From Luteimonas gilva (GTDB taxonomy: Bacteria > Pseudomonadota > Gammaproteobacteria > Xanthomonadales > Xanthomonadaceae): a stretch of DNA of 64,000 nucleotides. Both the position numbers and the translations under genes were made by a program. Location of the stretch: assembly GCF_005239095.1 (NCBI RefSeq), contig NZ_SZUA01000001.1, positions 1,407,049 through 1,471,048 of the forward strand, read 5' to 3'. Below the pieces are notes generated by a model. The model was not told where the DNA came from and did no database searches. It worked only from the letters and a program-made list of their open reading frames with translations. Below are positions 1 to 64,000 of the stretch, piece after piece (position 1 is the stretch's first letter; every line of letters begins with the position of its first letter).

Positions 1-332
1 GAGCAACCGGTGCGCATCACGTCCATCGGGTGCGCGTTGGCGGGCACCAGTTCCAGCGCTTCCTGCACGATCGCCGGCAGCCCGCGCAGGCGCTTGAGCT
101 TGGCCTTGTAGGCCTTCAGCTGCGAAGCCGTCGGCAGCGCGCCGTGCACCAGCAGATGGGCGACTTCCTCGAACGTGGATTTGGTCGCCAGGTCGTGGAT
201 GTCGTAGCCGCGGTAGTGCAGGTCGTTGCCGCTGCGGCCGACCGTGCACAGCGCGGTGTTGCCCGCGGCGGTGCCGGACAGGGCGACCGATTTTTTCGGC
301 TTGAAGCCGGGCTGCGTGGAATTGTCGCTCAC
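1..332 (-). CDS. prpC: 2-methylcitrate synthase, N-terminal part (cut by window edge)
   Basis: N-terminal ~110 residues of a citrate-synthase-family enzyme that condenses propionyl-CoA with oxaloacetate in the cytosolic methylcitrate cycle. The visible protein begins VSDNSTQPGFKPKKSVALSG and continues with GNTALCTVGRSGNDLHYRGYD and then an EEVAHLLVHGALP-type segment, which is characteristic of PrpC. The start is a GTG (332-330) preceded by a GGAG Shine-Dalgarno. The C-terminal catalytic part lies outside the window. It lies downstream of prpB and two tandem membrane-protein genes on the same strand, so the methylcitrate operon is interrupted by two extra genes. The identification rests on the N-terminus and the prpB neighbour; an ordinary citrate synthase is less likely. 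Confidence 0.85.
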   Translation of the reverse strand, partial: MSDNSTQPGFKPKKSVALSGTAAGNTALCTVGRSGNDLHYRGYDIHDLATKSTFEEVAHLLVHGALPTASQLKAYKAKLKRLRGLPAIVQEALELVPANAHPMDVMRTGC

Positions 333-360
333 TTTCGTTCTCCGTGATTCATCGGTCGGT

Positions 361-954
361 TCAATCGGTAAAGGCTTCCGTCGCGGTCTGCCAGGGGCAT
401 TGGGCCACCGGCCGCACCACCGGCTTGACGGGCGCGCGCCGGTCTTCGAACACCCAGCATTCTTCCAGGGTCGAGCAGTAACAAAAATCCATCCGTCCGC
501 GCGCGTTCATTCCCCGACGGAAGCGCGCGTAAATCGACGGATCCTTGAAGATGAGCACGGCCAGCGACTCGCCGGGGCTAAGCACGGTTTCGGACAAGGT
601 CGAATGGCCGTACTCGGCGCCGGACAAACCGAGCGCGGACAGCACGGCCGCCCAGTTGCGATACGGCTTGCCGTCGACGGTGATCCGCACCGTCTCTAGC
701 TTGGCCGGACCGACGCCCTTGTTGAAGATGCTCACCCGACGGTCTTGGTCCTGGTAGGCGATGGTCGCGTGCGGCCACACCTGCGCGCGCACCTGTTGGC
801 GCTGCACGTAGGCGGTGTAGCCGGACACCAGCAATGCGAGCAGGCCGATGCACGAAGCGACGATCATGCCGAAGGCGTCCCAACGTCGCTGCGGTTCGAT
901 GCGCACCCGCGCGTCGCTGTCGGCATGCGGCGGCGGTCCGGGCGCCTGGCTCAT
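361..954 (-). CDS. Membrane-anchored Cys-rich protein, paralog A in prp operon
   Basis: A 197-residue protein of unknown function. One predicted transmembrane helix (about residues 27-49) is followed by QRQQVRAQVWP and a soluble domain with a NKGVGPA segment (78-84), a VDGKP segment and the motif CYCSTLEECW (158-167). Cysteines are at 158, 160, 166 and 186. It is clearly homologous to the next gene upstream (951-1502), so the pair is a tandem duplication. The chosen ATG overlaps the stop of that gene as ATGA, implying translational coupling. It sits 28 bp before prpC. I do not recognise a named family; a cell-envelope redox or sensing role would be speculation from the conserved cysteines. 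Confidence 0.8.
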   Translation of the reverse strand: MSQAPGPPPHADSDARVRIEPQRRWDAFGMIVASCIGLLALLVSGYTAYVQRQQVRAQVWPHATIAYQDQDRRVSIFNKGVGPAKLETVRITVDGKPYRNWAAVLSALGLSGAEYGHSTLSETVLSPGESLAVLIFKDPSIYARFRRGMNARGRMDFCYCSTLEECWVFEDRRAPVKPVVRPVAQCPWQTATEAFTD

Positions 955-1502
955 TCGTAGAACTCGTCCGGCCCCATCGCCGGACAGCGCGCGACTTCGC
1001 GCTGCGCGTCTTCCAGCGATTCGCCCCAGGTCTGCGTGGTCCAGCACTCGTCCAGCGCCGAGCAGTAGCAGAGCTTGATCCGCAGGCGCTTACCGGCATG
1101 CCGGCGCAACTCGAGGAAGCGCTCGTGGCTGGAAGGTTTCAGGTAAACCAAATCCTCTCCGGCCGACAGCACCAGTCCGGCGAGCGAGCTGTAGGACTGG
1201 CCGGGATCCTGCAATCGCAGGCGTTCGAGCACCTGGCCCCAGCTGTGCGCCGGCTTGCCGTCGACTTCGACCCGCACCGAACGCACCATCGCCGGACCCA
1301 CGCCTTTGTTGGCGATGCGAAACTCGCCTGCCTGGCCGGCGTTGTACATCAGCAGCCGCGGCCAGACCTCGGCGCGCACCTGCTGGCGCTGGATCAACGC
1401 GGTGTAGGCCGAGACGGCCACCGCGACCAGGCCGATCAGCACCGCCGAGATCGCGGTGATGCGATCCCAATCGGTGCCGGGCTTGGCCTGCGCTTCGTTC
1501 AC
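951..1502 (-). CDS. Membrane-anchored Cys-rich protein, paralog B in prp operon
   Basis: A 183-residue protein homologous to paralog A. It has a predicted transmembrane helix at about 14-36, the shared [11 protein letters not shown] segment after the helix, NKGVGPA (65-71), VDGKP (80-84) and [10 protein letters not shown] (145-154). Its four cysteines (145, 147, 153, 173) align with those of paralog A. The start is a GTG whose bases form GTGA with the prpB stop codon, and its own stop overlaps the ATG of paralog A, so prpB, B and A appear translationally coupled. Function unknown. Placement suggests co-expression with propionate catabolism, not a proven role in it. Confidence 0.8.
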
Positions 1503-2383
1503 TTCGACTTGGCGAACAGGGTGTCGAGCTTCTGCTCGTAAGCGTGATAGCCGAGGAAGTCGTACAGCTCCTCGCGCGTCTGCAGCCGGTCGACGATGCC
1601 CTTCTGGGTGCCGTCCTTGCGCACGGTTTCGTAGAAGCCCAGCGCCGCCTTGTTCATCGCCCGGTACGCGCCGCAGCAGTACAGCGCGATGTCGACGTTC
1701 GCCTCGCGCAGCTCGTCGGTGGTGAAGAAAGGCGTGGAGCCGAATTCGGTGAGGTTGGCGAGGATCGGCACCTTCACCGCCTGCTTGAAGCGACGGTAGT
1801 CGTCCAGCGACTTCATCGCTTCGGGGAAAATCATGTCGGCGCCGGCGTCGACGTAGGCCACGGCACGTTCGATCGCCGAATCCACGCCTTCGCTGGCGGC
1901 GGCGTCGGTGCGGGCCATGATCACGAAGCTTTCGTCGTGGCGCGCGTCCACAGCAGACTTGATGCGGTCGACCATTTCGTCGGCCGGCACCACTTCCTTG
2001 CCGGGGCGATGGCCGCAACGCTTCTGCCCGACCTGATCTTCGATATGGACCGCCGCGACGCCGACGTTGATGAAGGATTTGATGGTGCGCGCGATGTTGA
2101 AGGCGCCGCCCCAGCCGGTGTCGATGTCGACCAGCAGCGGCATGCCGGTCGCGTCGACGATGCGGCGCGCATCGATCAGCACGTCTTCCATCGTGCTGAT
2201 GCCCAAATCGGGCACGCCGAGCGAGTTGGCCGCTACGCCGCCGCCGGACAAGTACAGCGCTTTGTAGCCGACGCGCTTGGCCATCAAGCCGGCGTAGGCG
2301 GTGATGCTGCCCATCACCTGCAACGGGGATTCTTCGGCGAGCGCGGCGCGGAATCGCGCGCCGGCGGAGGTCTGCGGGCTCAT
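1499..2383 (-). CDS. prpB: 2-methylisocitrate lyase
   Basis: Cytosolic enzyme of the isocitrate lyase/PEP mutase superfamily that cleaves 2-methylisocitrate to pyruvate and succinate in the last step of the methylcitrate cycle. At 294 residues it matches the E. coli enzyme. Visible active-site features are the metal-binding VDIDTGWGG segment (Asp86, Asp88) and the KRCGH loop with Cys123, the position of the catalytic cysteine in E. coli PrpB. The ATG at 2383 was chosen because GGAG lies upstream; a longer form from 2404 has no such site. It is the first visible gene of the operon, and its stop overlaps the following GTG. Confidence 0.95.
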
Positions 2384-2487
2384 GGCGTCTCCAGGAAAGG
2401 CCATATTTTAGCCGAGCCGGGCCGGCGGCGCCCGCTGGCGCACCGGCCGCGCTGCTAGCATGCGCCACCGGACAACGAGGGACGAAC

Positions 2488-4746
2488 GTGCGCAAAGCGT
2501 GGCTACTGGCCTGTTGCCTGGCCTACTCCTCCCTCGCCACGGCCCAGGAGACGGCATGGCCATCGCGGGCCGCCGCCGCCACGGCCGCGCTGGAAGCGCA
2601 AGCGCCCGATCTGGCCCGCAAACTATTGTCGGAGCGCGCCGACTGGGAACCGGCCCAGCGCATGCGCCTGCAACTGGCCGCGGACCGCTATCGCGAAGCG
2701 ACCGAAAGCATCCGCGCCGCGCGCGAACAACGCGCGTCCACCGCCGCACCGGTCGACGCCAAGACGCTGTTCCTGCAATACGAGATCTACGCCGATGCGA
2801 AGCTGCGCGGCGAGCCTTCGCTGCTGCCCTCGCTGCGGCGCGGTTTCGCCGCGCTCGGCGACCGGGAGGCGGCGCGGGCCTTGCCCGCGTTCGGCGCCGA
2901 TCTGCCGCGCGCGCGCAACGATTTGGACGCCGCCCTGACGCGGCAACTCGGCAAGAAAAGCATCGCGCAAGCGGATGCGCTGGAACTGGTCCGCCTGTTC
3001 GTCTTCCACAAGGTCTACGCCGCGCTGCTGCCAGCCATGCCGACGCTGATCGCCGAAGACGAAACGCGGCGTTACGAGATCCAACGCGACGTCGTCGTTC
3101 CCGGCGCCGACGGCGCAAGTCTGCGCGGCCTGGTCGTGCGCCCGAAATCGGCGCGAGATGCGCAACCCGCGTTGCTGGGATTCACCATCTACGCCAACGG
3201 CGACTGGTCGCTCTCCGACGCCAAGGCCGCGGCCGCGCACGGTTACGTCGGCGTGGCCGTGTACAGCCGCGGCAAAGCCGGCAGCCCCGGCCCCATCGCG
3301 CCTTACGAGCACGACGGTGCCGATGCGGCGGCGGCGATCGCCTGGATCGCGCGCCAGCCCTGGTGCGACGGGCGCGTGGGCATGTACGGCAACAGCTACA
3401 ACAGCTTCACCCAGTGGGCCGCGGCGAAGCATCGGCCGCCGGCATTGAAAGCGATGATGACGTCGGCGTCGACCGCGCCCGGCATCGACGTGCCGATGCA
3501 AGGCAACGTCTTCCTCAATTTCCTGTACCCCTGGCCGCTGTGGACCGCGAACAACGCCACGCTCGACGGCGACAGCTACGGCGACCAGGCGCGATGGCAG
3601 CGCCTGGATCGCACTTGGTACGAAAGCGGCCGCGCCTACCGCGATCTGCCCAGGATCGACGGCACGCCGAATCCGGTTTATTCGCGCTGGTTGCAGCATC
3701 CCGGCTACGACGCCTACTGGCAGGCGATGACGCCGCAAGGCGACGAGTTCGCGCGGATCGACATCCCGGTGCTCGCGGTGACCGGTTATTTCGACGGCGG
3801 GCGGGTCGGCGTGCAGCACTACTACGACGAGCATCTGCGCCATCGTCCGAACGCGGACCACACCCTGCTGATCGGCCCGTGGGGGCATTTCGCGATGCAG
3901 ACCGGCGTGGCCCGCTTCGTCGAGGGCTATCAGGTCGATCCGTCGGCCCTGATCGATCTGCCCGAACTGCGCTATCAATGGTTCGATCACGTCTTCCGCG
4001 GCGCGCCCAAGCCCGAACCGCTGCGCGGCCGCGTGAACTATCAAGTGATGGGCGCCGACGCCTGGAAGCATGCGCCGTCGATCGAAGCGATGGCGAACGA
4101 ACGCTTGCGCCTGTATCTGCAACCCGCTTCCGGCGGCGGCGAAGGCGCGCTCGCCGAGCAAGCGCCAGCGCGCGATGCGTTCAGCGCGCAGAACGTCGAT
4201 TTCGCCGACCGCAGCGACGTCGACTGGACTTCGCCCACCGAATCCCTGCTCGACAAGCTGGATCCGCACGGCGGCCTGGTCTTCGCCAGCGCGCCTTTCG
4301 CGGCGCCTGTCGAATTGAGCGGATTGTTCTCCGGCCGTTTGGACTTCACCACCAACAAGCGCGACATGGATCTGACCGTGTCGCTGTACGAGCGCATGGC
4401 CGACGGCCGCTATCTGCTGCTGGCCTGGCACCTCGGCCGCGCGAGCTACGCCAAGGACCGGAACCGCCGCGAACTGCTGAAGCCCGGCAAGCGCCAGTCG
4501 CTTGATTTCCGCAGCGAACGGCTGGTGAGCCGGCGATTGCAGGCGGGCAGCCGGCTGGTGATCGTGCTGGCGCTCAACAAGCAGCGCGACATGCAGATCA
4601 ATTACGGCAGCGGCAAGGACGTCAGCGACGAAACCGTCGCCGACGCCGGCGAGCCGATGCGGCTGCGCTGGTACGGCGACAGTCATATCGATGTGCCCTT
4701 GATGCGGGCAGGTGAAGCGGCCGCGTCGATCGGCGCGGCTCGCTGA
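2488..4746 (+). CDS. Secreted CocE/NonD-family alpha/beta hydrolase
   Basis: A 752-residue exported hydrolase of the CocE / X-Pro dipeptidyl-peptidase (S15) family, which hydrolyses esters, amides or acyl bonds. A Sec signal peptide covers about residues 1-20 (cleavage near ATAQ-ET). An N-terminal helical part (about 25-190) precedes the alpha/beta-hydrolase core. The nucleophile is probably Ser303 in GNSYNS, with Asp436 (GYFDGG) and His467 (GPWGHF) completing the triad. The C-terminal ~200 residues form the jelly-roll domain typical of the family (LFSGRLDFTTNKRDMDL). The start is a GTG after ACGAGGGACGAAC. The substrate is unknown and the gene appears monocistronic. Confidence 0.85.
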   Translation: MRKAWLLACCLAYSSLATAQETAWPSRAAAATAALEAQAPDLARKLLSERADWEPAQRMRLQLAADRYREATESIRAAREQRASTAAPVDAKTLFLQYEIYADAKLRGEPSLLPSLRRGFAALGDREAARALPAFGADLPRARNDLDAALTRQLGKKSIAQADALELVRLFVFHKVYAALLPAMPTLIAEDETRRYEIQRDVVVPGADGASLRGLVVRPKSARDAQPALLGFTIYANGDWSLSDAKAAAAHGYVGVAVYSRGKAGSPGPIAPYEHDGADAAAAIAWIARQPWCDGRVGMYGNSYNSFTQWAAAKHRPPALKAMMTSASTAPGIDVPMQGNVFLNFLYPWPLWTANNATLDGDSYGDQARWQRLDRTWYESGRAYRDLPRIDGTPNPVYSRWLQHPGYDAYWQAMTPQGDEFARIDIPVLAVTGYFDGGRVGVQHYYDEHLRHRPNADHTLLIGPWGHFAMQTGVARFVEGYQVDPSALIDLPELRYQWFDHVFRGAPKPEPLRGRVNYQVMGADAWKHAPSIEAMANERLRLYLQPASGGGEGALAEQAPARDAFSAQNVDFADRSDVDWTSPTESLLDKLDPHGGLVFASAPFAAPVELSGLFSGRLDFTTNKRDMDLTVSLYERMADGRYLLLAWHLGRASYAKDRNRRELLKPGKRQSLDFRSERLVSRRLQAGSRLVIVLALNKQRDMQINYGSGKDVSDETVADAGEPMRLRWYGDSHIDVPLMRAGEAAASIGAAR

Positions 4747-4775
4747 ACGCATCCAACGACGATTCCGTGCGCCGC

Positions 4776-4803
4776 TTGACATGCAATGATTTCATTGCAT
4801 AAT
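4776..4803 (+). promoter_or_regulatory. Promoter with 18-bp palindromic operator for arsR-type gene
   Basis: A -35 TTGACA (4776-4781) and a -10 CATAAT (4798-4803) are spaced by 16 bp. The spacer is filled by a perfect inverted repeat, TGCAATGA-TT-TCATTGCA (4782-4799). A dyad between the promoter elements just before an ArsR-type gene is the usual arrangement for autorepression. The first in-frame ATG (4802) lies inside the -10 box, so translation probably starts further downstream. Confidence 0.75.
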
Positions 4804-5101
4804 GACGGCCGTGGACGAAGATGAGCTGGACCGTGTTTTCAAGGCCCTCGGCGACCCTACCCGCCGCAGGATCCTCGACAGCCTGAGACGGCGTCCGCAA
4901 CAGTCGCTGTTCGAAATTTGCGCCCTTTCGGCGCTGCAAGAAGGCGCAGCTCTTTCGCGCCAGGCAGTCACCCAACACCTGGACATGCTGCAGAAAGCCG
5001 GGCTAGTCCGCGTCGAATGGTCCGGCCGCACCAAGATCCACTCTTTCGATCCCGGACCGCTGCGAGCGGCGGCCAGGCAATGGCTCCGAAAACACCTTTA
5101 G
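4802..5101 (+). CDS. ArsR-family winged-helix transcriptional repressor
   Basis: A small (up to 99 residues) ArsR/SmtB-type repressor. DRVFKALGDPTRRRILDSL is the typical first helices and LSRQAVTQHLDMLQKAGLV the recognition helix-turn-helix. The metal-site motif of true ArsR proteins (ELCVC) is absent, with EICALSAL in its place, so it probably does not sense arsenite by that site. The ATG at 4802 overlaps the -10 element; the in-frame GTG at 4811 sits about where transcription should begin, so the protein may start there, possibly on a leaderless message. It lies 15 bp upstream of the VOC gene and presumably represses both through the palindrome at 4782-4799. Confidence 0.85.
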   Translation: MTAVDEDELDRVFKALGDPTRRRILDSLRRRPQQSLFEICALSALQEGAALSRQAVTQHLDMLQKAGLVRVEWSGRTKIHSFDPGPLRAAARQWLRKHL

Positions 5102-5116
5102 ACGAGGAGAATCCGG

Positions 5117-5530
5117 ATGAGGATCTATGTCACCAGCGTCTTCGTGGACGATCAGGCGAAAGCCTTGGACTTCTATACCCGCGTGCTCGGTTTCGTGAAG
5201 AAGCACGACGTGCCCCTGGGCGAACACCGGTGGCTGACCGTGGTTTCGCCGGAAGTTCCGCAAGGCACCGAATTGCTGCTCGAGCCGAGCGAACATCCCG
5301 CCGTTCCGCCGTACAAGGCCGCATTGGTCGAAGACGGCATCCCGGCGACCTCGTTCCAGGTCGACGACATCGATGCCGAATACGCGAGGCTGCGCTCCCT
5401 CGGCGTTTCATTCGCACGAGAGCCCGTAGACGTGGGCAATGTGCGCATGGCTGTGTTCGACGATACCTGCGGCAATCTCATCCAGTTGATGCAAGTGAAA
5501 CCTGCTTCGCAGCGAACGGCGCAGCCATAG
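5117..5530 (+). CDS. VOC-family (glyoxalase/bleomycin resistance-like) protein
   Basis: A 137-residue cytosolic protein with two beta-alpha-beta-beta-beta halves of the vicinal oxygen chelate fold: VTSVFVDDQAKALDFYTRVLGF at the start and IPATSFQVDDIDAEYARLRSLGV at the second half. The end reads DTCGNLIQLMQ, with Gln where metal-dependent members often have Glu, so metal-dependent catalysis is uncertain. AGGAG lies upstream of the ATG. It is cotranscribed with the ArsR-type repressor. Such ArsR-VOC pairs are common, but the ligand or substrate here is unknown. Confidence 0.8.
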   Translation: MRIYVTSVFVDDQAKALDFYTRVLGFVKKHDVPLGEHRWLTVVSPEVPQGTELLLEPSEHPAVPPYKAALVEDGIPATSFQVDDIDAEYARLRSLGVSFAREPVDVGNVRMAVFDDTCGNLIQLMQVKPASQRTAQP

Positions 5531-5555
5531 CCGCGGTCAGTCGCGACGGTCATGA

Positions 5556-5581
5556 AAAAGGGCGGCCGAAGCCGCCCTTTT
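5556..5581. terminator. Bidirectional rho-independent terminator
   Basis: Perfect stem AAAAGGGCGGC / GCCGCCCTTTT with loop CGAA, U-rich on both strands. It lies between the convergent VOC gene (+) and mdh (-) and can end both transcripts. Confidence 0.9.
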
Positions 5582-5600
5582 CATCAGCATGTCCGCTTGC

Positions 5601-6587
5601 TCAGCCGAGCAAATGCGCCACGCCAGCCCGCTCTTCTTCCAGCTCGGCCAAAGTCTTATCCATGCGCTCGCGGCTGAACGCGTCGATCTCCAAGCCTTCG
5701 ATGCGGGTGTACTCGCCGTTCTTGGTGGTCACCGGCACGCCGTACATCACGTCCTTGGGAATGCCGTAGCTGCCGTCCGACGGCACGCCCATCGTCACCC
5801 ACTTGCCGTCGCTGCCCAGCACCCAGTCGCGGATGTGGTCGATGGCGGCGTTGGCGGCCGACGCAGCCGAAGACAGGCCGCGCGCTTCGATGATCGCCGC
5901 GCCGCGCTTGCCGACCTGCGGGATGAACGTATTCGCGTTCCAATCGGCGTCGTTGATCTTGTCCTTCAGCGACGCGCCGTTCGCAGTGGCGAAGCGGTAA
6001 TCCGGATACATGGTCGGGCTGTGGTTGCCCCACACGATCAGCTTGTCGATATCGCCGACGGCGACGCCGGCCTTCGCGGCGAGCTGGCTCAGCGCGCGGT
6101 TGTGGTCCAGGCGCAGCATGGCGGTGAAATTCTTGGCCGGCAGATCCGGCGCCGACTTCATCGCGATGTAGGCGTTGGTGTTGGCCGGGTTGCCGACGAC
6201 GAGCACCTTCACGTCGCGCTTGGCGGCCTTGTTCAGCGCGGCGCCTTGGGCGGTGAAGATCTTGGCGTTCTCGAGCAGCAGATCCTTGCGCTCCATGCCC
6301 GGGCCGCGCGGACGCGCGCCGACCAGCAGGGCGATGTCGGCGTCCTTGAACGCGACTTCGGCGTCGTCGGTGCCGACCATACCGGCCAACAACGGGAACG
6401 CGCAGTCCTCAAGCTCCATCATCACGCCCTTCAGCGCGGCCTGGGCCTTCTCCATCGGCAATTCCAGCATCTGCAGGATGACGGGCTGATCCTTGCCCAG
6501 CATTTCGCCGGAAGCGATGCGGAACAGCAGCGAATAGCCGATCTGGCCGGCGGCGCCGGTGACGGCTACGCGGACGGGTTGCTTCAT
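5601..6587 (-). CDS. mdh: Malate dehydrogenase (NAD)
   Basis: A 328-residue cytosolic TCA-cycle enzyme that interconverts malate and oxaloacetate. The dinucleotide-binding [12 protein letters not shown] is at 10-21, with acidic Glu42 after beta-2 (NAD preference). The substrate loop arginines lie in [10 protein letters not shown] (92-100), Asp161 in LRLDHNR, and the catalytic His189 in [11 protein letters not shown]. Length and motifs fit the ~328-residue type common in beta- and gammaproteobacteria rather than the 312-residue E. coli type. GAGG precedes the ATG. It ends at the shared terminator at 5556-5581. Confidence 0.97.
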
Positions 6588-6639
6588 GGTTTCGATCCTC
6601 GGTGCATCGTGGGAGACGGCGGACGATGTCCGCCGGGGG

Positions 6640-7839
6640 TTACTTCAATTCGGCGAAGAATTCCTGGAACCGCTGCAAACCCGGAGCCAGCTGCGGCGTC
6701 GGGCAGGTGTAGCTGATGCGCAGCGCACGCGGTTCGCCGAAGGCCGAGCCCGGCACGCAAGCCACGCCCTTGGCTTCCAGCAGCGCGTTGCAGAAGTCGA
6801 CGTCGTTCTCGATCTTCTTGCCGTCGTGCGACTTGCCGAACGCGACGCTGATGTCCGGGAAGGCGTAGAACGCGCCCTGCGGCTTCGGGCAGACCACGCC
6901 GGGAATCGAATTCAGCATGGCCATCACTTGGTCGCGCTTGGCCTGGAATTCGGCGTTCTTCTGGGTCGGGATGTCCTGCGGGCCGTTCAACGCGGCGACG
7001 GCGGCCGCAGTGACGATCTCGGGAATGTTGGTGATGTGGTTGGAGTTCATCGTCGTGACCGCCTTGGCCACCGACTCCGGCCCGGCCATGAAGCCGACGC
7101 GCCAGCCCGGCATGCCGTAAGTCTTGGACAACGAATCCAGGAAGATCACCCGATCGCGCAGTTCCGGACGGAAATGCACGAAGTTGTGGTAGCCCACGCC
7201 GTCGAACACCATGCGGTTGTAGATGTCGTCGGTGAGGATCCAGGTGTCCGGATGCTTGACGATCACGTCCGCCAGCGCGGCGATTTCCTCGCGCGTGTAG
7301 ACCATGCCGGTCGGGTTGGACGGATTGTTGAACAGGAACACTTTCGGCTTCTTCGCCAGCGCGGCGTCGAGCTGCGCGGGCGTCAGCTTGTAGTTCTGTT
7401 CCGGCGGGCACGGCAGCAGTTGGATGTCGGCGTTGAGGATCTCGCCGATGTCGACGTAGCTGGTCCAGTACGGCGTGGGGAAAGCGAAGCCGTCGCCTTC
7501 GTCCAGCAGCGCTTCGCAGACGTTGTAGATCACGTGCTTCGCGCCGATGCCGGTGGCGATGTTGGCGCGGGTGTAGCCGGTCATGCCGACCTGTTCGATG
7601 TGTTTCAGGAACGCGTCCAGCAGCGCATCCGCGCCGCGGTTGCTGCCGTACTGGCCGCTGTCCTTGGCCAGCGCCTCGCGGGCGGCGGCGTAGACGTGCT
7701 CGCCGGGCAGGAAGTTGGGAACGCCGATGGAGAAGCTGATGATGTCGCGGCCTTCGGCCTTGAGCTGCTTGGCCTTTTCGGCGACGAGCATGATCGCGCT
7801 GGGCTTGGCGCGGCCCATGCGGCGGGCGAGCTGGGGCAT
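6640..7839 (-). CDS. Class I/II PLP-dependent aminotransferase (aspartate aminotransferase-like)
   Basis: A 399-residue fold-type I aminotransferase. The PLP lysine is Lys239 in [16 protein letters not shown]. The NNPSNPTG segment (171-178), TDDIYNRM (203-210, cofactor-contacting Asp/Tyr) and a C-terminal ALRISYTCP arginine that would bind the substrate carboxylate are present. The frame is open far upstream, but the ATG at 7839 ([10 protein letters not shown]) has GAGG at a suitable distance and matches the family N-terminus. Substrate class is probably aspartate or another amino acid; the exact specificity cannot be read. It lies 52 bp upstream of mdh on the same strand, so the two may be cotranscribed. 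Confidence 0.88.
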
Positions 7840-8104
7840 CGCGGGAAACCTCGTGGGGTTCGACGTGGGAAGCCTGCGGACAGGCGCGGGAGAGCGGCGG
7901 AATTTTAGCATGGCGCGGTTTTTCGCGGCGCCGGGTTCGACTGCTGCGAAGCGCGTCCTGGCCAGACTTCTTCGGGGATTTCGTCCTACTGGTCGCCCGG
8001 GACGCCCGGGGCCGGCGCTTATTGCAAGCGCTTCGGCCTCCCGCACGCAATCCACGCATGCAGGCCGGCATCCGAAGCGGCCGACCGCAAAAAACGAGAG
8101 CCCC

Positions 8105-8752
8105 ATGACCGTCGAGCGCGTGACCTGCACCCTACGTCCTTCGTTATTGCTGTTGCCGTCGCTCGCGCTGGCCGGTTGCCATTCGGCGGCCCCGCCCGAA
8201 CGAGCGCGGATGCCGGTGGCGGTCGAGCCCGCCGCCGTGACCGACTTGGCGGACATCGCCGGCCAAGCAGGAAAACGCGTGCGCGTCATCGGGACCTATA
8301 CCCCCGTCGACCTGCGCATGAGGCCATCCGGCCCGCCGGTTTACCGCGGACATGCGGCGCTGCGTCTGCGGGACGGCACGCTGGTGCTCTTGGAGGCGCC
8401 TTGGCGTGAGGAAGCGCTGCGGCCACATGAAGAGTCCTTGCGCTTGCGGAATCAGGAGGCCGTGGCCGTAGGCACCCTTCGACCGCTCGCCCCGGAGCCG
8501 CCGGACGGTTCGAACAGCCTGCAGATGCCCTGTCTGAGTCCGGTCGAATCCGTCTCGGCAAGAACCGGCTCGGACGGCGGTCTCGCAGCCTGGGAGCCGA
8601 GCGGCGATGCCGGGACGGCCCTGAATCCCGATGAACGGCTGGCGCCGCGTCGGCAGCGGCGGCGCTCCTTGCCGAGGAGGCGCAGGCACCGGGCCGAAAA
8701 ACAAGATAATGCGAAAAAGGCCGCCCGCGACGGCCGCGGGGGAGGGGGATCC
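8105..8752 (+). CDS. Small OB-fold-like lipoprotein module, frame open into next gene
   Basis: An ATG at 8105 opens a frame with a lipoprotein signal (LALAGC, lipidated Cys near residue 23). It continues into a beta-rich stretch, GKRVRVIGTYTPVDLRMRP ... GPPVYRGHAALRL ... MPCLSPVESV, resembling short OB-fold lipoproteins of about 150 residues. After about residue 155 the translation becomes Arg/Gly-rich and looks non-coding. There is no stop codon before the next gene's GTG (8753), which is in the same frame, so the product could run on to 9496 (463 residues). Either a lost stop codon created a fusion or this is a decayed gene. The end given is the start of the next gene, not a stop codon. Confidence 0.5.
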
Positions 8753-9496
8753 GTGCCGCAATCATCGTTCCGAGGTTTATTCGCTGCGCTCGTCGCGGCC
8801 GTGTTGCTGACGTTCTCGCTATCCGGCTGCGTGTCCACCCAGGTCCGCACCGCCAAGGACGCCACCGGCCAGCCGCTGCGCATCGACGGCAGCGTAGTGC
8901 TGGTGGAGCCGGACATCGAATTGTCCGAATTGCTGGTCGGCGGCGCGGCCGAACCGCGCAAGGAATGGACCGAAGCCGCACGCAAGCTGTATCCGCAGGC
9001 CGCCCGCGATCAGCTTCAGGCCCAGGGCATCGTTCTGCGCCCGGATTTCGCCATCCCGGCCGACGCCGGCCCGGAGAACCGCCTGCGCCAGATGTATCTG
9101 CTGAACCAGGCGGTCTCGCTGAGCATCCTGCAGTACTCGCGCAGCAGCGGCACCGGTCCGCTGCGCAACAAGCACGGCAAGTTCGACTGGACGCTGGGCC
9201 CGGGCGCGGCCGAACTGCGCCAAGCCACCGGCGCCGACTACGCTTTGTTCACCTACGTCCGCGACAGCTACACCAGCGGCGGCCGCGCGGCGATGCGGGT
9301 GGTCGGCTTCCTGCTGCTGGGCGGCGACATCGGCGGCGGCACCCAAATCGGGCTGGCCTCGCTGGTCGATCTGCGCACCGGCCAAGTGGTCTGGCACAAC
9401 CTGCTGCTGGACCAGACCGGCGACTTGCGCGACGCGCCCGGCGCGCGCGAGACCGCCGACGATCTGCTCAAAGGCATGCGGGGCAAGCCGCAATGA
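8753..9496 (+). CDS. Outer-membrane lipoprotein of unknown function
   Basis: A 247-residue lipoprotein. The N-terminus has a hydrophobic segment ending in SLSGC, a lipobox with the lipidated Cys near residue 26. The mature part includes a VVLVEPDIELSELLVGG segment and, near the C-terminus, GFLLLGGDIGGGTQIGLASLVDLRTGQVVW, which resembles lipoproteins paired with M48 peptidases. The GTG start is preceded by a strong GGAGG (about 8741). The same frame is open upstream to 8105, so a longer fused form is possible. The stop overlaps the ATG of the M48 peptidase (ATGA), so the two are translationally coupled. Confidence 0.75.
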   Translation: MPQSSFRGLFAALVAAVLLTFSLSGCVSTQVRTAKDATGQPLRIDGSVVLVEPDIELSELLVGGAAEPRKEWTEAARKLYPQAARDQLQAQGIVLRPDFAIPADAGPENRLRQMYLLNQAVSLSILQYSRSSGTGPLRNKHGKFDWTLGPGAAELRQATGADYALFTYVRDSYTSGGRAAMRVVGFLLLGGDIGGGTQIGLASLVDLRTGQVVWHNLLLDQTGDLRDAPGARETADDLLKGMRGKPQ

Positions 9497-10659
9497 AGAC
9501 GCGCGCACTCGGCATCGGCCTGCTCGTCGCCTTGACCGCCTGCGCCAGCCAGGCGCCGATCCGCGACAACAAGCCGGGCACCGCGCCCGCCGCCGGGAGC
9601 GACGAAGCCGAATTGTGGTACGCGATGGAGCGCGCCGAAACCGAACTGCAGCGCTCGCCGCTGCGCGTGCGCGACCCTGCGCTCAACGAGTACGTGCGCA
9701 AGGTCGCCTGCGAGGTGTCCGGCGAATACTGCAAGGACCTGCGCGTCTACGTGATGGACGTGCCGCAGTTCAACGCCAGCATGGCGCCGAACGGCGTGAT
9801 GCTGGTCTGGACCGGCGCCCTGCTCCGCGCGCGCGACGAGGCCGAATTGGCTTTCGTGCTCGGCCACGAAGCCGGCCACTTCAAGGCGCAGCACTCGTTG
9901 AAACAGTGGCGCCGCATCAAGGACACCAGCGCCATGTTGACGGTGTTCCAGGTGCTGGCCTACGGCGCCGGCGCGCCGAACACGGCGATGCTCGGCTCGC
10001 TCGCCGGCTATGCGACCTTGTTCAAGTTCACCCGCGACCAGGAACGCGAAGCCGACCGGCTGGGTTTCCAGGCCATCGTCGAACACGGCTACGACCCGCG
10101 CGCCGGCATCGACCTGTGGGCGCGGATGAAGCGCGAGGAAGACACGCGCAAATACGACAAGCCTTCGCCGGCGTTCTCCACCCACCCCGCCACGGCCGAG
10201 CGCTTGGCCGACATCACCGCCGCGGCCGACGCGGTGGCGAACGCATCGAATGAGCGCCGCCGCGACGCCTACCGCGCCGCGACGCGGCCGTATCTGGAAC
10301 ATTGGCTGGACACCGAACTCGCCCGCCGCGCTTATGCCGCCTCGCTGCTGGTGATCGGCGAACTGCTCGCCGATTCGCCGCAGCAGGACGAGGGCGTGCT
10401 GACCTTCTACCTGGGCGAAGCGCACCGCCGGCGCAACGCCGACGGCGACCGCGCCGCGGCGGCCAGGCTGTATGCGCAAGCCGTCGCGATGCCCGGCGCA
10501 CCGGCCGCGGCGTGGCGCGAACACGGTTTCGCACTGCGCGCCTCCGGCCGCAACGCCGACGCGCGCGTCGCCTTGCAACGCTATCTCGCCGACGCGCCGC
10601 AGGCCGAGGATCGCGCCTTCGTGCAACGCGAATTGGACAAGCTGGGAGGTGGCTCGTGA
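9493..10659 (+). CDS. M48-family metalloprotease lipoprotein
   Basis: A 388-residue zinc metalloprotease, probably anchored to the periplasmic face of the outer membrane. The lipobox is LTAC with Cys17. The zinc motif HEAGH (His125, Glu126, His129) and the third ligand Glu186 in READRLG are intact. After the ~200-residue peptidase domain, a C-terminal helical part (about 240-388) with LYAQAV and ALRASGRNADARVAL segments looks like tetratricopeptide-type repeats, as in BepA-like envelope quality-control proteases. The start overlaps the upstream lipoprotein stop and its stop overlaps the next GTG, making a coupled three-gene unit. Confidence 0.88.
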   Translation: MKTRALGIGLLVALTACASQAPIRDNKPGTAPAAGSDEAELWYAMERAETELQRSPLRVRDPALNEYVRKVACEVSGEYCKDLRVYVMDVPQFNASMAPNGVMLVWTGALLRARDEAELAFVLGHEAGHFKAQHSLKQWRRIKDTSAMLTVFQVLAYGAGAPNTAMLGSLAGYATLFKFTRDQEREADRLGFQAIVEHGYDPRAGIDLWARMKREEDTRKYDKPSPAFSTHPATAERLADITAAADAVANASNERRRDAYRAATRPYLEHWLDTELARRAYAASLLVIGELLADSPQQDEGVLTFYLGEAHRRRNADGDRAAAARLYAQAVAMPGAPAAAWREHGFALRASGRNADARVALQRYLADAPQAEDRAFVQRELDKLGGGS

Positions 10660-11315
10660 ACCTATTCCGTAGCCCGGGTAAGCGCAGCGCACCCGGGAAT
10701 GAGTCGCGACGTGTTCCCGGGTGCGCTGCGCTTACCCGGGCTACGCGCTTGGTCGCAATCTTCATGTTGTCGACGCTATTGGCGGCCTGCGCCTCCAACG
10801 GCCGCCCGCTGGTCCTGCCCGGCCCGAATCCCGCCGGCAGTCGTTTGAGCTTGAACAGCGAGATGGAATGGACGCGTATTTCCGCATCGCGCTTCCAGTT
10901 ATGGACCATCGACGGCGAGTTGCTCAACCGCCTTTACCTGATCCCGTCGGTGCGCGAGCGCGATTACATCTTCCTGGGCAGCCGCCAGACCAAGCGCCGC
11001 CCGGACGGCGCCTACTTCAAGCCGGGGATGCGCGCGGACGAATTGCGCGATCTAATCGTCGACGGCTTGGCCGCATCGGGCGCGGTGAACATCGCGCCGA
11101 GCAATCTGCGGCCGACGACGTTCGGCGACCGCGAAGGCTTGCGCTTCGAAGTGTCATTGGCCAACGAGGAAGGGCTGAAATACCAGGGCATGGTCGCCGC
11201 GTTCGAACACGACAAGGAACTGGCGCTGGCGATCTTCCTGGCGCCCAGCGAGTACTACTATCCCCGCGATGCGGAGAAGGTGTCGCGGATGCTGGACACC
11301 TTGCGTTGGAAATAG
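10656..11315 (+). CDS. Lipoprotein with a GTAG palindromic repeat in its 5' codons
   Basis: A lipoprotein of unknown function (219 residues from the GTG at 10656). The GTG overlaps the M48 gene stop and has GGAGG upstream, so it is the best-coupled start. Codons 5-30 are the translation of a perfect GTAG-type palindrome (10669-10744), followed by RLVAIFMLSTLLAAC, the actual lipobox signal. Alternative starts after the repeat are TTG 10749 and ATG 10764, but these leave the signal without a basic N-region. The mature part is well formed (RFQLWTIDGELLNRLYLIPSV, FEVSLANEEGLKYQG). The repeat appears to have inserted in frame without destroying the gene. Confidence 0.7.
   Translation: MNLFRSPGKRSAPGNESRRVPGCAALTRATRLVAIFMLSTLLAACASNGRPLVLPGPNPAGSRLSLNSEMEWTRISASRFQLWTIDGELLNRLYLIPSVRERDYIFLGSRQTKRRPDGAYFKPGMRADELRDLIVDGLAASGAVNIAPSNLRPTTFGDREGLRFEVSLANEEGLKYQGMVAAFEHDKELALAIFLAPSEYYYPRDAEKVSRMLDTLRWK
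10669..10744. repeat. GTAG-type palindromic repeat (REP/BIME-like)
   Basis: Two perfect 31-bp inverted arms (10669-10699 and 10714-10744), starting GTAGCCCGGGTAAGCG and ending CGCTTACCCGGGCTAC, surround a 14-bp loop. The GTAG head plus stem-loop is the signature of the repeats described as SMAG in Stenotrophomonas, mobilised elsewhere by RAYT transposases. It lies inside the 5' coding part of the lipoprotein gene at 10656. Confidence 0.9.
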
Positions 11316-11325
11316 CTTTGCTCGT

Positions 11326-11388
11326 GTAGAGCGGAGCTTGCTCCGCTGCTTTGCTTTGTAGAGCGGGGCTTGCCCCGCTCTACAAAGC
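11326..11388. repeat. GTAG-type repeat pair between convergent genes
   Basis: One unit GTAGAGCGGAGCTTGCTCCGCT (from 11326) is followed by a perfect 17-bp-arm palindrome at 11353-11388 (GCTTTGTAGAGCGGGGC, TT, and its complement). It sits between the lipoprotein gene (+) and ppiB (-) and could act as a transcript-ending hairpin for both. Confidence 0.85.
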
Positions 11389-11402
11389 GGACCGTCGAGC
11401 GG

Positions 11403-11897
11403 TTAAGCGGCGAGGATCTTGTTCCATTCCGCCACGCGATCGGCCTTGGCGGCCAGAGCGGCATCGGCGTCGCCTTCGATGGTGACCGACTTGATCTTGT
11501 CGCCCTGCTTCACCGCATCGACCGCTTCGATGCCCGACACGACCTTGCCGAACACGGTGTGTTTGCCGTCCAGCCACGGCGTGGCGACGTGGGTGATGAA
11601 GAACTGGCTGCCGTTGGTGTTGGGGCCGGCATTGGCCATCGACAGCACGCCGCGCTCGTGCGGCACGCCGTTGCGGGTCTCGTCCTCGAACTTGTAGCCC
11701 GGGCCGCCGGTGCCGGTGCCTTGCGGGCAGCCGCCTTGGATCATGAAATCGGCGATCACCCGGTGGAAGTTCAGGCCGTTGTAGAAGCCGCGCTTGGCCA
11801 GGTTGACGAAATTGGCCACGGTCAGCGGAGCCTTGTCGGGGTACAGCTCGACTTTGATGGCGCCGCGGTCGGTATCGAAGGTGGCGAAAAGGGACAT
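11403..11897 (-). CDS. ppiB: Cyclophilin-type peptidyl-prolyl cis-trans isomerase
   Basis: A 164-residue cytoplasmic cyclophilin that isomerises prolyl peptide bonds. No signal peptide is present. The conserved active-site strings are [13 protein letters not shown] (catalytic Arg), [20 protein letters not shown] and [20 protein letters not shown] precedes the ATG. It is a single gene, flanked downstream by the GTAG repeat pair and divergent from typA. Confidence 0.93.
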
Positions 11898-12009
11898 GGG
11901 AACTCCTGGTGTCGGCTCGAGCCGGGGATTTGAGGCCGGGGGCGGCGCCCTTCAAGGCCGTTAAGGGATAAATCCGCGACCCGAAAGGGTTTTTGTCTCG
12001 GCAGCCCGC

Positions 12010-12015
12010 TATAAT
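12010..12015 (+). promoter_or_regulatory. Probable -10 box upstream of typA
   Basis: TATAAT occurs 50 bp before the typA ATG. No good -35 is seen at 16-18 bp (GGGTTT at 17 bp). A TTGTCT lies only 11 bp upstream. The assignment therefore rests on the consensus -10 alone. Confidence 0.45.
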
Positions 12016-12065
12016 AACCGGCTTCCTTACCCGACCCTGCGCCGCGCCGCCGGCGCCCTTCCGTC

Positions 12066-13913
12066 ATGTCCATCGAACGCCTCCGCAATATCGCCATCGT
12101 CGCCCACGTCGACCATGGCAAGACCACCCTCGTCGACCAGCTGCTGAAGCAGTCGGGCACCCTCAACGAGCGCGCCGTGGTCCCGGACCGCGTGATGGAC
12201 AGCAACGACCTGGAAAAGGAGCGCGGCATCACCATCCTGTCCAAGAACACGGCGATCCGCTGGACCAACCCCAAGACCAACGAGGTCTGGCGTATCAACA
12301 TCGTCGATACGCCCGGACACGCCGACTTCGGCGGCGAAGTGGAGCGCGTGCTGTCGATGGTCGACTCGGTGCTGATCCTGGTCGACGCGATGGACGGCCC
12401 GATGCCGCAGACCCGCTTCGTGACCCAGAAGGCGTTCGCGATGGGCTTCAAGCCGATCGTGGTCGTCAACAAGGTCGACCGCCCGGGCGCCCGCCCGAGC
12501 TGGGTGCTGGACCAGACCTTCGATCTGTTCGACCGCCTGGGCGCGAACGACGACCAGCTCGACTTCCACACCGTGTACGCGTCGGGCCTGCAGGGTTACG
12601 CCGGCCTTACCGACGACGTGCGCGAAGGCGACATGACTCCGTTGTTCGAAGCGATCTGCGAGCACGTGCCCGCGCCGCCGGTCGATCCGGACGGCCCGTT
12701 CCAGATGCGCGTCACCTCGCTGGACTACAACAACTACGTCGGCATCATCGGCGTGGGCCGGATCCAGCGCGGCAAGGTCAAGACCAACCAGCAGGTCACG
12801 GTGATCGACCGCGAGGGCAAGACCCGCAACGCCAAGGTGCTGCAGGTGCTCGGCTTCATGGGCCTGGAACGCGTCGAAGTGCCGGAAGCGCAGGCCGGCG
12901 ACATCATCGCCTTCAGCGGCATCGAAGGCTTGGGCATTTCCGACACGCTGTGCGCGACCGACGCGGTCGAGCAGCTGCCGGTGCTGACCGTCGACGAGCC
13001 GACCATCTCGATGACCTTCCAGGTGAACGATTCGCCGTTCGCCGGCGTCAAGGACAAGAGCGGCGGCAAGTTCCTCACCTCGCGCCAGCTGCGCGACCGC
13101 CTGACCCGCGAGACCCAGCACAACGTCGCGCTCAAAGTCGAAGACACCGCCGATGCCGACAAGTTCAAGGTCAGCGGCCGCGGCGAACTGCATCTGTCGA
13201 TCCTGATCGAAACCATGCGCCGCGAAGGCTACGAGCTGGCCGTGTCGCGTCCGGAAGTGATCATCAAGCAGATCGACGGCATCGCGCAGGAACCGTTCGA
13301 ACAGTTGGTCGTCGACATGGAAGAGCAGTTCCAGGGCGGCGTGATGTCGCGCCTGGGCGACCGCAAGGCGCTGCTGACCAATATGGAACCGGACGGCAAA
13401 GGCCGCGTGCGGATCGAATTCATGATCCCGGCGCGCGGGCTGATCGGTTTCCAGACCGAATTCCGTACGATCACCGCCGGCACCGGCCTGCTGTTCCATG
13501 TGTTCGACCATTACGGCCCGAAGACCGAAGGCGCCATCGGCCAGCGCCAGAACGGCGTGCTGATCTCCAACGGCACCGGCCCGTCGCCGGCGTACGCGCA
13601 GATCGCGATGCAGGAACGCGGCCGCCTCTTCATCGAGCCGGGCGAGGAAATCTACGAAGGCCAGATCGTCGGCATCAACAGCAAGGACAACGACCTCACC
13701 GTCAATGCCCTGCGCGGCAAGCAGCTGACCAACTTCCGCGCGTCCGGCAAGGACGACGACGAAGGCCTGATCCCGCCGATCAAGTTCTCGCTGGAGCAGG
13801 CGCTGGAATTCATCGACGACGACGAACTGGTCGAGATCACCCCCAAGGCGATCCGCCTGCGCAAGAAGCAACGCACTGAAGTGGACCGCAAGCGCGCCTC
13901 GCGCGCCGCGTAA
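12066..13913 (+). CDS. typA: Ribosome-associated translational GTPase TypA/BipA
   Basis: A 615-residue GTPase that binds the ribosome and supports 50S assembly and growth under stress. G-domain motifs: AHVDHGKTT (G1, near residue 13), [10 protein letters not shown] (G3) and [10 protein letters not shown] (G4). Domain II and the EF-G-like domains III/V follow, with the BipA-specific C-terminus including [11 protein letters not shown] and the [19 protein letters not shown] loop. No clear Shine-Dalgarno precedes the ATG. It is followed after 9 bp by the DUF2127 gene. Confidence 0.96.
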
Positions 13914-13922
13914 ACTTCGCCG

Positions 13923-14396
13923 ATGGCCCCCGACGATCCGCACTACAACCCGGACCCGCGCAGGCATCCGGGGCTGCATGTCATCGCCATCGTCGAGGCG
14001 GTAAAAGGCGCACTGGCGGTGTTCGCCGCCAGCGGTTTGGAATTGCTGGGCCCGGCGCCGCTGCAGCGCTGGGTCCACGAATTGATCGCGCGCTTCCAGT
14101 TGGATCCCGACCATGGCGCGATGGCCTGGCTGGCGAACGCGATCAGCCCGCACTCGGTGCATTTCGCCGCCGCGGCCGTGCTCGCTTACGGCCTGCTGCA
14201 TCTGCTGGAAGCCTGGGGCTTGTGGCGGGCCAAGGCCTGGGCCTCCTGGCTGGGCTGCCTGGCGGCGGCGGCCTATCTGCCTTTCGATATCTACGCTTTG
14301 TTCCGTCACCCCGGCTGGCTGTCGGCTGGCGTCGTGTTGATCAACCTGATCGTGGTTTGGGTGCTGGGCCGGGATTTGTTCAAGCGCCGGCGTTAA
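13923..14396 (+). CDS. DUF2127-type integral membrane protein
   Basis: A 157-residue multi-pass membrane protein. An N-terminal LHVIAIVEAVKGALAVFAASG helix, a middle HFAAAAVLAYGLLHLLEAWGLW helix and two C-terminal helices ending WVLGRDLFKRRR match the small DUF2127 family. The biochemical role is not known. It starts 9 bp after typA and is probably cotranscribed with it. Its 3' end overlaps the convergent gene at 14380 by 17 bp. Confidence 0.75.
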   Translation: MAPDDPHYNPDPRRHPGLHVIAIVEAVKGALAVFAASGLELLGPAPLQRWVHELIARFQLDPDHGAMAWLANAISPHSVHFAAAAVLAYGLLHLLEAWGLWRAKAWASWLGCLAAAAYLPFDIYALFRHPGWLSAGVVLINLIVVWVLGRDLFKRRR

Positions 14397-14880
14397 CCGC
14401 GGGCAGCAGCGCCTGCGCGCGCGGCGTGAGCTGACAGCCCTTCCGCATCAAGATGGCCACCGCCTTGGCGGCGATTTGGCGGCTCGCGGTATTGCCGGCG
14501 AAGGTGAAGGACGAGTCGCGGAATTCGAGCACGACATTGACGGTGCCGACGGTCGTGCGTACGTCGACCATGGCGATTTCCCGGTAAGAACGACGGCGCG
14601 CACGGACGACCTGGTATAGGAAATCGCCTTCGTACAGGACCAACCGCGGCGCCAGGTTCGAATGCGCGAGCGCCACCCAAGGCACGCCCTTCCACCCCGT
14701 GAAAGCGGCGACCAAGGGAATAGCCGTCCCGCCGGCCGTGTCCCCGCCGAGCGTGGCGGTCTTTGCTTCACGATTGTTTCTTGCGATGGCGATCACGACG
14801 AAGACTGCGATCGCCAGGAACAGGAGCGCGAGGCCGACGCCGACCTGCCACATCCCCTGCATTTCGCTCTGCGACTGCAT
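14380..14880 (-). CDS. Single-pass membrane protein of unknown function
   Basis: A 166-residue protein with one N-terminal transmembrane helix (about residues 11-32: VGVGLALLFLAIAVFVVIAIA). A beta-rich soluble part follows, in which VALAHSNLAPRLVLYEGDFLYQVV and REIAMVDVRTTVGTVNVVLEFRDSSFTFAG look like a PH-type domain. The start at 14880 (MQSQSEMQ) is preferred over 14937 because AAGG lies upstream. No known family is recognised with confidence. It converges with the DUF2127 gene and overlaps its 3' end. Confidence 0.65.
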   Translation of the reverse strand: MQSQSEMQGMWQVGVGLALLFLAIAVFVVIAIARNNREAKTATLGGDTAGGTAIPLVAAFTGWKGVPWVALAHSNLAPRLVLYEGDFLYQVVRARRRSYREIAMVDVRTTVGTVNVVLEFRDSSFTFAGNTASRQIAAKAVAILMRKGCQLTPRAQALLPAVNAGA

Positions 14881-15029
14881 TGATTCGCCTTCCGATTGCG
14901 GCACCACTCGCCGCGCATGATAGCGATCCATGCTCACGGCGGCCCACCGGCCGAATCGAGATTTTGTTGATGCTCAAGCGTTAACCTAAGGCCGGAGCGC
15001 GGGGTGTTCGGCCCGCGGAGGGGACGCCG

Positions 15030-15806
15030 ATGGACGCATCACACGTGCCGGTATCGGAACGCGATTCGCAGCGGCTGCTGATCCTTTTCCTAAGTTTGCT
15101 GATCGTGTTCTCCACGGTCGTCTATCTCTCGCCGCCCAAGCGAAGCCCGATCCCGCTGGACTGGTGCCCGGGCGCGGCCGCCCTGATCGCATGCTTGGTC
15201 GTGCAGCGTAATTTGCGCGACCTGGGCTGGTCGCCGGGCACCGGCTATCTGCTGCCGGCACTGTTGATTCCGCTGGGATGCATGGGTTTGGTCTACGGCA
15301 TCGCCTGGCTCGGGAATTCGGGCAGCTTCGATCCCGTGGGCGCGACTTATCTCTATCCGAAGTGGCTGTACGTCGTCTCGTTGACCGCGTTCTACGCTTT
15401 CGGCGAGGAAATCGGCTGGCGCGGCTTGCTGGTGCCGCAACTCGCGCGGCGGATGAGCGCTGCGAAAGCGGCGCTGTGGTCGGGCGCGCTGTGGGCGGTA
15501 TGGCATTACCCGGTGTTCTTCAAATACGACTTGGGCGGGCCGCCCCTCGCCTACGGCATGACGATGTTCACGATCATGGTGGTGGGTTCGGCGTTCTTCT
15601 TGGCGTGGATGCGTCTGCGTTCGGGCAGTGTCTGGCCGGCCGTGGTTTTTCATTCCGCGCACAACCTGGCGGTGACCTGGTTCGATGCTTCGACGATTCC
15701 CGCGCCGCTGACGCCTTATCTAGTATCCGAAACCGGCATCGGGCTGGCCCTGGCCTACCCGGCCGCCGCGTTCTGGCTTTGGCGCCGAGCGCACCGCCTT
15801 TCGTAG
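15030..15806 (+). CDS. CPBP-family intramembrane metalloprotease
   Basis: A 258-residue multi-pass membrane protein of the CPBP (Abi/CAAX) family. All catalytic motifs are present: EEIGWR (Glu126, Glu127, Arg131), His159 in WHYP, and HSAHN (His208, Asn212). GGAGGGG precedes the ATG at good spacing. Bacterial members vary in role (bacteriocin self-immunity, membrane protein turnover); no toxin gene is adjacent, so no role can be assigned. Monocistronic by context. Confidence 0.85.
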   Translation: MDASHVPVSERDSQRLLILFLSLLIVFSTVVYLSPPKRSPIPLDWCPGAAALIACLVVQRNLRDLGWSPGTGYLLPALLIPLGCMGLVYGIAWLGNSGSFDPVGATYLYPKWLYVVSLTAFYAFGEEIGWRGLLVPQLARRMSAAKAALWSGALWAVWHYPVFFKYDLGGPPLAYGMTMFTIMVVGSAFFLAWMRLRSGSVWPAVVFHSAHNLAVTWFDASTIPAPLTPYLVSETGIGLALAYPAAAFWLWRRAHRLS

Positions 15807-15942
15807 AGTAGGTCGTACCGGGCCGATGCGATAGGTCCTGCGAGCGGCTTTTCGCGCCGGGGTTATCTACCCTTGCAGCCGGCCGGCCGACACGGGATGC
15901 TGCGCGCTGCCGCGCCCTGCCAGCGGCCTCTAGGGGATCGAC

Positions 15943-17607
15943 ATGTTCCGCAAACCCGTTTTGCTGCCGCTCGTCGCGGCCCTGGCGCTGGCCGCATGCC
16001 AGCGCGAGACTTCCGAACCCGCCGCTTCCGGCACGCCCGCGGCAACCAGCGCGCCCGCACCCGCCGCAACCCCGGCGCCCACGCCGCCGCCTGCGGCGTT
16101 CGCATTCGAAGAAGCCGGCATCGCCAGCCTGCAGGCGCGCATGGACAAGGGCGAGCTCACCAGCCATGCGCTGACCCAAGCCTATCTGGACCGCATCGCG
16201 GCGATCGACAAGGCGGGGCCGATGCTGAATTCGGTGATCGAACTCAATCCCGATGCGTTGAAGGAAGCCGACGCGCGCGACGCCGAGCGCAAGGATGGCA
16301 AGAAGCGCAGCGCATTGCACGGCATTCCGGTGCTGCTGAAGGACAATATCGACGTTACGCCGATGGTCAATTCCGCCGGTTCTTTGGCATTGGCCAACCA
16401 CAAACCGAAGGCCGACGCTTTCCTCGTGCAACGCCTGCGCGAAGCCGGCGCCGTGGTGCTCGGCAAGACCAATCTCAGCGAGTGGGCGAATTTCCGTTCG
16501 TCGCGTTCCACCTCCGGCTGGAGCGGGCGCGGCGGCCAAACCAAAAATCCGTACGCGCTGGACCGCAACCCCTGCGGTTCCAGCGGCGGCACGGGCACCG
16601 CGATCGCGGCCAATCTCGCCGTCGTCGGCATCGGCACCGAAACCGACGGCAGCATCATCTGCCCGTCGGCGGTCGCCGGCCTGGTCGGCATCAAGCCGAC
16701 GGTGGGCCTGGTGAGCCGCAGCGGCATCATCCCGATCTCGCATAGCCAAGACACCGCCGGCCCGATGACGCGCAGCGTCGCCGATGCGGCCGCGCTGCTG
16801 GCCGCGATCACCGGCAAGGACGATGCCGACGCGGCCACGCAGCAGAACGTCGGCAAGGCGGTGTTCGACTACACGGCCAGCCTGAAGACCGACGGCTTGA
16901 AGGGCGCGCGGATCGGCGTGGTGCGTAAGCTGATGGGTTACCAGCCCGATGTCGACGCCGCGATGGAGAAAGCCATCGCTTCGATCAAGGCCTCGGGCGC
17001 TGAAGTGGTCGACGTCGAAATCCCGACGCTGGGCAAATGGGACGAGCCGGAATTCGAAGTGCTGCTGTACGAATTCAAGGCGGATCTGGAGGCTTACTTG
17101 GCGAAGAGTGGCGCGCCGGTGAAAACTTTGGCCGAGCTGATTGAGTTCAACAAGAAGAACGCTTCCGCGGAGATGCCCTACTTCGCGCAGGAGCTGTTCG
17201 AAAAAGCGCAAGCCAAAGGTCCTCTCACGGATGCCGCCTACATCGAAGCGCGCACCAAGGCGCGCAAGTTGGCCGGGCCGGAAGGGATCGACGCCGCATT
17301 GAAATCGCAGAAGCTGGATGCGCTGATCGCGCCGTCGATGTCGCCGGCCTGGCTGACCGATCCGGTCAACGGCGACCATTTCACCGGCGCCGGCTACGGC
17401 GCGGCCGCGGTCGCCGGTACGCCCAGCATCACCGTGCCGACGGGCGACAGCCATGGCCTGCCGCTGGGCATCACCTTCATGGGTCCGGCGTGGAGCGAAC
17501 CTCGTTTGATCGAGCTGGCGTATTCGTTCGAACAGGCGACCAAAGCGCGCAAGGCGCCGAGGTTCGAGCCGACGGTGAAGCTGGAAGCGGCGCAATCCGC
17601 CAAATAG
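15943..17607 (+). CDS. Exported lipoprotein amidase (amidase signature family)
   Basis: A 554-residue amidase with a lipoprotein signal (LAAC, Cys19) and an Ala/Pro/Thr-rich linker (20-52), so it probably acts in the periplasm. The Ser-cisSer-Lys triad is visible: Lys133 in LLKDNID, Ser213 in GSSGG and nucleophile Ser237 in TDGSI. The following CPSAVAGLVGIKPTVGLVSR is the classical signature. AGGGG precedes the ATG. It is close to amidases that act on peptide amides or aryl amides rather than GatA, because no gatB/gatC is nearby and it is exported. Substrate unknown. Confidence 0.87.
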   Translation: MFRKPVLLPLVAALALAACQRETSEPAASGTPAATSAPAPAATPAPTPPPAAFAFEEAGIASLQARMDKGELTSHALTQAYLDRIAAIDKAGPMLNSVIELNPDALKEADARDAERKDGKKRSALHGIPVLLKDNIDVTPMVNSAGSLALANHKPKADAFLVQRLREAGAVVLGKTNLSEWANFRSSRSTSGWSGRGGQTKNPYALDRNPCGSSGGTGTAIAANLAVVGIGTETDGSIICPSAVAGLVGIKPTVGLVSRSGIIPISHSQDTAGPMTRSVADAAALLAAITGKDDADAATQQNVGKAVFDYTASLKTDGLKGARIGVVRKLMGYQPDVDAAMEKAIASIKASGAEVVDVEIPTLGKWDEPEFEVLLYEFKADLEAYLAKSGAPVKTLAELIEFNKKNASAEMPYFAQELFEKAQAKGPLTDAAYIEARTKARKLAGPEGIDAALKSQKLDALIAPSMSPAWLTDPVNGDHFTGAGYGAAAVAGTPSITVPTGDSHGLPLGITFMGPAWSEPRLIELAYSFEQATKARKAPRFEPTVKLEAAQSAK

Positions 17608-17622
17608 CAGCGCCAGACGCTT

Positions 17623-17755
17623 TTACCCTCTCCCTTTACGGGAGAGGGATAGGCGCGAAGCGCCAGGGAGAGGGTTCGGCTTTTCGCGCAGAGCCCAAGC
17701 AAGATCAAAAGCACGCTCGCTCCCTTCGGGCATCCTCCCCGCGAGGGGGAGGAAA
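17623..17755. repeat. Palindromic repeats in amidase/BNR intergenic region
   Basis: Contains CCCTCTCCC-TTTAC-GGGAGAGGG followed by a second GGGAGAGGGT copy, then CCTCCCC-GCGA-GGGGAGG near 17735-17752. These belong to the 'CCCTCTCCC' class of dispersed hairpins, also seen near 50631. They separate two convergent genes and may help end transcription. Confidence 0.6.
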
Positions 17756-17758
17756 AAA

Positions 17759-18772
17759 CTAATCGCCGATTTCGACCCTCGCGATACGCCCCGCATCGCC
17801 GCTAGCCCAACCTACATTGCCGGCCAGATCGACAGCGTCGTACCCGACCTCGGATACCGGCTTCCAAGCAACCGTATTCCACGCATCCGCGCCGCTTGGG
17901 CCGACAGCAATACAGGCCAAAGGCGTCGCCTCCAAGCAAGCGGCGCCGGACCGATATCCGCTCGGGGCGATGATCGTAATCAGCGGATCGCGTTTGTTCC
18001 GCAACCGCCATTCGACGGCATTCCCAGGCGCTTGCTCGGCTTTGTAATCGCCGCCGACGGCGAATGCGCCGAACGGCGTGGCTGCGAGCGAAAAGACGCC
18101 GGCTTCCGGTTTACGGCGCGACATGCCGCTGTCGGACGCGTTCCAAGTCGAACCGCCGTCGCGCGACACATGCAAGCGCGCATGCGAACCGCCCGTTCCG
18201 ATCATCAACGCATCCTGGACGATGGCGATGCAGGTCCCGCTCGCCGCGAACGCCGCTTCGCCTTCCTCCGCCTTCGGACCCGTGGAAAGCAATTTCCAAT
18301 TTCGACCGGCGTCTTGCGTGGCGTAGACCTGAAAACGGCCATCGACCGGGTCGCCCATCATCCAGCCTTTATCGCGATCGAAAGCCATGCAATCGAAGAA
18401 GGCGCGCGGATCCTTGTTTTGCAGCGATAGCGTCCAGGATTTCCCGCCATCCTCGGTGCGATAAACCCGCGACGCTTCGCCCGGCCCGATGCTCAACACC
18501 ACCGCGGTATCGGCATCGAAGCCTTCCACGTCGCGGAAATCCAATTCGTTCGCGCCCGGCACCTTCATCGCCTGCCAATGCTTGCCGCCGTCGACCGTGC
18601 GCAGCACCGTGCCCTCGCGGCCGCTGGCCCAAGCCACGTCGCTGCTGACTGCGGAGATGCCGCGCAAGCGCACTTTGACGCCGCTGTCTTGCGGCACGAG
18701 GCGGATTTCGGCGATGGCGGCGCCAGCCGCGAGCATCAACGCGGCGGCGATGAGGATTCGTGTTGGCGGCAT
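17759..18772 (-). CDS. Exported BNR/YCF48-like beta-propeller protein
   Basis: A 337-residue protein with a Sec signal peptide (about 1-21, ending AAIA-EI). Repeated motifs of the BNR/sortilin-type propeller follow: TVDGGKHW, TEDGGKSW, TQDAGRNW and SRDGGSTW, each followed by a beta-strand. This architecture resembles the YCF48/photosystem II stability factor-like proteins of heterotrophic bacteria, whose function outside photosynthesis is unknown. GGAG lies 9 bp before the ATG. Monocistronic. Confidence 0.8.
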   Translation of the reverse strand: MPPTRILIAAALMLAAGAAIAEIRLVPQDSGVKVRLRGISAVSSDVAWASGREGTVLRTVDGGKHWQAMKVPGANELDFRDVEGFDADTAVVLSIGPGEASRVYRTEDGGKSWTLSLQNKDPRAFFDCMAFDRDKGWMMGDPVDGRFQVYATQDAGRNWKLLSTGPKAEEGEAAFAASGTCIAIVQDALMIGTGGSHARLHVSRDGGSTWNASDSGMSRRKPEAGVFSLAATPFGAFAVGGDYKAEQAPGNAVEWRLRNKRDPLITIIAPSGYRSGAACLEATPLACIAVGPSGADAWNTVAWKPVSEVGYDAVDLAGNVGWASGDAGRIARVEIGD

Positions 18773-18802
18773 GGGCGACGGCTCCGTTTCGGAGCCGCGA
18801 GT

Positions 18803-18903
18803 GTAGCCCGGGGGGCCCCGGACTTGATCCGGGGAATACCCGGGGACGCCATCTATGAACGCCGCAAAAAGCCCCGGGTATCGCTTCGCTCAACCCGGGC
18901 TAC
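18803..18903. repeat. GTAG-type repeat (imperfect pair)
   Basis: Starts GTAGCCCGGG and ends CCCGGGCTAC, with internal GCCCCGGGTATCGCTTCGCTCAACCCGGG. It has the same head and tail as the element at 10669 but a diverged interior. It lies between the BNR-protein start and the end of the DAHP synthase gene. Confidence 0.75.
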
Positions 18904-18912
18904 GGTTCGATG

Positions 18913-20304
18913 TCAGGCCGATGCCGGCGCAGCGATCTGGGCCTGCTTACGCACGATCAGCATCGCCGTTTCCAGCGCCTGCTCGTAGTTCAGGCGCGGA
19001 TCGACGGTCGAGCGGTAGGCGCGTTCCAGATCCAGGTCGGTCAGGTCGCGCGCGCCGCCGGTGCATTCGGTCACGTCTTCGCCGGTCAGCTCCAGATGCA
19101 CGCCGCCCAAGCGCGTGCCGGCCGCGGCGTGCAGGTCGAACGACTGTTCCACTTCGCTGCGGATATTGCCGAAGCGGCGCGTCTTGTAGCCGTTGCTGCT
19201 GTTCTCGGTATTGCCGTGCATCGGATCGCAAACCCACAGCACGCGCCGGCCTTCGCGGCGCACCGCGTCCAGCAGCGGCGACAGCTTGGCGGCGATCTGC
19301 GTCGCGCCCATGCGGTGGATCAAGGTGAGACGGCCGGGCTCGTCGTCCGGATTCAGCGCTTCGATCAAACGCAGCACCTGATCGGGCGCGGCCGACGGTC
19401 CGATCTTGACCGCGATCGGATTGCGGATGCCGCGGAAGTATTCCAGGTGCGCGCCGTCCAACGCGGCGGTGCGCATGCCGATCCACGGGTAATGCGTGCT
19501 GAGGTTGAACCAGCCCCATTGCCGCGGCACTTGACGCGTCTGCGCTTCCTCGTAAGGCAGCAGCAAAGCTTCGTGCGAGGTGTAGAAATCGACGCGGTTG
19601 AGGTTGTGGACTTCGGAACCGGACAGCGTTTCCATGAAGCGCACCGCATCGCCGATGCCGGCCACCATGCGATGGTATTCGTCGGCTAGCGGCGAATGCG
19701 TCACCCAGCCCAGGTCCCAATATTCGGGATGGTGCAGGTCGGCGAAACCGCCGTCGATCAGCGAACGCACGAAGTTCATCGTCATCGCCGAACGCGCATG
19801 CGCCTTGATCATGCGGCGCGGATCGGGAACGCGCGCTTCGAGCGAGAATTCGGGCGCATTGATGATGTCGCCGCGGTAGCTGGGCAAGGTGTGCTCGCCG
19901 CGCGTCTCCGTGTCGGCCGAACGCGGCTTGGCGTATTGGCCGGCGAAGCGGCCCACGCGCACCACCGGCAGACGCAAACCGTGCACCAGCACCAGGCTCA
20001 TCTGCAGCAGCACCTTGAGCCGGTTGGAGATGACGTCGGAAGTGCAGTCGACGAAGCTCTCGGCGCAATCGCCGCCCTGCAGCAGGAAGCGGCGGCCTTC
20101 CTGCGCGTCGGCCAGGTGGCGCTTGAGCGACAGGATTTCCCACGAGGTCACCAGCGGCGGCAGTGCCGCGAGTTCGCGCTGGACGCCGGCCAAGGCTTCC
20201 GCATCCGGATAGGTCGGCTGCTGCACGGCGGGTCGGCCGCGCCAACTGCCTGGCGTCCAATCGACGGGAAGGTTTACGGGTTGCGGACGGTCGAGGCTGG
20301 CCAT
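18913..20304 (-). CDS. 3-deoxy-7-phosphoheptulonate synthase, class II
   Basis: A 463-residue enzyme catalysing the first step of the shikimate pathway (PEP + erythrose 4-phosphate to DAHP). It is the plant/mycobacterial-like class II type, shown by LLQGGDCAESF (metal-ligand Cys), RVGRFAGQYAKPRS, the GTRLGGVHLELTGEDVTEC segment and VCDPMHGNT. The class II length (~450-470) fits. The start at 20304 (MASLDRPQ) matches the family N-terminus but has only a weak Shine-Dalgarno; the frame is open further upstream. Feedback behaviour cannot be read from the sequence. Confidence 0.92.
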   Translation of the reverse strand: MASLDRPQPVNLPVDWTPGSWRGRPAVQQPTYPDAEALAGVQRELAALPPLVTSWEILSLKRHLADAQEGRRFLLQGGDCAESFVDCTSDVISNRLKVLLQMSLVLVHGLRLPVVRVGRFAGQYAKPRSADTETRGEHTLPSYRGDIINAPEFSLEARVPDPRRMIKAHARSAMTMNFVRSLIDGGFADLHHPEYWDLGWVTHSPLADEYHRMVAGIGDAVRFMETLSGSEVHNLNRVDFYTSHEALLLPYEEAQTRQVPRQWGWFNLSTHYPWIGMRTAALDGAHLEYFRGIRNPIAVKIGPSAAPDQVLRLIEALNPDDEPGRLTLIHRMGATQIAAKLSPLLDAVRREGRRVLWVCDPMHGNTENSSNGYKTRRFGNIRSEVEQSFDLHAAAGTRLGGVHLELTGEDVTECTGGARDLTDLDLERAYRSTVDPRLNYEQALETAMLIVRKQAQIAAPASA

Positions 20305-20390
20305 GGCGAAAGGTCGGTTGCTGCGTTGCACCAACCCATCATGGCTCCGCCCCGCCCGCGCTGCAACCGTTACCGCAGCAACCGCTTTTT

Positions 20391-20885
20391 TTAGCGGCGG
20401 CGGAAGGCCATCCACAATGCCCAGACCGCGAGCAGGACGAACCACGTCAGGCTCCAGGCCGGCATCGACAGGCCCAAGAAGGTCCAATCGACTTTGGCGC
20501 ATTCGCCCGAACCGGTCAGCACCTTGCGGATGACGTCGGTGAGCGCATTGGTCTCCATCATGAATTCCAACGGCGGACCGCAATGCGGCACCTGATCCGG
20601 CGGCAGATGGGTCAACCAGACGTGGCGGCCGGCGATGCCGATGCCGACCGCGGCGGCGATGAAAGCCAGCACGCCATAAACCCGTCGGCCGCCCGCGCCT
20701 TTCAGCGCATGCAGCGCGCCGATCAGGAACATCAGGCCCAAGACGGCGAACGCGATGCGCTGGAAGATGCACAGCGGACAAGGCTGCAAGCCCCATTGGA
20801 ATTGGCTGTACAGCGCGAAGCCGATCAGGGCGGCGCAGACCAGAAAGCCCAGCAGATAGGCGGAACGGAACGAGAGTCGGTTCAT
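20391..20885 (-). CDS. dsbB: Disulfide bond formation protein B
   Basis: A 164-residue inner-membrane protein with four helices that reoxidises periplasmic DsbA using quinone. Both redox pairs are present: Cys36-Cys39 (QPCPLC) in the first periplasmic loop, and Cys102 (PHCGPP) and Cys129 (GECA) in the second. The ATG at 20885 has AAGG upstream and is preferred over the longer frame from 20915. It lies 86 bp upstream of the DAHP synthase gene on the same strand. Confidence 0.93.
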   Translation of the reverse strand: MNRLSFRSAYLLGFLVCAALIGFALYSQFQWGLQPCPLCIFQRIAFAVLGLMFLIGALHALKGAGGRRVYGVLAFIAAAVGIGIAGRHVWLTHLPPDQVPHCGPPLEFMMETNALTDVIRKVLTGSGECAKVDWTFLGLSMPAWSLTWFVLLAVWALWMAFRRR

Positions 20886-21154
20886 GGCGGGAACCTTAGC
20901 ATGGGCTGGCGGCATGCCTGACAGACCGGTACGGACGGCAAAAGTTGCGCTGCGGTCTAGCGATTTCGCGTAAATCCTCCCCCACCCGCCCGACCCGCAG
21001 GCATGGCCTGCGGGCGTTCGTCAGCGCACGAAGCCGCGCTTCGTAAGCGCGCTTCCTTCCCTTTTCAAAGGAGGGAGAACAGCGAGAACGCCGCGATCTT
21101 GCCGGCACCTGGAACTCCCTTTGAAAAAAGGACCGAAGGAGATTGCTTTTGCTC
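20886..21154. other. Gene-free stretch with short palindromes
   Basis: No gene is visible. It holds a hairpin CCCGCAGGC-ATG-GCCTGCGGG (20995-21015) and an imperfect inverted pair (CTTTTCAAAGGAGGGAG near 21061, CTCCCTTTGAAAAAAGG near 21115-21131) of the 'CTCCCTTT' dispersed type. The promoter of dsbB should also lie at its left end, but I cannot point to a convincing one. Confidence 0.5.
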
Positions 21155-21241
21155 TTGTGGGAGCGGCTTCAGCCGCGAGCTCTTTTATCCGATCGCGGCA
21201 ATCTTGCAGGAAAGAGCTCGCGGCTGAAGCCGCTCCCACAA
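21155..21241. repeat. Perfect 31-bp inverted repeat (TGTGGGAGCGGC type)
   Basis: Arms 21155-21185 and 21211-21241 are exact complements, beginning TTGTGGGAGCGGCTTCAGCC, with a 25-bp loop. This head is a widespread REP-like sequence of pseudomonads and xanthomonads. It lies just beyond the terminator of the alpha operon. Confidence 0.85.
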
Positions 21242-21270
21242 AAGCCAATCCCACAAATGGGAAGCAAAAC

Positions 21271-21298
21271 AAAAACCCCGGCGCTGGGCCGGGGTTTT
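21271..21298 (-). terminator. Rho-independent terminator of the alpha operon
   Basis: Read on the minus strand, stem AAAACCCCGGC / GCCGGGGTTTT with a 5-nt loop ends in TTTTT, 22 bp after the rplQ stop. It closes the rpsM-rpsK-rpsD-rpoA-rplQ transcript. Confidence 0.9.
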
Positions 21299-21320
21299 CG
21301 GTAGTTCGGTACCGCGAAGC

Positions 21321-21692
21321 TTACTCGGCCGCTTGCGGGCGATCGACCAGCTCGACGTACGCCATCGGCGCATTGTCGCCGGCGCGGAAGCCGCACTTGA
21401 GGATGCGCAGGTAGCCGCCCGGACGGGTGGCGTAACGCGGGCCCAGCACGGTGAACAGCGTGCCGACGGCTTCCTTGTCGCGCAGGCGCGAGAAGGCCAG
21501 GCGGCGGTTGGCCACGCCGTCCTTCTTCGACAGCGTGATGAGCGGTTCGGCGATGCGGCGCAGTTCTTTCGCCTTGGGCAGGGTGGTCTTGATCAGCTCG
21601 TGCTTGATCAGCGACGCGGCCATGTTGGTGAACATGGCATCGCGGTGGGCGCTGGTGCGGCTGAATTTACGGCCGGCTTTCTGGTGGCGCAT
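21321..21692 (-). CDS. rplQ: 50S ribosomal protein L17
   Basis: A 123-residue L17, a large-subunit protein near the exit tunnel, opening with the invariant [20 protein letters not shown] and ending with the YVELVDRP segment. Length is close to the 127 residues of E. coli L17. It is the last gene of the alpha operon and follows rpoA, but across an unusually long 270-bp spacer (21693-21962). The spacer contains only hairpins, including one at 21928-21958 right after the rpoA stop. Confidence 0.97.
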
Positions 21693-21927
21693 GGTTAGGG
21701 TTCCTGATGAATATTGAGACGTTGGACTTCGTTGTCGCCTTCATGGCGTTGACGCTTCGGACTGCGGTTGGTCCTGGCCGGCCTATCCTTGACCGGCGAG
21801 TCGCGGGCTGCGCCCGTCGACTTGTGTTGCGTGTTGCGGTGTTGCGTTTACTGCATCGCTTACGTTGTGCGCAGCGAATTCTGAAACTTGGCGCCCCGGC
21901 CCGGCGCAGCGCGCCGGGCGTTCAACC

Positions 21928-21958
21928 GAACCGCGCGGCAGTGCCGCGCGAGCGGTTC
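21928..21958 (-). other. Hairpin in rpoA-rplQ spacer
   Basis: An imperfect inverted repeat (GAACCGCGCGGCA against TGCCGCGCGAGCGGTTC) lies directly downstream of the rpoA stop. It has no T-tract, so it is more likely an RNA processing or stability element than a terminator. Nothing else is recognised in the 270-bp spacer. Confidence 0.4.
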
Positions 21959-21962
21959 GATT

Positions 21963-22961
21963 TCACCCCATCATCCCGTGCTGGGAAATACCCGCCGGCG
22001 GCCAGTTTTCTAACTTCATGCCGAGCGACAAACCGCGCTGGGCGAGGACTTCCTTGATCTCGGTCAACGACTTCTTGCCGAGGTTCGGGGTCTTCAGCAG
22101 CTCGACTTCGGTCTTCTGGATCAGGTCGCCGATGTAGTAGATGCTCTCGGCCTTGAGGCAGTTGGCCGAACGCACGGTCAGCTCGAGGTCGTCGATCGGG
22201 CGCAGCAGCACCGGATCCACGCCCGTGGCGACCGGCTTGGCGGCGCCGCGCTCGCGGTGGGTGAAGTCGCCGAACACGCTCAGCTGATCGGTGAGGATGT
22301 CGGCGGCGGTGCGCACGGCTTCCTCGGCGTCGATCGTGCCGTTGGTTTCGATGTCCAACACCAGCTTGTCCAGGTCGGTGCGCTGCTCGACGCGCGCGGC
22401 TTCGACCGCGTAGGCGACGCGGCGGACCGGCGAGAACGAGGCGTCCAGCATCAGACGGCCGATGGTGCGGGTTTCTTCGTCGGGACGGCGGCGCGTGGTG
22501 GCCGGCTGGTAGCCGAAGCCGCGCTCGATCTTCAAGCGCATGTTCAGCGACGCGTCCTTGGTCAGGTGGCAGATCACGTGGTCGGGATTGAGGATCTCGA
22601 CGTTGTGGTCGGTCTTGATGTCGCCCGCGGTGACCGTGCCCGGCTCCTGCTTGCTCAGGCTGAGGGTGGCGCTGTCGCCGGTACCCATGCGGATGGCGAC
22701 GTCCTTCAGGTTGAGCAGCACTTCCAGCACGTCTTCCTGCAGGCCTTCGATGGTGCTGTATTCGTGCAGCACGCCGTCGATCTCGACTTCGGTGATGGCG
22801 AAGCCGGGGATCGAGGACAGCAGCACGCGGCGCAGCGCGTTGCCGAGGGTGTGGCCATAGCCGCGCTCCAGCGGTTCGATCACGACCTTCGCGCGGTTGT
22901 CGGCGAGGCGTTCGATCTGCGGACCCTTGGGGCGCAAAACCTGGTTGGCGGTAACCGTCAT
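21963..22961 (-). CDS. rpoA: DNA-directed RNA polymerase subunit alpha
   Basis: A 332-residue alpha subunit. The N-terminal dimerisation domain (about 1-235) shows [20 protein letters not shown]. The C-terminal domain (about 250-325) shows the UP-element/activator-binding RSANCLKAE and the helix-hairpin-helix [14 protein letters not shown]. The ATG at 22961 (MTVTANQVL) has AGGAG upstream; the open frame to 23066 is not used. A 136-bp spacer from rpsD carries a hairpin GGCCGTCGC-GAC-GCGACGGCC (23042-23062). Confidence 0.98.
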
Positions 22962-23041
22962 TTTGTAGCGTCTCCTGCGGTGGCCGGCGGATTGGGGGAC
23001 GCCGGCCTGGTGCTTTTGGAGCCCCTCCCCTCGGAAGGGGC

Positions 23042-23062
23042 GGCCGTCGCGACGCGACGGCC
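23042..23062 (-). other. Hairpin in rpsD-rpoA spacer
   Basis: Perfect 9-bp stem GGCCGTCGC with loop GAC, without a T-tract. It is next to another CCCCTCCCC/GGGG inverted pair (23024-23041). It may modulate the rpsD/rpoA ratio by pausing or processing; this is inference. Confidence 0.4.
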
Positions 23063-23097
23063 ACATTGCGGAGGCGGGCAGCCTCCGGCGTTGTTGC

Positions 23098-23727
23098 TTA
23101 CTTCGAGTACAACTCGACGATCAGCGCTTCGTTGATGTCGGCCGGCAGATCGGCGCGATCCGGAACGGCCTTGAACACGCCGCTGAACTTCTTGGAATCG
23201 ACTTCGATCCAGGAAGGCGACAGGTCCATCGTGGCCGACACGGTCAGCGCTTCCTGCACGCGCAGCTGCTTCTGGGCGCGTTCGGACAGGGCGATCGCGT
23301 CGCCCGCCTTCACTTGGTAGGAAGGCAGGTTGACCGGCTTGCCGTTGACGGTGACGCCGCGGTGCGACACCAGCTGGCGCGCGGCCGGACGGGTGACCGC
23401 GAAGCCCATGCGGTAGATGACGTTGTCCAGGCGGGTTTCCAGCAACTGCAGCAGGTTCTCGCCGGTGTTGCCCTTCTTGGTCGAGGCCTTTTTGTAGTAG
23501 TTGCGGAACTGGCGCTCCAGCAGGCCGTAGATGCGCTTGACCTTCTGCTTCTCGCGCAGCTGGGTGGCGTAGTCGGACAGCTTGCCCTTGCGCGCGGTGG
23601 CGCCGTGCTGGCCGGGCTTCTGCTCCAGCTTGCACTTGGAGTCCAGCGCGCGCGCCGGGCTCTTCAGGGACAGGTCGGCGCCTTCGCGGCGCGCGAGCTT
23701 ACAGGTGGGACCGATATAACGAGCCAT
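23098..23727 (-). CDS. rpsD: 30S ribosomal protein S4
   Basis: A 209-residue S4, a primary 16S rRNA binder and, in E. coli, translational repressor of the alpha operon. It begins [19 protein letters not shown]; the S4 RNA-binding domain is visible in [27 protein letters not shown] and [17 protein letters not shown]. It lacks the Cys4 zinc motif of some S4 forms. It lies 18 bp after rpsK. Confidence 0.97.
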
Positions 23728-23745
23728 TTTCTAATGCTCCCGGCG

Positions 23746-24141
23746 TCAGACGCGACGCTTCTTCGGCGGACGGCACCCGTTGTGCGGGATCGGCGTCACG
23801 TCGATGATGTTGATGATCTTGTAGCCGACGTTGTTCAACGAACGAACGGCCGACTCGCGTCCCGGGCCCGGGCCCTTGATGCGCACTTCCAGCGACTTCA
23901 CGCCGTAGTCCAGCGCGGCGCGGCCGGCCTTCTCGGCGGCGACCTGGGCGGCGAACGGGGTCGATTTGCGCGAGCCGCGGAAACCCGCGCCGCCCGAAGT
24001 CGCCCACGACAGCGCGTTGCCCTGGCGGTCGGTGATGGTGACGATGGTGTTGTTGAAAGAAGCGTGCACGTGCGCGATGCCGTCGGTGACGACGCGCTTG
24101 ATCTTCTTCTTGGTCTTAGCAGCAGCTGCCGGCTTGGCCAT
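23746..24141 (-). CDS. rpsK: 30S ribosomal protein S11
   Basis: A 131-residue platform protein of the 30S subunit. [23 protein letters not shown] and the C-terminal [10 protein letters not shown] are diagnostic. A Lys/Ala-rich N-terminus ([18 protein letters not shown]) is normal for the family. It is 12 bp downstream of rpsM and 18 bp upstream of rpsD in the alpha operon. Confidence 0.97.
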
Positions 24142-24153
24142 GGTCTGTTCCCC

Positions 24154-24510
24154 TTACTTCTTGATGGCCTTGCGCGGACCCTTGCGGGTGCGTGCATTGG
24201 TCCGGGTGCGCTGGCCGCGCAGCGGCAGGCCGCGGCGATGGCGCAGGCCGCGGTAGCAGGCCAGGTCCATCAGGCGCTTGATGGCGATGCCGACTTCGCG
24301 GCGGAGGTCGCCCTCGACCACGTACTTGCCGACTTCGGCGCGCAGGCGCTCGACTTCCGGCTCCGACAGGTCGCGGATCTTGGTCGTCGAAGCGACGCCG
24401 GCGGATTCGCAGACCTTCTTCGAACGGGTACGGCCGATGCCGTAGATGCTTTGTAGCCCGACCCAGACGTGTTTCTGGGCAGGCAGGTTGACACCTGCAA
24501 TACGCGCCAT
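24154..24510 (-). CDS. rpsM: 30S ribosomal protein S13
   Basis: A 118-residue head protein of the 30S subunit that bridges to the 50S and contacts tRNA. Opening [15 protein letters not shown], helix-hairpin-helix [18 protein letters not shown] and the basic C-terminal [21 protein letters not shown] are typical. It is the first gene of the alpha operon here. The usual rpmJ gene between secY and rpsM is missing; a 266-bp spacer takes its place. Confidence 0.97.
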
Positions 24511-24776
24511 GCGCGGATCTCCAACTGGTTAGCGGCCGGACGGTCAAATCCGGCGGAGTGAACACGAAATTCTAACAGGGTCTCGGGTTACTAGGAAGCC
24601 CGCGGCGGCCGAAGCCTCCGCGTGCCCGGCATGGGGAGTGTGCCCATGCTCCGGCGACGAACCGGTACTGGCCGGAACCCCGAAATCCGGGGTTCCGCCG
24701 CCCGCGCCACTCAAGCGCAGGGCTGGTACCGGCTCACCCGCGCGCGAGACCGCCGCGCAGGTCGCCCATCGGTGGA
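24511..24776. other. secY-rpsM spacer without rpmJ
   Basis: In many gammaproteobacteria rpmJ (L36) sits here. No frame encodes its short Cys-rich, basic sequence on the minus strand. A hairpin CGGAACCCC-GAAATCC-GGGGTTCCG (24673-24697) is present. The spacer may carry an alpha-operon promoter, but I cannot identify one with confidence. Confidence 0.6.
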
Positions 24777-26138
24777 TCAGAGGCGGCCCGGGAGGCCGGC
24801 CTTGGATCCTTTGAGATTGGCCTTCTTCAACAGGCTTTCGTACTGGTGCGACATCAGGTGGGCCTGGATCTGGGCGATGAAGTCCATCACCACGACCACC
24901 ACGATCAACAGCGAGGTGCCGCCGAAGTAGAACGAGGTCCCCATCTGGGTCCGCATCACTTCCGGCAACAGGCAGACCAGGACCAGATAGCAAGCGCCGG
25001 CCGCGGTCAGGCGGGTCAGCACGCCGTCGATGTAGTCGGCGGTGGCCTTGCCCGGCCGGATGCCCGGGATCAGCGCGCCCGACTTCTTCAGGTTGTCCGC
25101 GGTTTCCTGCGAGTTGAACACCAGCGCCGTGTAGAAGAACGCGAAGCCGATGATCAGCGCGGCGAACAAAATCATGTGCAGCGGCTCGCCCGGATTCAGC
25201 GCTTGGGTCAACTTCTGCAGCCAAGGCATGGTGCTGGCCTGGCTGAACCAAGTCGAAGCCGTGGCCGGGAACATGATGATCGACGAAGCGAAGATCGCCG
25301 GAATCACCCCCGCCATATTGAGCTTCAACGGCAGGAACGAGCTCTGGTTCATGTACGCGCTGCGGCCGCCCTGGCGGCGCGCATAGTTCACCGTCACCCG
25401 GCGCTGGCCGCGCTCGACCCACACCACGAAGAAGGTGAAGGCCAGCACGATCACCAGGATGAGCAGGATCGCGAAGGTGCTGATTTCGCCGTTGCGCATC
25501 TGCTCGAACGTACCCAGCACCGCGCCCGGCAGGCCGGCGACGATGCCGGCGAAGATGATCAGCGACACGCCGTTGCCGACGCCGCGCTCGGTCACCTGCT
25601 CGCCCAGCCACATCAGGAACATCGTGCCGGCGGTCAGCGCGATCACCGCGGTCAGGACGAAGCCCGGACCCGGGTTGTAGACCACCGGGATGCCGCTGCT
25701 CGCGCCCGAATTCTGCAGCGCGATCGCAATGCCCGCGGCCTGGAAGATCGCCAGCGGCACCGCGCCCATGCGCGACCACTGAGTGATCTTGCGGCGGCCG
25801 GACTCGCCTTCCTTCTGGATCGCCTTCAGGCTCGGGAAGATCTGCGCGCACAGCTGCACGATGATCGACGAGGAGATGTAAGGCACCACGTTCAGCGCGA
25901 ACAGGCTGAAACGCTGCAGGGCGCCGCCGGAGAACATGTTAAACATGTCCACGATGGTGCCCTTCTGCGCTTCCATCAGCTGCAGCATCGCCTCCGGGTT
26001 CACGCCCGGCACGGGGATGTAGCAGCCGATGCGGTAGACGATCAGCGCGCCCAGCACGAACAGCAGACGCGAGCGCAGCTCGGTAAATTTGCCGAGGCCC
26101 GCTCCCATTCCGCCCATTGCGCTGCTGCTACGCGACAT
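24777..26138 (-). CDS. secY: Protein translocase subunit SecY
   Basis: A 453-residue inner-membrane channel protein with ten hydrophobic helices. Conserved strings include [26 protein letters not shown] (first helix), [27 protein letters not shown] (plug and helix 2) and [22 protein letters not shown] (last helix). It works with SecE (encoded at 52552) and SecG to export proteins. It is the last gene of the spc operon, 7 bp after rplO. Confidence 0.98.
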
Positions 26139-26145
26139 CTATCGA

Positions 26146-26583
26146 TTACTCCTCGATTTTTCCGCCGGCCGCTTCGATCGCCGCCTTGGCGCCGGCGGTG
26201 GCCAGCACGCCTTTGAGTACGAGCTTCTTGGAAAGTTCGCCCTTCTTGACGATCTTGGCCTTCTTGGCCGTGCTCGGCACCAGCTTGGCGGCGCGCAGCG
26301 CGGCGAAGTCGACGGTGTCGCCTTCGATCAGCTCGAGCTTGTAGAGCATGACTTCGGCGGTGTCGTTCTTCAGCTTGGAGCGGAAGCCGACCTTCGGCAG
26401 GCGCATGTGCATGGGCATCTGGCCGCCTTCGAAGCCGGCCTTGATCTTGCCCTTGCCCGAACGCGCGAACGAACCCTTGTGGCCGCGGCCCGCGGTCTTG
26501 CCCAGGCCCGAACCGATGCCGCGGCCGACGCGGGTGCGTTCGGTGCGGGCGCCGGGGGCCGGCTTAAGCGTATTGAGTTTCAT
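26146..26583 (-). CDS. rplO: 50S ribosomal protein L15
   Basis: A 145-residue L15. The Gly/Arg-rich N-terminal tail ([22 protein letters not shown]) threads into 23S rRNA, followed by the globular part with [18 protein letters not shown]. It lies between rpmD (5 bp) and secY (7 bp) in the spc operon. Confidence 0.97.
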
Positions 26584-26588
26584 CAGAA

Positions 26589-26786
26589 TTACTCCTCGAC
26601 CTGCACCAGGTAATGGACCTTGTTGATCAGGCCGCGAACCTGCGGGCTGTCTTTCAGCTCGCGCACGTCGTTCAATTTGTTGAGGCCCAGAGCGCGCACC
26701 GACAGGCGATGACGCGACTGGGTGCCGCGCAGGCCCTTGACCAGACGCACCTTGACGGTGCCGGTGTTGGTTTCCTTCTTAGCCAT
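26589..26786 (-). CDS. rpmD: 50S ribosomal protein L30
   Basis: A 65-residue L30 with the signature [25 protein letters not shown]. Slightly longer N-terminus than the 59-residue E. coli protein ([10 protein letters not shown]). Its start overlaps the rpsE end by 8 bp, so the two are probably translationally coupled. Confidence 0.96.
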
Positions 26787-27318
26787 GGTGCAGGTCCTCC
26801 ACCTTCTTACCGCGCTTGGCCGCGATCTTGGCCGGCGAATGCATCTCGCTCAGGCCGCGCAGCGTGGCGCGCACCAGGTTGATCGGGTTGCGCGAGCCGA
26901 CCGCCTTGGCCAGCACGTTCTTCACGCCGACCGCTTCCAGCACGGCGCGCATCGCACCGCCGGCGATCACGCCGGTACCTTCGGAAGCCGGCTGCATGAA
27001 CACGTTCGCCGCGCCGTGGCGCGACTTCACCACGTGCCACAAGGTGCCATTGTTCAGGTCGATGTTGACCATCGTCTTACGGGCCGCTTCCATCGACTTC
27101 TGGATCGCGACCGGCACTTCGCGCGCCTTGCCGTAGCCGAAGCCGACTTTGCCGGCGCCATCGCCCACCACCGTCAGCGCGGTGAAGGTGAATTGGCGGC
27201 CGCCCTTGACGGTCTTGCTGACGCGGTTGACCGCGACCAGCTTCTCGACCATGCCGTCGTCCATCTCTTCGCGGTTGCGGTCGCGATCGCGGCCCCGCGG
27301 TTCACGTTGTTCTGCCAT
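26779..27318 (-). CDS. rpsE: 30S ribosomal protein S5
   Basis: A 179-residue S5, important for decoding accuracy and mRNA unwinding. The double-stranded RNA-binding-like N-domain contains [35 protein letters not shown], and the C-domain contains [29 protein letters not shown]. The N-terminus ([19 protein letters not shown]) is a charged extension. It follows rplR across an unusually long 164-bp spacer that carries a hairpin CCGATGC-TTCCC-GCATCGG (27417-27435). Confidence 0.97.
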
Positions 27319-27482
27319 CTCGATTTACCTATTCGATTAAGGAAATTTGCGGCTTGGCCGCTTGTAGTTGTGGTGTGGATCGGATGTTTCGGCGCGCCGG
27401 AAACCCTACGCGTCGCCCGATGCTTCCCGCATCGGCAGGTGGCAAACCTCAGGCGTGGGGACGATGCCCGCGCCTTCAAGGA

Positions 27483-27836
27483 TCAGAACTGCAGACCGCC
27501 CTCGCGCGCGGCGTCGGCCAGCGCCTTGATGCGGCCGTGGTAGCGGTAGCCCGAGCGGTCGAAAGCGACCTTCTCGATGCCCGCGGCTTTGGCGCGCTCG
27601 GCGATCATGCGGCCGACTTTGGCGGCGGCGTCGGCGTTCTTGCCGCTCTTCAGGCCTTCGCGCACGTCGGCCTGCACGGTCGAGGCCGAAGCCAGGACCT
27701 TCGAGCCGTCGGCGGTGAACAACTGCGCGTACAAATGCTGGCCGGTGCGCAGCACCGACAAACGCGGCACGTTCAGTTCGCGGATGTGGGCGCGGGTCGA
27801 CTTGGCGCGGCGCAGGCGGGCGATTTTCTTTTGCAT
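27483..27836 (-). CDS. rplR: 50S ribosomal protein L18
   Basis: A 117-residue L18, which binds 5S rRNA with L5 and L25. Basic N-terminus ([18 protein letters not shown]) and conserved [16 protein letters not shown] and the C-terminal [24 protein letters not shown] are present. It is located 29 bp after rplF; the gap to rpsE is 164 bp. Confidence 0.97.
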
Positions 27837-27865
27837 GGTCTGTTTCTCCGAAGCGGATTGGCCGC

Positions 27866-28393
27866 TTAGGCCTTCTTAGCTTCTTTGCGGATGATGTTTT
27901 CGCCGGCGTACTTCACGCCCTTGCCCTTGTAGGGCTCCGGCGGACGGAAACCGCGGATCTTGGCGGCGACTTCGCCGACGCGCTGCTTGTCGGCGCCGCT
28001 GACCACGATCTCGGTCTGGGTCGGCGTGGCGATGCTGATGCCGTCCGGAGTCTTGAACAGCACCGGGTGCGAATAACCCAGCGACAGGTTCAGATCCTTG
28101 CCCTGCATCGCGGCGCGGTAACCGACGCCGACCAGCTCGAGCTTGCGCTCGAAGCCCTGGCTGACGCCCTGCACCATGTTCGCGAGGATCGCGCGCAAGG
28201 TGCCGGCCATCGGCACGAGTTCGGCGTTGTCGGTCGAAATCTGGGCGTTGCCGTCTTCGAGCTTGACTTCGACGCCGGCGGGCTTGGCGATGGACAGCGT
28301 GCCCTTGGCACCTTTGACGCTGATGCTGTCGGACTGGATGTTGAGGTCGACGCCCTTGGGCAGAGCGATCGGCTTTTTGGCTACGCGGGACAT
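27866..28393 (-). CDS. rplF: 50S ribosomal protein L6
   Basis: A 175-residue L6 with two related domains. [17 protein letters not shown] opens it, and the C-terminal RNA-binding motif [27 protein letters not shown] is the family signature. It sits near the factor-binding site of the 50S. It lies 13 bp after rpsH in the spc operon. Confidence 0.97.
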
Positions 28394-28406
28394 GGTCTTT
28401 ACTCCC

Positions 28407-28805
28407 TTACGCCACGAAGCACAGGACTTCGCCGCCGACGCCCTGCTGGCGCGCCTGCGTGTCGGTCATGATGCCCTTGGACGTGGAAATGATGGCGACG
28501 CCCAGGCCACCCAGCACCTTCGGCAACGCATCCTTGCTGCGGTACTGGCGCAGGCCCGAGCGCGAAACGCGCTGCAGCTTCTCGATGACCGGCTTGCCTT
28601 CGTAGTACTTCAGCACGATCTCGAGCTCGGCCTTGCCGTTGCCCAGATCGGTCACGCGGGTTTCGCCGATGTAGCCTTCGTCCTTCAGGACGCCGGCGAT
28701 GGCGGCCTTGATCTTCGACGACGGCATCTTCACCGTCGGCTTGCCCACAGCGGCCGCATTCTTGATGCGGACCAGCATGTCGGCGATGGGATCAGTCATG
28801 CTCAT
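28407..28805 (-). CDS. rpsH: 30S ribosomal protein S8
   Basis: A 132-residue S8, a primary 16S rRNA binder and, in E. coli, the translational repressor of the spc operon. [18 protein letters not shown] and the C-terminal [36 protein letters not shown] are diagnostic. An 81-bp gap separates it from rpsN upstream. Confidence 0.97.
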
Positions 28806-28886
28806 TGAATATCACCTTTGAGTAGCACCGATATCCGCTTTCGCGAATCGATTCTTCAATTACGGCCGCGGACGGCCGGTCGTTAT

Positions 28887-29192
28887 TTACCAAGAAGCCT
28901 TGCGCAGGCCCGGAACGTCGCCGCGCATGGTGGCTTCGCGCAGCTTGTTGCGGCCCAGGCCGAACTTGCGGTACACGCCGCGCGAACGGCCCGACAGCTC
29001 GCAACGGTTGCGCTGGCGGCTGGGCGAGGAGTCGCGCGGCAGCTTCTGCAGCTTCACCGCCGCTTCCATCTTCTCTTCGTACGAAGCCTTGCCGCTGGAG
29101 ATGGTCTTCTTCAGCGCTTCGCGCTTGGCGGCGAACTTCTTCGCCAGTTTCGCGCGCTTGACGTCGCGATTGATCATGCTGGTCTTTGCCAT
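28887..29192 (-). CDS. rpsN: 30S ribosomal protein S14 (zinc-independent form)
   Basis: A 101-residue S14 of the long, zinc-free type. The C-terminal [34 protein letters not shown] is diagnostic, and the CxxC pairs of the short zinc form are absent. It lies 18 bp after rplE in the spc operon. Confidence 0.97.
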
Positions 29193-29210
29193 GTCTTATC
29201 TCTCGCTAAG

Positions 29211-29753
29211 TCAGTTGCGGAACGGGAAGCGGAAGGCCTCGAGCAGCGCCTTGGCTTCTTCGTTGGTCTTGGCCGTGGTGGTGATGGCGATATCCATGCC
29301 GCGGATCGCGTCGACCTGGTCGAAGTCGATTTCCGGGAAGATGATCTGTTCCTTCACGCCCATGTTGTAGTTGCCGCGGCCGTCGAACGAACGGCCCGAC
29401 ACGCCGCGGAAGTCGCGCACGCGCGGCAGCGACACGTTGATCAGGCGGTCCAGGAACTCGTACATCTTGGCGCGGCGCAGGGTCACCTTGGCGCCGATCG
29501 GCCAACCGTCGCGGATCTTGAACGAGGCCACCGAGATGCGCGACTTGGTGACGATCGGCTTCTGGCCGGCGATCTTCGTCATGTCGGCGACGGCGTTCTC
29601 AAGGATCTTCTTGTTGGCCGCGGCTTCGCCCACGCCCATGTTGAGCGTGATCTTGGTGATGCGCGGGACCTGCATCGGATTGGTGTAGCCGAAGCGCTTC
29701 ATCAGCGCGGGCATCACTTCTTCCTTGTAGATTTTTTCGAGACGGGTGGTCAT
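29211..29753 (-). CDS. rplE: 50S ribosomal protein L5
   Basis: A 180-residue L5, which binds 5S rRNA and contacts P-site t[42 protein letters not shown] and [36 protein letters not shown] are the conserved segments. It is 11 bp after rplX. Confidence 0.97.
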
Positions 29754-29764
29754 TGCTGCATTCC

Positions 29765-30085
29765 TCAGGCGTCGATCGCCTCACCGCTGGAGCGGAACAC
29801 ACGCAATTTGCGTCCATCCTCCAGCACCTTGGTTCCGATGCGCTCGCCCTTGCCCGAGGCAGGGTTGAACGGCATCACGTTTGAAATGTGGATCGAAGCC
29901 TCGCGCTCGACCACGCCGCCGGGCTGGTTGGCCTGCGGGTTGGGCTTGGTGTGGCGCTTGACCATGTTCAGGTTCGAAACGATCACGCGATCGCCTTCGA
30001 CGCGCAGCACTTCGCCGCGCTTGCCCTTCAGGTCTTTGTTGCCGGTGATGACCACGACGTGGTCGCCTTTCTTGATGCGATTCAT
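29765..30085 (-). CDS. rplX: 50S ribosomal protein L24
   Basis: A 106-residue L24, an assembly-initiating protein of the 50S, with the KOW motif at [24 protein letters not shown] near the N-terminus and [30 protein letters not shown] following. It lies 15 bp after rplN. Confidence 0.97.
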
Positions 30086-30100
30086 CTTTGAGTCCTCCGC

Positions 30101-30469
30101 TCAGAGCACTTCGGGTGCGAGCGAGACGATTTTCATGAACTTCTCGGAGCGCAGCTCGCGGGTCACAGGCCCGAAGATGCGGGTGCCGATCGGCTCGTGC
30201 TTGTTGTTGAGCAGCACGGCGGCGTTGCCGTCGAAGCGGATCAGCGAACCGTCGGCGCGGCGAACGCCCTTGCGGGTGCGGACCACGACGGCGTCGTAAA
30301 CCTCGCCCTTCTTGACCTTGCCGCGCGGGATCGCGTCCTTGATCGACACCTTGATGATGTCGCCGATGTGCGCGTACCGGCGCTTGGAGCCGCCGAGCAC
30401 CTTGATGCACATCACTTCCTTGGCACCCGAGTTGTCGGCGACGTCGAGGTGGCTCTGCATCTGGATCAT
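30101..30469 (-). CDS. rplN: 50S ribosomal protein L14
   Basis: A 122-residue L14, at the 30S-50S interface. [39 protein letters not shown] and the C-terminal [28 protein letters not shown] identify it. It begins the classical spc gene set, but only 14 bp separate it from rpsQ, so S10 and spc operons may be read as one transcript. Confidence 0.97.
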
Positions 30470-30483
30470 GGTCTAGCCTCCTC

Positions 30484-30747
30484 TTATTCGGCCGCGCGGG
30501 CGATGATTTCGACGACGCGCCAGTTCTTGGTCTTGGACATCGGCGCGATTTCGGCCAGACGGACCTTGTCGCCTTCGTTGCAGGCGTTGTCGGCGTCGTG
30601 GGCGTGCAGCTTGGTCGAGCGGCGGATGTACTTGCCGTACAGCGCGTGCTTGACCTGGCGCTCGACGAGCACCGTCACCGTCTTGTCCATCTTGTTGCTG
30701 ACCACGCGGCCTTCGACCGTGTGCTGCTTTTTATCAGTGTTGTTCAT
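30484..30747 (-). CDS. rpsQ: 30S ribosomal protein S17
   Basis: An 87-residue S17, a primary 16S rRNA binder with an OB fold. [38 protein letters not shown] is the signature. It is the last gene of the classical S10 set, 13 bp after rpmC. Confidence 0.97.
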
Positions 30748-30760
30748 GGTCGTGGGTTCC

Positions 30761-30958
30761 TTACTGCTTGGCCGACTGCTGGCCGAGCAGGGTCTTGACG
30801 CGGGCGATCTCGCGGCGCACGCGACGGGTGTCGTGGGACTTGGCGAGCTGGCCGGTGGCCTTCTGCATGCGCAGCGCGAACTGCTCCTTCTGCAGGTCCG
30901 CCAGGTGCTTGTTCAGCTCGTCGGCCGACTTTTGACGCATTTGCTTGAGTTCCATCAC
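30761..30958 (-). CDS. rpmC: 50S ribosomal protein L29
   Basis: A 65-residue helical-hairpin protein at the exit tunnel, near the SRP and trigger factor docking site. [37 protein letters not shown] is typical. The first methionine is doubled (MMELKQ); the second may be the true start. Its start overlaps the rplP stop by 4 bp, indicating coupling. Confidence 0.95.
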
Positions 30959-31368
30959 CGCACCGTCCGGGTAACGAAAGTGGTGGTCACCGACAGCTTG
31001 GCCGCGGCCAGGCGGAACGCCTCGCGTGCGGTGGCTTCGTCGACGCCCTCGATTTCATAGATCATGCGTCCCGGCTGGATCTGCGCGACCCAGTACTCCA
31101 CGCCGCCCTTACCGGAGCCCATGCGGACTTCGATCGGCTTCTTGGTGATCGGCTTGTCGGGGAAAACGCGGATCCACATCTTGCCGCCGCGCTTGACGTA
31201 GCGGCTGATGGAACGGCGCGCGGCCTCGATCTGGCGCGAGGTGAGCTGGCCGGTCGCGGTCGACTTCAAGCCGTACTCGCCGAAGCTGACGGCGTTCGCG
31301 TTCCAGCTCAGGCCCTCGTTCCGGCCCTTGTGCATCTTGCGGTATTTGGTTCGCTTGGGTTGCAACAT
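30955..31368 (-). CDS. rplP: 50S ribosomal protein L16
   Basis: A 137-residue L16, which helps position A-site tRNA near the peptidyl transferase centre. [19 protein letters not shown] and [30 protein letters not shown] are diagnostic; the family's hydroxylated arginine region is conserved. It lies 3 bp after rpsC and overlaps rpmC. Confidence 0.97.
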
Positions 31369-31371
31369 GAC

Positions 31372-32121
31372 TTAGCCCCTTGCCTCGCGATCGCGCGGCG
31401 GACGCGGGCCGCGCGGACGATCATTGCGATCGTTACGATCACCACGCTCCGGGCGCGGCGAATCGTCCTGCTTTTCCTGGCCGACCTGGCTGAAGTCGAA
31501 CACTTCACCCTTGTACACCCAGACCTTGATGCCGATGATCCCGTAGGTGGTCTTGGCCTCGGCGAAGCCGTAGTCGATATCGGCGCGGAGGGTATGCAGC
31601 GGCACGCGGCCTTCGCGGTACCACTCCGAACGCGCGATCTCGGCGCCGTTCAGGCGGCCGGCGACGTTGACCTTGATGCCCAGCGCGCCCAGGCGCATCG
31701 CGTTGCCGACGGCGCGCTTCATCGCGCGGCGGAACATGATGCGGCGCTCGAGCTGTTGCGCGATCGACTCGGCGACCAGCTGCGCGTCGAGTTCGGGCTT
31801 GCGGACTTCGGTGACGTTGATGTGCGCCGGGACGCCCATCAGGTCGCTGACTTCCTTGCGCAGCTTCTCGATGTCCTCGCCGCGCTTGCCGATCACCACG
31901 CCCGGACGGGCGGTGTGGATCGTGACGCGCGCCGTCTTGGCCGGACGCTCGATCAGGATCTTGCTGATGCCGGCCTGGGCCAGCTTCTTGCGCAGCATCT
32001 CGCGGACCTTGAGGTCGGCGGCCAGGTAACCGGCGTATTCCTTCTTGCCGGCGTACCACTTGGAATTCCAGTCCTTGGCGATGCCCAGGCGGATGCCGGT
32101 GGGATGAACTTTATGACCCAT
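31372..32121 (-). CDS. rpsC: 30S ribosomal protein S3
   Basis: A 249-residue S3, which lines the mRNA entry channel and has helicase activity with S4 and S5. The KH domain is seen in [23 protein letters not shown] (GxxG = GKRG), and [24 protein letters not shown] in the C-domain. The C-terminal tail after residue 220 is rich in Arg/Asp repeats ([19 protein letters not shown]), which is longer and more charged than in E. coli (233 residues). Start at 32121 ([13 protein letters not shown]) is the family N-terminus. It begins 1 bp after the rplV stop. Confidence 0.96.
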
Positions 32122-32122
32122 C

Positions 32123-32458
32123 TTATTTGCCCTCGCCCACGACCACGGTGATATGGCTGGTGCGCTTGAGAATGCGGGTGCCGCGGCCCTTCGCACGCGC
32201 CATGAAGCGCTTCAGCGTGGGACCTTCGTCGACCATGATCGTCTTCACCTTCAGCTCGTCGGCGTCGGCGCCGGCGTTGTTTTCGGCATTGGAGATCGCC
32301 GACCACAGCAGCTTGTGGATCATGTGCGCGGCCTTCTTGTCGCTGAACTTCAGCAAGTCGAGGGCGCGGGCGGCCGGCAGGCCGCGCACCTGGTCGGCGA
32401 CCAGGCGGGCTTTCTGCGGGGAGATGCGCGCGGTGCGCAGGATGGCTTTGGCTTCCAT
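32123..32458 (-). CDS. rplV: 50S ribosomal protein L22
   Basis: A 111-residue L22 whose beta hairpin reaches into the peptide exit tunnel. The conserved core is [32 protein letters not shown]; the tunnel-hairpin region reads [32 protein letters not shown]. Two in-frame ATGs occur (32464 and 32458). The second is chosen because AAGGAG abuts the first with zero spacing but is 6 nt from the second. Confidence 0.95.
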
Positions 32459-32464
32459 GGTCAT

Positions 32465-32470
32465 CTCCTT
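32465..32470 (-). promoter_or_regulatory. Shine-Dalgarno that decides the rplV start
   Basis: AAGGAG directly abuts an upstream ATG (32464) but is 6 nt from ATG 32458, so only the latter is well placed. Confidence 0.8.
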
Positions 32471-32744
32471 ACTTCTTCGCCTCGGCCTTCTTGTCGCCGC
32501 CGTGGCCCTTGAAGGTCCGGGTCAGCGCGAACTCGCCGAGCTTGTGGCCGACCATGTTCTCGTTGACCAGCACCGGGATGTGGTTCTTGCCGTTGTGCAC
32601 GGCGATGGTGAAGCCCACCATCTCCGGCAGGATCATCGAACGGCGCGACCAGGTCTTGATCGGCTTCTTGGTGTTGCCCGCGGACTCCACCTTCTTGATC
32701 AGGTGGTGGTCGACGAACGGACCCTTTTTCAGTGAACGTGCCAT
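32469..32744 (-). CDS. rpsS: 30S ribosomal protein S19
   Basis: A 91-residue head protein of the 30S subunit that binds with S13. [47 protein letters not shown] and [15 protein letters not shown] are invariant family strings. It lies 6 bp after rplB and 10 bp before rplV. Confidence 0.97.
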
Positions 32745-32750
32745 TGCCGA

Positions 32751-33578
32751 TTAGCTCCTACGATCGCGCACGATGAACTTCTGCGTGCGCTTGTTCTTGC
32801 GGGTCTTGTAACCCTTGGTCGGCACGCCCCACGGGGTGACCGGATGCGGGTTGCCCTGTCCGGCCTTGGCCTCGCCGCCGCCGTGCGGGTGGTCGACCGG
32901 GTTCATCGCCGCGCCGCGAACGGTCGGGCGGATGCCGCGCCAGCGCTTGGCGCCGGCCTTACCCAGCTTTTCCAGGTTGTGCTCGTCGTTGCCGACTTCG
33001 CCGATGGTGGCGCGGCAGTCGACCGGAACGCGGCGCATTTCGCCCGAACGCAGACGCAGCGTGGCGTAGCCCTGCTCGCGAGCGATCAGCTGCACGCCGG
33101 CGCCGGCCGCGCGGGCCAGCTGGGCGCCCTTGCCCGGCTTCATCTCGATGCAATGCACCGTGGTGCCGACCGGGATGTTGAGCAGCGGCAGGGTGTTGCC
33201 GGCGCGGATCGGAGCGTCGTTGCCCGCGATCACTTGGTCGCCGGCCTTCAGGCCCTTCGGCGCGATGATGTAGCGGCGCTCGCCGTCGACGTAGCACAGC
33301 AGCGCGATGTGCGCGGTGCGGTTCGGGTCGTACTCGATCCGCTCGACGCGCGCGGCGATGCCTTCCTTGTCGCGCTTGAAGTCGATGATGCGGTAATGCT
33401 GCTTGTGACCGCCGCCGACGTGGCGGGTGGTGATGCGGCCGTAGTTGTTGCGGCCGCCGGTCTTGCCCTGCTTCTCGACCAGCGCAGCGTGCGGCGCGCC
33501 CTTGTGCAGATCGGGCGTGACCACGCGCACCGCGGAACGGCGGCCGGCGGAAGTGGGTTTGAAAGTCATCAATGCCAT
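32751..33578 (-). CDS. rplB: 50S ribosomal protein L2
   Basis: A 275-residue L2, needed for subunit joining and peptidyl transfer. Conserved segments are [20 protein letters not shown], GSxVHC-type [24 protein letters not shown], and the active-site-proximal [20 protein letters not shown] with the conserved His near residue 229. It lies 11 bp after rplW. Confidence 0.98.
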
Positions 33579-33589
33579 GGTCTAGTTCC

Positions 33590-33886
33590 TCAGGCCTTGG
33601 TCATCATCACGTCGATCGACTGGCCTTCGGCCAGCTTCACGTAGGCCTTGCGCCAGCTGCCGCGACGGCCCAGGCGGTTACGGAAGGCCTTGTTCTTGCC
33701 CTTCACGTTGACCACGTTCACCGCCTCGACCTTGACGTCGAAGATCTGCTCGACGGCCGCCTTCACGTCGGCCTTGGTGGCGTCGGTGGCGACTTCGAAC
33801 ACGTACTGATTGGAAAGCTCCTGCAACCGGGCGGTCTTTTCGGACACGCGCGGCGCGCGGATTACGTTGTAGACGTTGGTGCTCAT
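33590..33886 (-). CDS. rplW: 50S ribosomal protein L23
   Basis: A 98-residue L23, at the tunnel exit and the main trigger factor docking protein. [15 protein letters not shown] and [39 protein letters not shown] identify it. The ATG at 33886 (MSTNVYN) is used because GAGGAG lies 8 nt upstream, inside the end of rplD; it overlaps the rplD stop as ATGA, so L4 and L23 are translationally coupled. Confidence 0.95.
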
Positions 33887-34488
33887 GCCAGCCACTCCTC
33901 GATCTTCTTGACGGCGTCGGCGGTCACCAGCACGGTGTCGGCGCCGACCAGGGCGACCGGGTCCAGGCCCTGCACGTCGCGCACTTCGACGTACGGCAGG
34001 TTGCGCGCGGACAGATACAGGTGCTCGGAAGCCTCTTCGGTCACGATCAGCGGGCGCTGGCCCAGATCGAAGCCCTTCAGCTTCTCGACCAGGCCGCTGG
34101 TCTTGGTGGCGTCCACGTCGAACGCGTCCACGACCTTGAGGCGGCCCTGGCGGTTGAGCTCGGACAGGATCGCCGAGATCGCCGCGCGGTACATCTTGCG
34201 GTTGACCTTCTGCTCGAAGCTGCGCGGCTTGGCCGCGAAGGTCACGCCGCCGCCGACGAAGATCGGAGCCGTCAACGCGCCGTGACGCGCGCCGCCGCCC
34301 TTCTGCTTCTTCGACTTCTTGGTCGTGCCGTTGACTTCCGAGCGCGTTTTCTGCGCCTTGGTGCCGGCGCGGCCGGCGTTGCGGTACGCGACCACGACCT
34401 GGTGCACGAGGTCATGGCTGAATTCGCGGCCGAACACGGCGTCGGAGACCGACAGTTTTTCTTTGCTATTGGTGATAGCGAGTTCCAT
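33883..34488 (-). CDS. rplD: 50S ribosomal protein L4
   Basis: A 201-residue L4, whose long loop lines the exit tunnel and which in E. coli represses the S10 operon. [39 protein letters not shown] is the tunnel loop, followed by [15 protein letters not shown]. Whether autogenous L4 control occurs in this lineage is not known. It lies 12 bp after rplC. Confidence 0.97.
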
Positions 34489-34500
34489 CGTCGTCGCTCC

Positions 34501-35154
34501 TTATGCCTTGCTCGTCGGACGGACGATGACGTCGCCGCCCGGCGCGCCCGGCACCGCGCCCTTGACCGCGATCAGGCCGCGCTCGGCGTCCACCTTGATC
34601 ACTTCCAAGTTCTGCGTGCTCTGGCGCACGGCGCCCATATGGCCGGACATCTTCTTGCCCGGGAAAACGCGGCCCGGCGTCTGGCGCTGGCCGATCGAGC
34701 CCGGGGCGCGATGCGACAGCGAGTTGCCGTGGGTGGCGTCGCCCATCTTGAAGTTCCAGCGCTTGATCGTGCCCTGGAAGCCCTTGCCCTTGGTCACGCC
34801 TTCGACGTCGACAATCTGCCCGACTTCGAAGATGTCGGCCTTGATCTCGCCGCCGACCTGGAAGTCGCCGATCTTGTCGGCTTCCACGCGCAGCTCCCAC
34901 AGGCCGCGGCCCGCTTCCACCTTGGCCTTGGCCAGGTGGCCGGCTTCCGGCTTGGTCAGCAGCGCGGCGCGCTTGACGCCGGCGGTGATCTGCACGGCGC
35001 TGTAGCCGTCGGTTTCGACGGTCTTGATTTGGGTGATGCGGTTCGGGGTCGCCTCGATCAGGGTCACCGGAACCGACTTGCCGTCTTCGGTGAAGATGCG
35101 GCTCATGCCGGCCTTACGGCCGACGATGCCCAACGAATATTTCTTCGCGGTCAT
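34501..35154 (-). CDS. rplC: 50S ribosomal protein L3
   Basis: A 217-residue L3, an early assembly protein near the peptidyl transferase centre. The N-terminal [33 protein letters not shown] and the central [31 protein letters not shown] loop (containing the Gln methylated in E. coli) are conserved. It lies 10 bp after rpsJ. Confidence 0.97.
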
Positions 35155-35164
35155 GGTCCTAGCC

Positions 35165-35476
<312 letters not shown>

Positions 35477-35591
35477 GGCGGAGACTCCTTCGTTAAAGAG
35501 CGACGGGTTTCGCGGCTGGGTGCGCAAAACCCCATGAAATCAAGACTTTCCGGGTCAAATGAAGCCCTTGCGGCCCGGCAGTATCCTTACG

Positions 35592-35623
35592 AAAAACTAG
35601 GCGGCCCGGTCACCCGGCCCGCC
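35592..35623 (-). promoter_or_regulatory. Terminator-like leader hairpin of the S10 operon
   Basis: On the minus strand a GC-rich stem (35623-35600, two 10-nt arms with one G-G mismatch and a GTGA loop) is followed by TAG and TTTTT (35596-35592). It starts only about 5 nt after the predicted transcription start, so it could act as an attenuator or mRNA-stabilising 5' hairpin. Confidence 0.55.
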
Positions 35624-35634
35624 CAGAGCAAAAA

Positions 35635-35664
35635 AGTATAAGGCGTGTGAATAGCCTCCGTCAA
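35635..35664 (-). promoter_or_regulatory. S10 operon promoter
   Basis: On the minus strand, TTGACG (35664-35659), an 18-bp spacer and TATACT (35640-35635). The same pair with the same spacing occurs upstream of rpsL. It predicts a start near 35628 and a ~150-nt leader before rpsJ. The rest of the 410-bp tuf-rpsJ gap shows only weak inverted repeats such as GTCCGG / CCGGAC near 35797-35818. Confidence 0.75.
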
Positions 35665-35836
35665 CAGCGAACCCGCTGTTCGGAGGCCTGCCACACGACT
35701 TTCTTCCTTGTCTGGCGAACACGAGGCCCGTCCTGGACCTCTTTTCGCGGTAGCCGGCGCGCGACCCAAGCGGACGCCGGTGGTATTTCTTTCTGTCCGG
35801 ACTAATTTAACCCGGACGAATTACTGCGTCGTAGCT

Positions 35837-35864
35837 CTGGATCCCGGCTTTCGCCGGGATGACG
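35837..35864. repeat. CTGGATCCCGGC hairpin downstream of tuf copy 1
   Basis: CTGGATCCCGGC-TTTC-GCCGGGATGACG, a widely dispersed hairpin sequence in proteobacteria. An identical copy is downstream of tuf copy 2 (53114-53141). It is 22 bp past the stop and may end or stabilise the tuf message. Confidence 0.8.
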
Positions 35865-35886
35865 CCCAGGCCTTACGGCCGGTGCA

Positions 35887-37077
35887 TCACTTGATGATCT
35901 TGGCCACCACGCCGGCGCCGACGGTGCGGCCGCCTTCGCGGATCGCGAAGCGCAGGCCTTCGTCCATCGCCACCGGGTTGATCAGCGACACCACCATTTT
36001 GATGTTGTCGCCCGGCATCACCATCTCCACGCCTTCCGGCAAGGTCACCGCACCGGTGATGTCGGTCGTGCGGAAGTAGAACTGCGGACGGTAGCCCTTG
36101 AAGAACGGCGTGTGACGGCCGCCTTCGTCCTTGCTCAGCACGTACACCTCGGCCTCGAACTCGGTGTGCGGGGAGATGCTGCCCGGCTTGCACAGCACCT
36201 GGCCGCGCTCCACGTCGTCGCGCTTGGTGCCGCGCAGCAGCAGGCCCGCGTTGTCGCCCGCCTGGCCCTGGTCCAGCAGCTTGCGGAACATCTCAACGCC
36301 CGTCACCGTGGTCTTCTGGGTCGGACGGATACCGACGATTTCGATTTCGTCGCCCACCTTGATGATCCCGCGCTCGATACGACCGGTCACCACCGTGCCG
36401 CGGCCGGAGATCGAGAACACGTCTTCCACCGGCATCAGGAACGGCTTGTCGATGTCGCGCTCGGGCTCGGGAATGTAGGTGTCCAGCGCTTCCACCAGCT
36501 TCAGGATCGCCGGCACGCCGATTTCGCTCTGGTCGCCTTCCAGCGCCTTCAGCGCCGAACCCTTCACGATCGGGGTGTCGTCGCCCGGGAACTCGTACTT
36601 GCTCAGGAGTTCACGCACTTCCATCTCCACGAGCTCCAACAGCTCGGCGTCGTCCACCATGTCCGCCTTGTTCAGGAACACCACGATGTACGGCACGCCC
36701 ACCTGGCGCGCCAGCAGGATGTGTTCGCGCGTCTGCGGCATCGGGCCGTCGGCGGCCGAGCACACCAGGATCGCACCGTCCATCTGCGCCGCACCGGTGA
36801 TCATGTTCTTCACGTAGTCCGCGTGGCCCGGGCAGTCCACGTGCGCGTAGTGGCGCGTGGGGCTTTCGTATTCCACGTGCGCGGTCGAGATCGTGATCCC
36901 GCGCGCCTTCTCTTCCGGCGCCGCGTCGATCTGGTCGTACGCCTTGAACTCGCCGCCGAAACGCTCCGCGCCGATCTTCGTCAGCGCCGCCGTCAGCGTC
37001 GTCTTGCCGTGATCCACGTGCCCGATCGTGCCCACGTTCACGTGGGGCTTGGTGCGCTCGAATTTACCCTTGGCCAT
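35887..37077 (-). CDS. tuf: Elongation factor Tu (copy 1)
   Basis: A 396-residue GTPase that brings aminoacyl-tRNA to the ribosome. G-motifs: [10 protein letters not shown] (G1), [12 protein letters not shown] (G3), NKADMVDD (G4). The protein is identical to copy 2 at 53164. It is the last gene of the str operon, 94 bp after fusA. Its stop is followed by the CTGGATCCCGGC hairpin. The identical tract with copy 2 runs from 35837 to 37079, beyond both ends of the coding region, a sign of recent gene conversion. Confidence 0.98.
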
Positions 37078-37171
37078 GATGGTCTCTCTTTAAATCTGAT
37101 TCGAATGGGGAATCCGGATTCCGGAAGAAGCGGGTTCGGCCTGGCCGAACCCGCAAGATGCAACAACCGGC

Positions 37172-39289
<2,118 letters not shown>

Positions 39290-39423
39290 GACAGTCTCTC
39301 TTTTCTGTTTGCGGATGGCCGAACGCCGCCTTTGAGGCGGCCTTCGGATTCGTCGTGCGGCGCGGACGCCGCAGGGGCACCTAAATGGTGCCGGAAGCCC
39401 CTAGAAACAAGGGGCCAAGGCCG

Positions 39424-39891
39424 TTACCAGCGGTAGTGCGCGAACGCCTTGTTCGCTTCCGCCATGCGATGGGTTTCTTCGCGCTTCTTGATGGCGCCGC
39501 CGCGGTTTTCCGAAGCGTCGATCAGTTCGGCGGCCAGCTTGCGCGGCATGCTGTTCTCGCCGCGCTTGCGGGCCGATTCGATCAGCCAGCGCATCGCCAG
39601 CGCCATGCGGCGCGAGGCGCGCACTTCGACCGGCACCTGGTAGGTGGCGCCGCCGACGCGACGGGACTTCACCTCGACCGACGGCGAGATGTTGCCCAGC
39701 GCCTTCTCGACCAGCTCGAGCGCATTGGCGTTCTTTTCGCCGATCACGTCCATGGCGCCGTACACGATCTTCTCGGCGACGGACTTCTTGCCGCTCTGCA
39801 TGACCATGTTGATGAAGCGGGCGATCGTCTCGCTCCCGTGCTTCGGGTCGGGCAGGACGGTGCGTTGGGGGGCGGAACCTTTACGGGACAT
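39424..39891 (-). CDS. rpsG: 30S ribosomal protein S7
   Basis: A 155-residue S7, a 16S rRNA primary binder near the E-site and, in E. coli, translational repressor of the str operon. [20 protein letters not shown] and [31 protein letters not shown] are family strings; the C-terminus ends [20 protein letters not shown]. It lies 80 bp after rpsL. Confidence 0.97.
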
Positions 39892-39971
39892 GGATGTATC
39901 TGCCTATTGCTTGTTGGAAGTGCGGCCAGGAACGGCCGCGCTAGCTTTTCCCGGGCGAACGCCCGGAATAC

Positions 39972-40346
39972 TCAACTCTTGGGACGCTTGGCGCCGTACT
40001 TGGAGCGGGCCTGGCGACGCTTGGCGACGCCGGCGGCGTCCAGCGAACCGCGCACGGTGTGGTAGCGCACGCCCGGCAGGTCCTTGACGCGACCGCCGCG
40101 GATCAGGACCACGCTGTGCTCCTGCAGGTTGTGGCCTTCGCCGCCGATGTACGAGATCACCTCGTAGCCGTTGGTCAGGCGCACCTTGGCGACTTTGCGC
40201 AAGGCCGAGTTCGGCTTCTTCGGCGTGGTCGTGTAGACGCGCGTGCAGACGCCGCGGCGCTGCGGGCAGTTAGCCAACGCAGGCGAAGCGCTCTTGTAGG
40301 TTTCGGGGCTGCGCGGCTTACGCACCAGCTGGTTGATCGTTGCCAT
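39972..40346 (-). CDS. rpsL: 30S ribosomal protein S12
   Basis: A 124-residue S12, which monitors codon-anticodon pairing in the decoding centre. [13 protein letters not shown], the [18 protein letters not shown] segment and [24 protein letters not shown] are conserved. The decoding-loop lysines of PKKPNSA are the wild-type form, with no streptomycin-resistance substitution there. It is the first gene of the str operon, about 90 nt downstream of the predicted start. Confidence 0.98.
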
Positions 40347-40398
40347 CGGTTATCGGTTCTGTCGGTTGTGCCGCGGCCGAAACGGCCCCGGTTTGGTG

Positions 40399-40432
40399 AA
40401 AAACAGGAAGGCAGGCGGAAACCCGGCCTACC
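40399..40432 (-). promoter_or_regulatory. Terminator-like leader hairpin of the str operon
   Basis: On the minus strand GGTAGGC (40432-40426) pairs with GCCTGCC (40416-40410, one U-G pair) across a 9-nt loop, followed by TTCCTG and TTTTT (40403-40399). It lies right after the predicted transcription start, like the hairpin in the S10 leader. Confidence 0.45.
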
Positions 40433-40442
40433 AAGACGAAAA

Positions 40443-40472
40443 AGTATAGCTGGCGTTAAACGTTGCCGTCAA
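40443..40472 (-). promoter_or_regulatory. str operon promoter
   Basis: On the minus strand, TTGACG (40472-40467), an 18-bp spacer and TATACT (40448-40443). Both hexamers and the spacing equal those of the S10 promoter at 35635-35664. Confidence 0.75.
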
Positions 40473-40492
40473 CGCAAGCCGGTCCGGAATCC

Positions 40493-40520
40493 CAAGCCGT
40501 TCCGCGCGCGGAACGGCTTG
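40493..40520. other. Perfect 28-bp palindrome between rpoC and rpsL
   Basis: CAAGCCGTTCCGCG and its exact complement, without a T-tract. It lies upstream of the str promoter and downstream of rpoC. It may act as a rho-independent stop of low efficiency or an RNA end-protecting hairpin for the rpoBC transcript. Confidence 0.5.
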
Positions 40521-40628
40521 AATCCCTTGGAGTTTCCCGCCCAATCCTTGGGCCGAACACGAGGCGCTCCGTGCGCCTCATTTCGGGGTCTGGGACGGCC
40601 CGGAGGCCGTCGCGATACCGCAGTTCAG

Positions 40629-44858
<4,230 letters not shown>

Positions 44859-44909
44859 TGCTGTCTCCTAGGAGCTGGATGAGAGGTTCGAGTTTCGGTT
44901 TCCCCGCAC

Positions 44910-49061
<4,152 letters not shown>

Positions 49062-49250
49062 GGAGAACTACCGCCTTGTCTGTGGGCGCCGCGCGTCCGC
49101 GGGCCTGGGGGAACAAGAATTGCCAGTGGGAAGTCGCTGGTATTGCCGGCACCAGCACGCCTTCTCCCGCTACTTCCGACTGTCAACTCGACCTCTTGCG
49201 GTTGGCGGCGCGAATGCCGCGAACCGGAACTTCAACAACGACCGAAGGCC

Positions 49251-49278
49251 GGGGGCTTCCGCCCCCAGCCTCGGCTGG
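49251..49278 (-). promoter_or_regulatory. Overlapping hairpins in rplL-rpoB spacer
   Basis: GGGGGC-TTCC-GCCCCC (49251-49266) and CCAGCC-TC-GGCTGG (49265-49278) share two bases, so they cannot form together at full length. They lie between rplL and rpoB, the position of the partial terminator in E. coli. No T-tract is present, so attenuation is only inferred. Confidence 0.4.
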
Positions 49279-49308
49279 CCGCCACTACCTCTGGCGACGC
49301 AACAACGC

Positions 49309-49683
49309 TTACTTGACTTCGACCGTGGCGCCGGCCGCTTCCAAGTCCTTCTTGAACTTGGCGGCGTCGTCCTTCGACACGCCTTCCTTCACGGTGCCGC
49401 CGGCCTCGGTGAGGTCCTTGGCTTCCTTCAGGCCCAGGCCGGTGATGGCGCGGACGACCTTGATGACTTCGACCTTCTTCTCGCCGGCGGTCTTCAGCAC
49501 GACGGTGAACTCGGTCTGCTCTTCGGCCGGAGCGGCAGCGGCGGCGGCCGGGCCAGCGGCGACGGCCACCGGAGCGGCGGCGGACACGCCGAACTTCTCT
49601 TCCATCGCCTTGACCAGCTCCATCACCTCGACGAGGGTCTTGCTGCTGATCGCTTCGATGATCTGCTCGTTGGAAAGGGACAT
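49309..49683 (-). CDS. rplL: 50S ribosomal protein L7/L12
   Basis: A 124-residue stalk protein present in several copies per ribosome, recruiting translation factors. The N-terminal dimerisation domain (about 1-35), an Ala/Pro-rich hinge ([21 protein letters not shown]) and the C-terminal factor-binding domain ([52 protein letters not shown]) are all clear. It lies 73 bp after rplJ. Confidence 0.98.
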
Positions 49684-49756
49684 TGTGATTTACCTCTGTT
49701 ATCTAAGATTGGAAACGACTATTGGATTTCGGAAATCGGATACCGAACGGTTCGCC

Positions 49757-50281
49757 TTAGGCGGCCTTCTGCTGTCCGACCGCGTTGGTGACGCGGGCGA
49801 TCTGCGAGGCCGGCTCGCTGAGCAGGCGGACCAGCATGGTCGCCGGCTGCACCATGACGCTGAGCAGCATCGACAGCGCTTGGTCGCGGGTCGGCAGCGA
49901 CGCCAGGACATCCACATGGGAGCCCGGGTACATCTGCCCGCCCAACGACACCAGGCGCGGCTTCAGCTTTTCGTTCGCTTTCGCGAACTCTTTGATCAGA
50001 CGTCCGGCGGCGCCGGGATCTTCCTTCGAGAAGGCGTACAGCAAGGGGCCGGTCAGCGCGTCTTTGACGACGGCGTAATCGGTGCCCTCCACTGCGCGCG
50101 AGACCAGCGTGTTCTTGGCTACTTTCAAGAAAACGCCTTCCTGACGCGCCTTCTTGCGAAGGTTGGTCAGCTGCTCGACGGTAAGGCCCACGTATTCCGC
50201 GGCGACCAGCGAGTGCGCCTTGCCGGCGACCTCGGCCAGTTCGGCAACGACTTCCTGCTTCTGGGTCAGATTTAGAGCCAT
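49757..50281 (-). CDS. rplJ: 50S ribosomal protein L10
   Basis: A 174-residue L10, the base of the L7/L12 stalk and, in E. coli, the autogenous repressor of rpl[45 protein letters not shown] is the N-terminal rRNA-binding part; the C-terminal helix (FLEQ-type region) carries L12 dimers. GAGG lies upstream of the ATG. It follows a 464-bp leader/intergenic stretch after rplA. Confidence 0.97.
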
Positions 50282-50450
50282 TGCATTACCTCGATGATTC
50301 CGATGGCGGTGAACTGCCTTCGGAACTCCTGAACGCCATCACCGGTTCCGAACCGGGATGGTCCTGGTCGGCATCGGTCCTTCGATGCCGGGACGCCCGA
50401 AAATTGGCGCCCTCTGCGGTTGGCCGTTTCCAGATCTCGTACAACACAAA
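50282..50450 (-). promoter_or_regulatory. Probable L10 autoregulatory leader of rplJL
   Basis: The leader before rplJ holds inverted repeats (GCATCGAAGGACCGATGC and GGTTCGGAACC with GGCGTTCAGGAGTTCC following). In proteobacteria L10 represses its own operon by binding such a kink-turn leader. I recognise the position and general fold only; a covariance-model search would be needed to assign it firmly. Confidence 0.4.
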
Positions 50451-50630
50451 ATCACTGGAGGGTCGGCAACCATCTGCGCAGGCTGTTGCGATTAAGCGAC
50501 CTCGCTTTCCGCGACGGCGATTCCTTGCCAATCGAGCATCCGTGCCCGTCGTCGTGGTGCGCTGACCGCGCCTGCGGTCTTTGACGGCTTCGCTTCGGCT
50601 TGCGCCTCGGCGATGCCCTCAAAATTCTTG

Positions 50631-50737
50631 CTCCCTCTCCCGCTTGCGGGAGAGGATTGGGGTGAGGGCCGGCCAGCGAATTAGCTCGCTGCGCTCGCGC
50701 CCTCATCCCAGCCTTCTCCCGCGAGCGGGAGAAGGGG
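50631..50737. repeat. CTCCCTCTCCCGC-type palindromic repeat between rplA and rplJ
   Basis: Two stem-loops, CCTCTCCCGC-TTGC-GGGAGAGG on the left and CCTTCTCCCGC-GA-GCGGGAGAAGG on the right, flank an imperfect inverted pair (TTGGGGTGAGGGC / GCCCTCATCCCAG). It is a dispersed type also found near 17623. It sits directly after the rplA stop and may act as a terminator or attenuator separating rplKA from rplJL. Confidence 0.7.
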
Positions 50738-50745
50738 CTAAAGCA

Positions 50746-51441
50746 TTACTTCAACGACAAAGTGGACTGATCGACGATCACGCCCGGGCCCATGGTCGAG
50801 CTCAGCGAGATCTTCTGCAGGTAGGTGCCCTTGGCGCTGGACGGCTTGGCCTTGAGCAGGTCGGCCAGCAGCGCGTGCAGGTTGTCCTTCAGCTTGTCGG
50901 CGTCGAAATCGGCCTTGCCGATGGTGCAGTGGATGATGCCGGCTTTGTCGGTGCGGTAGCGCACCTGGCCGCCCTTGGCGTTCTTCACCGCTTCGGCCGG
51001 GTTCGGCGACACGGTGCCCACCTTCGGGTTCGGCATCAGGCCGCGCGGGCCCAGCACCTGGCCGAGCTTGCCGACCACGCGCATGGCGTCCGGCGTGGCG
51101 ATGACCACGTCGTAGTTCAGGTCGCCGGCCTGCATCTTCTCGGCCAGGTCGTCCATGCCCACGGCTTCGGCGCCCGCGGCCAGGGCCTCGTCGGCCTTGG
51201 CGCCGGCGGGGGCGAACACCGCCACGCGCACCGACTTGCCGGTGCCGGCCGGCAACACGGTCGAACCGCGCACCTGCTGGTCGGACTTCTTCGCGTCCAC
51301 GCCCAAACGCACGGCGACATCAACGGACTCGACGAACTTCACCTTGCTGTTCTCGCGGACGATCTTGATCGCTTCGTCGATCGGATAGGCCTTGCCCGGT
51401 TCGACCTTGATCTGAGCCTTGATTCGCTTGGTCGTCGTCAT
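50746..51441 (-). CDS. rplA: 50S ribosomal protein L1
   Basis: A 231-residue L1, the mobile stalk that releases E-site tRNA and, in E. coli, represses rplKA translation. [34 protein letters not shown] and [21 protein letters not shown]-type segments ([21 protein letters not shown]) are diagnostic. It starts 2 bp after rplK. Confidence 0.97.
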
Positions 51442-51443
51442 GA

Positions 51444-51872
51444 TCAGCCCTCCACCACCAGACCCATGGAACGGGCCGAGCCCGCGATCGTATTCACCGC
51501 CGCGTCCAGATCGGCCGCGGTCAGGTCGGCTTCCTTCGCCTTGGCGATGTCTTCCAACTGCTTGCGGGTGACCTTGCCCACCTTCTCGGTGTTCGGGCGC
51601 TTGGAACCGGACTGGATGCCGGCCGCCTTCTTCAACAGCACCGAAGCCGGGGTCGACTTGGTGATGAAGGTGAAGGTGCGGTCCGAATACGCGGTGATGA
51701 TCACCGGCGTCGGCAGACCCGGCTCCAACTTGGAGGTCGCGGCGTTGAACGCTTTGCAGAACTCCATGATGTTCAGGCCGCGCTGACCCAGGGCGGGACC
51801 GACCGGCGGCGACGGATTCGCCTGCCCGGCCTTGACCTGCAGTTTGATGTAACCGACTACTTTCTTTGCCAT
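51444..51872 (-). CDS. rplK: 50S ribosomal protein L11
   Basis: A 142-residue L11, in the GTPase-associated centre and required for RelA activation. The Pro-rich N-domain [36 protein letters not shown] and the C-domain with [15 protein letters not shown] are present. It lies 83 bp after nusG and 2 bp before rplA. Confidence 0.98.
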
Positions 51873-51955
51873 TTCATTGCTCCTGCGAGTGCGAACGCCT
51901 TGCGGCTCCTCGCTTCACTTGCCGGTGCGAACCACTCGCGCCGGCGAATTTCTGC

Positions 51956-52540
51956 TTAGGCCTTCTCGACCTGGCCGAACTCAAGCTCGACCGGGGTGGA
52001 GCGGCCGAAGATCAGGACCGCCACGCGGACCCTGCTCTTCTCGTAATTCACTTCCTCGACCACGCCGTTGAAGTCGTTGAACGGGCCGTCGGTGACGCGC
52101 ACCATCTCGCCCGGCTCGAACAGCACCTTCGGACGCGGCTTCTCGACGCCTTCCTGCACGCGCTGCAGGATCATGTCGGCCTCTTCGTCGCGGATCGGCA
52201 GCGGGCGGTCGGCGGTGCCGCCGATGAAGCCCATCACCTTCGGCGTTTCCTTGATCAAGTGCCAGCTTTCGCTGTCGATGCGCGGAATGCCGGCTTCCTC
52301 GTGGGTCGCGATCTGCACCAGCACGTAGCCGGGGAAGAACTTGCGCTCGGAACGGCGCTTCTGGCCGGAGCGCATTTCCACCACTTCTTCGGTCGGCACC
52401 AGCACGTCGCCGAACTTGTCCTGCATGCCCGTGCGCGCGATGCGGTCGCGCAGCGCCTGCGCCACCGACTTCTCGAAGCCGGAATAGGCGTGCACCACGT
52501 ACCAGCGGCGGTTGTTCGGGGTGTTTTCGGCGGTCTGCAT
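51956..52540 (-). CDS. nusG: Transcription termination/antitermination factor NusG
   Basis: A 194-residue elongation factor that binds RNA polymerase (N-terminal NGN domain: [20 protein letters not shown] and [11 protein letters not shown]) and links to Rho or S10 by its C-terminal KOW domain ([48 protein letters not shown]). The ATG at 52540 (MQTAENTP) is chosen over 52546 because GAGGAG is 7 nt from it but only 1 nt from the other. It lies 11 bp after secE. Confidence 0.96.
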
Positions 52541-52547
52541 TTCCATA

Positions 52548-52553
52548 CTCCTC
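52548..52553 (-). promoter_or_regulatory. Shine-Dalgarno that decides the nusG start
   Basis: GAGGAG overlaps the secE stop codon. It is 1 nt from ATG 52546 and 7 nt from ATG 52540, so the inner ATG is the likely start. Confidence 0.75.
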
Positions 52554-52935
52554 AGCGGCCCAGCAGCGACTTGATGCCGAACTGGATGATCGCGTCGAAG
52601 CCCGCCAGCACCAGGCTGACGATAATCACCACCACGATCACCACCCAAGTCGTACGTATCGCCTCCTGCCGGGTCGGCCACACCACCTTGCGCAGTTCGA
52701 ACCGCGATTCGGACAGGAATTCGCGGGTCTGCACGCCCTTGCGGGTGGCCATGAACAATCCGGCGCCCAGCAGCAGGCCGCCGATCACCGCGCCGATGCG
52801 CGCCGCGGTCGGCCACTGCGGGTCGAACCAATAGAACGCGAACACGCCGCCCGCGGCCAGCAGCAACGCCAGCGCGTACTTCGCGATATCGCCCACGGAG
52901 GTCGCGTTACCGGATTGTTGGACTCTGCTATTCAA
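52552..52935 (-). CDS. secE: Preprotein translocase subunit SecE
   Basis: A 127-residue inner-membrane clamp of the SecYEG channel, with three predicted transmembrane segments (about 18-36, 45-62 and 96-118). The conserved cytosolic amphipathic part is [24 protein letters not shown]. The three-helix form is typical of gammaproteobacteria. It lies 23 bp after tRNA-Trp and 11 bp before nusG. Confidence 0.96.
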
Positions 52936-52958
52936 ATCTCTTTACCTGAATTACGTAC

Positions 52959-53034
<76 letters not shown>

Positions 53035-53069
53035 ATTTCGTAAATCTGCGGGTTCCATCAAACGGCGAA

Positions 53070-53092
53070 GGCGGGCCGCATCGCGGCCCGCC
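53070..53092 (-). other. GC-rich hairpin between tuf copy 2 and tRNA-Trp
   Basis: Perfect stem GGCGGGCCGC / GCGGCCCGCC with loop ATC. On the minus strand it lies after the tuf hairpin and before tRNA-Trp. No T-tract follows directly, so it may be a processing or partial termination site. Confidence 0.45.
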
Positions 53093-53113
53093 GTTTCGCC
53101 GGCTTTCGGCGTC

Positions 53114-53141
53114 CTGGATCCCGGCTTTCGCCGGGATGACG
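53114..53141. repeat. CTGGATCCCGGC hairpin downstream of tuf copy 2
   Basis: Same 28-bp hairpin as at 35837-35864, at the same distance from the tuf stop. It forms the 3' boundary of the tract shared by the two tuf copies. Confidence 0.8.
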
Positions 53142-53163
53142 CCCAGGCCTTACGGCCGGTGCA

Positions 53164-54354
53164 TCACTTGATGATCTTGGCCACCACGCCGGCGCCGACG
53201 GTGCGGCCGCCTTCGCGGATCGCGAAGCGCAGGCCTTCGTCCATCGCCACCGGGTTGATCAGCGACACCACCATTTTGATGTTGTCGCCCGGCATCACCA
53301 TCTCCACGCCTTCCGGCAAGGTCACCGCACCGGTGATGTCGGTCGTGCGGAAGTAGAACTGCGGACGGTAGCCCTTGAAGAACGGCGTGTGACGGCCGCC
53401 TTCGTCCTTGCTCAGCACGTACACCTCGGCCTCGAACTCGGTGTGCGGGGAGATGCTGCCCGGCTTGCACAGCACCTGGCCGCGCTCCACGTCGTCGCGC
53501 TTGGTGCCGCGCAGCAGCAGGCCCGCGTTGTCGCCCGCCTGGCCCTGGTCCAGCAGCTTGCGGAACATCTCAACGCCCGTCACCGTGGTCTTCTGGGTCG
53601 GACGGATACCGACGATTTCGATTTCGTCGCCCACCTTGATGATCCCGCGCTCGATACGACCGGTCACCACCGTGCCGCGGCCGGAGATCGAGAACACGTC
53701 TTCCACCGGCATCAGGAACGGCTTGTCGATGTCGCGCTCGGGCTCGGGAATGTAGGTGTCCAGCGCTTCCACCAGCTTCAGGATCGCCGGCACGCCGATT
53801 TCGCTCTGGTCGCCTTCCAGCGCCTTCAGCGCCGAACCCTTCACGATCGGGGTGTCGTCGCCCGGGAACTCGTACTTGCTCAGGAGTTCACGCACTTCCA
53901 TCTCCACGAGCTCCAACAGCTCGGCGTCGTCCACCATGTCCGCCTTGTTCAGGAACACCACGATGTACGGCACGCCCACCTGGCGCGCCAGCAGGATGTG
54001 TTCGCGCGTCTGCGGCATCGGGCCGTCGGCGGCCGAGCACACCAGGATCGCACCGTCCATCTGCGCCGCACCGGTGATCATGTTCTTCACGTAGTCCGCG
54101 TGGCCCGGGCAGTCCACGTGCGCGTAGTGGCGCGTGGGGCTTTCGTATTCCACGTGCGCGGTCGAGATCGTGATCCCGCGCGCCTTCTCTTCCGGCGCCG
54201 CGTCGATCTGGTCGTACGCCTTGAACTCGCCGCCGAAACGCTCCGCGCCGATCTTCGTCAGCGCCGCCGTCAGCGTCGTCTTGCCGTGATCCACGTGCCC
54301 GATCGTGCCCACGTTCACGTGGGGCTTGGTGCGCTCGAATTTACCCTTGGCCAT
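53164..54354 (-). CDS. tuf: Elongation factor Tu (copy 2)
   Basis: A 396-residue EF-Tu with a protein sequence identical to copy 1 (35887-37077). It follows tRNA-Tyr, tRNA-Gly and tRNA-Thr as in the E. coli thrU-tyrU-glyT-thrT-tufB operon. The identical tract spans 53114-54356 (offset 17277 bp from copy 1) and stops 2 bp upstream of the ATG, so the two leaders differ completely. The leader from tRNA-Thr (54355-54492) contains hairpins and a 15-bp direct repeat. Confidence 0.98.
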
Positions 54355-54403
54355 GACTGTCTCGCTAACGTTAGGTTGTCAATTTTTGCTTTTTTAAAGG
54401 TCT

Positions 54404-54482
54404 GGCCACGGATGGCCAGGCTCTTGCGGAGGGCCCCTCTTTTGGAAAGTCCGCACATGGAAGTGCGGGCTCTTGCGGAGGG
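54404..54482 (-). repeat. Hairpins and 15-bp direct repeat in tRNA-Thr/tuf leader
   Basis: CTGGCCA-CGGA-TGGCCAG (54404-54421) and CCGCAC/GTGCGG (54451-54468) form hairpins. GGCTCTTGCGGAGGG occurs twice (54419-54433 and 54468-54482). The stretch lies between tRNA-Thr and tuf copy 2, so it is part of the processed leader of the tuf message. Confidence 0.6.
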
Positions 54483-54492
54483 ATCCGCATAT

Positions 54493-54568
54493 TGGTGCTC
54501 ACGAATGGAATCGAACCATCGACCTCCTCCTTACCAAGGAGGTGCTCTACCGACTGAGCTACGTGAGC
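54493..54568 (-). tRNA. tRNA-Thr (GGT anticodon)
   Basis: A 76-nt cloverleaf with encoded CCA. Acceptor GCTCACG / CGTGAGC, discriminator A, anticodon stem-loop CTCCTTGGTAAGGAG with anticodon GGT, T-arm ATGGTTCGATTCCAT. It is third in the Tyr-Gly-Thr-tuf transcript. Confidence 0.97.
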
Positions 54569-54623
54569 GTGTTAAATGGGGCTGTATTGCGGTAAATCAA
54601 TTTGCTCGGAGCGGGCGTTGCAA

Positions 54624-54697
54624 TGGAGCGGGAGACGGGAATCGAACCCGCACTAGTAGCTTGGAAGGCTACAGTTCTACCATTGAACTACTCCCGC
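54624..54697 (-). tRNA. tRNA-Gly (TCC anticodon)
   Basis: A 74-nt cloverleaf with encoded CCA. Acceptor GCGGGAG / CTCCCGC, discriminator T, anticodon loop around TTCCAA (anticodon TCC), T-arm GCGGGTTCGATTCCCGT. It is second in the tRNA-tuf transcript. Confidence 0.97.
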
Positions 54698-54714
54698 GCC
54701 GGGCGGAACCGAAC

Positions 54715-54800
54715 TGGTGGAGGGAGGTGGATTCGAACCACCGAAGGCGTAAGCCAGCAGATTTACAGTCTGCCCCCGTTGGCCGCTTGGGTATCCCTCC
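54715..54800 (-). tRNA. tRNA-Tyr (GTA anticodon)
   Basis: An 86-nt class II tRNA with encoded CCA. Acceptor GGAGGGA / TCCCTCC, discriminator A, anticodon loop CTGTAAATC (GTA), a long variable arm (CTGGCTTACGCC) and T-arm GGTGGTTCGAATCCACC. It is the first gene of the tRNA-tuf transcript. Confidence 0.97.
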
Positions 54801-54833
54801 GGTCGTTCTCGTAAACCCGTGAAACAGCCCGCG

Positions 54834-54862
54834 ATTTTGACGCCGGCCGGGTTTTCTGTCAA
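54834..54862 (-). promoter_or_regulatory. tRNA-tuf operon promoter
   Basis: On the minus strand TTGACA (54862-54857), a 17-bp spacer and CAAAAT (54839-54834), followed by the GC-rich discriminator CGCGGGC. A GC-rich discriminator is the hallmark of stringently controlled stable-RNA promoters; control by ppGpp/DksA is inferred. Tyr tRNA begins about 34 nt downstream of the -10. Confidence 0.8.
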
Positions 54863-55014
54863 CGCCGAGCTAACGAAAAATGAGCAGGCCGGTGTCGCCC
54901 TCGGCCCAGTTCTCGATTCCGTTCAGCGCTGAAGGCCCGATCGGCCCTGGATGGCCGTTCCCGCGGCGATTGCCCGCCGCAGTCGGGTTCGGCTCTTGCG
55001 AGAGGATTGCGGCT

Positions 55015-56037
55015 TTATTTGCCGGGCATCGGCAGGGCATCGTCCGAATAGATCGCCACGTGCGGGACGCCGTCGACCCCGATCCAGCCCCGGAACATGC
55101 CCTCGGTATTGAACGGGAAGGCCGCGCTCCCGTCCGCGCCCAGCACGATCGCTCCGCCGTCCCCGCCCAGCTTCGGGATGGCCTGATCGATGACCGCCTC
55201 GCCGGCCTGGGCCGGGGTTTCCTTCAAATAGGCCACCCGGGCGCAGATCTCGTGGGCGGCGGCGGTGCGGATGTAGAACTCGCCCCAGCCGGTGCCCGAG
55301 ACGGCGCAGTGGGCATTGGCGTAGGTGCCGGCGCCGATGATCGGCGAGTCGCCGACCCGGCCGTAACGCTTATTGGTCATGCCGCCGGTGGAGGTGCCGG
55401 CCGCCAGATGCCCTCGGGCGTCCAGGGCCACGGCGCCGACCGTGCCGAAGTGCTTGGCGGTTTCCAGATCGGCGTGGGCCTGACCGGCGGCCTCTTCCTT
55501 GAGCGCCCGCTGCAGCTGCTGCCAGCGCTTCTCGGTCCGGAAATAGGAAGGGTCGACCAGCTCGATGCCTTCCTGTTTGGCGAAGATCTCGGCCCCGTCG
55601 CCGACCATCATCACGTGCTTGGACTTCTGCATCACCGCCTGGGCCAGCAGGATCGGGTTCTTGACCCGGTGCACTCCGGCCACGGCGCCGGCTCGAAGGG
55701 TGGCGCCGTCCATCAGCGAAGCGTCGAGCTCGTTTTTGCCGTCGTGGGTGAAGACCGCGCCCTTGCCGGCGTTGAAGTGGGGGTCGTCTTCCAGGGTCGT
55801 GATCGCGGCCGTCACCGCGTCCAGGGCCGGCTTGCCGGCCGCCAACGCGGCGTGGCCGCGGCGCAGCGCCAGCTCCAGAGCGGCCCGGGCGGCTTTTTCG
55901 TCTTCCGGGGTCATGTCCTTGCGCTCCACGCCGGCGCCGCCGTGGATCACCAGCAAGGGTTTCGGAGCGTCGGCGGCGTAGGCCATCGGGGCCGAACATA
56001 GCAGCAGGGCAAGGCAGCAGCGCAGCACGCGGGTCAT
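55015..56037 (-). CDS. Exported isoaspartyl peptidase / L-asparaginase (Ntn hydrolase)
   Basis: A 340-residue plant-type asparaginase family protein with a Sec signal peptide (about 1-21, ending AYA-AD), so it acts in the periplasm or outside. It is made as a precursor that cleaves itself before Thr199 in HFGTVGAVALD; GTSTGGMTNKRYGRVGDSP (214-232) holds the substrate arginine. Family members split beta-aspartyl dipeptides and asparagine. GGAG precedes the ATG. It lies 31 bp after the cyanophycinase-like gene, so the two probably form one operon that could break down beta-aspartyl-arginine polymers. Confidence 0.9.
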   Translation of the reverse strand: MTRVLRCCLALLLCSAPMAYAADAPKPLLVIHGGAGVERKDMTPEDEKAARAALELALRRGHAALAAGKPALDAVTAAITTLEDDPHFNAGKGAVFTHDGKNELDASLMDGATLRAGAVAGVHRVKNPILLAQAVMQKSKHVMMVGDGAEIFAKQEGIELVDPSYFRTEKRWQQLQRALKEEAAGQAHADLETAKHFGTVGAVALDARGHLAAGTSTGGMTNKRYGRVGDSPIIGAGTYANAHCAVSGTGWGEFYIRTAAAHEICARVAYLKETPAQAGEAVIDQAIPKLGGDGGAIVLGADGSAAFPFNTEGMFRGWIGVDGVPHVAIYSDDALPMPGK

Positions 56038-56068
56038 GTGGGGCTCCGGGAGTAGATCGGGCGAGGAT

Positions 56069-57100
56069 TCATTCTAATGAGGCGGTTCGGCCGGATCTGG
56101 TCAGCCGGCCGGCCTGAACGTCGTAAGTGCGGGTAAAAGCGGGTTTTTCGACTTGGAAGCCGGGCAGCCGCAGCAGGCTGTCCTTGCCGATGCCGGTCAC
56201 CGGCACGCCGCGGAAAGTCAGCCGCCCCGCGCCGAACTCGTCGGCTTGGCGCTGCGGCCGCACCAGCCAGGCGTAACCGCCGTTGCCGGTGAACACCCGG
56301 CCGACGCCGTTGTTGTCGATGCACAGCGCGGTGTACTCGTCCACGCCGATGCCGGCGATGTCGGTCCTGCCCTGCTCTTTCGACAATCGCGCGACGAAGG
56401 CGATCAGCCGGCCCAAGCGTTCGCGCTTGCCGAAGTGGCTATCGGTGATCACGTTCTGCAGATACGGCATGTGCAGGAAATCGCCGACCAGCGTGACTTC
56501 GGAACTCATCGGGTTTTTCAGCGCGGTTTCCGAAACCACGCTGCCGCCGTCCATCGCGCCGTACGACCAGGCGCCGAGCACGGCCAAGCCCGCGCTGGTG
56601 CCGCCGATCGGCTTGCCGGCGCGGACGTGCGCGTCCAGCGCGCGGTTCAGCGGCGTGCCTTTCCAGAAATTGACGTAGTTCGATTGGTCGCCGCCGGCCA
56701 AGAAGATGCCGTCGGCGTTGCGCACGATCTCCAGCACTTTCGGATCGCTGGCCGCGCGGCGGTCGCTGAACACGATCGTCTGCGCGGCGGTGATGCCGCC
56801 GATGTCCTTGAAGAATTCGTCCTGCGATTCGGTGGTGCCCGAAGCGCGCAGGATCACGATGCGGCCGTGGCCGGCGCGTTCGATCATCCAACGGAACGCG
56901 TCGTAGGGCCAATCGCCGCCGCCGACCAGCATCAGCCCCGCTTGCGTGGCGCCGGGGCGCTTCGCCTGCACGTCGCCGATTTCGAAATAGCGGTAGCCCT
57001 TGCCGGCCGGTGGTCTCTGCGCCGCAACCATGGCTGCGCAGCACAACAATCCCAGGGCGAACGCGAAGATCGCGAGCGGTTTGCGAAACGCGGTTTCCAT
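56069..57100 (-). CDS. Exported cyanophycinase-like S51 serine peptidase
   Basis: A 343-residue S51-family peptidase with a signal sequence (about 1-27, ending MVAAQ). The family core is visible: LMLVGGGDWPYDAFRW, GIFLAGGDQSNYVNFW and nucleophile Ser169 in GGTSAGLAVLG. Secreted members (CphE type) break cyanophycin (multi-L-arginyl-poly-L-aspartate) into beta-Asp-Arg dipeptides; related members act on other Asp-containing peptides. The ATG at 57100 has GGAG upstream. It is followed by the isoaspartyl peptidase gene and diverges from the sigma-factor gene. Confidence 0.85.
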   Translation of the reverse strand: METAFRKPLAIFAFALGLLCCAAMVAAQRPPAGKGYRYFEIGDVQAKRPGATQAGLMLVGGGDWPYDAFRWMIERAGHGRIVILRASGTTESQDEFFKDIGGITAAQTIVFSDRRAASDPKVLEIVRNADGIFLAGGDQSNYVNFWKGTPLNRALDAHVRAGKPIGGTSAGLAVLGAWSYGAMDGGSVVSETALKNPMSSEVTLVGDFLHMPYLQNVITDSHFGKRERLGRLIAFVARLSKEQGRTDIAGIGVDEYTALCIDNNGVGRVFTGNGGYAWLVRPQRQADEFGAGRLTFRGVPVTGIGKDSLLRLPGFQVEKPAFTRTYDVQAGRLTRSGRTASLE

Positions 57101-57234
57101 CGCCACTCCATTTTCTCGACGACCTATTGGGCACGGGACGAACGGCGGCGCGCGATCCCCCATCCCGCCCATCGCCGCGAAAAATAAAGCCCGGGCCCTC
57201 TTCCGGCCGCGCGCCGATGCGGTAATGTCGGCCG

Positions 57235-57819
57235 ATGCACGAGTCGCTGGACGCCTGGTTCGCCCGCGAAATCCTCGCCCACGAGGATGCGCTAGTGCTG
57301 TACCTGCGGCGCAGTTGGCCGCAGCGCGACGACATCCACGATCTGCGCCAGGAAGTCTACGTCCGCGTCTATGAAGCCGCCGGCAAGGCCCGGCCGGCGA
57401 TGGCCAAATCCTTCCTGTTCGCGACCGCGCGCCACCTGATGACCGACCGCCTGCGCCGCAATCGCGTCGTGTCGATCGAGACAGTGGGTGATTTCGAGTC
57501 GATGAACGTCTTGATAGACGAGGTCTCTCCGGAACGCCGCCTGGGCGTGCGGCAAGTCCTGCGGCGGCTGGCCGAAGCTTTCGACCGCTTGCCCGACCGC
57601 TGCCGCGAAGTGGTCTGGCTGCGGCGGGTGGAGGAATTGCCGCAGAAGGAAGTCGCAGCGCGCCTGGGCATCACCGAGAAGACCGTGGAAAAACACGTCG
57701 CTAAAGGCGTGCGCCTGATCGCCGAACATTTCTACAGCGGACAAGCGCAAGACGAGCGGACGCGGCAGGCGAAGGATGCCGAACGGGAACACGGACATGG
57801 CCGGCAGCAGACAGATTGA
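57235..57819 (+). CDS. FecI-type extracytoplasmic-function sigma factor
   Basis: A 194-residue sigma factor with region 2 (DDIHDLRQEVYVRVYEAAGKARPAMAKSFLFATARHLMTDRLRR) and region 4 helix-turn-helix (LPQKEVAARLGITEKTVEKHVAKGVRLIAEHF). The architecture is the FecI group, whose activity depends on a FecR partner. No clear Shine-Dalgarno precedes the ATG. It diverges from the S51 peptidase gene across 134 bp that must hold both promoters, and overlaps the FecR gene by 23 bp. Confidence 0.9.
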   Translation: MHESLDAWFAREILAHEDALVLYLRRSWPQRDDIHDLRQEVYVRVYEAAGKARPAMAKSFLFATARHLMTDRLRRNRVVSIETVGDFESMNVLIDEVSPERRLGVRQVLRRLAEAFDRLPDRCREVVWLRRVEELPQKEVAARLGITEKTVEKHVAKGVRLIAEHFYSGQAQDERTRQAKDAEREHGHGRQQTD

Positions 57820-58852
57820 ACGCACCGCGGCCGCTTGGCTGGCGCGGCGCGACAGCGGACGCTGGTCGGAACGCGACCAAGCGCAGTTCGACGCCTGGCT
57901 GTCGGAAGCGACGGCGCACCGGGTCGCGTTCTTGCGCCTGGAAAACGCGTGGCGGGAAAGCGACCGGCTGAAAGCGCTCGGCGCGGGCTTGCCGGCGGGC
58001 ACGTTGCCGCGTCGCGAGCAGTGGGCCGCGTCGCCGTTCTTCGGGCCGCGCGACGGCGAATCCGCACCGCCGCGGGAGGCCGCACGAATCTCCGCCCCGC
58101 CGCCGCGTTCGCGTTGGCGCGCGTATTTCGGCGCCGCGGCGGCGATGGCGCTGATCGCCGTCGGTTCCACGGTCGCCTGGCGCCACTACACCGCCGTCGA
58201 ACGAACGGCCTACGCCACTTCTCTCGGCGAATTGCGCCTGGTGCCGATGCCGGACGGCTCGCAAGCCACGCTCAGCAGCGACAGCCGCATCGTCGTATCG
58301 CTGTCGCGGCGCGAGCGCCGCATCGATTTGCAACGCGGCGAAGCGTTCTTCGACGTCGCGAAGGATCCGGGCCGACCGTTCGTGGTCGACGCCGGCGGTC
58401 GCCAAGCCATCGCGGTCGGCACGCGCTTTTCGGTGCGGCGCGATGCGGTGAGCCTGCGCGTCGTCGTGACCGAAGGCACCGTCCGCTTGGAAACCCAAGC
58501 CGCGCCCGGCCGCCACGCCCAACCCACCGCGCTGCTGCCGGCCGGCAGCGTGGCCCTGGCCGACGGCAACGGCGTTCTGGTGCGTTCGGGTCCGGTGGAA
58601 GAAGCCGAGCAGCAGTTGAATTGGCGCAGCGGCTTCGTGGCCTTCCACGACACGCCGCTGGCCGATGCCGCGGCCGAATTCAACCGCTACAACGCCCGCA
58701 AGATCCTGATGGGCGATGCGCAGGTCGCGGCGATGCGGGTCGGCGGCAATTTCCGCTGGTCCAATACCGACGTGTTCGTGCGGCTGCTGGAGCAAGGCTT
58801 CCCGATCCGCGCCGAGCGGCGCGGCGACGCCATCGTTTTGCATAGCCAGTAA
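57797..58852 (+). CDS. FecR-type anti-sigma/transducer protein
   Basis: A 351-residue inner-membrane protein. The cytosolic N-domain with RTAAAWLARRDSGRWSERDQAQFDAWL (DUF4880 type) binds the sigma factor; a transmembrane helix lies near 105-127; the periplasmic FecR domain contains GELRLVPMPDGSQATLSSDSRIVV and GEAFFDVAKDPGRPFVVDAG, and a C-terminal STN-like part (FHDTPLADAAAEFNRYNARKI) would touch the receptor's signalling domain. The start at 57797 (MAGSRQIE) is preferred to 57776 on spacing. Confidence 0.88.
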   Translation: MAGSRQIERTAAAWLARRDSGRWSERDQAQFDAWLSEATAHRVAFLRLENAWRESDRLKALGAGLPAGTLPRREQWAASPFFGPRDGESAPPREAARISAPPPRSRWRAYFGAAAAMALIAVGSTVAWRHYTAVERTAYATSLGELRLVPMPDGSQATLSSDSRIVVSLSRRERRIDLQRGEAFFDVAKDPGRPFVVDAGGRQAIAVGTRFSVRRDAVSLRVVVTEGTVRLETQAAPGRHAQPTALLPAGSVALADGNGVLVRSGPVEEAEQQLNWRSGFVAFHDTPLADAAAEFNRYNARKILMGDAQVAAMRVGGNFRWSNTDVFVRLLEQGFPIRAERRGDAIVLHSQ

Positions 58853-58939
58853 TCCGCGGCGAACGGGGGATTTTTCGGGCTCGTTCGTCCCGACACTCGA
58901 ACGGGCGCCGTTTCGAGCGCCGATGGGGAGGGGAACCCG

Positions 58940-61900
58940 ATGGTGCGCAAGTTCCGTGTCTTGCTGCTGGCTTTGGCGTGCTCGGCTTCGCTGGCGGCGC
59001 AAGCCCAGACCAGGCGGATCGATATACCGGCGGGCGATCTGATCGGCGCGTTGGACGCGCTGGCCAAGCGTTCCGGCGTGCAGTTCGTGTATCGCGCCGA
59101 TCAGCTGAAAGGATTGCGCACGCCCGGCGTGCAAGGCGCGGCCTCGGCCGACGACGCGTTGGACCGGCTATTGCGCGGCAGCGGTTACGTCGCTCGGCGC
59201 GACGCTTCCGGCGCGGTGGTGATCGTGAAGAGCGATGCGCCGGCGCGGCCCGCCCCGCGACCCGCGGCATCGGGCGGCGCCTCTGCCGATGTCGACGCCG
59301 TGCCGCAGCAAGCGCCGACGCAATTGGAAACGGTGCAAGTCACCGGCTCGCGCATTCCGCGCGCGCAGACCGAGGGGCCCGCACCGGTGACGGTGATGAC
59401 CGCGCAGGACATCCAGACCAGCGGTTTCACCAGCGTTCCGGACGTGCTGCGCGCGATGACCCAGAACGGTGGCGAAACGCAGAGCCAGCAATCCTTCAGC
59501 GGCGGCGATTTCTCGCCCGGCGCGCAGCAGGTGGATCTGCGCGGATTGGGACCCAACCACACCCTCGTGCTGGTCAACGGGCGCCGCATCGCCGACTTTC
59601 CGATGCCGTTCAAGGGCCGCAGCAACTTCACCGATATTTCCAACATTCCGCTGGGCATGGTCGACCGCATCGAAGTGCTCACCGGCAGCGCTTCGGCGGT
59701 GTACGGCTCGGATGCGATTTCCGGCGTGGTCAACTTCATCCTCAAGGATTACGCCGACGGCACCACCGTCGATTTGCGCTACGGCGACAGCCAGCGCGGC
59801 GGCGGCGAATCGCTCAAGCTGAGCCTGTCGTCCGGCTTCTCGCGAGGCGATTTCAACGCCGTGTACGGCATCGAATTGCTCGACCAAAAGCCGCTGTGGG
59901 CCTACGAGCGCAGCCAGCAGGATTCGACCAAGGATTCGCCCGATCCCAATGCGGCCTCGCGGCGCGTGTTTCTGCAGACCGCATGGGACCCGGACGACGG
60001 CGACAACGAATACTACGTCGACCCTGGCCAGGCGACTTGCGATGCGCTGGCCTATCTCAACAAAGGCACCACCTATCGCGCCAGCCGTCCGAACTGGGGG
60101 CGCTACGATCCCGTCGCGGACGACTATCCTCCCGGCCGTTTCTGCGGCAGCGACGAAACCATCGGCTACGGCACCATCATCAGCAAGCGCCGCGGTGCCA
60201 ACGCGTACGCCTCGTTGAGCTACGCCTTCGACGAAAACACCGAATGGTTCGCCGAAGTGCAGCTGGGCTATCACGAAGTCGAGCTGTTCACCGACGTGCG
60301 CAGCTGGAACTACATGGCGCCCGACGGCAACGAGGAAGGCTATTTCTTCAACCAGGCCACCGATCGTGTCGAGTATTGGCAGCGCCAGTTCACGCCCGAG
60401 GAGATGGGCGGGCTGGACAAGGGGATGATCCGCAACAAGCAGAAGACCTTCGGCATCGTCACCGGCTTCAAGGGCGTGTGGGGCCAGGACTGGGATTGGG
60501 AAGCGTCGTTCAGCCACTCGCAATACCAGTCCGAAATCGGCTGGCCGCAGATCGTCGCCGCGGCGGCCAACAATCTGTTTCTCGGTCCGCAGCTGGGCGT
60601 GAACCCCGACTACGATCTGCCGATCTTCAACGCCGATCCGAACCGTCTGTACACGCCGCTCACCCGCGCCGAGTACGACTCGATCGCCGACTACACCACC
60701 TACCATCCCCGCTCGCGCACCGACACGCTGTCGTTCACGTTGACCAATACCGATCTGTTCGAACTGCCGGCGGGTCCTGCGGGTTTCGCCGGCGTGATCG
60801 AAATCGGCAACCAGTCCTACGACCTGAATCCGGATCCGCACGCGCTGGAGTACTACTACTTCAGCTGGAAGGATTCCAACGGCAAAGGCAACCGCGACCG
60901 TTGGGCGGTCGCCGGCGAATTGCGCATGCCGCTGCACGAAACGCTCAACCTGAGCACCGCCGCGCGCTACGACCAATACCGGTATGCGGGCCACGAAATA
61001 GGCAAGTTCACCTACAGCGCGGGTCTGGAATGGCGTCCGATCGACACGCTGCTGGTGCGCGGTTCCTACGGCACCGCGTTCCGCGCCGCGGATCTGCATT
61101 ACATCTACGCCGGCGTCGGCAACGACGAGACTTCCGGCGTGGACTACTACCGCTGCCGCACCGAGGAACCCGGCGAAACCTTCGAAGACTGCAGTTGGGG
61201 GGACGAAGGCTTGATCCGGACGCGTTCGGGCAATCGCGAACTCGATGCGGAAACCAGCACGTCGTGGACCGCGGGCCTGGTATGGTCGCCGAACGATAGC
61301 TTCGACCTGTCGCTGGATTATTTCGACATCGACATGCGCGACCAGGTGCAGGACATGCGCAACGACGCGATCCTGCGCGACGAAGCCGACTGCCGGATCG
61401 GCACCCGCGTCGACGGCACATCCGTGGACGTGAACTCGCCGACGTGCAAGGACGCGATCGCTCGCGTGACCCGCATCGACGGCCGGCTGTACGGCATCTA
61501 CACCAATCCCATCAACGTGGCCCGCGAAAGCACCAGCGGCATCGACTTCAGCACGCACTACCGGCTGCAAACCGGCATCGGCGATTTCCGCTTCGCCGGC
61601 AACTACACCTGGGTGCGCAAGCACGACTTCCAGCAGTTCGACGGCGACGTGGTCGAAGACGAGTTCGCGGTGAACAGCGGCTTCGACATCCCGCGCACCA
61701 AGGCCAGCGCCACGGTGTCGTGGGAGCGGAACGCCTGGAGCGCCAGCTTGCACGGCGAACGCTTGGGCAAATTGCCCAACTCGGATTCCTACGACGGCGT
61801 GTTCGACCCCGAGGAAGGCGGCAGCCCTTATATCGCGGCCACCTACCGTTACAACGCGACCCTGCAATACCGCTTCACCGACCACGCGAAGCTTTCGCTG

Positions 61901-62044
61901 GCGGTGGACAACCTGTTCGACAAGATGCCGCCGCGCGACCGCAGCTACACGGCCTATCCCTATTACGACGTGTCCTGGTTCGACACGCTGGGGCGCACCT
62001 ACTTCGTGCAGTTCACCTATAAGTTTGGCGGAAAGGCGCTCTAA
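58940..62044 (+). CDS. TonB-dependent transducer with STN signalling domain
   Basis: A 1034-residue outer-membrane receptor. Signal peptide about 1-23 (AAQAQT), STN domain about 24-100 (RIDIPAGDLIGALDALAKRSGVQFVYRADQL), TonB box/plug from about 130 (QLETVQVTGSRI, VTVMTAQDIQTSGFTSVPDVLRAM), then the 22-strand barrel ending VDNLFDKMPP...YFVQFTYKFGG. The STN domain marks it as a regulator that signals to FecR. GGGGAGGGG precedes the ATG. The ligand is unknown; its neighbours suggest a beta-aspartyl peptide or polymer fragment, but siderophore or glycan is possible. Confidence 0.92.
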   Translation: MVRKFRVLLLALACSASLAAQAQTRRIDIPAGDLIGALDALAKRSGVQFVYRADQLKGLRTPGVQGAASADDALDRLLRGSGYVARRDASGAVVIVKSDAPARPAPRPAASGGASADVDAVPQQAPTQLETVQVTGSRIPRAQTEGPAPVTVMTAQDIQTSGFTSVPDVLRAMTQNGGETQSQQSFSGGDFSPGAQQVDLRGLGPNHTLVLVNGRRIADFPMPFKGRSNFTDISNIPLGMVDRIEVLTGSASAVYGSDAISGVVNFILKDYADGTTVDLRYGDSQRGGGESLKLSLSSGFSRGDFNAVYGIELLDQKPLWAYERSQQDSTKDSPDPNAASRRVFLQTAWDPDDGDNEYYVDPGQATCDALAYLNKGTTYRASRPNWGRYDPVADDYPPGRFCGSDETIGYGTIISKRRGANAYASLSYAFDENTEWFAEVQLGYHEVELFTDVRSWNYMAPDGNEEGYFFNQATDRVEYWQRQFTPEEMGGLDKGMIRNKQKTFGIVTGFKGVWGQDWDWEASFSHSQYQSEIGWPQIVAAAANNLFLGPQLGVNPDYDLPIFNADPNRLYTPLTRAEYDSIADYTTYHPRSRTDTLSFTLTNTDLFELPAGPAGFAGVIEIGNQSYDLNPDPHALEYYYFSWKDSNGKGNRDRWAVAGELRMPLHETLNLSTAARYDQYRYAGHEIGKFTYSAGLEWRPIDTLLVRGSYGTAFRAADLHYIYAGVGNDETSGVDYYRCRTEEPGETFEDCSWGDEGLIRTRSGNRELDAETSTSWTAGLVWSPNDSFDLSLDYFDIDMRDQVQDMRNDAILRDEADCRIGTRVDGTSVDVNSPTCKDAIARVTRIDGRLYGIYTNPINVARESTSGIDFSTHYRLQTGIGDFRFAGNYTWVRKHDFQQFDGDVVEDEFAVNSGFDIPRTKASATVSWERNAWSASLHGERLGKLPNSDSYDGVFDPEEGGSPYIAATYRYNATLQYRFTDHAKLSLAVDNLFDKMPPRDRSYTAYPYYDVSWFDTLGRTYFVQFTYKFGGKAL

Positions 62045-62061
62045 TCAGTGATCCGCCCCCG

Positions 62062-62088
62062 AACCTCCCGGCAACGGGAGGTTTTTTT
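62062..62088 (+). terminator. Rho-independent terminator of TonB receptor gene
   Basis: Stem AACCTCCCG-GCAA-CGGGAGGTT followed by TTTTT, 18 bp after the stop. Confidence 0.95.
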
Positions 62089-62103
62089 ATGCCTTCGGCT
62101 TGT

Positions 62104-62267
62104 GTAGAGCGGAGCTCGCTCCGCTGCCGCCGCTGTTGGCTTCACCGCTCTAGCTTTGTAGAGCGGGGCTTGCCCCGCTGCTTTACGACCCGGAGCGGCA
62201 AAAAAGCAGCGGAGCAAGCTCCGCTCTACACGAGCAGAAGCGAAGCAGCGGAGCAAGTCCCCGCTAC
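62104..62267. repeat. Cluster of GTAG-type repeats upstream of ychF end
   Basis: Three or more units: GTAGAGCGGAGCTCGCTCCGCT (62104), GTAGAGCGGGGCTTGCCCCGCT (62159), a complementary AGCAGCGGAGCAAGCTCCGCTCTAC ending at 62229, and a trailing GCAGCGGAGCAAGTCCCCGCTAC (62245-62267). It lies between the convergent TonB receptor and ychF genes. Confidence 0.85.
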
Positions 62268-62294
62268 CAAACGAAGGCAGGCCGCAGGCGCGGG

Positions 62295-63386
62295 TCAGAC
62301 GTTGAAGCGGAAGTGCAGCACGTCGCCTTCCTGGACGCGGTATTCCTTGCCTTCCAGGCGCAGGCGGCCGGCGTCGCGGGCGCCGGCTTCGCCCTTGTAC
62401 TTGATGTAGTCGTCGTAGCCGATGGTTTCGGCGCGGATGAAGCCTTTTTCGAAATCGGTGTGGATCACGCCCGCGGCCTGCGGCGCGGTCGAGCCCGCCT
62501 TCACCGTCCAAGCGCGCACTTCCTTTTCGCCGGCGGTGAAATAGGTCTGCAGGCCGAGCAGCTTGTAGGCGGCGCGGATCACCCGGTTCAAGCCTGGCTC
62601 CTCCAGGCCCATGTCGTGCAGGAACGCATCGCGGTCGGCGTCGTCCAGCTGCGACAGTTCTTCTTCGATGGCGGCCGAGACCGGCACGACTTCCGCGCCC
62701 TCGCCCGCCGCACGCTTGCGCACGGCTTCCAAGTGCGGGTTGTTCTCGAAGCCGTCTTCCAGCACGTTGGCCACGTACATCACCGGCTTCAGCGTCAGCA
62801 AGAACAGATCGCGCAGCAGCGCCTTGTCGTCGTCCGACAGGGCCAGGCCGCGCGCCGGCTTGCCTTCGTCCAGGCCCGCACGCACGCGAGCGAGCACTTC
62901 GACGCGGGCCTTCGCATCCTTGTCGCCGGTCTTGGCCGAACGCTCGGCGCGCTGCAGCGCCTTGTCCACCGATTCCAGATCGGCCAGCGCCAGTTCGGTG
63001 TCGATGGTGTCGATGTCGGCGATCGGATCGACCTTGTTGTTGACGTGGATCACGTCCGGATTCTCGAAGCAACGCACCACGTGGGTGATCGCGTCCACTT
63101 CGCGGATGTGGGCCAGGAACTTGTTGCCCAGGCCTTCGCCGCTGGCCGCGCCAGCGACCAAGCCGGCGATGTCGACGAACTCGACCGCGGTCGGGATCAC
63201 CTTCAGCGGCTTGGCGATGCCGGCCAGCGCGTTCAGGCGCGGATCGGGCACGGGCACCACACCGACGTTCGGCTCGATCGTGCAGAACGGGAAGTTGGCC
63301 GCGGCGATGCCCGCTTTGGTCAGCGCGTTGAACAGGGTCGACTTGCCGACGTTAGGCAGGCCGACGATGCCGCATTTGATGCCCAT
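62295..63386 (-). CDS. ychF: Ribosome-binding ATPase YchF
   Basis: A 363-residue Obg-related P-loop protein that prefers [18 protein letters not shown] (G1), [10 protein letters not shown] (G2) and the [28 protein letters not shown] switch region are intact; the helical domain and C-terminal TGS domain ([27 protein letters not shown]...[15 protein letters not shown]) follow. It is linked to stress response and ribosome function. Its start has only a weak Shine-Dalgarno. It lies downstream of pth on the same strand, the usual pth-ychF pair. Confidence 0.97.
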
Positions 63387-63428
63387 GATTTCAGAATCCG
63401 AAAATGAAGAAGCTTTGTCGCTTTGCTT

Positions 63429-63514
63429 TTTCGTAGAGTCGAGCCTGCTCGACTGCTTTTCCGCCCTGAGTCGGTGAAGATCAAGAGCAGTCGAGCAGGC
63501 TCGACTCTACGAAA
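63429..63514. repeat. GTAG-type palindrome between pth and ychF
   Basis: Perfect 29-bp arms (63429-63457 and 63486-63514), starting TTTCGTAGAGTCGAGCCTGC, with a 28-bp loop. It lies in the pth-ychF spacer and may form a transcript hairpin that separates their expression. Confidence 0.85.
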
Positions 63515-63524
63515 GCGAAAGCGG

Positions 63525-64000
63525 TTATTCCTTGGTGGTGTGCAGGCGCTTCATCGCCTCGTTGAAATCGCCGGACACCGCCAGCGGCAAAACGTCGATC
63601 GCGGCGTCGATCGCCCGATCGATCGAAATCTGGTCGTCCTTGCCCGGACCGCCCTTCAGCAGCCAGGGCGTGACCTTATCCTTGTTGCCGGGATGGCCGA
63701 TGCCGATGCGCAAACGGTGGAACTTGCCGTGGCCCAGCATGGCCATGGTGTCGCGCACGCCGTTCTGGCCGCCGTGGCCGCCGTCGAACTTCAGGCGCGC
63801 GATGCCCGGCGCCAGATCCAGTTCGTCGTGCGCCACCAGGCACTCTTCCGGCTCGATTTTCCAGAAGCGCAACGCGGCGCCGATCGACTTACCCGACAGG
63901 TTCATGTACGTCGAAGGCTTCAGCAGCCACACCGAACGGCCGGCGATCTCCGCCTTCGCGGTCTCGCCGAACAATTTGGCGTCCACCGAAAAACGCGCGC
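63525..64000 (-). CDS. pth: Peptidyl-tRNA hydrolase, C-terminal part (cut by window edge)
   Basis: About 158 C-terminal residues of Pth, which frees tRNAs from stalled peptidyl-tRNA. Conserved strings KPSTYMNLSGKSIGAALRFW, HDELDLAPGIARLKFDGGHGGQNGVRD and FHRLRIGIGHPG are present, including the HDELD and GGHNG-type (here GGHGGQNG) sites. The N-terminal part with the catalytic His lies outside the window; the frame is open across the right edge, and the internal GTG at 63986 is not the start. Confidence 0.95.
   Translation of the reverse strand, partial: ARFSVDAKLFGETAKAEIAGRSVWLLKPSTYMNLSGKSIGAALRFWKIEPEECLVAHDELDLAPGIARLKFDGGHGGQNGVRDTMAMLGHGKFHRLRIGIGHPGNKDKVTPWLLKGGPGKDDQISIDRAIDAAIDVLPLAVSGDFNEAMKRLHTTKE

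Follow-up and report, generated by a model that had tools for sequence, protein, structure and literature searches.

The window analysed here, a stretch of 64,000 nt, carries an M48 peptidase gene followed by a lipoprotein gene that starts within the stop codon of the former, and a long palindrome lies in the signal-peptide region of the lipoprotein gene. The features of the locus are as follows.

9487..10659, + strand: upstream gene, Peptidase_M48 (BepA/LoiP-like; Pfam PF01435, E 9.2e-29; NCBIfam matches weak and under their cut-offs)
10644..10652, + strand: Shine-Dalgarno region GGGAGGTGG (predicted anti-SD duplex -11.5 kcal/mol)
10656..11315, + strand: lipoprotein gene, 219 aa, GTG start overlapping the M48 stop codon TGA at 10657-10659 (ORF, homologues and conserved overlap)
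10668..10745, no strand given: GTAG REP dimer (palindrome), probably 26 lipoprotein codons (arm pairing, two exact units, 63 units genome-wide)
10746..10790, + strand: remainder of the signal peptide RLVAIFMLSTLLAAC, with lipobox LAAC (translation, aligned with homologous signals)
10788..11312, + strand: mature lipoprotein, starting at the lipobox Cys (dN/dS)

The palindrome comprises 78 nt, or 26 codons, placed in frame after GTG10656 and before the lipobox Cys. Its two arms (10668-10706 and 10707-10745) adjoin without any spacer and are 92% complementary, pairing at 36 of 39 bp, with the outer 32 bp perfect, or 31 bp when counted from GTAG without the flanking pair; the perfect 31-bp-arm GTAG palindrome described in a previous sequence-only reading was thereby confirmed. 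The GTAG..CTAC core measures 76 nt and reaches 78 nt with the flanking C and G, these being the limits of the palindrome; the exact ends of the inserted piece cannot be fixed because the n-regions of the relatives are too diverged. The palindrome could be resolved into two GTAG REPs placed head-to-head, with exact units of the sequence GTAGCCCGGGTAAGCGCAGCGCACCCGGG (family A) at 10669-10697 on the + strand and 10716-10744 on the - strand, while none was expected by chance (100 shuffles). Translated in the lipoprotein frame it contained no stop and read RSPGKRSAPGNESRRVPGCAALTRAT, and the earlier claim that the repeat keeps the frame open and adds about 26 residues was thus borne out. Two traits of GTAG REP/BIME elements were found, namely a short palindromic unit tagged by GTAG at one end, here in two opposed copies, and many dispersed copies including inverted dimers (23 dimers in the genome). 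Extragenic position, a third trait, was not found, as the repeat lies in frame within a gene of conserved start; this is no bar to membership, since intragenic GTAG REPs have been published (PMC3733652).

The lipoprotein had no family match in Pfam or NCBIfam. Homologues of its mature part were found in 69 of the 395 genomes sampled in the family, spread over 15 of 54 genera, with Lysobacter, Thermomonas and other Xanthomonadaceae records (8 loci) as the named relatives. A charged n-region, a hydrophobic stretch and a lipobox with a final Cys were seen both in the window translation and in the homologues, and the lipobox pattern was present at 60 of the 69 homologous loci. The mature lipoprotein is under purifying selection, with dN/dS of 0.09 and 0.085 against two genomes of the same genus (G002 and G003, respectively) and 0.14 against the relative G011.

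GTAG repeats and Y1 transposases in the genome

In the assembly of the window genome (G000; 3.63 Mb, 4 contigs, 99.98% complete), 63 units of family A were found at up to three mismatches, and a reversed control pattern gave none. The relatives had 58 (G002), 51 (G003), 26 (G026), 9 (G001), 9 (G016) and 1 (G011). A second type, family B (GTAGAGCGGGGCTTGCCCCGCT, at most one mismatch), numbered 33 units in the window genome, 110 in G002, 61 in G003, 1 in G001 and none in G026, G011 or G016. The low numbers of both families in G001, which belongs to the same genus, are unlike those of the three other genomes of the genus, and G001 had no homologue of the mature lipoprotein.

Six Y1 transposase matches were found in the window genome, four of them above cut-off, and GTAG hairpins lay near four of the six. 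One transposase (L040) had inverted family B units on both sides, and another (L042) a one-sided pair related but not identical to family A. Two weak matches were accompanied by a third GTAG hairpin type (GTAGGCTGGGTT...AACCCAGC), on both sides of L043 (near 1300 and 1947) and on one side of L044 (near 1952). No GTAG hairpins were found near L039 and L041, and none of the Y1 transposase genes was flanked by exact family A units, nor by family A units at up to five mismatches. With the name RAYT used here on the basis of Pfam match and hairpins, the repeats and Y1 transposases would fit a GTAG REP/RAYT system.

The 63 family A units form 40 clusters (loci L045-L084), that of the window included. 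A codon-usage scan of all 40 found just one cluster spanned by a coding ORF, L051, and this candidate for an intragenic REP was rejected, as the ORF is an antisense extension and the real gene, presumably SurE, begins behind the repeat. The scan cannot see N-terminal captures and did not flag even the element of the window, and therefore 14 of the other 39 clusters were read base by base. In seven of these 14 (L045, L046, L054, L057, L065, L073 and L081) the downstream frame was open through the repeat with an ATG behind it, and in the five of the seven that were tested with Pfam the domain started at or behind that ATG. The window element is, by this best count, the sole intragenic one of the 40 clusters, a count short of proof because the other 25 clusters were judged by scans alone. 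In one of the seven, L045, the REP unit (1540-1577; G000:C1:55139) ends 9 nt ahead of the ATG of a SPOUT methyltransferase and thus takes the place where a Shine-Dalgarno would be expected.

According to our tally of the codon-usage scan edges, 26 of the 40 clusters lie within -4 to +15 nt of the stop of an adjacent gene. The repeat of the window, starting 8 nt after the M48 stop (edge 9 from GTAG), has this usual REP position. Being open in a reading frame is a common property of these elements, with 19 of the 23 family A dimers in the genome open in four of six frames, and an open insert divisible by three would arise by chance in roughly 2 of 9 cases by our rough estimate. As open in-frame inserts are thus not rare by chance, it is the comparison with relatives that carries most weight here.

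Long perfect hairpins are difficult to sequence, and we considered whether the palindrome could be an assembly artefact. The central loop is not palindromic, three of the 39 pairs being unmatched, other dimers in the genome have differing loops, and the assembly consists of few contigs and is nearly complete, all of which makes an artefact extremely improbable.

Start of the lipoprotein gene and relatives without the repeat

GTG 10656-10658 and TGA 10657-10659 give a gene overlap of 4 nt. With an automatic rule that seeks a start codon close to where an upstream frame open for 120 nt or more ends, the same 4-nt overlap was found at 43 of the 69 homologous loci, the upstream frame being defined by length alone. 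Another relation was seen at 16 loci, and 10 had no start under this rule (8 without a recognised lipobox, 1 without a tblastn match and 1 without an overlapping stop). The well-placed Shine-Dalgarno and GTG start claimed earlier were supported by this analysis, as GGGAGGTGG precedes GTG10656 and its duplex energy of -11.5 kcal/mol was equalled or surpassed by only 0.1% of the 2766 start-like codons on the + strand of the window. The two starts that would leave the repeat untranslated, TTG10749 and ATG10764, had anti-SD energies of -2.5 and -2.2 kcal/mol, close to the median of start-like codons (-2.5 kcal/mol), and evidence for an independent ribosome site was found at neither. Reading of the sequence revealed no other in-frame ATG, GTG or TTG between 10656 and 10749.

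A start at TTG10749 or ATG10764, with the palindrome as a non-coding leader hairpin, was the main alternative. Di Nocera et al. suspect that most N-terminal REPs are non-coding (PMC3733652), and the seven clusters described above had open frames through the REP with an ATG of their own behind it, one of them, L045, illustrating how closely a start may follow. In addition, the hairpin in the RNA could strongly impede initiation at GTG10656. The predicted cost of opening the ribosome site was 12.2 kcal/mol for GTG10656, 34.9 for TTG10749 and 11.1 for ATG10764, which speaks against TTG10749; ATG10764 would open about as easily as GTG10656, and accessibility by itself is therefore no argument for GTG over that codon. 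Against both codons stand their median Shine-Dalgarno energies, the conserved overlap of the start among the homologues and the would-be signals themselves, MVAIFMLSTLLAAC from TTG10749 and MLSTLLAAC from ATG10764, neither of which contains any Lys or Arg. The homologues in G002 and G003, described below, have a REP unit 3' of both in-frame ATGs, again at odds with a start behind the repeat. We hence judged a start at 10749 or 10764 unlikely, and regard the start at GTG10656 as well supported by these sequence features, with the repeat probably translated as lipoprotein codons.

The comparison with relatives lacking the repeat agreed with a start at GTG10656. G026 and G011, the closest relatives without the repeat, had the same start place, overlapping the upstream stop and leading directly into a short lipoprotein signal of 18 residues (MKLRTWLGVCLLVLLAGC and MKQRLIWMCVLLLLLAGC, respectively), and removal of the 78 nt from the window sequence gave a signal of 19 residues, VNLFRLVAIFMLSTLLAAC. 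An empty site in homologues and a retained frame, as expected for a coding insertion of REP or RPE type, were both found. When the 150 nt ahead of the mature lipoprotein were scanned for units of either family with no more than two mismatches in 68 of the 69 loci (L145 left out), only the window, G002 and G003 had matches, with one match at six mismatches in L008; families beyond A and B could escape such a scan. The repeat of the window was shared by none of the scanned relatives. The short signals of the repeat-free relatives, together with the overlapping start and the Shine-Dalgarno, supported the earlier proposal that the palindrome has been captured as 5' coding sequence.

Perfect arms of some length were found at several of the 59 loci with a usable start (10 bp in L091 and L092, 9 bp in L105 and L107, 8 bp in L114, L115 and L131). 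As these are as long as the 8 bp of the G002 REP or longer, hairpin length alone cannot tell REPs apart. The length of the n-region varies among the homologues, reaching for example 39 residues ahead of the Cys in L091-L093, and the site thus looks tolerant. In L094 (G212) the n-region is extended by a short tandem repeat, MILSSTILSSTILSSTNVNSTNVNS, representing another route of lengthening for the same segment.

A second REP in the same n-region

The homologues of G002 and G003 had their overlapping start and lipobox placed as in the window, and their n-region contained a family B unit in frame (MNLQTTQMRPSLCRAGLAPLLLALLLTVLLAAC in G002 and MNLQTTQMRPSLRRTGLAPPLLALLLTVLLAAC in G003). The copy in G002 was exact (G002:C1:24025-24046), and that in G003 had two mismatches, by which the perfect stem was reduced from 8 to 6 bp with the frame still open. 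The mature parts of the two proteins differ by a dS of 0.76, so that the capture is not fresh, and we counted it as a single event in their ancestor. A single repeat common to the three homologues of the genus was also considered and rejected, since the family differs, GTAG lies at +38 and not at +14 as counted from the sequences, and no trace of the unit was found in G000. With family, position and neighbouring sequence all different from the repeat of the window, the two captures appear independent, and judged from sequence REP capture in this n-region has occurred at least twice.

Family B units were also found outside the n-region. The window contains three matches just past the lipoprotein stop (11326-11383) and three near 62.1 kb (62104-62229), and G002 likewise has a unit behind the lipoprotein gene (G002:C1:23427).

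The RNA hairpin of the palindrome, beginning at +13 in the lipoprotein gene, had a predicted energy of -77.4 kcal/mol (z -13.5), and the 160 nt around it a predicted fold of -97.9 (z -8.3). So stable a hairpin might block translation altogether, leaving the ORF as a decaying remnant open by chance, and the perfect repeat suggests a young insertion that would have had little time for decay. The full frame is nevertheless intact in the window genome, without stop or frameshift, and the REP kept in frame across a dS of 0.76 in G002 and G003 tells that such capture can be tolerated; we consider silencing of the gene very improbable.

We find it highly probable that a GTAG REP dimer was captured in frame as signal-peptide codons of the lipoprotein. 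The sequence basis of that capture is in place, as judged from the repeat, its frame, the conserved start position, the empty sites and the second REP capture. A dimer of the type thought to be spread by RAYTs, which presumably acted here as well, would have inserted behind the M48 stop, at a distance of 8 nt. The lipoprotein gene begins within that stop with a 4-nt overlap, so the insertion would fall into its coding sequence after codon 4 and the repeat would become coding. With 78 nt added and the frame open, the protein would be retained with an n-region 26 residues longer, the palindrome having probably been turned into added residues of the signal peptide. The exact insertion is found in one genome only, and selection on the inserted codons is consequently not measurable.

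The 26 inserted residues have a net charge of +5. The extended protein would be made and processed, and the extra residues should be cleaved off together with the rest of the signal peptide, so that the mature lipoprotein would be unaltered. From the predicted fold it is plausible that the hairpin reduces translation, perhaps of both genes. In E. coli, translation is reduced by REPs that stand less than 16 nt away from a stop codon (PMC12306157, citing Liang et al. 2015), and by analogy to that rule, with the repeat 8 nt past its stop, the output of the M48 peptidase could also drop. The palindrome resembles those stop-proximal REPs (at most 15 nt from the stop) in its distance, but differs from them as presented in PMC12306157 in also lying within the next gene, and its hairpin effect is a prediction. 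A literature search found no paper directly linking REPs to trans-translation.

Known coding repeats and meaning of the locus

GTAG-tagged palindromes inside ORFs, often dimers coding for 20-30 residues, were described by Di Nocera, De Gregorio and Rocco (2013, PMC3733652), who also reported that recB of two Xanthomonas species carries different REPs at roughly one site. The use of the TAG of GTAG as stop codon is described there too, and appears to apply to the neighbouring gene in 12 of the 26 stop-proximal clusters found here (edge -4). They suspected most of their N-terminal cases to be non-coding, with misannotated starts, whereas in the present case a conserved gene overlap backs the start, and the insertion has hit a lipoprotein signal. 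The main text of that paper mentions neither Lysobacter nor lipoproteins, and a literature search for in-frame REPs in Lysobacter found no paper. The Rickettsia palindromic elements (RPE; Ogata et al., see PMC3733652 and PMC2229807) are likewise palindromes in frame within protein genes, with at least one product, Gmk, described as expressed and active (PMC3733652, PMC2229807), but they are 105-146 bp or CGTC-tagged and lack the GTAG tag. In Yersinia, YPAL/RU-2 in YPO1552 is a mobile repeat contributing to a signal peptide (Delihas 2007, PMC2229807); there a putative new protein arises, whereas in the window an existing lipoprotein signal is lengthened.

Coding REPs as such have thus already been published (PMC3733652, PMC2229807), and this locus is an unusually well-supported further case. 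Our analysis adds three points to the sequence-only reading, namely a further capture in sister species, an explanation for why the repeat would be coding, which lies in the overlap of the two genes, and the published precedent. The most interesting trait is that two different REPs have been captured in the same n-region. As a tentative and rather doubtful extension, overlapping operon junctions might turn REP mobility into protein evolution, with REPs favouring the stretch after a stop codon, being pushed into the N-terminus of an overlapping gene and meeting tolerant signal n-regions there. Under repeated capture n-regions would then grow longer, and the hairpin would adjust the ratio of the two proteins; later the hairpin would decay while the codons stay, with G000 and G002 as intact states and G003 as a decaying one.

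The question of whether REPs located at 5' gene ends become translated has been left open, owing to suspected misannotation of starts (PMC3733652). For one gene, comparison among relatives at this locus provides a strong answer, drawn from the empty sites, the conservation of the overlapping start and the capture of two different REPs. The locus is in addition a simple natural system in which a very stable hairpin just past a start codon meets coupled translation and export, and it probably illustrates clearly how, in nature, a repeat that usually does not code can be made into protein.
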